Assembly: GCA_019119875.1 (NCBI GenBank)
Contig: DWWG01000162.1
Coordinates: 1-51,241, forward strand
From: Candidatus Dietzia intestinigallinarum
GTDB lineage: Bacteria; Actinomycetota; Actinomycetes; Mycobacteriales; Mycobacteriaceae
Direction of reading: 5' to 3'
Length of the DNA: 51,241 nucleotides
Under the pieces are notes generated by a model, which saw only the letters and a list, made by a program, of their open reading frames with translations, was not told the DNA's origin and did no database searches. The stretch's first letter is position 1. The number at the start of each line of letters is the position of its first letter. Positions 1-51,241 of the stretch are shown in pieces. The position numbers and the translations under genes were made by a program.

Positions 1-461
1 GTCCTCCTCGGCGACGATCTTCTGGATGGTGCCGGCGACGGGGGAGGGGATCTCGGTGTCGACCTTGTCGGTGGAGACCTCCAGCAGGGGTTCGTCGATC
101 TCGACGGTGTCGCCGACGGCCTTGAGCCACTTGGTGATGGTGCCCTCGGTGACGGACTCGCCGAGCTCGGGCATGACCACGTCGGTGCCCTCGCCGCCGC
201 CGGAGCCGCCGGAGGACTTCCCGGCGGGGGCCGGCTCGTCCCGCGAGGGCTCGTCTGCGGTGTCCGACTCGTCGGACCCGGACTCTCCGGCCGTGGACTC
301 GTCAGCCGAGGAATCATCCGATCCCGCCGAGCCGTCGTCGATCAGGGCGAGTTCTCCGCCGATCTCGATGGTCTCGTCCTCCTCGGCGACGATCTTCTGG
401 ATGGTGCCGGCGACGGGGGAGGGGATCTCGGTGTCGACCTTGTCGGTGGAGACCTCCAGCA
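1..461. repeat. 86-bp perfect direct repeat inside sucB
   Basis: Bases 1-86 and 376-461 are identical, including third codon positions. The repeat encodes the lipoyl-lysine region of both lipoyl domains. Identity breaks down at base 87 / 462. The left end runs into the window edge, so the repeat may be longer. Confidence 0.9.
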
Positions 462-567
462 AGGGCTCGTCGACCTCTACCGTGTCCCCCTCCTTCTTGA
501 GCCAGCGGGTGACGGTCCCCTCGCTGACTGATTCACCGAGTGCCGGCATCTGTACGGAGAAGGCCAT
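1..567 (-). CDS. sucB: Dihydrolipoamide succinyltransferase (2-oxoglutarate dehydrogenase E2), N-terminal part, cut by window edge
   Basis: E2 core of the 2-oxoglutarate (and, in Mycobacteriales, shared pyruvate) dehydrogenase complex; it carries acyl groups on lipoyl-lysine. Only the first 189 codons are present; the catalytic C-terminus lies beyond base 1. Two lipoyl domains are visible, residues about 1-78 and 128-189+, each with the lipoylation motif STDKVDTEI (Lys43 and Lys168). They are joined by a Ser/Asp/Glu-rich linker (about 79-127). The ATG at 565-567 is preceded by GAGGAG about 8-10 nt upstream. The two lipoyl domains are identical at DNA level over 86 bp (see repeat entry). In mycobacteria the orthologue is DlaT/SucB next to lipB-lipA, which would lie just outside this window. 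Identity is secure. Confidence 0.95.
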
Positions 568-885
568 GGTGTCGTGACTCCTCGAGAGTTCTCTTGCGCT
601 GCTCCCGGGCGCGGTCTGCACCCGCGGTGAGCGGCGACGTGGGTTGGGCAACAATCTGTTCGTCGGAGCAACCGGATGGAACCGCGGTGGCGCTCCGTCC
701 AGATGATCGTCGTCCATTGTGCCTTCTGCCACTGGTCGGCGTCGTGGGACGCCCCGAACCGGAGGCATGCCGGGCGCTAATTCGGCCGAAGTCCCCGGGA
801 TCGGCGCAGCTGACGCTCGGTACGATCGTCACGAGATGCTCGGCTCCGCCCCGGGAAGGGGGAGCCGTGGGGGAGGAGTCCGATT
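568..885. other. 318-bp divergent intergenic region between sucB and the small conserved gene
   Basis: No convincing gene. Short open frames here on both strands have no recognisable domain and overlap the neighbours. The region must hold the sucB promoter on the minus strand and the promoter of the gene starting at 886 on the plus strand. A TACGAT hexamer at 821-826 is a possible -10 element for the latter, without a clear -35. Confidence 0.4.
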
Positions 886-1251
886 GTGGGGATACGTGAT
901 CTGTTCGGGCGACGCAGGCCCCGGGTTCCCGCCGACCCGGCGGATCTGGATCACCTCCGCCGGTGGTGCAGCACCCGTGTCGGGGTCGAGGCCTTCCTCG
1001 AGCCCGAGACCCTGGTCTCCGTTCCCGGCCTGTGTCTCGTGGCGTTCGACGGTGAGTGGACGCGCCGCCCGGTCGGTGACGTGGGCACGGCCCGCAAGCT
1101 CGCCTCCGAGCTCGGGCTCCCGCTGTCGGACGCCACGGTGACCGGGTACCCGCAGCGGATGCGGGACTACGAGGAGGTGCGCATCAAGCGGGAACGCCGC
1201 GAACGCGCCCAACGGCTACGCGACCAGATGCGCGAGGCCGACGGGCGCTGA
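886..1251 (+). CDS. Small conserved actinobacterial protein of unknown function
   Basis: A 121-residue soluble, charged protein with no signal peptide or membrane segment. The start is GTG at 886, with a GGGGGAGGAG ribosome-binding site 6-8 nt upstream. The N-terminal half has a compact folded look (residues 25-75, including CLVAFDGEWTRRPVG). The C-terminus is a strongly charged Arg/Glu-rich helix (about residues 92-118). I recognise the sequence style as a conserved protein found beside sucB/pepA in this order but know of no function. It points away from sucB and ends 47 nt before the convergent pepB stop. The reading frame, start signal and codon use support a real gene; its function is unassigned. 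Confidence 0.7.
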   Translation: MGIRDLFGRRRPRVPADPADLDHLRRWCSTRVGVEAFLEPETLVSVPGLCLVAFDGEWTRRPVGDVGTARKLASELGLPLSDATVTGYPQRMRDYEEVRIKRERRERAQRLRDQMREADGR

Positions 1252-1298
1252 TCACGCACCGCCGGCCTCGCGCGCGGGTAGGCGTCGGAGGCTGCGGG

Positions 1299-2834
1299 TC
1301 AGCCGGCCGCGGCGATGTCCTCCAGGACGGCGAGCATGGTGCGCACCGGCACGCCTGTCGCGCCCTTGGGGAGGTAGCCCTCGGCGCCGCCCGAGTTGTA
1401 GGCCGGGCCGGCGATGTCGATGTGCGCCCACTCCACGCCCTCGGCCACGAACTCGTTCAGGAACAGCCCGGCCGAGAGCATGCCGCCCCAGCGGTGCGGG
1501 GTCACGTTGGTCAGATCGGCGACCTCCGAGTCCAGCCCGTCGCGCAGTTCCTCGGGCAGCGGCATGGCCCAACCGTTCTCGCCGACGTCGCGGCTGAGCT
1601 CGGCCACGCGGTCGCGGAAGTCCTCCGAGCCCATGACGCCCGGAGTCCTGGTGCCCAGAGCCACCATCTGCGCACCCGTGAGGGTGGCCGTCTCGATGAG
1701 GTGCGAGGGGGAGTCCTCGCAGGCCCGCACGATCGCATCGGCCAGGATGAGTCGCCCCTCGGCGTCCGTGTTCTGCACCTCCACGGTGGTCCCGCCGTAC
1801 ATGGTCAGCACATCGCCCGGGCGGTAGGCGGTGGCCGACGGCATGTTCTCGGCCATCGGCACCGTCGCGACGATGTTCAGATCGAGGTCCAGCCGCGCGG
1901 CCAGGATGACGGTGGCCACCACGGCCGCGGCGCCGCCCATGTCCATGGTCATCTGCTCCATGCCGGCAGCCGGCTTGATCGAGATGCCGCCGGTGTCGAA
2001 GGTGACGCCCTTTCCGACGAGTGCGACCCGGGGCCGTCCCTCGCCGCCACGGTGGGTCAGCCGAACCAGGCGCGGCCCGCGCGCGGAGCCGCCACCCACC
2101 GCGAGGATGCCGCCGAACCCGCCCTCGGCGAGCGCGGTCTCGTCCAGGACCTCGACCTCGAGGCCGGCCTCCGACGCCAGCGAGGCGGCACGGTCCGCGA
2201 ATGAGCCGGGAAAGAGCAGGTTGGGCGGGGTGTTGACCAGATCGCGGGCCAGGCCCACGCACTCGGCGATGGTGGCGGCGCGGGCAACCGCGTCCGAGCC
2301 GGACTCGCCGACGAAGACCCGAAGGGTGTCCGGGGCGGCTGCGTCGTCGTCGTCCTTCTCGTCCTTCGCGGTGACCTTGGCGGGCGTGAACGATCCGAGT
2401 CCGGCGCCCAGGGCGACGGCCTCGGCCCTCTCGGCGTCGAGCAGCACCAGGGCCGATCCGAGGCCGCGGCAGGCGCGTGCGGCGGCACCGGCCGCGCGGC
2501 GCAGGACCTCGTCGGTCCGCTCGTCGTCCGAGGCGCCCAGGCCCACCAGCACGACCGAGTCGCCGGGCACCCCCGCCGACGCCGGAACGCGGGTGGTGGA
2601 GCCGACCTTGGTCGACGCCCCGACCGAGCGGGCGAGTGTGGACAGCGCCCATGTCGCCTCACCGTCGAGCCCGGGGGCGACGACGACGGGGGCCGCGGCC
2701 GCGTCCTTCTCCCCCTCGGCGGCGGCATCCGCGACGATTCCCACCACCACCACGTCGGACGTCACAGGCGAGGTGACCGCCTCGATCGAGGCGAGGTCCG
2801 GGCTGTGGCTGAGGATCGAATCCGCGGTCGGCAT
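1299..2834 (-). CDS. pepB: Leucyl aminopeptidase (M17 family, cytosol aminopeptidase)
   Basis: A 511-residue two-metal M17 aminopeptidase that removes N-terminal residues from peptides in the cytosol. The family signature NTDAEGRL is present, as is the upstream metal/substrate segment [15 protein letters not shown] followed by MDMGGAA. The length fits the family. The ATG at 2832-2834 has AGGAG six nt upstream, so the longer frame reaching 2921 is not needed. A low-complexity Asp/Lys/Ala stretch lies at about residues 145-170 between the N-terminal domain and the catalytic domain. The gene is divergent from gcvT, with 157 bp between, and is the Rv2213 (pepB) counterpart by synteny. Confidence 0.95.
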
Positions 2835-2934
2835 ATGACGCTCCTGGGGTGGTCGGCAACTGGCTGGAAACAGGTCCGGGACGAGGTCCCGGCGCCCGGA
2901 CGACATGACGGGGACCGCCACGGCGAGGGCACCA

Positions 2935-2948
2935 TAGTCTATCGACTA
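2935..2948. promoter_or_regulatory. Small palindrome between divergent pepB and gcvT
   Basis: TAGTC-N4-GACTA at 2935-2948. It overlaps TAnnnT hexamers readable as -10 elements on both strands (TAGTCT on plus; several on minus). It could be a shared operator or simply overlapping -10 boxes. No factor is recognised. Confidence 0.3.
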
Positions 2949-2991
2949 ACGTGTGAATGAAGCCGTACTGGAGAGCGCGAGGAGTGGCGAC

Positions 2992-4104
2992 ATGACCGAC
3001 ACCGGAGATCTCTGCGAGGGACCACTGCACTCCCGCCACGTGGAGGCCGGTGCGACTTTCGCCCCGTTCGGCGGCTGGTCCATGCCGGTCCAGTACACCG
3101 GAACCGTTGCCGAACACACTGCCACCCGGACGTCCGTCGGCCTGTTCGACGTGAGCCACCTCGGCAAGGCCCTGGTGAGCGGGCCGGGAGCGGCGGAGTT
3201 CGTCAACTCGTGCCTCACCAATGACATCGATCGCGTCTCCGCCGGTAGCGCGCAGTACACGCTCTGCTGCGACGAGGACGGGGGAGTCGTCGACGACCTG
3301 ATCGCCTACCGGGTCTCCGACGACGAGGTCTTCCTCATCCCCAACGCGGCCAACACCGCCGAGGTGGTCCGGCGCCTGAACTCCGCCGCGGCCGAGCGCG
3401 CTCCCGGGATCACCGTCACCGACCAGCACCGCTCCCACGCCGTGATCGCCGTCCAGGGACCGCGGTCCGGCGAGGTCCTCACCGCTCTCGGCCTGCCCAC
3501 GGACCTGGACTACATGGCGTACGTCGATGCCGATCTCGACGGCCGGTCGGTCCGCATCTGCCGCACCGGCTACACCGGTGAGTACGGCTTCGAGGTGCTG
3601 CCCGCCTGGGATCAGGCCGGACCCGTGTGGGACGCCCTGGCCGAGCAGGTCCTCGCGCGCGAGGGCGCACTCTGCGGACTCGGGGCCCGCGACTCGCTGC
3701 GCATGGAGGCCGGATACCCGCTGCACGGCAACGAGCTGTCGGTGGACCTCAGTCCGCTCGAGGCGCGCTGCGGCTGGGCCATCGGCTGGGACAAGCCACA
3801 TTTCTGGGGCCGCGAGGCACTGCTGCGGCAGAAGGAGGCCGGCCCCGCACGCCGCATGTACGCGCTCGAGGTGACCGGGCGCGGTGTCCTCCGGGCCGGT
3901 CAGACCGTGCGGGCCGACGGTCGAGATGTGGGCGTCACCAGCTCCGGCACCTTCTCGCCGACCCTCAAGACCGGCATCGCGTTGGCGTTCATCGGGGTGG
4001 ACGCGGGATTGAAGAAGAACGACGAGGTCGTGGTCGACGTACGCGGGCGCGAGGTACCTTGCCGACTCGCGGTACCCCCGCTCGTCGAGATCCACACCCG
4101 CTGA
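2992..4104 (+). CDS. gcvT: Aminomethyltransferase, glycine cleavage T protein
   Basis: Tetrahydrofolate-dependent T protein of the glycine cleavage system, 370 residues. It transfers the aminomethyl carbon from lipoyl-H protein to THF. Family features are visible: [21 protein letters not shown] near the N-terminus, [16 protein letters not shown], and [12 protein letters not shown] followed by [20 protein letters not shown] in the folate-binding half. The ATG at 2992 has GAGGAG eight nt upstream; the frame opens further upstream but has no better start. IlvE follows 31 nt downstream on the same strand, probably co-transcribed. As in mycobacteria, gcvT stands apart from other gcv genes. No glycine riboswitch is seen upstream. 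Confidence 0.95.
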
Positions 4105-4135
4105 CCCGCCCCACCCTCCCCAGGAACGAGACCTC

Positions 4136-5227
4136 ATGTCCGATTTCGATATCCGCCCTTCCGCCGCACCGCGATCCGCCGAGGAGCGCGCCGCGATCCT
4201 GGCCGCACCCGGGTTCGGCCGGCACTTCACCGACCACATGGTCACCCTGCAGTACGCCGACGGCGCCTGGGGGACACCGGTCGTCGAGGCCTACGCGCCG
4301 CTGAGCATCGACCCGTCGGCGGTGGTCCTGCACTACGCGCAGACCATCTTCGAGGGACTCAAGGCCTATCGTCAGGCCGACGACTCGATCGCGTCCTTCC
4401 GCCCCGAGCAGAACGCCGCCCGGTTCAACCGGTCCGCGCAGCGGCTCGCCATGCCGCAGCTCCCGGAGGAGCTGTTCATCCGGTCACTGCGGCAGCTCGT
4501 CGCGATCGACCGTGACTGGGTCCCCGCAGCCGGCGGTGAGGAGGCCCTCTACCTGCGACCGTTCATGATCGCCACCGAGACGGGACTCGGCGTCCGGCCG
4601 GCCGACGAGTACCTGTACGCCGTGATCGCCTCGCCCGCCGGCGCCTACTTCTCCCGCGGCGTCGCGCCCGTCAGCGTCTGGCTCAGCACCGAGTACGTCC
4701 GTGCCAGCCCGGGCGGCACCGGCGCCGCGAAGTTCGGCGGGAACTACGCCGCGTCGCTGCGCGCCCAGGAGCAGGCCGCGTCCGAGGGCTGCGACCAGGT
4801 GGTCTGGCTCGACGCGATCGAGCGCAGGTATGTCGAGGAGATGGGCGGCATGAACCTGTTCTTCATCTACGGTTCGGGTGAGTCGGCAGAGATCGTGACC
4901 CCCGAACTCTCCGGCTCACTGTTGCCCGGCGTCACCCGCGACAGTCTGCTCACGCTCGCCCGGCACCTCGGCTACCCCGTCACCGAGCGCAAGGTGTCCG
5001 TGGAGGAGTGGGAGACCGGCGTGGCCACCGGGGAGATCTCCGAGGTGTTCGCCTGCGGGACGGCGGCCGTGATCACCCCCGTCGGCTCCGTCAAGCACGC
5101 CGGTGGCGGCTACACGATCGGTGACGGCGGACCGGGCGAGATCACCATGCGGCTGCGGGAGACCCTCACCGGTATCCAACGAGGATCCGTGGAGGACCCG
5201 TTCGGCTGGATGACCACCCTGGCCTGA
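4136..5227 (+). CDS. ilvE: Branched-chain amino acid aminotransferase
   Basis: PLP-dependent class IV aminotransferase, 363 residues, catalysing the last step of Leu/Ile/Val synthesis (and first step of degradation). The PLP lysine is Lys199 in [16 protein letters not shown]. Other family blocks are [15 protein letters not shown] (about 65-79) and [13 protein letters not shown]. The start is ATG at 4136 behind AGGAACGAGA. It is 31 nt downstream of gcvT, matching the gcvT-ilvE pair of M. tuberculosis (Rv2211c-Rv2210c), and convergent with cobS, whose stop lies 48 nt beyond. Confidence 0.96.
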
Positions 5228-5275
5228 CGCGGCTGCTCGTGGGGCGCACGGGCCAGGCCGGTACCGGTGACGCCC

Positions 5276-6052
5276 TCAGAGCAGGAGGACGGCGGCGACG
5301 AGGGTCGCCGCCGTTCCCGTCTCGACGGCTGCCCCGAGGACGTCGCCGGTGATCCCGCGCAGCCGCCGGACCACGTGACGGCCGGCGCCGGCGGTCGCGA
5401 GGTACGCGGCGACACCCAGCGCCGCCCCCACGATCGGCCGCCACCAGCCCTCGGGGAGCGAGCCAGTGCCCGCGAGCCCGGCGCCGGCCACCCCGCACAG
5501 CAGGCCGATCCCCACGACCGCCAGCCGGGACTGCGAGCCGGCCACCATCGCGCCGAAGCCCGTCGGGGACGCTGCCGGGACGCCCCTCCGGAGGAGGACG
5601 ACCGGCAGGCTACGGGAGATCACGAACGCGGCCAGAGGTGCCAACCACGCGCCCGAGTCGACCAGCGCCCCCAGGGCGGCGACCTCGGCGAGGACGGTCA
5701 GGGCCAGGACCGCGGAGCCCATGGGGCCGACCGAGCCGGAACGCATGATCTCCAGCGCCCGCTCCGGACCGGCGTACGAGCCCAGCGCATCGGCGGTGTC
5801 GGCCAGCGCGTCGATGTGCATCCCGCGGGTGAGCGCGAGCACCGCGGCCACCCCGGCGATCCCGCTCAGAAGGGCCCCGCCGCCCAGCGCGTGGACAGCG
5901 TGTGCGACCGCGGTGGCGACGAGTCCACACACCAGGCCCACCACCGGGAGCGCGGTCATGGCCCGGCCGGCCAGATGCGTGTCCGGAACACCGACGCGGC
6001 CGACGGGTAGCACGGTCATCCAGGACAGTGACACCCGCACAGCGCCGAGCAC
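5276..6052 (-). CDS. cobS: Adenosylcobinamide-GDP ribazoletransferase (cobalamin synthase)
   Basis: Integral membrane enzyme joining adenosylcobinamide-GDP to alpha-ribazole in the last steps of B12 assembly; 258 residues. It is mostly hydrophobic with several membrane segments. The CobS-typical block TRGMHIDALADTADALGS, with its conserved acidic residues, is followed by MRSGSVGPMG. The start is GTG at 6052, five nt after the cobUT stop, so translation is probably coupled. Gene order DUF3043-cobUT-cobS mirrors Rv2206-cobT-cobS. No cobalamin riboswitch could be recognised ahead of the operon. Confidence 0.93.
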   Translation of the reverse strand: MLGAVRVSLSWMTVLPVGRVGVPDTHLAGRAMTALPVVGLVCGLVATAVAHAVHALGGGALLSGIAGVAAVLALTRGMHIDALADTADALGSYAGPERALEIMRSGSVGPMGSAVLALTVLAEVAALGALVDSGAWLAPLAAFVISRSLPVVLLRRGVPAASPTGFGAMVAGSQSRLAVVGIGLLCGVAGAGLAGTGSLPEGWWRPIVGAALGVAAYLATAGAGRHVVRRLRGITGDVLGAAVETGTAATLVAAVLLL

Positions 6053-6057
6053 GAGAG

Positions 6058-7857
6058 TCAGTCGTCCCTTCCGCTGACCCCGGCGTCGGCGAACGTCGCC
6101 ATCTCCGTGAGGATCGCGACCGCGTTGTGGACGACAGGCAGGGCGGCCACGGCGCCACTGCCCTCACCCAGCCGCATGGAGTGCTCGAGGATCGGCTCGA
6201 GTGACAGGTAGGTCAGGGCCGCCGAGTGTGCGGGCTCGGCGCTACGGTGGCCGGCGACCCACCACTGACGGGAGCCGGGGGCGAGCGCCTCGGCCATGAG
6301 AGCGCCGGCCGTGACCACCGATCCGTCGAGGATGCACGGTGTCCTGCGGACGGCGGCCTGGGCGAGGAACCCGGCCATCGCGGCGATATCGGCCCCGGCG
6401 ACCTTGCGGAGCATCGCCACCGGGTCACGGACGTCCCCGGAGGCACGGAACATGGCGTCGCGGATGGCCGAGGTCTTGCGCATCCACCCCTCGTCGTCGA
6501 TCCCGGTGCCCCGCCCGACCAACTCGACGGGCTCACGGCCGGTGACCAGGCAGGCCAGGACGGTCCCCGGGGTCGTGTTGCCGATGCCCAGATCGCCGGC
6601 GATGAGCAGGTCGGCCCCCGAGTCGACCTCCTCGTCGGCGATCCGGCGGCCCGCGGCGATCGCCGCCCGCACCTCGTTCTCGGTCAGCGCGTCCTCACGG
6701 TCGATCGCCCCGGAGGAGCGACGGATCTTGTGGTCGTCGAGCCCGCCCGGACGTTCGGCCGACATCGCCATGTCGGCGACGCGGACTGTGGCCCGGGCCT
6801 GCCTGGCCAGCACCGACACGGCCGCGCCGCCGCCGACAATGTTGTCGGCCATCTGCAGCGTGACAGCCTGCGGGTACGCCGACACCCCGTGCTCGGCGAT
6901 GCCGTGATCGCCGGCGAAGACGACAACCCGGGCCCGCTCTAGCGCCCGCGGAGGACAGACGCCCTGGCAGGCGGAGATCCACGCGCCCAGTTCCTCCAGT
7001 CGGCCGAGAGACCCGGCGGGCTTGGTCAGGGTGAGCTGCCGGGCCCGGGCCTCCTCCGAGACCGTGTGCGCCGGGGGGTGGACCGGTGGGAACGCCACCG
7101 GGTCCTCATAGTGTTCGACGTCCCGCAGGCCGGGGAACACGGCGGTCGGGTCGGCGTCCGCGTCCGGCGCTGCCGGGGACGACTCGTCAGTGGGGACCGC
7201 GGTGTGCTGCGCGGTGGGGGCGTCGTTGTCGTCGTCAAACCCCCCGGCGGACACGACCGCCGGCGCGGCGACGGCACGGACCCCGGCAGCCACCTCGCCG
7301 GCCCCGGCACTCACCTCGCCGGGCACGGCGGCGGCTCCGGACAGGGGAAGGGCGCGACCGGCGACGACGAGAACCGCCGAATCGCAGACCTCGGCCAGTC
7401 GCCGGTTGAGCGATCCGATCACATCCGCGAAGACCCGGCCCGACAGGGTCTCCGGCACCACCCCGAGCCCCACCTCCGGGGAGACCAGGACCACCGGGGC
7501 GGTGCGCTCCGCGACCGCCGCGACCACCGCGTCCAGGTCGTCGTCCACCGCCGCACCGCCGTCGGCCCAGGCCAGGGTCGCGTCCATCCGGCGGGTCAAC
7601 CACCCGCCCAGATCATCGACGAGCACCGTCGAGGTGGGGTACTCGCTCAGAACACGTGCGACCTCGTCGGTCTCCACGGTCACCCAACCCGCCGGCCGTC
7701 GATCCCGATGCGCGGCGATCCTGGCCGACATCTCCTCGTCGCCGGCGTCCCGGCGCGCGGTCGCCACATAGACGACGTCCGTGCCGGTGGCCGCGGCCAG
7801 GGACTCGGCGTGAACGGACTTGCCCGAGCGGGTGCCGCCGAGGACTAGCTGACGCAT
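6058..7857 (-). CDS. cobT: CobU-CobT fusion: adenosylcobinamide kinase/guanylyltransferase plus DMB phosphoribosyltransferase
   Basis: A single 599-residue frame joins two B12 nucleotide-loop enzymes. Residues 1 to about 180 are CobU: the P-loop GGTRSGKS is at 7-14, followed by [15 protein letters not shown] and the [11 protein letters not shown] segment. An Ala/Val/Asp-rich linker spans about 180-265. The rest is CobT, which makes alpha-ribazole phosphate: it contains [43 protein letters not shown] and a C-terminal MRLGEGSGA block with the expected catalytic Glu. The frame is open across the linker with no internal stop. The ATG at 7857 lies 63 nt after the DUF3043 gene. M. tuberculosis encodes cobU and cobT at separate loci; such fusions are known in some actinobacteria. 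Confidence 0.93.
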
Positions 7858-7920
7858 GGGGATTCTGCCCTTCCGGATGGAACGTCGGTGGAGTCGGTGG
7901 GATCGGGCCCGGGCGGGCGA

Positions 7921-8604
7921 TCAGATGGTGTCGCCCGGGCGGACCCGGGGGCGCGGCGTACGGAGCATGCGCGGCTGGGTGGCGCGCATGACCGCGTACC
8001 AACCCAGGCCGAAACCAGTGTCCTCCGTGTCGGGGAACCGGTCCCGCACCACCTTGTTGACCGTGCGGCCCAGGAGGATCCCGTCGATCACCACCACCGC
8101 GATGAGCACCAGGAACAACGTCTGGCTGTACATCATCAGTGTGGGATCCGGGATCAGCTGGAACACGATCACGAACAGCGCCAACGGCATGAACCAGTTG
8201 ATCAGGCGGCGATGTGTGTCCACCCAGTCGCGGACGAAACGCCGGACCTCACCGCGGTCGCGGGAGAGCACGTAGCGGTCGTCGCCCTCCATCATGAGTC
8301 GGCGGCGCTCCTCGCGCGCGGCGCGGGCCTCGGCCTTGGCGGCCTTGCGCTCCTCCTTGGTCATGGTCGCCTCGACAGCCTTGCGCCGCTCCCGGGCCTC
8401 CTTGCGCGTCAGCGGCGCTGACACCGGGCCCTGGCGCATCCCCCGGGCGCGTTCCTGGTCGCGCCGCTTGGGGGTCGGCTTACCCTTGCCCGCGGGCCGG
8501 CGAGGGTCGACGACGGGGCCCGTCTCGGGCTCGGGCCGAGCCTCGGGGGCCGGCGAGTCCTGGCTGTTCTCGTCGTCTCGGGAGCCGAATGCGCGCAACT
8601 TCAC
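7921..8604 (-). CDS. DUF3043 membrane protein (Rv2206-like)
   Basis: A 227-residue protein of unknown function. The N-terminal half is highly charged: Pro/Glu-rich to about residue 40, then an Arg/Lys/Glu/Ala helix, probably coiled-coil, at about 65-105. Two closely spaced membrane helices follow (about 135-155 and 160-180), then a basic tail. This layout and the DRYVLSRDRGEVRRFVRDWVD block are typical of DUF3043. The GTG start at 8604 has no Shine-Dalgarno but sits six nt behind TAGCCT, suggesting a leaderless transcript. It is first gene of the cobUT-cobS operon, as in mycobacteria, and divergent from erpA. Confidence 0.85.
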   Translation of the reverse strand: MKLRAFGSRDDENSQDSPAPEARPEPETGPVVDPRRPAGKGKPTPKRRDQERARGMRQGPVSAPLTRKEARERRKAVEATMTKEERKAAKAEARAAREERRRLMMEGDDRYVLSRDRGEVRRFVRDWVDTHRRLINWFMPLALFVIVFQLIPDPTLMMYSQTLFLVLIAVVVIDGILLGRTVNKVVRDRFPDTEDTGFGLGWYAVMRATQPRMLRTPRPRVRPGDTI

Positions 8605-8610
8605 GACACC

Positions 8611-8616
8611 AGGCTA
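8611..8616 (-). promoter_or_regulatory. Leaderless -10 element for the DUF3043-cob operon
   Basis: On the minus strand TAGCCT is followed by six nt and the GTG start codon at 8604. There is no ribosome-binding site. Confidence 0.55.
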
Positions 8617-8640
8617 GGCGATCCCCGGGAAGGCCGGACA

Positions 8641-8670
8641 TTCACCCACGCGCGATAGGAGGCGTATCGT
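8641..8670 (+). promoter_or_regulatory. Candidate promoter for erpA
   Basis: TTCACC (8641-8646) and TATCGT (8665-8670) are separated by 18 bp. This would give a leader of about 95 nt before the erpA ATG. It is a sequence match only. Confidence 0.4.
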
Positions 8671-8770
8671 GTCCGGTGGACAGGGGTACCGGGGAATAGA
8701 GGACTCCCCGCCGGGCGTTAGATCACACAAGACGTCCCCGAAGCCCTCCCGGATCGCAAGGAGAACCGAC

Positions 8771-9118
8771 ATGACCACTGCGGAGAACACCGCCACCGGC
8801 GTTCTGCTCACAGACGCCGCCGCCGCCAAGGCCAAGGCCCTGCTCGAGCAGGAGGGTCGTGACGACCTGTCACTGCGTATCGCCGTGCAGCCCGGCGGCT
8901 GTGCCGGCCTGCGCTACCAGCTCTTCTTCGACGATCGCTCGCTGGACGGCGACGTGGTCGACGATTTCGGCGGCATCAAGCTCGCCGTCGACCGCATGAG
9001 CGTGCCGTACCTCACGGGCGCCTCGATCGACTTCGTCGACAGCATCGAGAAGCAGGGCTTCACGATCGACAACCCCCAGGCGACCGGCTCCTGCGCCTGC
9101 GGCGACTCGTTCAACTGA
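8771..9118 (+). CDS. erpA: A-type iron-sulfur cluster carrier (HesB/ErpA family)
   Basis: A 115-residue Fe-S insertion protein. The three cluster-ligand cysteines are visible: one in PGGCAGLRY and two in the C-terminal SCACGDSF. ATG at 8771 has AAGGAG seven nt upstream; the frame extends to 8669 but that part lacks a start signal. It closely resembles M. tuberculosis Rv2204c from memory, including the block SIDFVDSIEKQGFTIDNP. Its position just before adoK and the cytochrome genes fits supply of clusters to respiratory proteins such as the Rieske subunit, though that link is inference. Confidence 0.95.
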   Translation: MTTAENTATGVLLTDAAAAKAKALLEQEGRDDLSLRIAVQPGGCAGLRYQLFFDDRSLDGDVVDDFGGIKLAVDRMSVPYLTGASIDFVDSIEKQGFTIDNPQATGSCACGDSFN

Positions 9119-10162
<1,044 letters not shown>

Positions 10163-10186
10163 TCCTGCTGCGCGACCTCGCACACC

Positions 10187-10280
10187 CGCGTTGAGCGCGC
10201 CACCGTGCTCCCCGCCGACTCGCCGCACGCGTTGAGCGCGCCACCGTGCTCCCCGCGGACCCGCCGCACGCGTTGAGTCG
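10187..10280. repeat. Tandem 41-bp repeat between adoK and asnB
   Basis: Two full 41-bp units (10187-10227 and 10228-10268) differ at two positions. A third unit begins at 10269 and diverges after nine bases. Each unit opens with CGCGTTGAG. The array is non-coding and lies between convergent genes. Confidence 0.85.
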
Positions 10281-10340
10281 TTTTGTGCAGCGTTTCCGCT
10301 GGGCGGTTTCGGCTGGTGGCTGCCGGAGCGACTCAACGCG
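10269..10340. repeat. Perfect 12-bp inverted repeat, possible bidirectional terminator
   Basis: CGCGTTGAGTCG at 10269-10280 and its exact reverse complement at 10329-10340 enclose 48 bp. The left arm coincides with the third copy of the 41-bp repeat. It could fold as a terminator for adoK and asnB, or mark the ends of a small repeat element. Confidence 0.6.
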
Positions 10341-10399
10341 CGCCGGGCGCAGGCTGGGCGTGGGCGGACCGTGCGCCTGGCGTGGGCTGGGGGCGCGGT

Positions 10400-12325
10400 C
10401 TAGAGCCGGACGGGGTAGTCGCGCTGCTCGATGTCCGGGACGATCCGGCCCTCGACGAAGATGCCGTGCCAGATCATGAAGCAGAGCATCGTCCAGATCC
10501 GGCGGCTGTGGTCGGACTCCCCACGGCGGTGCTCGTCGAGCATCCGCAGCACCGCCGCCTTGTCGACGTACTCGTCCGTGTCGGAGGCCAGGACATGCTC
10601 GCGGGCCCAGTCGTGCAGCTCCGGCCCGGCCAGCCAGTGGCGTGTCGGCACCGGGAAACCCAGCTTTCTGCGGTGCAGCACGTGCGCCGGAACGATCCGC
10701 TCGAGTGCCCGCCGCAGGGCGTACTTGGTGGTGCCGTGTGAGATCTTCTCCGAGTGCGGCAGTCGGGACGCGACCTCGTAGATCTCACGGTCGAGGAACG
10801 GCACCCGCAGCTCGAGTGAGTTGGCCATGGTGACCTTGTCGGCCTTGACGAGGATGTCGCCGCGCAGCCAGGTGAACAGGTCCAGGTGCTGCATCCGTGC
10901 GACCGGGTCCCAGCCACGGGAGCGTTCGTAGATCGGCGCGGTGACGTCCTGGTGCCCCCACTCGGGGCGGTAGTCGCGCAGCACCGAGCGGATCTGCTCC
11001 TCGGAGAAAGAACGGGCGTTGCCGTAGTAGCGGTCCTCGAGGCTCATCGATCCGCGGTGCAGAAGGCTCTTGCCGCGGGTGCCCTCGGGGATGCGACCAC
11101 TGGCCCGGCCGAGGGCGCGGCGCAGTCCGCCGGGGATCTTCTCGAACGGCGCCAGCGAGAGCGGTTCCTTGTAGATGGTGTAGCCGCCGAACAACTCGTC
11201 CGCACCCTCGCCGGACAGGACCACCTTGACGTGCTTGCGGGCCTCGCGGGCCACGAAGTAGAGGGGGACCAGTGCGGGATCGGCGACGGGCTCGTCGAGG
11301 TACCAGATGATCTCCGGGATCGCGGCGGCGAACTCCTCGGGGGAGACCACCTTGACGATGTGCTCCACGCCGATCGCGGCGGCGGACTCGGCGGCCACGT
11401 CGATCTCGGAGTAGCCCTCGCGCTCGAAGCCGGTGGTGAAGGTCAGCAGGTTCTCGTTGTGCCGGCGGGCGAGCGCGGCGATCGCGGTGGAGTCGATTCC
11501 CCCGGACAGGAACGAGCCCACGGTGACGTCGGCACGCATGTGTTTGGCGACGGAGTCCTCGAGGGCGTCGGCGATCTCCTCGTAGCGGCGCTCGGCGTCC
11601 CCGTCGGCGAAGGGGACCACCGGGAAGGTGGGCTCGAAGTACCGCTCGATCGACGGTGCGGCACCGGGGGTGATGGTCGCGTGGCAGCCGGATTCCAGTC
11701 GCCTGACGCCCCGCGTGAGGGTCTCGTCCTCCGGGACGTACTGCAAGGTGACGTAGTGCTGTAGGGCGCGGGTGTCCAGGGAGGTGTCGACGACGACGAG
11801 GTCGAGCAGTTCGCTCACGGACTTCTTCTCGCTGGCGAAGACCGTCCCGCGCTCTCCGCTGGCGATGTACAGCGGTTTGATGCCGAACGGGTCGCGGGCC
11901 ACGAAGAGCGAACGCTCGACGGTGTCCCAGATGGCGAAGGCGAACATGCCGCGCAGGCGTCGGACGGCACCGGTGCCCCAGTGGTGGAAGGCCACCACGA
12001 TCGGTTCGCCGTCGCCCTCGGTGTTGAACGTGGCGCCGAACTCGGTCTCCAGCTCACGGCGGAGTTCGAGATAGTTGTAGATCTCACCGTTGAACACGAG
12101 CGCGTAGCGGTCCGGCTGCTCCGGGGGCCCCCATCGCAACGGCTGGTGCGAGTGGGCGATGTCGATGATCGACAGCCGGTTGAAGCCGAACGCCACGTCG
12201 TCGTCGACCCACGTCCCGACCTCGTCGGGACCGCGGTGCCGCTGGCATCCCATGGCGCTCAGCACCCGGGCGTCGTGGGTACGGGCGGAGCCGTCGGGGG
12301 TGAGCAGACCAAGTAGGCCACACAT
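10400..12325 (-). CDS. asnB: Asparagine synthetase B (glutamine-hydrolysing)
   Basis: A 641-residue enzyme making asparagine from aspartate, ATP and glutamine. Cys2 directly after the initiator Met is the N-terminal nucleophile of the class II glutaminase domain (about 1-215), with RHRGPDE and FNGEIYNYLELR blocks. The synthetase domain follows, with the PP-loop SGGIDSTAIAALA and later LSGEGADELFGGY. The length and both domains fit AsnB. In Corynebacteriales relatives (e.g. LtsA), homologues amidate peptidoglycan; that role is possible. The ATG is at 12325. A 7-bp hairpin lies in the leader. Confidence 0.94.
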   Translation of the reverse strand: MCGLLGLLTPDGSARTHDARVLSAMGCQRHRGPDEVGTWVDDDVAFGFNRLSIIDIAHSHQPLRWGPPEQPDRYALVFNGEIYNYLELRRELETEFGATFNTEGDGEPIVVAFHHWGTGAVRRLRGMFAFAIWDTVERSLFVARDPFGIKPLYIASGERGTVFASEKKSVSELLDLVVVDTSLDTRALQHYVTLQYVPEDETLTRGVRRLESGCHATITPGAAPSIERYFEPTFPVVPFADGDAERRYEEIADALEDSVAKHMRADVTVGSFLSGGIDSTAIAALARRHNENLLTFTTGFEREGYSEIDVAAESAAAIGVEHIVKVVSPEEFAAAIPEIIWYLDEPVADPALVPLYFVAREARKHVKVVLSGEGADELFGGYTIYKEPLSLAPFEKIPGGLRRALGRASGRIPEGTRGKSLLHRGSMSLEDRYYGNARSFSEEQIRSVLRDYRPEWGHQDVTAPIYERSRGWDPVARMQHLDLFTWLRGDILVKADKVTMANSLELRVPFLDREIYEVASRLPHSEKISHGTTKYALRRALERIVPAHVLHRRKLGFPVPTRHWLAGPELHDWAREHVLASDTDEYVDKAAVLRMLDEHRRGESDHSRRIWTMLCFMIWHGIFVEGRIVPDIEQRDYPVRL

Positions 12326-12367
12326 GCGTCGGGTACCTCGTCGATCGAAAGTCGGTGGTGGTCGGTG

Positions 12368-12385
12368 GACCCGCTTGCGCGGGTC
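12368..12385 (-). promoter_or_regulatory. Small hairpin in the asnB leader
   Basis: GACCCGC and GCGGGTC arms (12368-12374, 12379-12385) with a 4-nt loop lie 43 nt before the asnB start. A TAGTAT hexamer further upstream on the minus strand is a possible -10. Function is unknown. Confidence 0.3.
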
Positions 12386-12476
12386 GCGGCGGGTTCGAAT
12401 ACTACTGGTCTGTGGCAGCCGCGCCGTCGCGCAGGACGGAGCGGGGGCGCATCGGGTGAATTGCCGGACCCGCGGC

Positions 12477-12504
12477 TTTCAAACTGAGAGGCGTGGTCTA
12501 CTCT
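12477..12504 (+). promoter_or_regulatory. Candidate promoter for ctaC-ctaF
   Basis: TTTCAA (12477-12482) and TACTCT (12499-12504) with 16-bp spacing, about 50 bp before the ctaC start. Confidence 0.35.
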
Positions 12505-12553
12505 TCTAAGGTGTCCCGGCCATGTGGTCGGAGCCGCTGATCAGGAAGGCGTG

Positions 12554-13672
12554 ATGGTGGAACAGCGTGACGGGCGTCGTCGGACGCGCAGGGCGACACT
12601 CGCGGTGTCACTCGGCACATTGGGCTTGCTGTTGTCCGGTTGTAGCCTCCACACCGACAACAAGTGGTGGAACCAGACGATCAACTTCGGATTCCCGACC
12701 GGGATCACCCCCGAAGGCATCGCGATCCGTGAGTTCTGGACGGGCACCGTCATCACCTCGCTGATCGTCGGCTTCTTCGTGTGGGGCCTGATCTTCTGGT
12801 CGATGGCGTTCCACCGCAAGAAGAAGAACGACGACGGGGAGTTCCCCCGGCAGACCGCGTACAACGTCCCGCTGGAGCTCGTCTACACCGCGGTGCCGTT
12901 CGTGATCATCTCGGTCCTCTTCTACTTCACCGTCATCACGCAGAACAAGGCTCTTGATCTGCGTCCCGAGGACGAGGTCGGTGTGCGGGTCGATGTGACC
13001 GCATTCCAGTGGAACTGGAAGTTCGGGTACAACAAGGTCGACGTCGAGGGTGCGAGCATCGTCGACGGCACCAACGAGGAGGCGACCCGCCAGGCCGAGG
13101 AGGCCGGCGTGCTCTCCGACGCGCAGCGTGAAGCCCTCGGGCACGAGGGCATGCCCGCGGCGGGTGGGCCGATCCACGGTCGCCTGGCCGAGGACAAGTC
13201 GTACCTGCACTACAACAACATCGAGACGGTCGGCACCTCTGAGGAGGTCCCGGTTCTGGTGCTCCCGACGGACACCCGTATCGAGTTCCGGCTCGCCTCC
13301 GCGGACGTGATCCACTCGTTCTGGATCCCTGAGTTCATCTACAAGCTGGATGTCATGCCGCAGCCCGGGCGCAACCAGCAGTTGAGCATGTTCCAGGTCG
13401 AGGAGATCGAGCGGGAGGGCGCGTTCGTCGGCCGCTGTGCAGAGATGTGCGGTGTCTACCACGCGATGATGAACTTCGAGCTGCGCGCGGTCTCGCCGGA
13501 GGACTTCGCCCAGTACATCCAGTTCCGTCAGGACAACCCGACGGCCACCAACGCCGAGGCGCTGCAGGAGATCGGCCAGACGCCGTACGCAACGTCCACG
13601 TCGCCGTTCAAGACGGGACGTAGTGATACGCGTGACCAGAACAACATCATCGAGAACGCGTCGGCCAACTGA
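12554..13672 (+). CDS. ctaC: Cytochrome c oxidase subunit II (lipoprotein)
   Basis: CuA-bearing subunit of the aa3 oxidase, 372 residues. The signal peptide ends in the lipobox LLLSGC, so the mature protein is probably lipidated. Two membrane helices follow (about 60-85 and 105-130). The periplasmic CuA domain has the ligand set CAEMCGVYHAMM, with Cys295 and Cys299. An insertion of about 45 residues (NEEATRQAEEAG onward) in the CuA domain is typical of actinobacterial CtaC and contacts the bc1 partner. ATG at 12554 lies 4-7 nt after AGGAAGG; GTG at 12551 is an alternative. CtaF follows 37 nt later. Confidence 0.96.
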   Translation: MVEQRDGRRRTRRATLAVSLGTLGLLLSGCSLHTDNKWWNQTINFGFPTGITPEGIAIREFWTGTVITSLIVGFFVWGLIFWSMAFHRKKKNDDGEFPRQTAYNVPLELVYTAVPFVIISVLFYFTVITQNKALDLRPEDEVGVRVDVTAFQWNWKFGYNKVDVEGASIVDGTNEEATRQAEEAGVLSDAQREALGHEGMPAAGGPIHGRLAEDKSYLHYNNIETVGTSEEVPVLVLPTDTRIEFRLASADVIHSFWIPEFIYKLDVMPQPGRNQQLSMFQVEEIEREGAFVGRCAEMCGVYHAMMNFELRAVSPEDFAQYIQFRQDNPTATNAEALQEIGQTPYATSTSPFKTGRSDTRDQNNIIENASAN

Positions 13673-13709
13673 CGTCTCTCCCGGGTATCACGCGAAGGAC
13701 TCTTGAACG

Positions 13710-14126
13710 ATGAACGCAACAGTAAGAATCTTCGACGGACTGGTGATCTTCTTCGCCGTCCTGGGGATCGGCTACGCCTACCTCACCGGGACCTCCCGTA
13801 CCGACGTGGAGTGGGTCGGCACCACGGCCTTCGTGCTCTCGGCCGGCCTGTGTCTGCTCGTCGGTGGCTACCTTCGTTTCGTGGCGCGGCGCATCAACAC
13901 GCTGCCCGAGGACTACGAGGAGGCGGAGGTCTCCGACGGTGCAGGTGAGCTCGGCTTCTTCAGCCCGCACAGCTTCTGGCCGTTCATGATCGCCTTCTCG
14001 ATCTTCATCTTCGGTTACGGAGCGGCGTTCTGGAACTGGTGGGTGATCATCGGCGGCGTGATCGCGGCCATCATCACGATCAGTGGCCTGGTCTTCGAGT
14101 ACCACTGGGGTCGGGAGAAGCACTGA
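13710..14126 (+). CDS. ctaF: Cytochrome c oxidase subunit IV (actinobacterial type)
   Basis: A 138-residue membrane subunit of the actinobacterial aa3 oxidase, with four hydrophobic segments (about 8-25, 35-55, 85-105 and 110-130). It matches the Rv2199c/CtaF family, with the N-terminal RIFDGLVIFF segment, RINTLPEDYE loop and SPHSFWPF block. The ATG at 13710 has GAAGGACT upstream. It lies directly downstream of ctaC, probably co-transcribed, and ends at a hairpin terminator. Confidence 0.93.
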   Translation: MNATVRIFDGLVIFFAVLGIGYAYLTGTSRTDVEWVGTTAFVLSAGLCLLVGGYLRFVARRINTLPEDYEEAEVSDGAGELGFFSPHSFWPFMIAFSIFIFGYGAAFWNWWVIIGGVIAAIITISGLVFEYHWGREKH

Positions 14127-14149
14127 CCCGTCCGTTCTCGATCCGACGG

Positions 14150-14180
14150 AACCCCCGGCGCTCTCCGCGTCGGGGGTTTC
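14150..14180 (+). terminator. Terminator of the ctaC-ctaF operon
   Basis: AACCCCCG (14150-14157) pairs with CGGGGGTT (14171-14178), with an extra inner GCG/CGC pairing, followed by TTC. It lies 24 nt after the ctaF stop. Confidence 0.75.
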
Positions 14181-14249
14181 TGCGTAGATGACGCCGCACA
14201 GCGGTACCAGCCGACGGCGGGCGGGGCGCGACAAGGGGAGATGGTGGGC

Positions 14250-14855
14250 GTGCTGGACATGGACGCGCTGGTCGCGGCGTCATGGTGGGCGATCGGCCCG
14301 CTGATCATCGTCGGGACGCTGCTGCACTTCGCCTATGACTGGTCGGGACGCAAGCGCGTCGTCGCCGTCTTCAGTGCGGTCAACGAGAGCTACTGGGAAC
14401 ACGTCAAGATCGCGGCCTGGCCGACGATGCTGCTCTACGCGGGACTGTTCGCGCTCGGGGGTGCCGGCCATCCGTCGTTCATCCCCGCGGCGACCGTCGC
14501 CCTGTATTCGATCCCGGTGACCATGATCGGCGTGGTGTTCGCCTACAAGTCGGTGACCGGACGGAATGTCCTCTGGATGGACATCGGCGTGTTCGGCCTG
14601 TCGATCGCCGGCGCCCAGGCGATTTTCGTGGGGCTGCTCCGGGGCCTCGACGCAGGGCTCGTCGTCGTCGTCATCGCGGCCCCCTACCTCGCGGGGATCG
14701 TGACCGCCTACGTCCTGTTCACTCTCCGACCACCCGGGGAGCCCGACGTCTTCCTGGACCCCGTCACCAAACGGTACGGTCTCCGGGCGCATCCGGCGGT
14801 CGGCACGGATGAGGGCGAAGGGGAGGGGCCGGCGGGGCGTGAGGCCACCTCGTAG
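14250..14855 (+). CDS. DUF6512-like integral membrane protein
   Basis: About 200 residues with five or six membrane helices and a charged hydrophilic tail of about 45 residues. The loop AVFSAVNESYWEHVKIAAWP is characteristic of the family I know as DUF6512; no function is known. The ATG at 14241 directly touches the AAGGGGAG ribosome-binding site, so I prefer the in-frame GTG at 14250, nine nt away; GTG 14244 and ATG 14259 are also possible. This position holds mmpS3 in M. tuberculosis, so the gene is a lineage-specific replacement. It is convergent with the acyl-CoA dehydrogenase. Confidence 0.7.
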   Translation: MLDMDALVAASWWAIGPLIIVGTLLHFAYDWSGRKRVVAVFSAVNESYWEHVKIAAWPTMLLYAGLFALGGAGHPSFIPAATVALYSIPVTMIGVVFAYKSVTGRNVLWMDIGVFGLSIAGAQAIFVGLLRGLDAGLVVVVIAAPYLAGIVTAYVLFTLRPPGEPDVFLDPVTKRYGLRAHPAVGTDEGEGEGPAGREATS

Positions 14856-14877
14856 GGACGGTGCCCTCGACACGCCG

Positions 14878-14909
14878 GGGCCCCGTCCGCGCGATGGCTG
14901 ACGGGGCCC
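14878..14909. terminator. Hairpin between convergent genes
   Basis: Perfect 10-bp arms (14878-14887, 14900-14909) with a 12-nt loop lie between the DUF6512-like gene and the acyl-CoA dehydrogenase. It could act in both directions; no T-tract. Confidence 0.6.
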
Positions 14910-14947
14910 GGTCCTTCAGGGAGCGCGCTTCGTCCGCTCCGGGCCGC

Positions 14948-16105
14948 CTACAGGCCCATGTCCTTGGCGATGATGGTCTTCATGACCTCGTTGGTGCCAC
15001 CGTAGATCCGGTTGACCCGGTTGTCGGAGTACAGGCGGGCGATCGGGTACTCGTTGATGAAGCCGTAGCCGCCGTGCAGTTGGAGGCAGCGGTCGATGAC
15101 CTCCGCGGCCGCCTCGGTACAGAACAGCTTGGCGGAGGCCGCCTCCGCCGGAGTCAGCTCACCGGCGTCGAGAGCCTCGAGCGCACGATCCGCCACGGCC
15201 TGGGCCGCATCGACCTTGGCCTTGCACGCCGCGAGCTCGAACTTGGTGTTCTGGAACGAGGCGACGGTCCTGCCGAAGACCTCTCGCTGCTCGACGTACT
15301 CCTGGGCGAAACGCACGGCCGCGGCGGCCTGAGCATAGGCGCCGTAGGCGATGCCCCAGCGCTCTGACGGCAGGTTCTGCCCGAGGTAGCTGAAGCCCCG
15401 GTTCTCCTCCCCGAGAAGGTCCTCGACGGGGACCTTGACGTCGGTGAAGGACAGCTCGGCCGTGTCCGACGTCTTGAGGCCGACCTTGTCGAGTTTGCGG
15501 CCGACCTCGTAGCCCTCGAGCGAGGTCTGCACGGCGAGAAGCGAGATGCCGAAGCGGCGGTCGTCCTCACGCGGCGGTGACGTACGGGCGCACACGATCA
15601 TCCGGTCGGCATGGACGCCGCCGGTGATGAACGTCTTGGCGCCGTTGAGGACGTAGTGGGTGCCGTCCTCGGACAGTTTGGCGGTGGTCTTCATCCCCGC
15701 CAGGTCCGAGCCGGTGCCGGGCTCGGTCATGGCGATCGCCCACATCTCCTCGCCGGCGACGAACTTGGGCAGGTACCGCTGCTTCTGCTCGTCCGTGGCG
15801 AGCATCGTGATGTATGGCAGGCACAGGCTGACGTGGACGTTGGAGCCGCCGAACGTGACGCCGGCGCGGGTGACCTCCTCGGTCTGGATGGCCTCGAACT
15901 TGTGGGTGTCCAGACCGGCGCCGCCGTATTCCTCGTCCACGGTGATCCCGAACAGGCCCAGGTCGGCGAGCTTGTAGTAGAACTCGCGGGGGACGATTCC
16001 CGCCTCGTACCAGTCGTCGAAGTGTGGGGTCACCTCCGACTCGATGAAGGAGCGGAGCGTCTGGCGGAAGGCCTCGTGGTCTTCGTTGAACACAGTTCGG
16101 CGCAA
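14948..16105 (-). CDS. Acyl-CoA dehydrogenase, long-chain type (FadE-like)
   Basis: An FAD-dependent acyl-CoA dehydrogenase of 385 residues introducing the alpha-beta double bond into acyl-CoAs. The FAD/substrate block AIAMTEPGTGSDLAGMKTTA and the C-terminal LHGGYGFINEYPIARLYSD are present. The C-terminal IYGGTNEV lacks the Glu of medium-chain enzymes; the likely base is the Glu of LPSERW, as in long-chain and isovaleryl enzymes. Start is TTG at 16105, with GGAAAGG upstream. It is divergent from a KstD-like gene, and a KstR-type palindrome lies between them, suggesting steroid or branched/long-chain acid substrates. Exact substrate unknown. Confidence 0.9.
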   Translation of the reverse strand: MRRTVFNEDHEAFRQTLRSFIESEVTPHFDDWYEAGIVPREFYYKLADLGLFGITVDEEYGGAGLDTHKFEAIQTEEVTRAGVTFGGSNVHVSLCLPYITMLATDEQKQRYLPKFVAGEEMWAIAMTEPGTGSDLAGMKTTAKLSEDGTHYVLNGAKTFITGGVHADRMIVCARTSPPREDDRRFGISLLAVQTSLEGYEVGRKLDKVGLKTSDTAELSFTDVKVPVEDLLGEENRGFSYLGQNLPSERWGIAYGAYAQAAAAVRFAQEYVEQREVFGRTVASFQNTKFELAACKAKVDAAQAVADRALEALDAGELTPAEAASAKLFCTEAAAEVIDRCLQLHGGYGFINEYPIARLYSDNRVNRIYGGTNEVMKTIIAKDMGL

Positions 16106-16245
16106 AGGACTGCCTTTCCCGTGGGCATCCCGTCAGCACGAGTCCGCGACGGGACATCTGGTGGACGTAATCTCTACCTGTGCGATCGTACAAGGGGGTG
16201 GGGCTGCCGGACCGGCCGACGCGATTCCCGACCGCGACAAAATTC

Positions 16246-16259
16246 TGGAACGTGTTTCA
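16246..16259. promoter_or_regulatory. KstR-type operator palindrome
   Basis: TGGAACGTGTTTCA fits the KstR consensus TnnAACnnGTTnnA at every fixed position. It lies between the divergent acyl-CoA dehydrogenase and KstD-like gene. A TAGGCT hexamer at 16278-16283 is a plausible -10 for the KstD-like gene, placing the operator over its -35 region, as expected for repression by a TetR-family regulator. Confidence 0.6.
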
Positions 16260-16361
16260 CAGGTGTCAGTAGCTCGATAGGCTCTCGTGGTGGTGCACGG
16301 TGCCCCTGTCTTCCGGGAAGCCCGCCGTGGACGAGACGGACGACGAACAAGGGACGGGCCA

Positions 16362-17927
16362 GTGGAACAGGGAATCACTTTCGACGCGGAGTTCGACGTG
16401 GTGGTGGTGGGGTCCGGGGTGGCGGCACTGTTCGGCGCCGCGGCCGCGGCCTGTCGGGGCCTGTCCACGTGTCTGGTGGAGAAGACCGATCGTTTCGGCG
16501 GGACGTCCGCCTATTCGGGAGGTGCGGTGTGGCTGCCCGGCAACGCCGTCCTGGCCCGCGACGGGCTCGAGGACTCCGTCGAACGTGGGCGGACGTACTT
16601 CCGTGCCGTGGTGGGGGACCGCACCGACCGACAGGTGCAGGACGCATTTCTCAACACCGGCCCGAAGGTCGTGGACTTCCTCCTGGAAGAGCTGGGGATC
16701 CCCATGCGGTTCCAGCCCTTCCCGGACTACTTCGACGCCCCGGGCCGTCAGGATGCGGGCCGGAGCATCTATCCGAAGCCGATCAGGGGCGAGGAGCTCG
16801 GTGATCGAGTCCGCGATGTCCGCTCGGCGGTGCCCGTGGACCAGTTCGGTGCCGACGAGGACACCACGAAGCTCGAGGGCGGCCGGGCATGGGTGGCACG
16901 CCTGGTGTCGGCGATCGACGGGATGGAGAACGCCGAGCTCCGGCTGTCCTGTGCGGCCCGCGAGCTGCTCCGTGACGCCGACGGCAGGGTCGTCGGTGTG
17001 GCCGTGGAACAGGACGGTCGCCTTCAGGCGCTGGGGGCCCGGCGCGGGGTGCTGGTCGCGGCCGGCGGGTTCGAGCGGTCCGCGACGCTGCGGGAGCAGT
17101 GGCAACAGATGCCCACCGCGGACTGGTCGTCGTCGCATCCCGCGACCGGCTCGGGCGACGCGGCCCGCATGTTCGGCGAGGTGGGAGCCGAGCTGGATCT
17201 GCTCGACCAGTCCTGGTGGTGCCCGGCCACCCTGTTCCCCAACGGTCACGCGGCCTTCACCCTCGGCTTCCGGTCCGGGCTCATCGTCGACGGCACCGGT
17301 CGCCGGTTCGCCAACGAGCTGCTTCCCTACGACCAGATGGGGCGCGCGATGCGCGCCCGGATGGCCGACGGCGCCGGCGACGAGTTCTGGTTCGTCTTCG
17401 ACGACGCCGAGGCCGGCGGATTCCCGGCGATCTGCATCCCCGCTCCGGACGCCGATGAGCTCCGTGCGGCCGGGCTCTGGCACACCGCCGGAGGCGTCGA
17501 GGAACTCGCCGGCATGACCGGACTCGACCCGGAAACCCTCCGCGCCAGCGTGGACCGCTTCAACGGCTTCGCCGAGCAGGGAGAGGACACCGATTTCCAT
17601 CGGGGCGAGGACCCCTACGGCCGGTTCTTCCTCGGTGCCTCGACACCGCAGCAGTGCCTGCGCCCGGTGGGCGGGGACCGCCTGCACGCCGTGCGGCTCG
17701 TGCTGGGGGACCTGGGGACGAAGGGAGGTGCGGTGATCGATGCCAACGGCGCTGTCGTCGACGTGGAGGGGCAGCCCATCGCCGGCCTGTACGCGGCCGG
17801 GAACTCCTCGGCGTCGATTTCCGGGGAGGCCTACCCGGGGCCGGGGGTGCCGCTCGGGTCCGGAATGGTGATGGCGTTCCGCGCGGTCGCGGACATGGCG
17901 GGCGAACCGTTGCCGGTCACGCCCTGA
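16362..17927 (+). CDS. FAD-dependent dehydrogenase of the 3-ketosteroid delta1-dehydrogenase (KstD) family
   Basis: A 521-residue flavoprotein. The N-terminal Rossmann FAD motif is VVVVGSGVAALFGA. It is followed by FGGTSAYSGGAVWLPGN, whose Tyr and layout resemble KstD. The C-terminal AYPGPGVPLGSGM segment also matches KstD, where the Tyr takes part in catalysis. A substrate domain with GLIVDGTGRRFANE lies between. Start is GTG at 16362 with AAGGGAC about eight nt upstream; the longer frame to 16287 has no ribosome-binding site. It is divergent from the acyl-CoA dehydrogenase across a KstR-type site. Steroid dehydrogenation is likely but other flavin desaturase/reductase substrates are possible. 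It ends four nt from the convergent helicase stop. Confidence 0.82.
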   Translation: MEQGITFDAEFDVVVVGSGVAALFGAAAAACRGLSTCLVEKTDRFGGTSAYSGGAVWLPGNAVLARDGLEDSVERGRTYFRAVVGDRTDRQVQDAFLNTGPKVVDFLLEELGIPMRFQPFPDYFDAPGRQDAGRSIYPKPIRGEELGDRVRDVRSAVPVDQFGADEDTTKLEGGRAWVARLVSAIDGMENAELRLSCAARELLRDADGRVVGVAVEQDGRLQALGARRGVLVAAGGFERSATLREQWQQMPTADWSSSHPATGSGDAARMFGEVGAELDLLDQSWWCPATLFPNGHAAFTLGFRSGLIVDGTGRRFANELLPYDQMGRAMRARMADGAGDEFWFVFDDAEAGGFPAICIPAPDADELRAAGLWHTAGGVEELAGMTGLDPETLRASVDRFNGFAEQGEDTDFHRGEDPYGRFFLGASTPQQCLRPVGGDRLHAVRLVLGDLGTKGGAVIDANGAVVDVEGQPIAGLYAAGNSSASISGEAYPGPGVPLGSGMVMAFRAVADMAGEPLPVTP

Positions 17928-17931
17928 CGCG

Positions 17932-20451
17932 TCACCCGCCGGGATCGGCAGGGCCGTGGGCCCAGGCCAGGAACTCCGACACGGACAGGATCGGCTTTCC
18001 CCATTTCCGGGCATTGCCGGCCTTGATCGACTGGGTTCCGGGCTCGGCGACGACCAGGACGTCACAGCGCGACCTGGTGACGTTGTCGACGGGCTCGAGC
18101 CCCCTGTCGATCGCGAGCGATTCGATCGATTCTCGCGACAGCGGGACCCCGGCCTCGTCGAGCGCGCTGCCGGTGAAGCACACCCGGGTGCCCGGCATGA
18201 GCACCGCGGCGGCGTCGACTCGGGGGAGCGCCTCCAGCCCCTCTGTCACATCGGTGCCGAGTATCGTCCCGACGCGCCGGAGTCGGGAGAGCACATCGGC
18301 GGTGACGGGGACCCGGTCGGCTGCTCGGCGGACCTGCGCGGCCACCAGCGACCTCGCGCCGGCCTGAAGTTCGTGGTCCCCCGGCGTCGTCGCCACCTCG
18401 CCCGGCGCGGGGCCGCCGGGGGGTCCGTCCGGCGCTGCGTCGGCGGGGGGCGTGACGTCCACGGTCGGCGTTCCGGTGGCGTGGTGCGGACCCAGCAGGG
18501 CCGTGCCGACGCGCGCGCTGATCTCGAGTACGGCCGAGAGCTGGGGGAGTACCCGCGAGGTCGGCGGCGAGATGTCTGAGTCGCGGCTGACGAGGTAGCC
18601 GATCTCGGATTCGTCGAGCAGGTCGGCGTCGAAGCTCCCTGCTGCAGCGTCCTCGGGCGACAACCTGGCGTGTGCTGCGAGTGCCGCCCGCGCCCGGGTG
18701 AGCGCCGATCCCGACCGTGTCCGGCTGCGCTCTGCCGGGGTCAACCGGTTGGCGGGCACGTTCACGCCGAGCGGTAGCGGAGCCGCGCTGCCGAGGCGTC
18801 GGAGTTCGTACTCCAGCTCGCCGAGGGTGCGGTCCACGTCCACCGCGACCGGGGTGTGACCGTCCAGGAGCGGGGCGAGCAGGGTCCACGCCTCGAGGAG
18901 GGTGGGGGCGAGCAGCACGTCGGAGACGGTGATCCCGACCGCGGACCGGGCCTGCGCGAGATCTCGTTGCGGGTTGATCAGTGTGCTGACCGCCGTGCCG
19001 TCCGGGAACGCCACCGCCAGTTCGACGGGCCGTGGACGGGACCGTGCGCCCTGGTCGCCGACGGTGAGTGTCGCGATCGCACAGTGGCGGCGCGGTGCGG
19101 AGACGGTGTCGAGGGTGCGGAGGAACCGGGTGATGCGCCGGTCGGTTTTGAGGTCGCGCGGGTGGACGGGCCGGGTGAGGACCAGTCCGTCGAGGGACCG
19201 GCAGCGGCTGAGGGCCACGTAGAGCTGTCCGGCGGCGAAGGTGCCGCCGGACAGGTCGACCACGAGCCTGTCGAGGGTCTGTCCCTGGCTCTTGTGGATG
19301 GTGATCGCCCAGGACAGGGAGAACGGGTACTGCGTGAAGGTGCCCACCACGTCGTGCCGAATGGTGCCGCCGGTGGGGCTGGGCCGTGTGACGTCCCAGG
19401 TGTGAAGGGCGACCTCCGCGACCTCGCCGTCGGTGAACTCGACGACGACGACGGGGCCTCGCTCGTCCCGGTCACCACGTCGACCGAAGGTCACGTCGAG
19501 CACTCGGCCGATGGAGCCGTTGACCCATCGGTCGTACGGGTCGTTGGTGAGCATCATGATCTGCGCGCCGATCTTGAAGCTCAGTGTGGGGGCGGTGGGT
19601 GGTTCGAAGTCGGTGACGTCACCGGTGGTGGTGGCCTCCATCGCGAGTTCGTCTCCGGGTAGGCGGTCCAGGCTGCGCCTGTTCCGGGCCGCCGCTATCC
19701 GGCTGGTGGTGGTCAGTGTCAGCCAGAATTCTCCGTCCGGTGGTTCGAAACCGGGGTCCGTGCGTGCATTGAGCAGTTCGAGTGCATGCCCGACCAGTGA
19801 GCCTTCGCGGATGGAGTTGAGGATGCTCGTCAGAGCCGGATCGTCGGACTGGCGGAACACGTGGTTGAGGTCGACGGTGGGGAAGTTTTTGCGGCTGTAG
19901 TGCTCGGCGGAGAAGAAGTACGGGGTGTCGTAGACCTTCGAGAACGCGGCGGCCTCGCGTGCGGGGACCACCGGTGGCAGTTGGAATAGGTCGCCGACCA
20001 GCACGATCTGGAAGCCGCCGAACGGCTGTGTAGGGTCCGGGCCGAATCGTTCCAGCGCCACGGCGATCATGTCGAATACGTCGGCTCTGATCATCGACGC
20101 CTCGTCGAGGACGAGAGTGCGCAGGTAGGCCAGGGCGGTGGCGAAGCGGCCGGGGTGGTAGGCGGAGCTGCGGACGTGGTCGACGGTGTGGCCGGGTTGG
20201 AACCCGAACAGGCGGTGAATCGTATATCCGCCCACGTTGAGCGCGGCTATCCCGGTCGGCGCGGCGACGAGTGTCGGATGTTCGGTCTCGTCGAGGAAGC
20301 GTCTGATCAGGGTCGACTTTCCGGTGCCGGCTTTGCCGGTGAGGAGGAGGTCGTGCCCGCCGTGCAGGAGTTCCAGGGCGTGACGGATCTCGTCGGTGAG
20401 GACGGTGCCGTTCGATGTGTGGTCGTCGACGTCCCGTTCGTGCGAAGCCAT
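17932..20451 (-). CDS. PIF1-like helicase fused to a degenerate DnaQ-like domain and a BRCT domain
   Basis: An 839-residue protein. Residues 1 to about 450 are a PIF1/RecD2-type superfamily 1 helicase: Walker A GKAGTGKS at 39-46, APTGIAALNVGG, Walker B VLDEAS at 114-119, GDLFQLPP at 153-160, and the C-terminal SWAITIHKSQGQTL and YVALSRCRS motifs. Residues about 457-565 look like a DnaQ exonuclease fold: ELAVAF strand, VGIT and VLLAP blocks, LAPLL helix; but the DxE and HN..FD catalytic residues are missing. Residues about 752-832 are a BRCT domain (RVCFTGSAL, then KWGKPILSVSEFLAW). The ATG at 20451 has GAGGAG four nt upstream. Probably acts in DNA repair or replication; the precise role is unknown. 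Confidence 0.88.
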   Translation of the reverse strand: MASHERDVDDHTSNGTVLTDEIRHALELLHGGHDLLLTGKAGTGKSTLIRRFLDETEHPTLVAAPTGIAALNVGGYTIHRLFGFQPGHTVDHVRSSAYHPGRFATALAYLRTLVLDEASMIRADVFDMIAVALERFGPDPTQPFGGFQIVLVGDLFQLPPVVPAREAAAFSKVYDTPYFFSAEHYSRKNFPTVDLNHVFRQSDDPALTSILNSIREGSLVGHALELLNARTDPGFEPPDGEFWLTLTTTSRIAAARNRRSLDRLPGDELAMEATTTGDVTDFEPPTAPTLSFKIGAQIMMLTNDPYDRWVNGSIGRVLDVTFGRRGDRDERGPVVVVEFTDGEVAEVALHTWDVTRPSPTGGTIRHDVVGTFTQYPFSLSWAITIHKSQGQTLDRLVVDLSGGTFAAGQLYVALSRCRSLDGLVLTRPVHPRDLKTDRRITRFLRTLDTVSAPRRHCAIATLTVGDQGARSRPRPVELAVAFPDGTAVSTLINPQRDLAQARSAVGITVSDVLLAPTLLEAWTLLAPLLDGHTPVAVDVDRTLGELEYELRRLGSAAPLPLGVNVPANRLTPAERSRTRSGSALTRARAALAAHARLSPEDAAAGSFDADLLDESEIGYLVSRDSDISPPTSRVLPQLSAVLEISARVGTALLGPHHATGTPTVDVTPPADAAPDGPPGGPAPGEVATTPGDHELQAGARSLVAAQVRRAADRVPVTADVLSRLRRVGTILGTDVTEGLEALPRVDAAAVLMPGTRVCFTGSALDEAGVPLSRESIESLAIDRGLEPVDNVTRSRCDVLVVAEPGTQSIKAGNARKWGKPILSVSEFLAWAHGPADPGG

Positions 20452-20481
20452 GGCGCTCCTCGAGCAGGGAGAAGGGTTCAC

Positions 20482-20528
20482 AAAAAGACCGCGGGCCGGA
20501 TCTCCGAGTGGAGATCCGGCCCGCGGTC
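20482..20528 (-). terminator. Strong intrinsic terminator of the ctaE-qcrCAB operon
   Basis: A perfect 19-bp stem (20487-20505 with 20510-20528) with a 4-nt loop is followed on the minus strand by five T. It is 15 nt after the qcrB stop and just upstream of the helicase start, insulating the two. Confidence 0.92.
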
Positions 20529-20543
20529 GGGTGCTACCGGGGA

Positions 20544-22166
20544 TCAGTGCTCGTCGTGACGACGGGCACGGTTCTCCTCCTGCAGTGTGTTGAGCATACG
20601 GTATTCGCGCTCGTGCTTCTCCTCGGTTGTCTCCTCGAGGAGTCGGGCCTCGTCCTGCGGGTCCGGGGTGAGAGCGCCGAGCGGGGGTCGACCGGCCACA
20701 CCGAGCTGGTTCATCTTGGTCGGCACCTTGGCGCCGGCGTACTCGAGGGGGATGGCGTGGCCGTCCTCGTCGACGTCGCCGAGCGGCTGGTGGACCTCGA
20801 TGAACTCACCCTGCGGCATGCGCATGATGATTCCGGTTTCGATGCCGTGCTCGAGCACCTCGCGGTCCGCACGCTGCAGCCCCAGGCAGAGCCGGTAGGT
20901 GAAGAAGTACACCAGCGGCGGCAGCAGGATCAGGCCGATGCGGCCGGCCCAGGTGGTCGCGTTCAACGAGATGTTGAAGTGGTAGGCGATGAGGTCGTTC
21001 GCGCCCATCAGCACCAGGATCATGTAGAACGTGATGGCCATCGTGCCGGCGGCGGTCCGGACCGGAACGTCGCGGGGACGCTGCAGCAGGTTGTGGTGTG
21101 CGGTGTCTCCCGAGAACTTGGACTCGATCCACGGGTAGGCGAACATCAGCACGAACATCGCGCCGAGCATCACGGCGACCCAGGTGGTGGCGGTGACCGT
21201 GTACGGGCCGAGGTAGAGCTCCCAGGCCGGCATCACGCGTGCTCCGCCCTCCGTGAAGAGCATGTACCAGTCAGGTTGCGAGCCAGCGGAGATGGCTGCC
21301 GGGTTGTATGGCCCGAGGTTCCATATCGCGTTGATGGTGAACAGGCCCGAGAAGAGCATGATGACACCGACCGTGATCGCGCCGAAGGCGATCGACTTGA
21401 CCGCGAACACGGGGAGGATGCGGACGCCGACGACGTTGTTCTCGGTACGGCCGGCCCCGGGGAACTGCGTGTGCTTCTGGTACCAGACCAGCGCGAGGTG
21501 TGCCGCGATCAGGGCCAGGATGATGGCGGGGATGATCAGCACGTGCAGGACGTAGAAGCGCGGGATCATCAGGTCGCCGGGGAAGTCACCGCCGAAGACC
21601 AGCCAGTGCAGCCACGTTCCGATGACCGGCAGTCCCACGATGATGGCGGAGGTGATCCGGAGGCCGGTGCCGGACAGTAGCTCGTCCGGGAGGCCGTAGC
21701 CGAGGAAGCCCTCGACGATGCCCAGGAGCAGCAGCACACAGCCGATGATCCAGTTGGCCTCACGCGGGCGCCGGAACGCACCGGTGAAGAAGATCCGCAG
21801 CATGTGGACGACCATCGAGGCGACGAACAGCAGAGCCGCCCAGTGGTGGATCTGTCGCACGAACAGGCCGCCGCGCACTTCGAACGAGATGTTCAGCGCG
21901 GTCTCGTACGCACGGGACATCTCCACGCCGTTCAGCGGGGCGTAGGCGCCCTGGTAGATCACCTTCGACATGGAGGGGTCGAAGAACAGGGTGAGATAGA
22001 CACCCGAGATCAGCAGGATGATGAAGCTGTACAGGGCGATCTCGCCCAACAGGAAGGACCAGTGGGTCGGGAAGACCTTGTTGATCTGCCGACGCATTCC
22101 CTGGGCCATGGTGTACCGCGAGTCGAGATTGTCCCCGACGGTCGCGAGCTTGCTGTTGTTGCTCAT
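20544..22166 (-). CDS. qcrB: Ubiquinol/menaquinol-cytochrome c reductase cytochrome b subunit
   Basis: Cytochrome b of the bc1 complex in the bc1-aa3 supercomplex; 540 residues, longer than classical cytochrome b through the actinobacterial C-terminal extension. Haem-ligand helices are visible: [23 protein letters not shown], and the second pair around WLHWLVFGG and [12 protein letters not shown]. The quinone-site loop appears as GAITVGV followed by the PDWYMLF block (the PEWY equivalent). The hydrophilic tail beyond about residue 425 is rich in Glu/Asp. The start overlaps the qcrA stop by 4 nt (ATGA). A strong terminator follows. Confidence 0.97.
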
Positions 22167-23353
22167 GAACGACGCTCCCAGTAGGCAGGTCCGACCGGCT
22201 CGATGAAGTCACCGTTGGCGACGAGGTACCCCTCGCTGTCCACGGCGATGGGCAGCTGCGGAAGCGCACGCGCGGCGGGGCCGAAGATCGGCTTCGCGTA
22301 TTCGAGTGCGTCGAACTGCGACTGGTGGCACGGGCAGAGGAAACGATGGGTCTGCTGCTCGTACAGCGAGGTGGGGCATCCGAGGTGGGTGCAGATCTTC
22401 GAGTACGCGTACAGGTCGCCGTAGTTGAAGTTCTCCTGGCCCTTGCGCTTGATCACGCGGGCGGCGTCCTCGGGTCGGAATCGGATGAGCATGACCGAGT
22501 TGCGCGTGCCGTGGATCGAGTGCATGTCCTCGGTGAAGTTGCCGATCGCGCTCGCGGGGAGCGGGAAGACGGTCTCGAGGGCACCGGTCGAGAGATCGTC
22601 GATGTGGATCCGCTCGAGACGGCCCTGGCCGGCCGGCGGGTGCCCGTCGGGGAAGACCTTGCCGGTGTCGCGGCCGAGGTAGACCTTTTCGGCGGGGAGT
22701 CCGTCGGGGCGGTTGTGGGACGCGAGGGTCCAGCCGGTGGTGTGCAGGGTTCCGTCGCCGGCGATGGTCATCGGACCGCGCTTCCACGGGTTCTTGATCA
22801 TGCCGCCGAGCGGCAGGATCGCGGACAGACCGATCAGGCCGACACTGGCCCCGAGGAAACCGCCCATGACCTTGCGACGACCGAAGGTGGAGGACTTCCA
22901 GGAGTCGTTGAGTTCGGCGACGATGGTGCGCCGGTCGACCTCGCTGGAGGGGCCGTCGTGGCGCGTCTGGACCGAGATCTCCTCCGGGATGAACTTCTTG
23001 GTGAACTGCACCGCGCCGAAGCCCAGGAACAGGATCGACAGGCCGATCGTCAGGCCGAGGAGCGGGGTGTAGACCATGTACAGCCAGTAGCCGTCCTCAC
23101 CCTCGCCGCGGTGCTCCCACGGCCAGAAGATGTAGACCGCGGCGAAGGCCAGGCCGAAGAGGGCGGACAGTGCGAACCAGGTGGTGACGGTGCGCGCTGC
23201 CCGCTTCTCCGCACGGGTTTCGACGCCCTCGGGCCAGCGGGCCTCACGGAACTTGATGTCGACCTCGTCGAGCTCGGTACCGAGACGGACGAGCTCGTCC
23301 TCGCTCATCCGGTCCAGGTCCGCGGGGGACGGGTTCTTGGGGGTCTCACTCAT
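22163..23353 (-). CDS. qcrA: Rieske iron-sulfur subunit of cytochrome bc1
   Basis: A 396-residue Rieske protein with the three-helix N-terminal anchor typical of actinobacteria (about 58-78, 93-115 and 163-185). The 2Fe-2S ligands are Cys321 and His323 in CTHLGC, and Cys340 and His343 in CPCHQS, with Cys326 and Cys342 as the disulfide pair. It carries electrons from quinol to the cytochrome cc subunit. The ATG at 23353 overlaps the qcrC stop (ATGA), and its own stop overlaps the qcrB start, giving tight translational coupling. Further upstream frame is spurious. Confidence 0.97.
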
Positions 23354-24234
23354 GAACGGGATCCGATCCACAGGGTCGCACCGATGAGGGCGACGATGCC
23401 GACAAGCCACATGGCTGCACCTTCGGTGACGGGGCCGAGGCCTCCCAGGCCGTAACCGCCGGGCGAGACCTTGGTGTCCGCATTCTTGATGTAGGCGATG
23501 ATGTCCTTCTTCTCGTCAGGCGTGAGCTGACGATCCGAGAACTTGGGCATGTTCTGCGGGCCGGTGAGCATGGCCTGGTAGATCTCCTGCTCGTTGGCAG
23601 GATCGAGAATCGGGGCGTACTTGCCCGCGGAGAGCGCACCGCCACGACCGGTGAAGTTGTGGCAGGAGGCGCAGTTGAGGCGGAAGAGCTCGCCACCACG
23701 GGCCAGCTCCTCTTCGCGGCTCTCACCGGAGGCGCCGCGCAGGCTCTCCTGGGCGATGGTGCCGTCCGGGTTGGTGATGATGCCCGGGCCGCCGCCGTAC
23801 TGGTCGACGTAGGCCGCCAGCGCGACGATCTGGTGTTCGCTGTAGCGCGGCTTCTTCCGCTCGGCCTGGGCCTCGTTGTCCGCCGCGGGCATGCGGCCGG
23901 AGTGGACCTGGAAGTAGACGGAACCCGCACCGACACCCACGAGCGACGGGCCGCGGTCCTCGACACCCTGGAGGTTCTGTCCGTGGCAGGTGATGCAGGC
24001 GACGTCGTAGATCGACTTACCCTCGGCGATGAGCGCGGCCTGGTCCTGCTGCGCGGTCGCGACCTGCGGCTCGGGGACCACGGCGGTGGCGATCGCTCCG
24101 GCGCCCAGCAGACCGGCGGCGATGACGAGCGCGCCTGTCGCCTTGCGACGACGCCTGGTCGACGCGGATCGCCTGGGTGTCGGCACCGGGTCGGGCGCCT
24201 GCGATCCCGCAGCGGGTGGGAGAGGTGAGTTCAT
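23350..24234 (-). CDS. qcrC: Dihaem cytochrome c subunit of cytochrome bc1
   Basis: A 294-residue membrane-anchored cytochrome cc that passes electrons directly to CuA of the oxidase, replacing a soluble cytochrome c. Two haem motifs are present: CITCH (Cys80-His84) and CASCH (Cys188-His192). An N-terminal membrane segment lies at about 33-52 after a basic stretch, and a C-terminal anchor at about 270-290. The ATG at 24234 has AAGGGA seven nt upstream. It lies second in the ctaE-qcrCAB operon. Confidence 0.97.
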
Positions 24235-24290
24235 TGTGAGTTCCCTTTGGTGTTGGGACCTGCTGGACACAGCGTCCTGCGGCCAGCTGA

Positions 24291-24902
24291 CTACTGAATG
24301 AAGTAGATGGTGACGAAGAGGCCGATCCAGACGACGTCAACGAAGTGCCAGTAGTACGACACGACGATTGCCGCCGTGGCCTGCGCCGGGGTGAAACGCG
24401 ACATCGTGGTCCGCATGACGAGGATGACGAATGCGAGGACACCCGCAGCGACGTGGAGGCCGTGGAAACCGGTGGTGATGAAGAAGACGGAACCGTAGAC
24501 GCTCGAGGAGATGGTGACGCCCTCGAGGTACAGGAACAGGTACTCGTAGGACTGACCGATCAGGAAGACCGTGCCCATGATCGCCGAGATCACGTACCAC
24601 CGTCGGAGGCCGAACACGTCGCCCTGCTCCGCCGCGAAGACACCCATCTGACACGTGAAGGAGGACGCGATGAGGATGACGGTGATCGTCACTGCGAACG
24701 GCACATTCAGGTGCACCGGATAAGAGGGCCAGTCACCTCCCGAGTTCGCCTTGGAGACGAAGTACATCGCGAACAGCCCCGCGAAGAACATCAGCTCCTG
24801 GGACAGCCAGACGATGGTGCCCACACTGACCATATTCGGCCGGTTCAGCGAATGAACGCGCTGGGCCATGGCCGATCCTGAGTTATCTACTGCGCTCGTC
24901 AC
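24291..24902 (-). CDS. ctaE: Cytochrome c oxidase subunit III
   Basis: A 203-residue integral membrane subunit III of the aa3 oxidase, about five helices. Signature segments are [34 protein letters not shown] and the C-terminal [18 protein letters not shown] chose GTG at 24902 because the N-terminus then aligns with the mycobacterial protein of the same length. It may be leaderless: CATACT ends seven nt upstream on the minus strand. ATG at 24869 with AGGATC is the alternative. It is first gene of the operon with qcrCAB. Confidence 0.95.
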
Positions 24903-25192
24903 GTGGCCAAGTATGACCCCTGAGGTGGGTCGAGTCTGCACGGACCCCCGAAATCGGCGTGTCCACTCAGCGTTTCCGCAGGTCGTTTTCGAAACTCGCT
25001 GGAAGTGCCCCGGGAACCGTCCCCCTTGCAGGGGCTATCAGGGGCCTCTCAGGCCCTGGCCGGGCCGGGCGGGCGGAACCGTGGTGGGCGGGTGGTCGGC
25101 CCGGCGCGGGCGAGCGGTGGCACGATTGGGGACACATGGTCGGCGCCTCGCGGGCGTCGCCGGGTCCGGGATTTCAAGGGAGGTCGGTACAC

Positions 25193-26275
25193 GTGGGCAG
25201 TTCGACGGCGTTCGACGGGGGTCGCTCCTGGCCCGGGGTGCTCGGAGCCCTGACGGCCGGTGAGGACCTGGAGCCGGCGGACGCCGGTTGGGCGATGGCC
25301 CGGATCATGGAGGGCGCCGCGACGGACGCTCAGATCGCGGCCTTCGGCGTGGCGCTGAAGATGAAGGGGGTCACGGGCCCGGAACTGGATGCTCTGGCAA
25401 CGACGATGCTGGAGTACTCACGGCGGGTGCCGACCGATCGTCCGTGTGTCGACATCGTGGGCACGGGCGGCGACCAACAGGGGACGGTGAACATCTCGAC
25501 GATGTCCGCTCTGGTGGTCAGCGCCTGCGGGGTACCGGTGGCCAAGCACGGCAGTCGCGCCGCGTCGTCGAAGAGCGGCGGCGCGGATGTCCTCGAGGCG
25601 CTCGGGGTCAAGATCGACCTGGGTCCCGCCGAGGTCGCACGATGCCTGGAACAGGCGGGGATCGGTTTCTGTTTTGCTCCCGTGTTCCATCCGGCGTTCC
25701 GGTTCGTGGCCACGGCCCGTAAGGAGATCGGGATCCCGACAGTCTTCAACGTGCTCGGGCCGCTGACGAATCCCGCGGGACCGTCCGCGAACCTGATCGG
25801 CTGTGCCTTCGAGTCGCTGCTTCCGGTGATGGCGGAGGTCTTCGCCCGCCGTGGGAAATCGGCACTGGTGGTGCGTGGCTCCGACGGACTGGACGAGATC
25901 ACGATGACCGGTCCGACCCGCGTGCTCCGCGTGGCCGAGGGGCACGTCGAGGAGGCGGTGATCGAACCCGCTGACTTCGGTTTGAAGACCTGTTCCATCG
26001 ACGAACTGCGTGGGGGCGACGGTGCCCACAACGCAGGCGTGGTCCGCGAGCTCCTCGCGGGGGTGAAGGGCCCGGTCCGGGACGCGGTCCTGCTCAACTC
26101 GGCCGCCGCGCTGGTGGCGTTCGACGGGCCGGGACGGGGGGCGGACCTCGTGGACGCGATGCGCGGGGCCGTCGACCGTGCCGCGGCGGCTGTGGACGAC
26201 GGCGGCGCCGCCCGCCTGCTCGACCGCTGGGTCGAGCTCAGCCAGGAGGTGGGTCGGTCTCTGCCGGGAACCTGA
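25193..26275 (+). CDS. trpD: Anthranilate phosphoribosyltransferase
   Basis: Second enzyme of tryptophan synthesis, joining anthranilate and PRPP; about 360 residues. The PRPP-binding signature VDIVGTGGDQQGTVNIST is followed by KHGSRAASSKSGGADVLEALG and FNVLGPLTNPAGP, all diagnostic of TrpD. GTG at 25193 has AGGGAGG nine nt upstream; an in-frame ATG at 25136 is a possible earlier start, and the frame extends to 24959 without support. It is alone, not in a trp operon, and divergent from ctaE as in mycobacteria. About 290 bp lie between the two starts. Confidence 0.95.
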   Translation: MGSSTAFDGGRSWPGVLGALTAGEDLEPADAGWAMARIMEGAATDAQIAAFGVALKMKGVTGPELDALATTMLEYSRRVPTDRPCVDIVGTGGDQQGTVNISTMSALVVSACGVPVAKHGSRAASSKSGGADVLEALGVKIDLGPAEVARCLEQAGIGFCFAPVFHPAFRFVATARKEIGIPTVFNVLGPLTNPAGPSANLIGCAFESLLPVMAEVFARRGKSALVVRGSDGLDEITMTGPTRVLRVAEGHVEEAVIEPADFGLKTCSIDELRGGDGAHNAGVVRELLAGVKGPVRDAVLLNSAAALVAFDGPGRGADLVDAMRGAVDRAAAAVDDGGAARLLDRWVELSQEVGRSLPGT

Positions 26276-26315
26276 CGGACGGGTACCGCGGGCCTCGGGC
26301 CGGGCACCGCATGCC

Positions 26316-27980
26316 TCAGGCGTGGGCGGGTGCAGCGGTCTCCGACGCCGCGCGTTCCGCACGGTCAGCCCAGGCCTCCAGCGTGTGCGCCCCGTCGACC
26401 GGGTGTGTCCAGGTCCCGTCGACGGACACGATGCGGGTGGGTGCGGAATCTATCCACCTGTGGACGTTGCGGATCTGGTCAGCTGTCGCGCCGCGGAGCG
26501 GGCCCGCCCCGGCCTGCACGGTCGTCGAGGCCGCGCGGATCGCGCTGATGACCGGCATCGGATGGGCGCCGGCCGGCACGGTCCCCGAGCCCGCGAGTCG
26601 TCCGTGGCGGATCACCGCGATGTCCCACCGGCTCCGCGCCGATCCCTGGGCCAGAATCAGCTCGCCGAGGGCGGCTGTCGCCGCGAGTTCCTGCTGACGC
26701 GTCAGGACTCGGACGAGCAGGGCGGTCCTGTCACGCAGCCGTGCGGCTCGTTCGAACGCGCCCTCTGCTGCGAGGCGGTCGACGCGTGCGACCAGGTTAC
26801 GCAGCGGGGCTGAGTCTGATCCGTCGACCAGCGACACCCACTGCTCTGCATCCGGTGTGCCGCCGAACCCCTCGACCAGGTCCTCCCAGGCCGTCCGGGC
26901 GTCCTCGGCACGGGGGAACGGGCCGACCGACCAGCGCTCCCCGGGGGTTCGATCCGCGCGGCCCCTCGCGCCGCGGATCCGGCCGTCGCGGTCTGCCGGT
27001 GGCGAGAGCCACCAGCCCCGACGGGGGCTCCGCGAGCGTCGGTTGTACGGGGGCTGCAGGGAGTCGATGAGCTGTTCTTCGACGGTCCGGGCCTCGAGGA
27101 GGTGTGCACACGGAACGGCCTCGACGGACGCCGTCAGTCCGACCATCGTCCGCATCCGTCCCCGCGCGTCGCCACCGGAGAAGTAGGAGCGGGCTCGTCG
27201 ACGCACCGAGATCGACGAACCCACGTAGAGCGGGGTGCCGCTCGCGTCGCGGAAGACATAGACGCCGGGCCCGCTCGTCAGTGACTCGGTGAGTGAGGCC
27301 CGCCGGCGGACCTCGGGGGAGAGTCGTCCGTCGTAGGCGCGTAGCTCTGAGAGCGTCGAGACTCCGCAATCGCCCACCCGGGCGATGAGGGCGTGGAGGA
27401 CGTCCACCGTGGCCCTGGCGTCCTGGAGCGCGCGGTGATTCGGCTCCACGCTCGCACCGAGGTGCGCGGCGAGTGTGCCCAGGCGGTGCCCCCGGGTCTC
27501 TCCCGGGTGCAGGATGCGGCGGGCGAGGGTGAGCGTGCACAGAGACGGTGGGTCGTGCCACTGGTGCCCGGTGGTCGCGGCTGCGGCGCGGAGGAATCCG
27601 AGATCGAACCCGGCGTTGTGTGCGACGAGCACCGCCCCGCGGGAGAACTCGAGGAACGTCGACATCACCTCGCCGAGCGTGGGAGCGTCCACGAGGTCCG
27701 TGGGTGCGATACCGGTGAGTCGGCTGACGTGTGCGGGCAGGACACCGTCGATCGCGACGAAGGTGGACATCTCGGCCCGGATCTCCCCGCCGCGGATGCG
27801 CACCGCGCCGATCTCGGTGATCTCGTCCCTCGACGACCGGGTTCCCGTGGTCTCGAGGTCCACCACCACGAAGGTGGTCTCCGACAGCAGAGGCTCGAGT
27901 TCATCGAACGACGCCTGGACTCCCGTCGCACCCGTCGCACCCGTCGGGTCCGTCTGGTCGGGAGAGGTCGATCGGGACAT
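26316..27980 (-). CDS. DnaQ-like 3'-5' exonuclease fused to a GIY-YIG (UvrC N-terminal-like) nuclease domain
   Basis: A 554-residue two-nuclease protein corresponding to Rv2191. The exonuclease domain (about 15-190) has an intact DEDDh set: VVVDLETTG (Asp, Glu), HNAGFDLGF (Asp), and HRALQDARATV (His, Asp). The GIY-YIG domain (about 225-310) has GPGVYVFRDASGTPLYVGSS and RRRARSYF. The C-terminal half has UvrC-like charged helices (EGAFERAARLRDR) but no UvrC endonuclease C-terminus. Start is ATG at 27980; GTG 28010 is possible. There is no strong ribosome-binding site. Likely DNA repair; the substrate is unknown. Confidence 0.9.
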   Translation of the reverse strand: MSRSTSPDQTDPTGATGATGVQASFDELEPLLSETTFVVVDLETTGTRSSRDEITEIGAVRIRGGEIRAEMSTFVAIDGVLPAHVSRLTGIAPTDLVDAPTLGEVMSTFLEFSRGAVLVAHNAGFDLGFLRAAAATTGHQWHDPPSLCTLTLARRILHPGETRGHRLGTLAAHLGASVEPNHRALQDARATVDVLHALIARVGDCGVSTLSELRAYDGRLSPEVRRRASLTESLTSGPGVYVFRDASGTPLYVGSSISVRRRARSYFSGGDARGRMRTMVGLTASVEAVPCAHLLEARTVEEQLIDSLQPPYNRRSRSPRRGWWLSPPADRDGRIRGARGRADRTPGERWSVGPFPRAEDARTAWEDLVEGFGGTPDAEQWVSLVDGSDSAPLRNLVARVDRLAAEGAFERAARLRDRTALLVRVLTRQQELAATAALGELILAQGSARSRWDIAVIRHGRLAGSGTVPAGAHPMPVISAIRAASTTVQAGAGPLRGATADQIRNVHRWIDSAPTRIVSVDGTWTHPVDGAHTLEAWADRAERAASETAAPAHA

Positions 27981-27993
27981 GCGGCAGACCGTA

Positions 27994-28036
27994 GCGTCCC
28001 GGTCGGACACCGCGGGCGTCCCGGTCGGACACCGCG
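27994..28036. repeat. 22-bp tandem duplication upstream of the exonuclease/GIY-YIG gene
   Basis: A 21-bp sequence containing GTCCCGGTCGGACACCGCG occurs at 27994-28014 and again at 28016-28036. It covers the 5' end of that gene's leader. Confidence 0.8.
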
Positions 28037-28200
28037 CCGCCCGCGGCCGCGTCGAGATGCCCCGGCGGTGTCTGTGCGACGGCGTGGACGTGTTGACGTG
28101 ACGAGTTCGTGTCGTACCCCGCCTCTAGTGTCTGCTCCCACGGATGCCCGGCACCGATATCGCGTGTCGGTAACGGATGGGCAACGCGCCCGGGACGGAG

Positions 28201-28216
28201 TGTGACGTAGATCATG
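28201..28216. promoter_or_regulatory. Possible CRP/GlxR-type site at the small Cys-rich gene
   Basis: TGTGA-N6-TCATG matches the CRP-family palindrome TGTGA-N6-TCACA in its left half and three of five bases of the right half. It overlaps the start codon at 28214, so binding would block expression. Confidence 0.3.
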
Positions 28217-28432
28217 TTGTCGATCGATTGTGGGGCCTGCCCCGCCGCGCCCCGGGGGTGCGAGGGCTGCATCGTGGCGTTCCTTGAATCCGATAACCTG
28301 CAGGTAGATGAGCTTTCGCCGGAATCGTGCGGGTTTGTGCTCCCCCCTGAGGTCCGTGCCGCCATCGAGGTGTTGCGCGATGTCGGAATGGTCTCTTCCG
28401 TCGAGATTCTGGCGGCATTTCCCGCCGCGTAG
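28214..28432 (+). CDS. Small cysteine-rich conserved protein, putative metal-binding
   Basis: A 72-residue protein with Cys6, Cys9, Cys16 and Cys19 in a CxxC-x6-CxxC arrangement at the N-terminus (IDCGACPAAPRGCEGC), suggesting zinc or Fe-S binding. The C-terminal half (EVRAAIEVLRDVGMVSS) is a short amphipathic helix. Similar small proteins with DCxxC...CxxC are common in actinobacteria next to NlpC/P60 genes; no function is known to me. ATG at 28214 lacks a good ribosome-binding site. The c-di-AMP riboswitch of the next gene starts 88 nt downstream. Confidence 0.65.
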   Translation: MLSIDCGACPAAPRGCEGCIVAFLESDNLQVDELSPESCGFVLPPEVRAAIEVLRDVGMVSSVEILAAFPAA

Positions 28433-28519
28433 GCGATGGGCTGGACTTCGGCGAGATGGTTTCGTAACCTTTTCGAGACCTCGGAAGTCATCGCCCACCC
28501 GCCGGTGGGGAGCCGGGGT

Positions 28520-28650
28520 CAACACCTAAGCACCGTGTCGGTGCGCCGGGGAACCGAGAACTATTGGGGTGAATCGCCCGAGGGCCTGACGGCCCGGGGC
28601 GTAGGACAGACTTCCGTGTCCGAATCCGTCAGCTAACCCGGTCGGTGTCG
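28520..28650 (+). ncRNA. c-di-AMP riboswitch (ydaO/yuaA type)
   Basis: Conserved ydaO-class blocks are visible in order: CCGGGGAACCGAGAAC, TTGGGGTGAATCGC, AGGGC, and the 3' core CCGAATCCGTCAGCTAACC. The outer stem can be CAACACC (28520-28526) with GGTGTCG (28644-28650), one mismatch. It sits 25 nt before the NlpC/P60 start, the typical actinobacterial context, where c-di-AMP normally turns peptidoglycan hydrolase genes off. Confidence 0.9.
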
Positions 28651-28674
28651 CAGGAAGAAAGAGGATTGTCTCTC

Positions 28675-29280
28675 GTGGGAGCCCACAGCATCAAGACCAG
28701 TTCGGCCGGCCGTCGTGTGGCCGCGGCCGGACTGCTCGCCGCCGGAGCGGCTGTCGCCGGATCCGGTACCGCCGCCGCCGCGCCGGTGACCGTCGACGTC
28801 CCCGTCGAGTTCCAGCTTCCGGGGGTGCCCGCGCAGGTCACCGTCGACCTGCCCGAGGGCATCGCCCTTCCGGCCGGCCTCGAGCAGGCGGCCGCCCCGG
28901 TCCAGGAGTTCGCGGCCCCCGCGCCCGAGGTCTCCACCGGTCAGAAGATCCTCGACGCCGCGACGACCCGCGTCGGCTCTCCCTACGTCTGGGGCGCCAC
29001 CGGTCCGGACTCGTTCGACTGCTCCGGCCTCACCTCGTGGGCCTACCAGCAGGCCGGGATCTCCATCCCGCGCACCAGCCAGGCCCAGATCGGTGGCGGG
29101 ACCCAGGTCTCGAAGGCCGACCTGCAGCCGGGCGACATCGTCGCCTTCTACAGCGGCGCAAGCCATGTCGGCATCTACGCCGGCAACGGCCAGGTCGTCC
29201 ACGCGCCGTACTCCGGTACCTCGGTGAGCTACGCCCCGGTGGACTCGATGCCGTTCTACGGTGCGACCCGCTACTACTGA
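28675..29280 (+). CDS. Secreted NlpC/P60 peptidoglycan endopeptidase under c-di-AMP riboswitch control
   Basis: A 201-residue secreted cell-wall hydrolase. The signal peptide (about 1-36) is followed by a short Val/Pro-rich spacer. The C-terminal NlpC/P60 domain (about 85-201) has Cys116 (FDCSGLTSW), His164 (SHVGIYAG) and His176 (VVHAPYSG). GTG at 28675 has AGAGGA nine nt upstream. The frame extends into the riboswitch but cannot start there sensibly. The close pair with the next NlpC/P60 gene corresponds to the Rv2190c/cg2401-cg2402 region. It ends at a hairpin terminator. Confidence 0.93.
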   Translation: MGAHSIKTSSAGRRVAAAGLLAAGAAVAGSGTAAAAPVTVDVPVEFQLPGVPAQVTVDLPEGIALPAGLEQAAAPVQEFAAPAPEVSTGQKILDAATTRVGSPYVWGATGPDSFDCSGLTSWAYQQAGISIPRTSQAQIGGGTQVSKADLQPGDIVAFYSGASHVGIYAGNGQVVHAPYSGTSVSYAPVDSMPFYGATRYY

Positions 29281-29300
29281 TCGGGTCGACTGAACTCCCC

Positions 29301-29345
29301 AGACCCCGCCGGCCCGGCGATGAACCGGCCCCGGCGGGGTCTTGT
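29301..29345 (+). terminator. Terminator between the two NlpC/P60 genes
   Basis: Perfect 12-bp outer arms AGACCCCGCCGG (29301-29312) and CCGGCGGGGTCT (29331-29342), with further inner pairing, followed by TGT. It starts 20 nt after the first gene's stop. Confidence 0.8.
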
Positions 29346-29446
29346 CGGCTGTAACATTCCACGGTGCGCCCCCGATTCCACCGTTGACATCCGCGCCAGC
29401 GGACGCCTGGGAATCCCCACCGAGCCGAGAGTTCGAACCACGTCAG

Positions 29447-30541
29447 ATGACCCGTCGTTTCAGTGCGGCCGCAGTCGGTGCGGCCATGGCCACAGTGCTC
29501 ATCTGTGGCGGTGTCGCCGCCGCGCAGCCGGCGTCTCCGGATCAGCAGCCCGCAGTCGACGTCCCGCAGCCGGTCGACGTCCCGGCGGACAGCGCCCCGG
29601 CGGACGCGTCACCGGCGGCAGGGGAGGACCTCGCCGAGCTGTCGAGATTGTCCGAGGAGGCCGGGGCGCTGGGTGAAGAACTCCACCTGGCCCGCGCGGA
29701 ACTGGACCGGGCGGTCGCAGAAAGGGATCGCCTCGAGCGCGCGGCCGGGGTCGCCGCGGCATTGGCGGCCACCGCCGAAGGGAACGCGCAGAGAGACCAG
29801 GTGGTCGTGGATCACCTCGCCGCGATGAGATACCGCAGCGGGGACACGGGTCCGACGCGTGCGGCGGTGTTGGCGGAGAGCCCCGAGGACCTGGTGCGGC
29901 GACTCGACGCGCTCAGGCGGATCTCCGGGGCCACCACAAGTGCGCTGGATGCCTCCAGGGCGGCCTCCGCGGAGGCCGCACGGCTCCGGGAAGAGGCCGT
30001 CGGCGCAGCCGATGCCGCGAGGGCTGCGGCCGACGACGCCAGGCAGAAGACCGACGATCTCGACCGCCGGTCGGACGAGATGCGCGACAGGATGGACGAG
30101 GTCCGTCGTCGGGTCGACGCGCTCTCGGATACACAGCGCGCGTTGTGGGCCGGTGGACCCGTCGTCCCCGAGGGGTACGTGGCCCCGCCGGTGGACGGCA
30201 TCAACTCCGCAGCCCTGCGGACCGCCCTGACCCGGCTCGGAGCGCCCTATTCGTGGGGTGCGACGGGCCCCTCGGAGTTCGACTGTTCCGGTCTCATGGT
30301 GTGGTCGTACGCGCAGGAGGGAAAGACTCTTCCCCGGTCGAGTCAGGCTCAGGCGGTCTCGGGTGCGCCGGTCGCCCCCTCGGACATGCAGCCGGGCGAC
30401 CTCGTCATCTACTACCCGGGCGCCACCCACGTCGGAATGTACGCGGGGGACGGTCTCGTCATCCACGCCCCGACTTACGGAGTCCCGGTGAAACTGGAGC
30501 GGGTCGACGCGATGCCGATCAGCGCGATCCGTCGGTACTGA
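29447..30541 (+). CDS. Secreted NlpC/P60 endopeptidase with coiled-coil domain (RipC/Rv2190c-like)
   Basis: A 364-residue peptidoglycan hydrolase. The signal peptide spans about 1-26, then a Pro/Val/Asp-rich stretch to about 60. A long coiled coil (about 62-232), rich in Ala/Arg/Glu/Asp heptads, resembles the segment through which FtsEX controls RipC-like enzymes. The NlpC/P60 domain (about 252-364) has Cys280, His328 and His340. ATG at 29447 gives a clean signal peptide but has a weak ribosome-binding site; the frame opens at 29342. It is separated from the riboswitch-controlled paralogue by a terminator, so it probably has its own promoter. Confidence 0.92.
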   Translation: MTRRFSAAAVGAAMATVLICGGVAAAQPASPDQQPAVDVPQPVDVPADSAPADASPAAGEDLAELSRLSEEAGALGEELHLARAELDRAVAERDRLERAAGVAAALAATAEGNAQRDQVVVDHLAAMRYRSGDTGPTRAAVLAESPEDLVRRLDALRRISGATTSALDASRAASAEAARLREEAVGAADAARAAADDARQKTDDLDRRSDEMRDRMDEVRRRVDALSDTQRALWAGGPVVPEGYVAPPVDGINSAALRTALTRLGAPYSWGATGPSEFDCSGLMVWSYAQEGKTLPRSSQAQAVSGAPVAPSDMQPGDLVIYYPGATHVGMYAGDGLVIHAPTYGVPVKLERVDAMPISAIRRY

Positions 30542-30606
30542 CCCCACGCCCCGGGACCGGCAGGTCGGGAGAGAGCGCGGTCGGCCGTGTGGCAGGCTCG
30601 GAGCCG

Positions 30607-31740
30607 ATGACCAAGACCCTGCTGATCACCAACGACTACCCGCCCCGGCCCGGCGGCATCCAGTCGTACCTCGAGACGTATCTCGAGCATCTCGACCCCG
30701 ACGACGTGGCGGTCCTGGCCTCCACCTTCCGCGGTGAGGAATCGGCCCGGTACGACGAGTCGAAGCCCTACCTGGTGGAGCGGGTCCCCACCGAGATGCT
30801 GCTCCCGACACCGGATCTGGCCGCCAGAGCCCGGCGTCTGGCGGAGGACTTCGGTGCGACCACCATCTGGTTCGGTGCGGCCGCGCCCCTGGCTGCCATG
30901 GCACCGGTGCTCAGGGAGGGGCCGGTGAACCGGATCGTGGCGAGCACACACGGTCACGAGGTCGGGTGGTCCATGCTCCCGGGGTCCCGTCAGATCCTCC
31001 GGCTGATCGGTGACTCCACCGACGCCGTCACCTACGTCAGCGAGTACACGCGTCGCCGTGTCGCCTCCGCGTTCGGCCCGCGGGCCAGGCTCGTACATCA
31101 GCCGGGAGGCGTGGACACGGACCGGTTCCGCCCCGACCCCGCGGCCCGCCGGGCGATCCGGGAACGCTACGGGGTGACGGACAACGACGTGATCGTATGT
31201 CTGTCCCGCCTGGTTCCCCGGAAGGGGCAGGACATGCTGATCCGCGCGATGCCGGTGATCGCCGGGCAGGTGCCCGGGGCCGTCCTCGTCGTCGTCGGCG
31301 GTGGACCCTACCGGCGAACCCTGGAGGGCCTCGCGCGACGCCACGGCGTCGCAGACCGGGTGATCTTCACGGGCCGCGTCCCCGCCGGGGAGATCGTCGA
31401 CCACCACCGCATGGCCGACGTCTTCGCCATGCCCTGCCGCACCCGCGGCGCCGGGCTGGACGTCGAGGGACTGGGAATCGTCTACCTCGAGGCGTCGGCC
31501 TGTGGCGTGCCCGTGGTGGCCGGACGCAGCGGTGGTGCTCCCGAGACGGTCCAGCACGGCCGCACCGGATCGGTGGTGGACGGTACCTCCGTCACCGAGA
31601 TCGCCGAGGCCGTGATCGAGATCCTCGGCGACCGCCCGAGGGCGTCCGCGATGGGCGTGCGGGGCCGCAACTGGGTCCTGGACCGCTGGCGCTGGCAGGA
31701 CCTGGCCGAAGACATGGAACGCGTGCTCTCGGGGGACTGA
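30607..31740 (+). CDS. pimB: GDP-mannose-dependent alpha-(1-6)-phosphatidylinositol monomannoside mannosyltransferase
   Basis: A 377-residue GT4 glycosyltransferase adding the second mannose to phosphatidylinositol mannoside, the anchor of lipomannan and lipoarabinomannan. The N-terminal LITNDYPPRPGGIQSYLETY is typical of the PimB' (Rv2188c) subfamily. Acceptor and GT-B features follow: STHGHEVGW, VYLSRLVPRKGQD-like SRLVPRKGQDMLI, and the EGLGIVYLEASACGVPV nucleotide-sugar motif with both conserved Glu. ATG at 30607 has GGAG close upstream. It is convergent with fadD15, as in mycobacteria. Confidence 0.93.
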   Translation: MTKTLLITNDYPPRPGGIQSYLETYLEHLDPDDVAVLASTFRGEESARYDESKPYLVERVPTEMLLPTPDLAARARRLAEDFGATTIWFGAAAPLAAMAPVLREGPVNRIVASTHGHEVGWSMLPGSRQILRLIGDSTDAVTYVSEYTRRRVASAFGPRARLVHQPGGVDTDRFRPDPAARRAIRERYGVTDNDVIVCLSRLVPRKGQDMLIRAMPVIAGQVPGAVLVVVGGGPYRRTLEGLARRHGVADRVIFTGRVPAGEIVDHHRMADVFAMPCRTRGAGLDVEGLGIVYLEASACGVPVVAGRSGGAPETVQHGRTGSVVDGTSVTEIAEAVIEILGDRPRASAMGVRGRNWVLDRWRWQDLAEDMERVLSGD

Positions 31741-31834
31741 CCCGGGAGAACACGCGCACCGTGACGTCGGGCGCGCCGAGACGTCGGGCGCAGCGTGACG
31801 ACGCGGGTACCGCGGCGCGGACGCGTGGCCCGCC

Positions 31835-33634
31835 TCAGGCGTAGAGCGACTCGATCTGCTGCGCGTACTTCTGGTGCACCACGTTGCGCTTGACCTTGAG
31901 CGAGGCGGTCAGCTCCCCGGTCTCCTCGGTGAACTGGTCCGGCAGCACGTGGTACTTCTTGATCGATTCGGTGTGCGAGACAGACCGGTTGGCCCGCGCC
32001 AGTGTCTGATCCAGGTACTGGATCATGTCGGCGTCCTTGAGTAGTTCGTAGAGTGAGCCGGTCTTGCCGTTCTGGTTCTTCCACCGCTCGAGCCCCTCCG
32101 GATCGAGGGTGAGCAGCACGGAGATGAAGGGCTGGCCGTCGCCGACGCACACCGCCTCGGCGACCAGGGGGTCCGCGCGCAGGGCGTCCTCGAGCTGGTT
32201 GGGGGCGACGTTCTTGCCGCCCGCGGTGACGATGATCTCCTTCTTGCGACCGGTGATCGTCAGGTAGCCGTCCTCGTCGAGGAAACCGAGATCGCCGGTG
32301 CGGAACCAACCGTCGGAGAACGCCTCGGCGGTGGCCTTGTCGTTCTGCCAGTAACCTGACGTGACCACGGGCCCGCTGACCTCGACCTCGCCGTCGGTGG
32401 CGATACGTACCGCGCAGCCGGGCAGTGGTTGGCCGACGCTGCCGATGCGCATGTGGCCGGGGGTGTTGACCGTGATGGCCGCGCAGGTCTCCGTCAGGCC
32501 GTAGCCCTCGAAGATGTTCACACCGATGCCGTCGAAGAAGTGGGTCAGTCGCTCGCCCAGTGCCGCGCCGCCGGAGATGGCGATCTCGCACCGTCCGCCG
32601 AGTGCGGCGACGAGTTTGGCGTAGACCAGCTTGGAGAACACCGCGTGCCGGAGCTTCAGGAGCGGGCCGATGCGGCCGTCCTGGCGTGCGCGCGAATACG
32701 CGACCGCGGTGTCGGTGGCCTTGTCGAACATCCAGGCCTTGAACGCCCCTCCGTCCTGGGCGGTGGCCTGGGCCTTGTTGAACACCTTCTGGAACACCCG
32801 GGGGACCGCGAGGATGTAGTGCGGGCGCATCTCGCCGAACGTGTCGACGAGGTTGGTCAGGTCGGAGGAGTGCGCGATCGTGACACCGGCGTGGAAACCC
32901 GCGAACGTGATGGCCCGGGCCAGGACGTGGGCCAACGGCAGGAACATCACCGTGGTCGAGTCGTCGCGCAGGTAGTTCCTGAACGGGGTCTCCAGCACGG
33001 ACAGCGTCTCGGACATGAAGTTCCGGTGGGTGAGCATGCAGCCCTTGGGGCGGCCCGTGGTCCCGGACGTGTAGATGAGGGTCGCGGGGGAGTCGGCCGT
33101 GACCGAGGCCCTCCGCTCGTCCAGAACCGACTCGTCCACAGCGGCACCCTCGGCGCCGAGCACGTCGATCACCGGGGTCGATCCGTCGATCACCAGTACC
33201 CCGGGGTCGGATTCCAGCCCGGTGATCCCCTCACGCGCCGTGACCGCGTGGGACTCGAGCTCGACGATGATCAACCGGGCCGCGGAGTCCTCCATGATCC
33301 ACCGGATCTGTTCGGCGCTGGAGGAGTCGTAGACCGGCACGGTGACGCCGCCGACGGCCCAGATCGCGAAATCGAGGACATTCCACTCGTAACGCGTGGA
33401 ACAGAGCAACGCGACCCGGTCCCCGGCCTCGATGCCGCGGGCGACGAGACCGCGCGCCACAGCGCGGACCGTGTCGGCGAACTCCCTGTTGGTGACATCG
33501 ACCCACCTGCCGCCCACCGGTTTCTGGAACGCCACGTTGTCCGGGCTCTGCACGGCACGGTCGTACGCGGACTGGACGCATGACCAGTCGTCGGCGACGG
33601 TGAATGTGGCGGGTGCGGCGACGTATTCGCGCAA
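31835..33634 (-). CDS. fadD15: Long-chain fatty-acid-CoA ligase
   Basis: A 599-residue AMP-forming acyl-CoA synthetase. The phosphate-binding motif is YTSGTTGRPKGCMLTH, and later GYGLTETCAAITVN and the adenylate hinge FRTGDLGFLDEDGYLTITGRKKEII are present. Start is TTG at 33634 with GGGAGG about six nt upstream. It corresponds by synteny to Rv2187 (fadD15). It activates free fatty acids for degradation or lipid synthesis. It diverges from the SRPBCC-ArsA-acyltransferase group, with 138 bp between. Confidence 0.94.
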   Translation of the reverse strand: MREYVAAPATFTVADDWSCVQSAYDRAVQSPDNVAFQKPVGGRWVDVTNREFADTVRAVARGLVARGIEAGDRVALLCSTRYEWNVLDFAIWAVGGVTVPVYDSSSAEQIRWIMEDSAARLIIVELESHAVTAREGITGLESDPGVLVIDGSTPVIDVLGAEGAAVDESVLDERRASVTADSPATLIYTSGTTGRPKGCMLTHRNFMSETLSVLETPFRNYLRDDSTTVMFLPLAHVLARAITFAGFHAGVTIAHSSDLTNLVDTFGEMRPHYILAVPRVFQKVFNKAQATAQDGGAFKAWMFDKATDTAVAYSRARQDGRIGPLLKLRHAVFSKLVYAKLVAALGGRCEIAISGGAALGERLTHFFDGIGVNIFEGYGLTETCAAITVNTPGHMRIGSVGQPLPGCAVRIATDGEVEVSGPVVTSGYWQNDKATAEAFSDGWFRTGDLGFLDEDGYLTITGRKKEIIVTAGGKNVAPNQLEDALRADPLVAEAVCVGDGQPFISVLLTLDPEGLERWKNQNGKTGSLYELLKDADMIQYLDQTLARANRSVSHTESIKKYHVLPDQFTEETGELTASLKVKRNVVHQKYAQQIESLYA

Positions 33635-33772
33635 AGGGTCCTCCCGGTGGAGACGATCACTGTATGTCTTTCACCTCACACTATCCCCGTACCTGGTCTG
33701 CGGCTACGGCACCCGTTACCCGCGAGCTCGGCGAGGACACATCTCCGTCCCTGATATGTGAAGCTTGAGGGT

Positions 33773-34234
33773 ATGAGCGACGACAACGGCGTGCCCGAGG
33801 TCTGGCCGACCCGGGACTCCACGGTGGTCGAGGCGACGCCGGAAGCCGTCATGGCCGTGATCTCCGATTTCTCCGCGTACCCGGAGTGGTCCACGTCGAT
33901 CCGGGTGGCCGAGGTGCTGTCGATCGGCCCCGACGACCGTCCCGATCGCGTGCGATTCGAGCTCGAGGCGGGCGCGATAATCGACGAATATGTTCTCGCC
34001 TACTCGTGGTCCGCGGACGACCGGGGACTCGAGTGGCGGCTCGAGAGCTCGACCCTGCAGAAGTCGCAACGGGGGAGCTACCGGCTCGAGCCGGTGGAGG
34101 GCGGCACACGGGTCGACTACGAACTCGAGATCGAACTCGTGGTCCCGGTGATCGGCAGTCTGCGCACCCGGGCCGAACGACGCATCCTCGGGGACGCACT
34201 GAACGAACTGAAGCGGAGGGCTGAGGCCAGGTGA
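33773..34234 (+). CDS. SRPBCC (START-like) family protein, Rv2185c/TB16.3 type
   Basis: A 153-residue single-domain protein of the polyketide cyclase/START-like helix-grip fold. The pattern STVVEATPEAVMAVISDFSAYPEWSTSIRVAEVL is classical for the family, as is EWRLESSTLQKSQRGSYRLEP. The ligand is unknown; a hydrophobic or lipid ligand is usual for the fold. ATG at 33773; GTG at 33758 is an alternative. It overlaps the next start by 4 nt (GTGA), so the two products are probably made together. Confidence 0.88.
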   Translation: MSDDNGVPEVWPTRDSTVVEATPEAVMAVISDFSAYPEWSTSIRVAEVLSIGPDDRPDRVRFELEAGAIIDEYVLAYSWSADDRGLEWRLESSTLQKSQRGSYRLEPVEGGTRVDYELEIELVVPVIGSLRTRAERRILGDALNELKRRAEAR

Positions 34235-35118
34235 AGGAAACCCGTGTCGTCGTCGTCATGGGCGCAGACCCCGCGCAACGCGCGGTACGGACCGCGGACC
34301 TCCTCACCGGCACCGGGGGGACAGCCCTGCTGCTCACCGGACACCCCGACGCGGTGGACCCGCGCCTCGACACCGGTGAGTCCGGACGCGTGGAGGTGCG
34401 TGCCGACGACCCGACCGCGCGGCTGGAGGCCTTCAGGTCCGGCGCCGTGGACCCCGACGACGACGTGTTGGCAGCGCTGTCTGCCGGCGCGGACACCCCG
34501 CTGTCGGCGGTGCTCGGATGGGAGTATGCGCGCCGGGCGGCGGCGGCCGGCTACTGGGACGTGGTCGTGGTGGAACTCGACGGTGACCTCGCCGCCGTGC
34601 GTCGCCTGGCGGCAGCCGGCCAACTGGCGGCGTTCGTGGAGAGCCGATGGCCCGCCCACGTCCGATACGCGTCGATGGCCGCCGGGGACCTCGCCGACGT
34701 ACGGGTCCGCGAGGCCCACCGGCTGGCGCTGCTCGCCGACGACGTGGCCGATTTCCTGGCCGGCCCGCTCCGGGTGGTGGTCGCGGGCGGGGCGCCCGAA
34801 CGCACCACGGCGATGGCCGAGCTCGCGCGCGGCGCGGTCACACCCGACATCGAGACCGACGACGCCGGCACCTACCTGGTCACCTACCCGTCACCCGCCA
34901 TGCCCTCCACGCCCGCGACCGTCGACGGAACCGCGCTCCGACTGGAGCACGACGGGTTCGAAGCGGTGCTGCCGCTGCCGTCACTGCTGGCGAGATGCGT
35001 CCTGACCGGCTCCGATTATGACGCCGCGGCCGGCCGGGTCATCCTGCGGTTCGTGCCCGACCCGGATCTGTGGCCCCCGAATCTCGTACCGTCCGGATTC
35101 GCCGGCCGCGCCGGGTAA
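34231..35118 (+). CDS. ArsA-like protein with degenerate nucleotide-binding site (Rv2184c position)
   Basis: A 295-residue protein whose N-terminal strand RVVVVMGADPAQRAVRTADLLTG aligns with the start of ArsA/GET3 ATPases. The expected GKGGVGKT P-loop is replaced by GADPAQRA, with no Lys or paired Gly. The switch region DVVVVELDGD also lacks the usual DTAPTGH. It is shorter than Rv2184c-type proteins (about 380 residues as I recall). The GTG at 34231 overlaps the SRPBCC stop by 4 nt. Probably a non-ATPase scaffold; the assignment rests on synteny and the residual fold pattern. Confidence 0.7.
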   Translation: MKETRVVVVMGADPAQRAVRTADLLTGTGGTALLLTGHPDAVDPRLDTGESGRVEVRADDPTARLEAFRSGAVDPDDDVLAALSAGADTPLSAVLGWEYARRAAAAGYWDVVVVELDGDLAAVRRLAAAGQLAAFVESRWPAHVRYASMAAGDLADVRVREAHRLALLADDVADFLAGPLRVVVAGGAPERTTAMAELARGAVTPDIETDDAGTYLVTYPSPAMPSTPATVDGTALRLEHDGFEAVLPLPSLLARCVLTGSDYDAAAGRVILRFVPDPDLWPPNLVPSGFAGRAG

Positions 35119-35163
35119 TATCCACCACCTACCAGACCCATCGAACCGAGGAACGGTGACAGG

Positions 35164-35904
35164 TTGCTGTACTGGCTGTTCAAGTACGTGCTCATCGGGC
35201 CCTTTCTCCGATTGACCAGCCGTCAGGTCGTCACCGGCAAGGAACATTTCCCCCGCTCCGGGGCCGCGCTGCTGGTCGGCAACCATCTGTCCGTCGGCGA
35301 CTGGCTGTTCATGCCGCTGCTCATGCCGCGCCGGGTGACGTTCCTGGCCAAGAGCGACTACTTCACCGGAACCGGCATCAAGGGCATGCTCAGCCGCTGG
35401 TTCTTCGCCGGATCCGGTCAGCACCCGATCGACCGCACCAACGCGGACGCCGCGCAGGCGGCGATGAACGCCGGACTCGAGGTGCTGTCCGAGGGCGAGA
35501 TCCTGTGCATCTACCCGGAGGGCACACGGTCCCCGGACGGGCGCCTCTACCGGGGTAAGACCGGGCCAGCCCGCCTCGCCATGAAGGCCGGGGTCCCCGT
35601 CATCCCGATCGGTGTCACGGGCACCGGTGACTACATCCGGGCGCTCACCAAGCCGAAGCTCGGCCGCCGTCCCGTGGTCCGGGTGATGGTCGGCGAGCCG
35701 CTGGACATCTCCGCGTGGGCGGGCCGTGAGGGCGACCGCGCCGCCGAGCGTGAGATCACCGACGAGCTGATGCTCAGGATCCAGGCTCTGACCGGGCAGG
35801 AGTACCTGCCGGACGTCTACGGTGCGGATATGAAGAAGCGGTTCGACGCCATCCGTGAATCCGGACGCAACCTGCTCGACCAGCCTGTCGACGGGTCGAG
35901 CTGA
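35164..35904 (+). CDS. 1-acyl-sn-glycerol-3-phosphate acyltransferase family protein (Rv2182c-like)
   Basis: A 246-residue PlsC-family acyltransferase. Catalytic NHxxxxD is NHLSVGD (about residues 41-47). It is followed by RVTFLAKSDYF, the SGQHPIDR block and YPEGTRSPDGRLYRGKTG for glycerophosphate binding. It probably acylates lysophosphatidate or a mannolipid at the inner membrane. Start is TTG at 35164; GAGGAACGG lies about 9 nt upstream. It follows the ArsA-like gene after 45 nt and precedes the RNase AS gene by 4 nt, forming one likely operon with them. Confidence 0.9.
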   Translation: MLYWLFKYVLIGPFLRLTSRQVVTGKEHFPRSGAALLVGNHLSVGDWLFMPLLMPRRVTFLAKSDYFTGTGIKGMLSRWFFAGSGQHPIDRTNADAAQAAMNAGLEVLSEGEILCIYPEGTRSPDGRLYRGKTGPARLAMKAGVPVIPIGVTGTGDYIRALTKPKLGRRPVVRVMVGEPLDISAWAGREGDRAAEREITDELMLRIQALTGQEYLPDVYGADMKKRFDAIRESGRNLLDQPVDGSS

Positions 35905-35908
35905 CCCG

Positions 35909-36406
35909 GTGCGCTATTTCTACGACTGCGAGTTCATCGAGAACGGAATCACCATCGACCTGGTGTCGGTGGGCGTCGTGGCCGAGGACGGCCGCGAGTT
36001 CTACGCCGTCTCCACCGAGTTCGATGCAGGGGCGGCGGGGCCGTGGGTGCGGCGGAACGTACTGCCGAAGCTGCCCAGTCCCTCGTCCGAGGTCTGGAAG
36101 TCGCGGTCCAGGATCCGCGACGAGCTCTACGACTTCGTCACCGCGCCACCGACCGGTGAGGTCGAGATGTGGGCGTGGATCGGCGCCTACGACCACGTGG
36201 CGGTGTGCCAGCTGTGGGGCGACATGACCCGGCTGCCGGCCGCGATGCCCCGGTTCACCCGGGACGTCCGGCAGCTGTGGGAGATGGCCGGCAAGCCGGA
36301 CCTGCCCACCCACCCCGGCGGTGAGCACGACGCGCTCGCCGACGCCCGGCACGCGATGCTCCGCTTCCGCGCGATCGCCGCGAGAGCTCCTCACCTGGGG
36401 CTCTGA
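35909..36406 (+). CDS. RNase AS, polyadenylate-specific 3'-5' exoribonuclease (Rv2179c type)
   Basis: A 165-residue DEDDh exoribonuclease with the expected length. Asp6 and Glu8 (YDCEFIENG) are the first metal ligands; the last His and Asp are in GEHDALADARHAM. The Rv2179c family acts on RNA with poly(A)-like 3' ends. The GTG at 35909 is four nt after the acyltransferase stop; the frame open from 35855 runs back into that gene. It precedes aroG by 36 nt. Confidence 0.9.
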   Translation: MRYFYDCEFIENGITIDLVSVGVVAEDGREFYAVSTEFDAGAAGPWVRRNVLPKLPSPSSEVWKSRSRIRDELYDFVTAPPTGEVEMWAWIGAYDHVAVCQLWGDMTRLPAAMPRFTRDVRQLWEMAGKPDLPTHPGGEHDALADARHAMLRFRAIAARAPHLGL

Positions 36407-37849
<1,443 letters not shown>

Positions 37850-37872
37850 ACGGGCGACGTCCCGGTGCCGGG

Positions 37873-40107
37873 TCATCCCAGCGCGTCGATCTCGACCTCG
37901 CTCCCGCGGGCGACCACCCGGCCCGGGAGCGGGGTCTGCCCGTAGACGATCCCGTTCGAGGTGCCGGCGTCGATGGTGACCCGAAGACCCGCGTCCTCGA
38001 GCGTGCGGCGCGCGTCGGAGGCGCGGGAACCCAGTACGACGGGGACCGTCACCGCGTTCGAGGGGACGATCCGCAGGACGGCGTTGTCCGGGTCCAGTCG
38101 GGTTCCGGCCGGCGGATCGGTGCGGACCACGCGGCCGTCGGCCACACGGCGGTCGGTGACCGGCGATTCGCGGACGATGGTGAAGCCGGCCTCGTCGAGC
38201 ACCGCGGTCGCCTCGTCGACGGGAACATCCCGGATATCGGGCACGGTCAGCGAGTTGGAGACCACCAGCGTCACGCCGTCACCCCGCGCCACGTCACTGC
38301 CCGGATCGGGGTCGGTGCCGACGGCGACACCGCCGTCCAGCTCGGCGTCGAAGACCCTCCGGACCTGCGATACGGCGAGGCCCGCCCCTTCGAGCGCGGC
38401 CCGTGCCTGGTCCTCTTCGAGCCCCGCCACCTCCGGTACCGCCACCGGTGCCGGCCCGGCGCTGGTGAGCATCTCGACCGGCGTGCCCACGTCGACGGTC
38501 GTGCCCGAACTCGGCTCCAGGGCGACGACCTCGCCGATCGGGACGGAATCGGAGTGGGTCGTCTGCCCGGTCATGGGTTCCAGGGAGAACTCGGTCAGCA
38601 TCTGTGACACGGCCTCCACGGTCCGGTCGGCGCCGATCTCGGGCACCACGGGTCGGCCGACCGAGACGAGCAGATCGACGGTGTCCCCGCGGGGGACGCG
38701 TTCGCCCGCGCCGGGGTCAGTGCCGACGAGTGCAGTCGGGGGTATGTCGTTGCTGAACTCGTCTCGGGTCGCCGCGGTCAGTCCGACCGCGGCGACGGCC
38801 TCGGTGGCCTGTCCCACCGACATGCCCTGCACGGACGGCACCTCGACGAACCGTCCCGACCCCAGCCACCACCCGGCGACGGCGAGTCCGATCGTGGCGA
38901 TCAGCACCACGACGAGCCACAGCAGGCCGGGTCTGCGGCGGGGCCGGATCACGTCCCTCTCGGGTGCGAGTTCGAGTTCGCCCGGTGGGTACGGGCCGGC
39001 GCCCGCACCGTGCCAGTGCCGGGGCTGGGCCTCGGGGTCGGCGGTCGGTGGGGGGCCACCGGGGGGCTGTGCGGGGACCGCCCGCGTCTGGACCCTCGTG
39101 GGCACGGGGCCACCGCGTCGGACGGCCTCTCCGCTCTCCCGGTCGGCGGCGTCGAACTCGGACTCGGCGCCGGGCGCGGACTGAGCCGCCTTCGCCCGTG
39201 CCCGTGACCAGGACGACTGCCTGGGTGCCGGGACCACGTAGTCGGGGAATCGGCCCTCTTGTGCGGCCCGGTCGAGGTCGCGCAGCATCTCGCCGGCGTC
39301 GGCGTACCGATCCTGGGGGCTGCGGCGGGTGGCACGCAGCACCAGGTGGTCGAGGTCCTCGGGCACCGTGTCGGCCTGGTCCGAGGGGGAGGGGACGTCG
39401 GTGTCGAGGCGGCGGTAGGCCACGGCGATGTTGTTGTCCCCGCTGAACGGCGGTTCGCCGGTGAGCATCTCGTAGGCCAGGACCCCCAGTGAGTACAGGT
39501 CGGATCGGCCGTCGGTGTCCGCACCCGAGATCTGTTCGGGGGAGAGGTAGGCGGCGGTGCCCATGACGACGCTGCTCGAGGTGGCGCGAGATTCGGCGAC
39601 CGCGCGGACGAGGCCGAAGTCGGCGAGCTTGACGGCGCCGTTGGTGGAGATCAGGACGTTCTCCGGCTTGATGTCGCGGTGGACCAGTCCGGCCTCGTGT
39701 GCCTCGCGGAGCGCACCGAGCAGGGGGCGCAGGACCGCTGCCGCCGCGTAGGGGGGCATCGGGCCGCGCTCGTCGAGGAGTTCACGCAGGGTGCCGCCGG
39801 GGACGAGTTCCATGACCAGGAACGCGGTCTCTCCCTCGACGCCCTGGTCGAAGACCTGGACTATCCCGGGGTCGGACAGTCGGGCGGCGGAGCGCGCCTC
39901 GAGGGTGAAGCGGTCGACGAAGGCACGGTCCCCGGCGAGCTGTGGGTCGAGGAGTTTGACGGCCACGTGACGGTCGAGTCGCTCATCGGTGGCCAGATGG
40001 ACGATGGACATCCCGCCGCGAGCGATCACGGCGTCCAGCCGGTACCGCCCGTCGAGCAGGGCGCCCGGCCGTGGAATCTGCCCGTCATGAGTGCTCATGT
40101 CGTCCAT
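37873..40107 (-). CDS. pknL: Serine/threonine protein kinase PknL with five PASTA repeats
   Basis: A 744-residue transmembrane kinase. The kinase domain (about 20-280) has the Gly loop ARGGMSIVHLATD, Lys51, HRDIKPEN with catalytic Asp145, and DFG at 163-165. A Pro/Arg-rich juxtamembrane linker spans about 285-392, with one membrane helix at about 394-415. The extracellular part (420-744) holds five PASTA repeats, each opening with a VP motif (e.g. VEVPSVQGMSV, VPDIRDVPV), probable sensors of peptidoglycan fragments. M. tuberculosis PknL lacks PASTA repeats; corynebacterial PknL has them. ATG at 40107 has AGGAGG seven nt upstream. It is divergent from its likely substrate gene. Confidence 0.95.
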   Translation of the reverse strand: MDDMSTHDGQIPRPGALLDGRYRLDAVIARGGMSIVHLATDERLDRHVAVKLLDPQLAGDRAFVDRFTLEARSAARLSDPGIVQVFDQGVEGETAFLVMELVPGGTLRELLDERGPMPPYAAAAVLRPLLGALREAHEAGLVHRDIKPENVLISTNGAVKLADFGLVRAVAESRATSSSVVMGTAAYLSPEQISGADTDGRSDLYSLGVLAYEMLTGEPPFSGDNNIAVAYRRLDTDVPSPSDQADTVPEDLDHLVLRATRRSPQDRYADAGEMLRDLDRAAQEGRFPDYVVPAPRQSSWSRARAKAAQSAPGAESEFDAADRESGEAVRRGGPVPTRVQTRAVPAQPPGGPPPTADPEAQPRHWHGAGAGPYPPGELELAPERDVIRPRRRPGLLWLVVVLIATIGLAVAGWWLGSGRFVEVPSVQGMSVGQATEAVAAVGLTAATRDEFSNDIPPTALVGTDPGAGERVPRGDTVDLLVSVGRPVVPEIGADRTVEAVSQMLTEFSLEPMTGQTTHSDSVPIGEVVALEPSSGTTVDVGTPVEMLTSAGPAPVAVPEVAGLEEDQARAALEGAGLAVSQVRRVFDAELDGGVAVGTDPDPGSDVARGDGVTLVVSNSLTVPDIRDVPVDEATAVLDEAGFTIVRESPVTDRRVADGRVVRTDPPAGTRLDPDNAVLRIVPSNAVTVPVVLGSRASDARRTLEDAGLRVTIDAGTSNGIVYGQTPLPGRVVARGSEVEIDALG

Positions 40108-40171
40108 TCTGCCCCTCCTGTCCCCGTAGCGGTATGCCCGGCGCGGTGATGCCCGGCGGATCCCGGGGGTC

Positions 40172-40177
40172 TAGCCT
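40172..40177 (+). promoter_or_regulatory. Leaderless -10 element for the Rv2175c-like gene
   Basis: TAGCCT followed by seven nt and the GTG start at 40185. Confidence 0.5.
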
Positions 40178-40184
40178 GGTGGTC

Positions 40185-40550
40185 GTGAGTAGAGTTCCAC
40201 ACTGTGACGACGTCCTGCCCGCCGACGTCGAGACCGTCGATCTGCCCGAGGTGTCCGAGCGGTTGGGTATCCCGGTGACGCGGGTGCACGACCTGCTGCG
40301 GGAAGGGGCGCTCATCGCCATCCGTCGCGCCGGTGTCGTGGTGGTGCCGGAGGTATTTTTCGACGACGACGGGGTCGTCCGTTTTCTCCCGGGACTCGTC
40401 TCCGTGCTCCGCGACGGGGGCTATAAGGACGACGAGATCCTGAGCTGGTTGTTCAGGGAGGACGATTCGCTGCCGGGTACTCCGGCGGATGCGCTCCACG
40501 GGCACCGGGCGCGTGAGGTCATCCGGCGTGCTCAGGCGATGGCGTTCTGA
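40185..40550 (+). CDS. Rv2175c-like DNA-binding protein, probable PknL substrate
   Basis: A 121-residue protein with a helix-turn-helix of the excisionase/MerR type (about 18-50, LPEVSERLGIPVTRVHDLLREGALIAIRR), followed by FLPGLVSVLRDGGYKDDEILSWLF. In M. tuberculosis Rv2175c binds DNA and is phosphorylated by the adjacent PknL; the divergent pairing is kept here. GTG at 40185 appears leaderless. The 3' end overlaps the convergent mptA gene by 32 bp. Confidence 0.88.
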   Translation: MSRVPHCDDVLPADVETVDLPEVSERLGIPVTRVHDLLREGALIAIRRAGVVVVPEVFFDDDGVVRFLPGLVSVLRDGGYKDDEILSWLFREDDSLPGTPADALHGHRAREVIRRAQAMAF

Positions 40551-42072
40551 GACCACCTGCTTCGCTGTCGGTGGTGGCGCGCCACCACCAGAGGGAGGTG
40601 GCGATCGAGGCGATGATCGCGGCTGCGACGATGGCAGGGCTGTAGAGGCTGGTCGAGCCGTTGGGGCCGATGGCCATCACGAGGAACACCGTGCACCCCA
40701 CCGCGGCTGTGGTCGCACGCGGACCGGGGCGGCCGAGGAACCAGAACGCGGTCACCCACACGTGGTACCAGGGCCAGGCCAGTGAGTTGAAGACCACGAA
40801 CACGAGCATCGCCACCAGGATCCCGCGCAGCGCCGACCGGGTGGTGCGGCGGCTGAACCACCACACGGCGATCAGGGACAGGGCCAGGACGACTCGGCCC
40901 ACGTCGCGGGAGACGGCCAGGATGTCCGCGAAGGCCGGTGTGCCGGGCAGTGCGTGAACGAGGTGTGCCGCCGCGGTGGGGGCGCTGAGGTAGTTGATGA
41001 CCCGGTCGGAGACCGAGATCGCGTCGACCCAGCCGAACCCGGTGCCGGAGGCGAAGGTCGCCAGCACGAACACGACGGCGGCGACCGCCGCCGCGCGAGC
41101 GGTGTCGGCGATCGCGCCCACGACCGGACGCAATCCGGCTCCGCCGGCGGGGGAGCCGCGACGGTGGTCCAGGGCGATCCACAGCAGGAACGGCGCCACG
41201 AGCACCGCGGTCGCCTTGAACGCCACGGCCAGTCCCACGACCACGCCGGCCCACGCGTACCGGCGGTCGAGGGTCAGCACCACCGCGGCGAGGCACGCCG
41301 CGAGCGGGAACACCTCGTTGTGCAGTCCACCCGACAGGTGGATCACCGTCAACGGTGATGCGCCGGCCATCCACACCGCCGCGCCGGCGTCGACGCCCAC
41401 GCGGCGTGCGGCGGCGACGATCAGTACCAGCATCACCGCGACACCGATCAGGGTCAGCACCCGCAGGATCAGGATCCCGACCGTCGGGTGGCCGCCGGTC
41501 AGCGCCACCACGATCCGCATGAGCAGCAGGTGCAGCGGCCCGTAGGGGGTGGGGGTGGATTTCCAGTCGGGGCTGACCTCGGTGGTGAAGGGGCCGGGAT
41601 TGGCGTCCGGTCCGTACCGGTAGGGGTCGACGCCGGCGCCGGTCATGGCGCCCTGGGCGAGATACGACCAGGCGTCCCGGCTGAACAGTGGGACAGCCGG
41701 CAGCATGGGTAGCGACCACAACGCCGTGGCCCAGGCGCCGTCCCGGACAGGCAGTCGCCCCGCCGCCGCGCGGGGTCCCAGGGCCAGCCACGAGGTGATC
41801 AGCAGTGCCACGCCGATCCAGCACAGGATCAGTGCCAGGCTCGCACCGTGACCGAACGTGAAGCCCGGCAGCCCCGCCGCGACCGCCGGCCCGCCGTCGA
41901 CGGGCAGTGCGCCCACGCCGAAACCGGCGAGGGTGAGCAGGACCGAACCGAGCACGCCACGCCACAGTGCGGGACCGGACGGTCCGGCCAGTGCCCCGAG
42001 CGCCGAATTCCAGGTGGCGGCGGGCAGTGCGCGCAGGCGGGACCCGGGCGATGTCGTCGTCACCTCCGTCAC
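40519..42072 (-). CDS. mptA: Polyprenol-phosphate-mannose-dependent alpha-(1-6)-mannosyltransferase
   Basis: A 517-residue GT-C glycosyltransferase with about a dozen membrane helices; it extends the lipomannan backbone in the periplasm. The first extracellular loop contains SRDAWSYLAQGAMTGAGVDPYRYGP with its acidic catalytic residue, and WKSTPTPYGPLHL, typical of MptA/MptB. Synteny with Rv2174 (beside idsA2 and Rv2175c) favours MptA. GTG at 42072 lies two nt after the idsA stop, so translation is coupled. The 3' end overlaps the convergent Rv2175c-like gene by 32 bp. Confidence 0.88.
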   Translation of the reverse strand: MTEVTTTSPGSRLRALPAATWNSALGALAGPSGPALWRGVLGSVLLTLAGFGVGALPVDGGPAVAAGLPGFTFGHGASLALILCWIGVALLITSWLALGPRAAAGRLPVRDGAWATALWSLPMLPAVPLFSRDAWSYLAQGAMTGAGVDPYRYGPDANPGPFTTEVSPDWKSTPTPYGPLHLLLMRIVVALTGGHPTVGILILRVLTLIGVAVMLVLIVAAARRVGVDAGAAVWMAGASPLTVIHLSGGLHNEVFPLAACLAAVVLTLDRRYAWAGVVVGLAVAFKATAVLVAPFLLWIALDHRRGSPAGGAGLRPVVGAIADTARAAAVAAVVFVLATFASGTGFGWVDAISVSDRVINYLSAPTAAAHLVHALPGTPAFADILAVSRDVGRVVLALSLIAVWWFSRRTTRSALRGILVAMLVFVVFNSLAWPWYHVWVTAFWFLGRPGPRATTAAVGCTVFLVMAIGPNGSTSLYSPAIVAAAIIASIATSLWWWRATTDSEAGGLRTPSPEHAG

Positions 42073-42074
42073 GT

Positions 42075-43145
42075 TCAGGCCCGTCGACGGGTGGCCGCCG
42101 CGGCCAGGTCACGGAGGGCGTGGCGACCACGGTCGGTGACCGCATCGGTGTCGATCGCGGCCAGTGCGCGCGCGGTCAAGGTGTCGATCTCGGTCTCCAC
42201 GGAGGCCACGGCACCCGAGTCCACGAGGATGCGACGGGCCCGGTCCAGCGCGGGCGCATCGAGTTCCGTCCCGATCACCCCCAACAGGAAATCCGTGTCT
42301 GCGGGGCCGGCCAGGGTCGTGGCGCGGGCCAGGAGCAGGGTGCGCTTGCCTTCCCGTAGGTCATCGCCGGACGGCTTGCCGGTGACCTCGGGATCCCCGA
42401 ACACGCCGAGCAGGTCGTCCCGGAGCTGGAACGCCTGGCCCACGGCCACCCCGAACTCGCGAAGTGCTCCGATGGTCTCGGGACCCGCACCGGCCAGCGC
42501 CGCTCCGATGTGGAGTGGTCTCTCGACTGTGTAGGCGGCGGTCTTGAACCGATTGACGCGGGCCGGGGTGATCTCGTCGGTCGCGCCGGAGGCCTCGGCG
42601 AGGACGTCGAGCATCTGCCCCGACAGGACCTCGGTCTTCATCGCGTACCAGGGCACGATGGCGCGGGCCAGCGCGTCTGGGCTCACCCCGGAGGTGACAA
42701 ACATCTCGTCAGCCCAGGTCAGAGCCATATCGCCGAGGAGGATGGCCTGCGAGACCCCGTAGCGTTCGGGGTCGCCATCCCACCCGGCGTCGCGGTGCAT
42801 GGTCTCGGCGGTGCGGTGCACGGTCGGCCGGCCCCGCCTGGTGTCGGAGGCGTCCACGATGTCGTCATGAACCAGCGCACACGCCTGGATCAGCTCGAGA
42901 GCGGCACAGGCGGTCACGACCTCGTCGGGCGCCACGTCCCCGTCGGAGCCGGCCGCGGCCCAGCCGGCCAACGCGAACCGAGGGCGCATCCGCTTGCCGC
43001 CGTCGAGCACGAAATCCGCCAGCAGGCCGGCCAGACGGTCCACCCGGTCGTCCACACCGGCCACGACGTCGCGTCGCCCGTCGAGGTGTCGCCGGAGTGC
43101 GGTCAGGACGCGTTCTCCGTCGTCGGGGCGAATCGCCGGGGCCAA
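42075..43145 (-). CDS. idsA: Polyprenyl (geranylgeranyl-type) diphosphate synthase
   Basis: A 356-residue trans-prenyltransferase. The first Asp-rich motif is HDDIVDASDTRRG (Asp94, Asp95, Asp98) and the second LRDDLLGVFGD (Asp243, Asp244). The GGKRMRPRF block is near residue 50. It makes prenyl diphosphates for quinones, carotenoids or polyprenyl carriers; the chain length cannot be read off. TTG at 43145 has GGAAGGG about 12 nt upstream; a start further in is possible. It is operonic with mptA and divergent from metF. Corresponds to Rv2173 (idsA2). Confidence 0.9.
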   Translation of the reverse strand: MAPAIRPDDGERVLTALRRHLDGRRDVVAGVDDRVDRLAGLLADFVLDGGKRMRPRFALAGWAAAGSDGDVAPDEVVTACAALELIQACALVHDDIVDASDTRRGRPTVHRTAETMHRDAGWDGDPERYGVSQAILLGDMALTWADEMFVTSGVSPDALARAIVPWYAMKTEVLSGQMLDVLAEASGATDEITPARVNRFKTAAYTVERPLHIGAALAGAGPETIGALREFGVAVGQAFQLRDDLLGVFGDPEVTGKPSGDDLREGKRTLLLARATTLAGPADTDFLLGVIGTELDAPALDRARRILVDSGAVASVETEIDTLTARALAAIDTDAVTDRGRHALRDLAAAATRRRA

Positions 43146-43238
43146 CGGGCACCATCCCTTCCGGGCGGTCCGTCCGGTCGCCCTCGTCGCCGTCGATCCT
43201 AGTCGCCGGGTGGAGACGGGCCCGGGCGAGTGTCGGGC

Positions 43239-43244
43239 TACCCT
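43239..43244 (+). promoter_or_regulatory. Leaderless -10 element for metF
   Basis: TACCCT followed by six nt and the GTG start at 43251; no ribosome-binding site. Confidence 0.55.
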
Positions 43245-43250
43245 GGTCCG

Positions 43251-44228
43251 GTGACCCAGCTACCCGACTTCGATCCGACGGACGGCGGCCGGCACCCGAG
43301 CATCGTGGAGCGTATCGCCGCATCGACCACCCCCAGGGTTCCGTTCTCCGTGGAGTTCTACCCGCCCCGTGACGAGGCGGCCGAAGAGCGGCTGTGGCGC
43401 GCCGCCTCGGTGTTCTCCGACCTCGGGGCGGCGTTCGCCTCCGTCACCTACGGTGCCGGCGGCTCGACCCGCGACCGCACGGTCCGGGTGGTGGAGCGGA
43501 TCGTCCGCGAGACGGACCTCGTGCCGATCGCACACCTGACCGCTGTCGGCCACACCGTCGACGAGCTTCGCGAGATGATCCGCATGTACGGCGAGGTCGG
43601 GGTCTCCAACATCCTGGCGCTGCGAGGTGACCCGCCCGGCGATCCGCTGGGCGAGTGGACAGCGCACCCCGAGGGGCTGCACTATGCGGAGGAGCTGGTC
43701 CGCCTCATCCACGACGTCGGCCGCTTCCACGTGGGCGTGGCTTCGTTCCCCGAGGGGCATTACCGGGCGCGCGATCTGGACCACGACACGGAGGTCCTCG
43801 TCGGCAAGCTGCGGGCCGGGGCGGAGTACTCCATCACGCAGATGTTCTGGGACGTCGAGGACTACCTTCGGCTTCGCGACCGCGTGGTCCGGGCGGATCC
43901 CGAGCAGGGCGCCAAGCCGATCATCCCCGGTCTCATGCCGGTCACGAGTCTGCGGGTGGTGCGCCGGATGGTCGAACTCTCCGGCTGCGCGCTCCCGGAG
44001 GGGCTCTCCGAACGTCTGCGGCTCGCCGCCGGCGACGGACCGGAGGAGAACCGCGCGGCCGTTCGCGAGGTGGGCATCGAGTTCGCCACCCAGTTGTGTG
44101 AGCAGCTGATCGCCGAGGGCGTGCCCTGCCTGCACTTCAACACGCTCAACTTCTCCAGAGCGACCCATGAGGTCCTGACAAACCTGTCGATGGTCCCTGC
44201 CGAGAAGGCGTCACTCGGCAGCATCTGA
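43251..44228 (+). CDS. metF: 5,10-methylenetetrahydrofolate reductase
   Basis: A 325-residue flavoprotein reducing methylene-THF to methyl-THF for methionine synthesis. Family blocks are FSVEFYPPRDEAAEERLW near the N-terminus, FASVTYGAGGSTRDRT, NILALRGDPPGDP and ITQMFWDVEDYLRL, and the C-terminal CLHFNTLNFSRAT. GTG at 43251 looks leaderless. The frame opens at 43230 without better evidence. It is convergent with lppM, 30 nt away, and matches Rv2172c. Confidence 0.94.
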   Translation: MTQLPDFDPTDGGRHPSIVERIAASTTPRVPFSVEFYPPRDEAAEERLWRAASVFSDLGAAFASVTYGAGGSTRDRTVRVVERIVRETDLVPIAHLTAVGHTVDELREMIRMYGEVGVSNILALRGDPPGDPLGEWTAHPEGLHYAEELVRLIHDVGRFHVGVASFPEGHYRARDLDHDTEVLVGKLRAGAEYSITQMFWDVEDYLRLRDRVVRADPEQGAKPIIPGLMPVTSLRVVRRMVELSGCALPEGLSERLRLAAGDGPEENRAAVREVGIEFATQLCEQLIAEGVPCLHFNTLNFSRATHEVLTNLSMVPAEKASLGSI

Positions 44229-44258
44229 GCACGTCGGTGTGGCCGCCACCGCGGTCCG

Positions 44259-44987
44259 TCAGCGCGCCAGGTGGTCGGCCCGGGCCCGCGAGGTGCGGGC
44301 GGCGAGTACGGTGCCGATGGCGACGAGCAGGGCCGCGCCGATGCCCACGATCATCCACACGGCGAAGCCACGTGCGGCGGGGTCGGGATAGGACGACGAC
44401 GCCTGCATCCGGGTGATCGAGCCCGGAGACGGAGTCCAGCTGACGGTGTTGCCGGCGCCGACGGTCCCGTTGGTTTCGCTGATCCGGTTGGGGAAGGTCA
44501 GGTCGACCCGCGTGGTGGCTGCCTCCGAGCTGTCGGCCGGCATGCCGGAGAGATCGACGGAGCCGCTGAAGGACACGGTGTCTCCACTGCGCCGGAAACT
44601 CATGGTGTAGGGGCGTGCGCCCTCGATGTCCACGGCGAGGGACAGCGTGTCCATCTCCGCGAACGTCAGCTGGGTGAAGTAGATCTCCCGGCCCGTGAAC
44701 CCGTCCGCTGAATAGGGGGTGATCCGGACCTTCTGCTCCAGCCCGGAGGGCGTGCCCAACCGTTCGAGGGCGGCGGCCTGCGCGGGCTGGTCGGCCGCGA
44801 TCAGGATCCGACCCGATACGGTGTCGTCCTTGCGGACGCTCATCTGGGCGTTGAGCTGGAGACAACCGCTGAGGACGAAGAGCATCGTGAACAGCGCGGT
44901 CACACCGGCCAGCCGCCGGGCCAGGGGAGAGCGACCACGGGCCGCGTGGGTGATGGCTGTCGAACGAGGAACGGTCACAGGTGTCAT
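44259..44987 (-). CDS. lppM: LppM-type lipoprotein
   Basis: A 242-residue predicted lipoprotein: a basic N-terminus and hydrophobic segment end in the lipobox FVLSGC (Cys at about 42), a beta-rich domain spans about 43-195, and a C-terminal membrane helix lies at about 208-230, followed by basic residues. This two-anchor layout and the position match Rv2171 (LppM), reported to affect phagosome maturation and cell-surface mannolipids in mycobacteria; the biochemical role is not settled. ATG at 44987 overlaps the upstream oxidoreductase stop (ATGA), so translation is coupled. Confidence 0.88.
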   Translation of the reverse strand: MTPVTVPRSTAITHAARGRSPLARRLAGVTALFTMLFVLSGCLQLNAQMSVRKDDTVSGRILIAADQPAQAAALERLGTPSGLEQKVRITPYSADGFTGREIYFTQLTFAEMDTLSLAVDIEGARPYTMSFRRSGDTVSFSGSVDLSGMPADSSEAATTRVDLTFPNRISETNGTVGAGNTVSWTPSPGSITRMQASSSYPDPAARGFAVWMIVGIGAALLVAIGTVLAARTSRARADHLAR

Positions 44988-46567
44988 TCTGCCCGCGCCG
45001 GGCGTCGGCGACGTGTCGACGTGCCGAACCGGCGACCGACAAGTCGGGCGACGGTCCTTCCGCTCGTCCCGATCACGCCGCCTCCGGGGTGGGTGGAGGC
45101 ACCGGCGAGGAAGATGCCGTCCGCGCCCGGGACGGTGTGACCGCGAAGGTCCGGGTGTGGGCGCATCGGCAGCATCTGGTCCAGCGACATCTCGACGTGC
45201 ATGACGTTTCCGCCGATCAGCCCGAGTTCGGTCTCCAGGTCTTCCGGGGTCTGGACATGCCGATGGACGATCGACCCCGCGAGCCCGGGGGCGAACCGGT
45301 CCGCGGCGGCGATGATCCGGTCGGCCTCGGCCGCGCCGGCGTCCGACCAGGGCCTGCCGTCTGCGAGGTTCCTGGGATGCCACTGGGACCACAGAGTCAG
45401 TTCGTGCCGCCCCGCCGGGGCCAGTGAGGGGTCCAGTGAGCTGAAACTCATCGCGAGGACCGCGGGGTCGGCGTCGAGACCGCCAGCGGCGGCGACGCCG
45501 TATCGGCGGTCCAGGTGGCGGCGATCGGTCACGAGGAGTTGCAGTCCGTGTGAGCTCACCCGAGTGGGGACGTCGGGGTACCGGGGGAGATCGGTGGTCC
45601 CGAGCCTGACGACCATGCCGAGCCCGAAGCCCGGGCGGATCCGCCTGCGCCAGCGGTCCACCGTCGGGGCGGGGAGCACCCCGGAGAGCAGGTCCAAGGT
45701 CGTGTGCACGTGGCACGCCGCCACCACCGCGGAGCAGGAGAGCGACGGGCCGCCGGCGGTGTGCACGCGCCAGCCGCGACCGGACCTGGCGATGGCGGTG
45801 GCACCGGCCCCCGCGGTGATGGTGCCGCCATGTCCTCGCACGACCGACGCCAGTGCGTCGGCCAGGGCGCCGGAACCGCCGATCGCCCGCCCCGGCGGGA
45901 TCGTGTGCATCAGTGCCGCGAACCCGATCATCGGGGCCGTGGCCGGATGGGACATCGGGGGCCCGGACTGCGCACCGAACCAGGAGAGGGCGGCCTTCAG
46001 CCGCTCCGAGTCGAACAGTGAGTCCAGGAGCGCATCTCCCGAGGACAGGAACGTCTGTACTGCGCCGAAGGGGTCGTGGAGATCGTCCGCTCCCAGGAAC
46101 GCGAATCCCAGACCTGCGGCGGTGGGGCGAACGGAGAAGCCCCGCATCATGCGTCCGGCGAGCACGCCCCACCGACTGACGAAGGCCCGGTAGGCCTCGG
46201 CGTCGGCGGGGCCGCAGGCCTCGGAGATGCTCCGGCAGGTGGCGTCGAGATCGCGGTGGAAGACGATCGGTGGTTCGTCCGAGCCGGGCGGCGCGGGTGC
46301 GAATCCCCAGGGGTCGCAGTCGACGTAGCGAAGCCCGTGTGAGGCCAGGTCGAGCTCCTCGGGGATGCCGGTGTGACGGATCATCAGATGCGCGGAGGAC
46401 CCCCGGTCGGTGCGGTGGCCCGGGTACCGCTCGACAGTGGAGGTGGCGCCCCCGATCACCGTGTCCTTCTCCACGACATGGACGTCGAGGCCGGCGCGGG
46501 CGAGGTAGGCGGCGCAGGTCAGGCCGTTGTGGCCGGACCCGATCACCACGACGTCGTGGTGGGGCAT
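44984..46567 (-). CDS. FAD/NAD(P)-dependent oxidoreductase of the phytoene desaturase (CrtI-like) family
   Basis: A 527-residue flavoprotein. The N-terminal dinucleotide motif is DVVVIGSGHNGLTCAAYLARAG, followed by VVEKDTVIGGATSTVE. The C-terminal segment GIFLAGASTHPGGGVIGTSGR is the FAD-closing motif of the phytoene desaturase/COG1233 group. It may act on a carotenoid or another isoprenoid or lipid; no other carotenoid gene is nearby except the prenyl synthase 2 kb away. ATG at 46567 is one nt past the GNAT stop with AGGAG upstream, and its stop overlaps lppM. This gene is absent between the corresponding mycobacterial genes. Confidence 0.85.
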   Translation of the reverse strand: MPHHDVVVIGSGHNGLTCAAYLARAGLDVHVVEKDTVIGGATSTVERYPGHRTDRGSSAHLMIRHTGIPEELDLASHGLRYVDCDPWGFAPAPPGSDEPPIVFHRDLDATCRSISEACGPADAEAYRAFVSRWGVLAGRMMRGFSVRPTAAGLGFAFLGADDLHDPFGAVQTFLSSGDALLDSLFDSERLKAALSWFGAQSGPPMSHPATAPMIGFAALMHTIPPGRAIGGSGALADALASVVRGHGGTITAGAGATAIARSGRGWRVHTAGGPSLSCSAVVAACHVHTTLDLLSGVLPAPTVDRWRRRIRPGFGLGMVVRLGTTDLPRYPDVPTRVSSHGLQLLVTDRRHLDRRYGVAAAGGLDADPAVLAMSFSSLDPSLAPAGRHELTLWSQWHPRNLADGRPWSDAGAAEADRIIAAADRFAPGLAGSIVHRHVQTPEDLETELGLIGGNVMHVEMSLDQMLPMRPHPDLRGHTVPGADGIFLAGASTHPGGGVIGTSGRTVARLVGRRFGTSTRRRRPARAE

Positions 46568-46568
46568 C

Positions 46569-47159
46569 TCACGACTCCTGTTCGGGGAGCGGGAGGGGAC
46601 GTGAGAGGACGGCGAACGGGCGGGTGTCGCCGTCGAACCGGTGCGAGCGCAGTACGTCGCCGAATCCCAGTGAGCGGTACAGCCGCCACGCACCGTTGTT
46701 CTCGTTCTCGACCTCGGGGGTCGACAGCATGACCGTGCGTTCGGTTCGCTCGGCGAGGAAGCTGCGGAGCAGGGTGCCACCGATGCCCCGGCCCTGATGG
46801 GCAGGGGAGACGTGGAGTTCGGTCAGCTCGACGTAGTCGTCGGGCAGCTCACGCTGCCGGTCCCGGAGTCCGCGGGAGACCTGCTCGTACCACCACTGGC
46901 CGGGGGCCCCGCGGTAGCCGTAACAGATCGCGACCAGGGGCCCGCGCGCCGGTCCGAGCAGGCGCCGCCGGGGCGCCTCGAACGCGGCGAACCCGGACCA
47001 GCCCTCGCGTCGGCTGTGTTCCAGCCATGCCGCCGCCCGCGAGCGGATCACCTGTGGTGGGTAGCCCATCGCATCGACGTAGACCCCGAGTGCCTCGGGA
47101 AGTCGGTCTCTGAAATCGGCGGCGTCGAGCCGGGTGATCACGGTGTTCATCGGCTCCAT
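46569..47159 (-). CDS. GNAT family N-acetyltransferase (Rv2170-like)
   Basis: About 196 residues. The acetyl-CoA binding motif is ELTELHVSPAHQGRGIGGTLLRSFL, with the Q/RGxGxG/A signature, and NNGAWRLYRSLGFG is the typical C-terminal block. Rv2170 is the positional counterpart; in M. tuberculosis it is reported to acetylate isocitrate lyase and isoniazid. I choose ATG at 47159; ATG at 47150 behind ATGGAG is an alternative, and upstream frame to 47369 is unsupported. It heads a coupled trio with the CrtI-like and lppM genes. Confidence 0.87.
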   Translation of the reverse strand: MEPMNTVITRLDAADFRDRLPEALGVYVDAMGYPPQVIRSRAAAWLEHSRREGWSGFAAFEAPRRRLLGPARGPLVAICYGYRGAPGQWWYEQVSRGLRDRQRELPDDYVELTELHVSPAHQGRGIGGTLLRSFLAERTERTVMLSTPEVENENNGAWRLYRSLGFGDVLRSHRFDGDTRPFAVLSRPLPLPEQES

Positions 47160-47259
47160 CTCATCACGAGCGGGCGCTCGCCACCCCGGGTTGTGTCGTA
47201 CCCCGGCGATAGCGTGCGGGCACAAGCGGAGAAACAGCGGAGATGGGTGGTGCAGTGGC

Positions 47260-47667
47260 ATGGGGAAGACCAACGGGTTGAGGGTCGCCGGCGGGGGTGG
47301 TGTGAGGACACCTCTCGGACGGGCGGAGCGCGCGGAAGTGCATCGCGGACGGGCGCTGTCCGCGTCCACACCCGAGGACCGGTTCGTCGAGGCGTATCGC
47401 GCCGCCCGCTCCGCCGCCGGTGCGTTACTCGTTCCCGGCGCCAGGCGGCGTGGACCGGCGGACGTCTGGCATCGCCTCGCCGTGGAAGTCCCGGAGCTGC
47501 GCGAATGGGCGGTCGCGTTCGGGGGTTATTCCGCACTCGCCGCTGCGGTGGAGGACGGGCTTCCCCGCTCAGTGCAGCCGCGGATGGCGGATGACTTCCT
47601 CTGGGCGGTAGGGCGTTTTCTCGACCTCGTGGACGAGCGGCTGGGGGTCCTGGGGCCCGCAGCATGA
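47260..47667 (+). CDS. SAV_6107-type HEPN domain protein
   Basis: A 135-residue basic, helical protein. After a disordered basic N-terminus (about 1-35), the helical core contains DRFVEAYRAARSAAGALLVPGARRR and VWHRLAVEVPELREWAVAFGGYS, which I recognise as the SAV_6107 HEPN family of actinobacteria. HEPN proteins are often RNases or partners of toxins, but no RxxxxH catalytic motif is clear here. ATG at 47260 has a poor ribosome-binding site (GGAGATGGG farther up). It is divergent from the GNAT gene with about 100 bp between. Confidence 0.75.
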   Translation: MGKTNGLRVAGGGGVRTPLGRAERAEVHRGRALSASTPEDRFVEAYRAARSAAGALLVPGARRRGPADVWHRLAVEVPELREWAVAFGGYSALAAAVEDGLPRSVQPRMADDFLWAVGRFLDLVDERLGVLGPAA

Positions 47668-47742
47668 GCGTGTTCGTCGGCCTCCACGAAAGTCCCCCGC
47701 CCGTCCTGGGGAATCTCGGTGGTCACGGCGGCGTTGCCCTCG

Positions 47743-47748
47743 TATGAT
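47743..47748 (+). promoter_or_regulatory. Candidate -10 element for the DUF3040 gene
   Basis: TATGAT, a near-consensus -10 hexamer, about 96 bp before the GTG at 47844, in the 176-bp gap after the HEPN gene. Confidence 0.4.
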
Positions 47749-47843
47749 GGGAAGAGCCTTGACCGGCTTATCACAATACTGGTCGGGTTTCGCCGACACA
47801 GCCGGCCGCGCTCGTCAACCGCGAGCATTTGAAGGAGGTCGAA

Positions 47844-48263
47844 GTGCCCCTGTCCGAGCACGAGCAGCGCATGCTCAAGGAAATTGAGAGCGCGCTCTAC
47901 GCCGACGACCCGAAGTTCGCGTCGTCCGTTCGCAAGACCGGTGCCGCAGGCGTTCGCCGCCCCACCGGTCTGGTGGTGGGACTCGGCGTCCTCGGACTGG
48001 CTCTCCTCATCGGTGGTCTGGCGCTGGACGTCAAGCCGGGAGGATTCCCGGTTCTCAGCCTCATCGGCTTTCTGACCATGTTCGCGGCCGGAGTCCTCGC
48101 ACTGCGATCCCCGTCTGGTTCCACTGTCGTCGGCGCGAAGAAGTCCGGTGGCCCGCGGCTGCCGGGGAGCGGTCGGGCGTCGTCCTCGGGGTCTGGCGAC
48201 GGGCGGTCCTACTCCACCAGGATGGAGGACCGTTTCCGGCGGCGCTTCGAGCAGGAGCCCTAG
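47844..48263 (+). CDS. DUF3040 membrane protein (Rv2169c-like)
   Basis: A 139-residue protein. The N-terminal helix PLSEHEQRMLKEIESALYADDPKFASSVR is the DUF3040 hallmark. It is followed by two membrane helices (about 45-65 and 70-92) and a Gly/Ser/Arg-rich cytoplasmic tail. Function is unknown; the gene sits just before mraZ throughout the order. GTG at 47844 has AAGGAGG five nt upstream. It is followed by a clear terminator, so it is not co-transcribed with mraZ. Confidence 0.9.
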   Translation: MPLSEHEQRMLKEIESALYADDPKFASSVRKTGAAGVRRPTGLVVGLGVLGLALLIGGLALDVKPGGFPVLSLIGFLTMFAAGVLALRSPSGSTVVGAKKSGGPRLPGSGRASSSGSGDGRSYSTRMEDRFRRRFEQEP

Positions 48264-48281
48264 CCGGTCCCGGAATCTTCG

Positions 48282-48313
48282 GAAGGGGCGAGCGCACCCG
48301 CGCTCGCCCCTTC
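48282..48313 (+). terminator. Terminator of the DUF3040 gene
   Basis: Perfect 13-bp arms (48282-48294, 48301-48313) with a 6-nt loop, 18 nt after the stop, followed by a weak T-rich stretch (GGCCATTTG). Confidence 0.8.
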
Positions 48314-48323
48314 GGCCATTTGA

Positions 48324-48466
48324 CCTCGCCCCACTATGCCCCACGGGGTGAGCCCTCGCCCCACCGTGCCCCACGTGGTGAGCCCTCGCCCCACCGTGCC
48401 CCACGGTCGGTGACCCGGTTACCGCTCACCGGCCCGCGGTGACTCGCCCCACCGTGCCCCACCTTG
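48324..48466 (-). repeat. Inverted array of GTGGGGC box pairs, 30-bp period, upstream of mraZ
   Basis: Three tandem 30-bp units start at 48324, 48354 and 48384, and a fourth copy starts at 48442. Each holds two GCCCCAC (GTGGGGC on the minus strand) exactly 10 bp apart: 48328/48338, 48358/48368, 48388/48398 and 48446/48456. The box and the 10-bp spacing equal those of the mraZ operator at 48868-48924, but the orientation is opposite. A further degenerate pair (GCCCCAC-N3-CTCCCAC) lies at 48702-48718. Confidence 0.85.
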
Positions 48467-48867
48467 AGATCCGTGACCCGCCCGGGGCAAGGGTGCTGCG
48501 GTGTGCGGTGAGCAGGACAGATGGGTGAGCGCCATGCCTGAGCTGTGGCGACTCGCCGCGACGGGCCGTTCTCCCGCACATGTCGACGGTTCCCCGGGTG
48601 TGCGCTTGCTGTCGTCAGGCACGGTCAGCCCCGGGGCGGAATGTTGCCGGCCCGTGTCCTCTGACTCGGAAAACTCATGGCACCTGCAGGCCTGGTCCGT
48701 CGCCCCACTTTCTCCCACCGAGAACGCCACATTATTCACACTGGGCTTCTGGGGCCACTTTTATCCCTGTTGTGCGTCGATGGATCGCCGGAAAGTGGCT
48801 GAGCTGTGCTCTGGCGGGCCCGTGTCGGCTTGTAAATCAACGCTGTGAACTGGGGTGATGTGGCTTG
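48467..48867. other. Non-coding stretch between the distal box array and the mraZ operator
   Basis: No gene is supported. Open frames here lack ribosome-binding sites and recognisable sequence. The part from about 48660 to 48860 is visibly less GC-rich than the rest of the window, with runs such as CCACATTATTCACACTGG. Apart from the degenerate box pair at 48702-48718, I see no other structure. Confidence 0.5.
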
Positions 48868-48924
48868 GTGGGGGAAAGTGGGGCGCAGACCTTGTTTGTG
48901 GGGCGTTGTGGGGTAGAGTGGGGC
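48868..48924 (+). promoter_or_regulatory. MraZ operator: five GTGGGGN boxes on a 10-bp grid
   Basis: Boxes start at 48868 (GTGGGGG), 48878 (GTGGGGC), 48898 (GTGGGGC), 48908 (GTGGGGT) and 48918 (GTGGGGC); only the 48888 slot is empty. MraZ rings are known to bind TGGG-type direct repeats with 10-bp spacing ahead of their own gene. A promoter lies within it: TTGTTT (48892-48897) and TAGAGT (48914-48919), 16 bp apart, so MraZ binding would cover the promoter. Confidence 0.85.
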
Positions 48925-48966
48925 ACGCACGGAGCTCAAAGGGTCTGAACCCTCAGGAGGTGGCGG

Positions 48967-49443
48967 GTGACCGACACCGATCCCGGCGACTCCGGGCGTG
49001 AACGAGCCTTTGTCGGGTATGGGACACACCGTCCCAAACTCGACGACAAGGGGAGGCTGACGATCCCCGCCAGATTCAGGCCCGGCCTGGCGGACGGGGT
49101 GGTCGTGTGTGGGTGGTTCACCAACACGCTTTCGGTCTTCCCTGAAGACGAGTTCGACGCGCTGGTCAGAAAGGTCCGGCCGACCGCCAACCTCAGCGAG
49201 AGGCACATGGCGTTCTTCCGGCTCCTGGTGAGCGGCGCGGAAGTCCAGCAACTGGACTCGCAGGGGCGGATCTCCATCCCGGCGAGTCAGCGGAAATACG
49301 CAGGTCTTGGGAAAGACTGCGTCGTCAACGGCCTCGGGGAACGACTCGAGGTCTGGGACGCCGACGCGTGGGACCGCTACAGCGAAGAGAACCTGCCCGC
49401 GTTCTCCGAGATGGAGGGCACCTCGCTCGGGATCGAATTCTGA
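48967..49443 (+). CDS. mraZ: Transcriptional regulator MraZ
   Basis: A 158-residue first gene of the dcw division cluster; it represses its own operon by binding upstream repeats. Two AbrB/SpoVT-like halves are visible: GTHRPKLDDKGRLTIPARFR (about 19-38) and VQQLDSQGRISIPASQRKYAGL (about 94-115). The GTG at 48967 has AGGAGG upstream. Compared with the usual start of MraZ just before the GTHxPxLDDKGR block, this protein has about 14 extra N-terminal residues; no closer start codon has a better ribosome-binding site. 173 bp separate it from rsmH. Confidence 0.95.
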   Translation: MTDTDPGDSGRERAFVGYGTHRPKLDDKGRLTIPARFRPGLADGVVVCGWFTNTLSVFPEDEFDALVRKVRPTANLSERHMAFFRLLVSGAEVQQLDSQGRISIPASQRKYAGLGKDCVVNGLGERLEVWDADAWDRYSEENLPAFSEMEGTSLGIEF

Positions 49444-49616
49444 TCCGGGGAGAGGACACGAGAAGAAGACGCACGACAGCACGACGGACGGAGCCCCCCG
49501 GCCCCTGCCCGGCATCACCCTGACGTACTTCCCCAACGCCAGGTGGGTATCGGACGGGGACCAGGGGGCTCCACCACAACCGGAGCAACCACCGGATCCG
49601 GCCGCGAGGAGGCGAG

Positions 49617-50639
49617 ATGGCAGCAGAGCCCGATGCCGATCGCGAACCCGCGCGTTCCGGGCACGTCCCGGTGTTCCTCGAGCGCACTCTCGAGCTCTTC
49701 CAGCCGGTCGTCGAGGCGGCCGCGGCAGAAGGTCGCATGCCGGTCATCGTCGACGGGACGGTGGGGCTCGGAGGACACACCTCCCACATGCTCGCCGAGT
49801 TCGACTCACTCCGTGTGCTCGGGGTCGACCGTGATCCGGCCGCCCTCGAGATGGCGACCCGACGGCTCACCGCGTTCCGCGACCGGTTCACCCCGGTCCA
49901 TGCCCGTTTCGACGATTTCGACGCGGTGGTCGCGGCACTCCCGGTGGACTCCACCGACGACGCCGGTCCGGCGATCGACGGCATCCTCCTCGACTTCGGC
50001 GTCTCCTCGATGCAGCTCGACGTGGCCGACCGCGGCTTCGCCTACTCGGTCGACGCGCCACTCGACATGCGGATGAACCCGACCACCGGGCCGACCGCCG
50101 CCGACATCCTCGCCGACTACTCGCGAGATGACCTGGCCCGGATCTTCCGGGTCTATGGAGAGGAGCGGTTCGCCCGCCAGATCGCCGCTGCCATCGTCCG
50201 GCGCCGCGAGACCGAGCCGCTGCGCACGAGCTCCGAGCTCGTGGCGCTCCTCTACGACACTATTCCGCAGGGCGCGCGCCGAACCGGGGGTCATCCCGGG
50301 AAGCGCGTGTTCCAGGCCTTGCGGATCGAGGTCAACGCCGAGCTGGAGGCGGTCGAGAACGCCGTGCCCGGTTACCTCGACCTCCTTCGCGGAGGCGGCC
50401 GCGCGGTGTTCATGTCCTACCACTCGCTCGAGGACAAGATCGTCAAACGCGAACTGTCCGCGCGAACCGCCTCGCGAACCCCTGCGGGACTGCCGGTGGA
50501 ACTCCCGGGTCACGGGCCCGAATTCGCGGCCGTCACCCGCGGGGCGGAGAAGGCCTCGCCCACGGAGATCGACCACAACCCACGCTCGGCCTCGGTCCGG
50601 GTGCGATGTGTCCGACGTATAGACGGGAGGACCCCATGA
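49617..50639 (+). CDS. rsmH: 16S rRNA (cytosine-1402-N4)-methyltransferase
   Basis: A 340-residue SAM-dependent methyltransferase (RsmH/MraW) modifying the ribosomal P-site cytosine 1402. N-terminal HVPVFLERTLELF, SAM-binding DGTVGLGGHTSHML, DGILLDFGVSSMQLD, FAYSVDAPLDMRMN, and the C-terminal MSYHSLEDKIVKRE are all present. ATG at 49617 is preceded by GAGGAGG. The stop overlaps the ftsL start (ATGA). Second gene of the dcw cluster. Confidence 0.97.
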   Translation: MAAEPDADREPARSGHVPVFLERTLELFQPVVEAAAAEGRMPVIVDGTVGLGGHTSHMLAEFDSLRVLGVDRDPAALEMATRRLTAFRDRFTPVHARFDDFDAVVAALPVDSTDDAGPAIDGILLDFGVSSMQLDVADRGFAYSVDAPLDMRMNPTTGPTAADILADYSRDDLARIFRVYGEERFARQIAAAIVRRRETEPLRTSSELVALLYDTIPQGARRTGGHPGKRVFQALRIEVNAELEAVENAVPGYLDLLRGGGRAVFMSYHSLEDKIVKRELSARTASRTPAGLPVELPGHGPEFAAVTRGAEKASPTEIDHNPRSASVRVRCVRRIDGRTP

Positions 50640-51241
50640 CGAGCACCATCGACGCGGCCGGAGCCGGAGGGCGGGTGGACACCCGTACCGCGGCTGTGCC
50701 GGAAACCGGCACCCCCGCGCCGCCACGGCGGACCGTCGGTCTCCGCCGTCGACCCGTCACCCGGTCGGTGCGCGGACGTCGAACGGTCGTGGTGCCGGCC
50801 GAGCGACTGAGTCCGGCGGACCTGGCTGCCCGGGTGCCCTTCGTCGTCGTCCTGCTCCTCGTCATCGGCGCCGGTGTGGGTGGCACCCTCCTGCTGTCGG
50901 CCCAGACCACCCAGGACACCTACGACCTCAAGAACGCCCGCGACGCCAACGTCGAACTGGTCGAGCGGATGGAGTCTCTCCAGGCCTCCAATGAACGCGC
51001 GCGGTCCGCGGAGGTCCTGGCTCAACGAGCCGAGAAGCTCGGAATGGTCGGGGTGGCCAGCGCCCCGATCCTCACCAGGGGATCGGACGGGGTGTTGGAG
51101 ATCGTCGGGGAGCCGGTCGCCGAGCTCGGCGCGCCGATCAAACCGCTTCAGCCTGCTCCGGTAGCGTCCGAGCCGTCGAGGTCGCCGGACCGTGGCGAGT
51201 TCGGCGCCCCGCCCGCCCAGGCCCCCCAGGACCGAGCCCCC
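50636..51241 (+). CDS. ftsL: FtsL-like septum protein, cut by window edge
   Basis: The first 202 codons of a bitopic membrane protein; no stop before the window ends. It has a long basic/Pro-rich cytoplasmic N-terminus (about 1-65), one membrane helix (about 68-88), then a coiled-coil periplasmic segment (NARDANVELVERMESLQASNERARSAEVLAQRAEKLGM) and a Pro/Ala-rich tail. This is the actinobacterial FtsL/septum-formation initiator layout, and the position after rsmH is right. ATG at 50636 overlaps the rsmH stop and has GGGAGG upstream. Identity rests on topology and synteny, as FtsL sequences are poorly conserved. Confidence 0.88.
   Translation, partial: MTSTIDAAGAGGRVDTRTAAVPETGTPAPPRRTVGLRRRPVTRSVRGRRTVVVPAERLSPADLAARVPFVVVLLLVIGAGVGGTLLLSAQTTQDTYDLKNARDANVELVERMESLQASNERARSAEVLAQRAEKLGMVGVASAPILTRGSDGVLEIVGEPVAELGAPIKPLQPAPVASEPSRSPDRGEFGAPPAQAPQDRAP

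Follow-up and report, generated by a model that had tools for sequence, protein, structure and literature searches.

The mraZ promoter of Candidatus Dietzia intestinigallinarum is preceded by MraZ-type boxes that are inverted relative to the operator at the promoter. Computation found these boxes in a constant orientation and with a regular spacing, conserved among relatives and located almost exclusively at mraZ, and their link to MraZ is well supported by the sequence comparisons. In the window, i.e. the whole analysed stretch of 51,241 nucleotides, they form a far array of four pairs and a further pair closer to the promoter. The far array probably represents auxiliary MraZ operators that would bridge to the promoter operator and tune the division cluster. 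We infer that MraZ may bind the inverted boxes, loop the DNA between the two sets and repress by means of this loop. MraZ is a transcription factor that is conserved very widely among bacteria, and its action on the division cluster is not settled.

The inverted boxes between the DUF3040 gene and mraZ

The features of the locus are listed with their coordinates in the window and their strand.

47829-48263, plus strand: DUF3040 gene (PF11239), the upstream boundary of the intergenic region
48282-48313, plus strand: hairpin after the DUF3040 gene, probable terminator
48328-48344, minus strand: far inverted box pair 1 (GTGGGGCATAGTGGGGC)
48358-48374, minus strand: far inverted box pair 2 (30-bp unit)
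48388-48404, minus strand: far inverted box pair 3 (30-bp unit)
48446-48462, minus strand: far inverted box pair 4
48702-48718, minus strand: distal inverted MraZ box pair (GTGGGAGAAAGTGGGGC; GTGGGGC and GTGGGAG), at a place conserved in Dietzia
48753-48770, plus strand: diverged copy of the GTCAC block, resembling the MtrA motif GTCACA
48846-48853, plus strand: TGAACTGG, a copy of the TGAMCTGC-type element
48868-48924, plus strand: proximal mraZ operator, five GTGGGG boxes at 0/10/30/40/50
48892-48919, plus strand: predicted mraZ promoter, TTGTTT (48892-48897), 16 bp, TAGAGT (48914-48919)
48967-49443, plus strand: mraZ (158 aa, PF02381)

The far array is located in the 703-bp gap between the DUF3040 gene and mraZ. 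It lies about 11-15 bp past the hairpin at 48282-48313, a perfect 14-bp hairpin without a long T-run, which agrees with the initial annotation, where the array was placed behind the DUF3040 terminator. GTGGGGC was read on the minus strand at 48328, 48338, 48358, 48368, 48388, 48398, 48446 and 48456, and these eight boxes make up four GTGGGGCN3GTGGGGC pairs, exactly 10 bp apart from start to start, between 48328 and 48462. The boxes and pairs had been described as such and their positions were confirmed; the pair motif occurred 4 times in the window vs 0 times in 100 dinucleotide shuffles. Pairs 1 to 3 lie in 30-bp tandem units, as had also been claimed (TRF: 48324-48406, 2.8 copies, 92% matches), and pair 4 starts 58 bp beyond the start of pair 3. 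Another tandem repeat, of 41 bp, was observed elsewhere in the window (10187-10277, 2.2 copies, 96% matches).

The boxes of the proximal operator start on the plus strand at 48868, 48878, 48898, 48908 and 48918, which is the arrangement of 0 and 10, then 30, 40 and 50, given in the initial annotation. Its claim that the far array has the same layout holds loosely. Both sets contain 10-bp pairs with gaps, but the box starts are spaced 10/20/10/20/10 and then 48/10 in the far array and 10/20/10/10 in the proximal operator. The MraZ profile PF02381 gave a single match in the genome (E 1.4e-30), and mraZ is thus present and adjoins the boxes. By identity of MraZ, the closest named relatives are Dietzia aurantiaca, Dietzia sp. 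NCCP-2495 and D. aerolata with 97% each. An Rfam scan of 47400-49600 returned the mraW RNA motif, a known element (RF01746, 67.1 bits; 49483-49583) between mraZ and rsmH, and nothing beyond it, with no match near the inverted boxes. A scan of 47600-49700 for promoters and terminators gave one sigma-70-like site (47720) and a pair of terminator-like sites, of which one is at 48744-48756; about as many would be expected by chance.

The exact pair GTGGGGCN3GTGGGGC was found four times in the whole genome (3.55 Mb), every time in the far array, and its letter-reversed control was found once. Allowing one mismatch added 10 sites, of which 3 belong to the mraZ operator and 7 lie at other places, and at two mismatches the pair (125) was no commoner than the control (258). 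The form GTGGGGN4GTGGGG had 8 matches, of which the far array holds 4, the mraZ operator 3 and another contig 1, and its control had 3. In 8 other Dietzia genomes, 9 of the 11 exact pairs were at mraZ and 2 (genomes G016 and G019) were away from it. Strong MraZ-type sites are largely confined to the dcw promoter region, with one-mismatch pairs occurring also elsewhere. This concentration of the strong pairs at mraZ ties the array to the mraZ regulator and argues against a dispersed repeat. An element scattered over the whole genome, the counter-case named in the initial annotation, was rejected for the strong pairs, since the exact pair in this genome is confined to the locus.

For the comparison within the genus, 23 Dietzia genomes were searched and mraZ was obtained in 19; 18 of these loci are distinct, two being identical in the region. 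Inverted pairs more than 300 bp above the -10 box were found in four species, with four pairs in the window species, three in D. aerolata and two each in D. aurantiaca and NCCP-2495. Direct pairs at this distance were absent in the same four species, with shuffle means of at most 0.023. The other 15 of the 19 loci had no far inverted pairs, which says little for 11 of the 15 because less than 150 bp of their intergenic region extends that far; in D. cinnamea and in genome G008 the intergenic regions are equally long, yet far pairs are missing. Absence in sister strains, another counter-case, was checked on species and was found in part: far pairs, differently laid out, are present in three sister species and missing from most Dietzia loci. 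In a tree of the mraZ region, the four species with far pairs were grouped together with moderate support (82/97). Since the far pairs occur only in these grouped species, the far array is best seen as a clade-specific extension of an older upstream operator.

The near-identical 30-bp units point to a recent tandem duplication in the window species, and the far array alone might be a neutral duplication of the distal pair with no function of its own. The restriction of the far pairs to one group of four species, with a different layout in each, would fit such an origin. However, each of the four species has two or more far inverted pairs and none has a direct one, and the differing layouts indicate that the boxes are what persists. 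We consider a purely neutral array unlikely, although it deserves serious weight.

Conservation of the inverted set in Dietzia and other actinomycetes

The inverted pair at 48702-48718 was overlooked in the initial annotation. It lies 150 bp above the first proximal box and is the older element, of which the far array is the outer part. An inverted box at this place was found in 19/19 Dietzia loci; it precedes the first proximal box by 150-151 bp in 16 loci and by 160-162 bp in the other 3, so the distances within Dietzia differ by steps of one turn. In 11 of the 19 loci a second exact box, 10 bp away, completes a pair with the innermost inverted one, and the other 8 keep one exact box. Several Dietzia species carry two or three exact pairs that follow each other in 23-bp steps (10/13/10), and D. 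maris has three pairs. In the Dietzia alignment, the DNA between the distal and the proximal boxes mostly drifts, except for two short blocks, and the flank beyond the distal boxes is unconserved. The alignment of relatives that had been proposed thus showed inverted boxes that are kept while the intervening DNA drifts, but the kept element is 48702-48718 and not 48324-48466. A putative second operator at a kept distance was found within Dietzia, and the distances vary more between genera.

The family was sampled with 35 mraZ upstream regions from 24 of the 29 other genera, 34 of them with a recognisable anchor. The locus without an anchor (L058) was excluded from the family counts of boxes, pairs, phase and mid box. 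Genera g2, g6, g15, g17 and g27 were left out of this sample; g2 nonetheless gave four-box matches above mraZ in the search described below. When one locus was taken per genus (24), 87 inverted vs 5 direct GTGGG boxes were counted above the proximal operator (19.4 and 12.1 in shuffles), and the 10-bp pairs were 27 inverted vs 0 direct, with a shuffled inverted mean of 0.05 and a maximum of 1 in 200 shuffles. Within 700 bp, 27/34 non-Dietzia loci, covering 20/24 genera, had one or more exact inverted pairs, and 7/34 loci had none.

The four-box pattern GTGGGN5GTGGGN8GTGGGN5GTGGG (10/13/10) was searched in 301 genomes of the family. It gave 78 matches in 67 of the genomes and 11/30 genera, and a control pattern gave 1 match; this four-box form was absent in 234/301 genomes, that of the window included. 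Seventy-five of the 78 matches were inverted and above mraZ, 37 of 40 at an mraZ that had already been listed (within 700 bp) and 38 of 38 at fetched loci, and none of these 75 placed matches was direct or away from mraZ. The distance to the MraZ match was 188-499 bp in the 46 resolved loci. The remaining 3 matches (two in G140, one in G192) were near contig ends, on contigs other than that of mraZ, and in the two assemblies mraZ itself also lies close to a contig end (109 and 352 bases).

Beyond the family, 33 loci from 30 other actinomycete families were collected, of which 28 loci of 25 families had the anchor and 5 loci were dropped. The pair GTGGRGN4GTGGRG was found above the operator 14 times inverted vs once direct, with shuffle means of 0.015 and 0.005. 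The inverted pairs were distributed over 9/25 families, and in 16/25 none was found with this motif; in five loci the inverted pair lies 71-73 bp above the -10 box and in one locus 83 bp above it. The arrangement is therefore wider than the family of Dietzia. In the same search none of 10 large genomes (7.1-9.9 Mb) of genus g45 in family f16 had an MraZ match, and all the others (108/108) had one. The initial annotation's reading of the boxes as MraZ-type and inverted relative to the mraZ operator is upheld by these comparisons, in which strong pairs are nearly confined to the locus and inverted boxes are seen again above mraZ throughout the genus, in the majority of the family genera sampled and in part of the class.

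The upstream boxes could also act as decoys, which would hold MraZ off the promoter and set the threshold of autorepression by titration, with no loop. The number and position of the sites vary between species, and the far array adds eight strong boxes in the window species. In addition, a common helical phase across 21 genera was not found (Rayleigh p ~0.28 at 10.5 bp; the best of 11 periods had p ~0.004 at 11.25, uncorrected), a result that is easier to reconcile with titration or a larger nucleoprotein complex than with a loop. A decoy, however, needs no fixed orientation, no proximity to mraZ and no fixed distance, yet the upstream pairs of the family are all inverted, 75/78 four-box matches lie above mraZ and all 19 Dietzia loci keep one of two distances. 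Titration alone is for these reasons improbable.

A continuous nucleoprotein complex, in which wrapped or stacked MraZ rings would cover the upstream region in place of a two-point loop, is quite improbable. It would fit the several site groups per locus, among them an inverted box at a middle position, 79-83 bp above the -10 box, in 18/34 loci (14/24 genera) and further inverted pairs in 23-bp steps in the family loci; in the 19 Dietzia loci no exact mid box was found. The long stretches between the site groups contain no exact boxes.

The mraZ promoter and the motifs close to it

The five-box proximal operator (0/10/30/40/50, plus strand) was found in 19/19 Dietzia loci. In the window its boxes 3-5 overlie the predicted mraZ promoter, and an overlap with the mraZ promoter or start was found for the proximal set only, the inverted sets lying upstream of the promoter. 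A direct GTGGGG box followed by the -10-like TANNNT was present in 53/54 loci (53/169 such boxes), whereas TANNNT followed 0/170 inverted GTGGGG boxes and 0/61 exact inverted pairs. The counts of 53/54 and 0/170 were made without the anchor; an earlier proximal count (52/53) was partly built in because the anchor had been defined as GTGGGGT followed by A or G. As TANNNT is missing, the inverted boxes look like operators and not like divergent promoters of the proximal design, and this candidate was rejected. Lying upstream, they would be auxiliary sites and not a classical MraZ operator.

That the inverted boxes serve a divergent promoter on the minus strand, even one of another design, e.g. 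for a small RNA, is very improbable. Their orientation is the one expected for a minus-strand transcript, but in addition to the missing TANNNT, the minus-strand flank of the inverted pairs has no strongly conserved columns outside the boxes, and the region next to the distal boxes is neither conserved among Dietzia nor matched by Rfam. An RNA element, with inverted and direct boxes pairing in a long transcript or with the array folding as RNA, is extremely unlikely: arms of 22 nt with 91% complementarity exist at 48701-48722 and 48864-48885, and for the plus strand of the far array 1/200 shuffles folded as well (z -2.65), but the minus strand of the array folds ordinarily (z -0.91), and in the 11 Dietzia loci where the pair is exact the 5-nt spacer of the distal pair does not vary together with that of the proximal pair (match 32/55 vs 30.0 with shuffled partners, 21% of the shuffles being as high). 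An RNA hairpin between the distal and the proximal boxes was rejected because the complementarity stems from the boxes only.

A block near -205, which reads AGTCACATNAGCCNCA in many loci, was found 34-35 bases from the innermost distal box in 18/19 Dietzia loci with a pattern that had been widened by hand after the alignment was seen (GTCAC 13, diverged forms 5). The plain counts are 13/19 for GTCAC and 11/19 for GTCACA. The spacing of the block to the distal box was also kept in 2 of the 3 loci whose promoter distance is 10-11 bp longer. GTCACA is contained in the MtrA motif GTCACAgcg, according to the available text of PMC2945938. In Dietzia sp. DQ12-45-1b, MtrA was reported to bind a 100-bp mraZ upstream fragment, and the authors concluded that it represses mraZ (PMC9602371, available text); a 100-bp fragment adjoining mraZ would not reach the block near -205. 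The GTCACA-type block is a candidate MtrA site in Dietzia, as a lead only. The TGAMCTGC-type element was found 62 bp above the -10 box in 15/19 Dietzia loci and 63-65 bp above it in 17/34 other loci of the family.

A possible bridge between two operator sets

The explanation that we favour starts, for these actinomycetes, from an mraZ/dcw promoter with a promoter-overlapping MraZ operator and at least one oppositely oriented operator upstream. The MraZ ring oligomer, with its several DNA-binding faces, would most likely bind both sets and bridge them, and in Dietzia the bridging would close a DNA loop of ~150 bp. Such a loop would strengthen or tune the autorepression of mraZ and of the division and cell-wall genes behind it. 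The extra inverted pairs in the four sister Dietzia species may then serve as alternative loop partners and raise the local MraZ occupancy.

Solved MraZ relatives that match the MraZ of the window have 8 to 36 chains per distinct sequence, judged from entry names and chain counts. Two papers, in their available text, describe MraZ as a toroidal octamer that sits on repeats with a period of 10 bp (PMC7761207, PMC5282649). A ring with many faces, two operator sets, their opposite orientation and the one-turn distance steps in Dietzia are best accommodated by bridging, and looping is therefore ranked first, though not firmly. As the boxes of the distal and the proximal set are spaced differently, a single MraZ particle may contact the two sets in different ways.

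Looping repressors with auxiliary operators, such as those of lac, gal and ara and lambda CI, use one regulator with a promoter operator and separate operators. Dietzia differs from these systems in the ring oligomer, the arrays of 10-bp boxes and the inverted upstream set, and the loop is here a proposal. The MraZ operators of the Mollicutes M. gallisepticum and M. genitalium (AAAGTGKN3 repeats) are likewise GTG-core boxes every 10 bp (PMC5282649), and in M. genitalium the MraZ repeat occurs only in the mraZ promoter (PMC8475190). The parts of these papers available to us describe one set of direct repeats in the mraZ promoter and mention no upstream inverted set, unlike in Dietzia. Four 7-nt repeats with 3-nt spacers were reported for Burkholderia cenocepacia (and E. 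coli, as cited there), on an MraZ-bound fragment that overlaps the dcw start (PMC7761207). The repeats described in the available text are promoter-proximal only, which differs from the inverted sets of Dietzia. The MtrA-regulated mraZ promoter of Dietzia sp. DQ12-45-1b is the same promoter in the same genus, and the available part of that paper describes no MraZ boxes or distal sites (PMC9602371). A partial survey of the MraZ literature, with the promoter-proximal repeats of Mollicutes and Burkholderia, gave no distal or inverted MraZ sites, and these may be described elsewhere.

A broader picture can be put forward tentatively. An MraZ loop switch may govern the division cluster of the mycolic-acid bacteria and of a part of the wider actinomycetes, with MraZ rings that would join the promoter operator to old upstream operators of opposite orientation. 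In Dietzia, the MtrA-type site at a fixed distance from the distal operator might let envelope stress signalling open or close the loop, and the far array would be an extension in some Dietzia species.

Taken together, the inverted set, which is common to many relatives, suggests that the switch of the division cluster works through two separated DNA sites. Reporter constructs without the upstream region would miss the inverted set. If the bridging is true, the inverted operator set gives a reason for the ring shape of MraZ, and other signals might reach cell division in Dietzia and its family through the upstream set.
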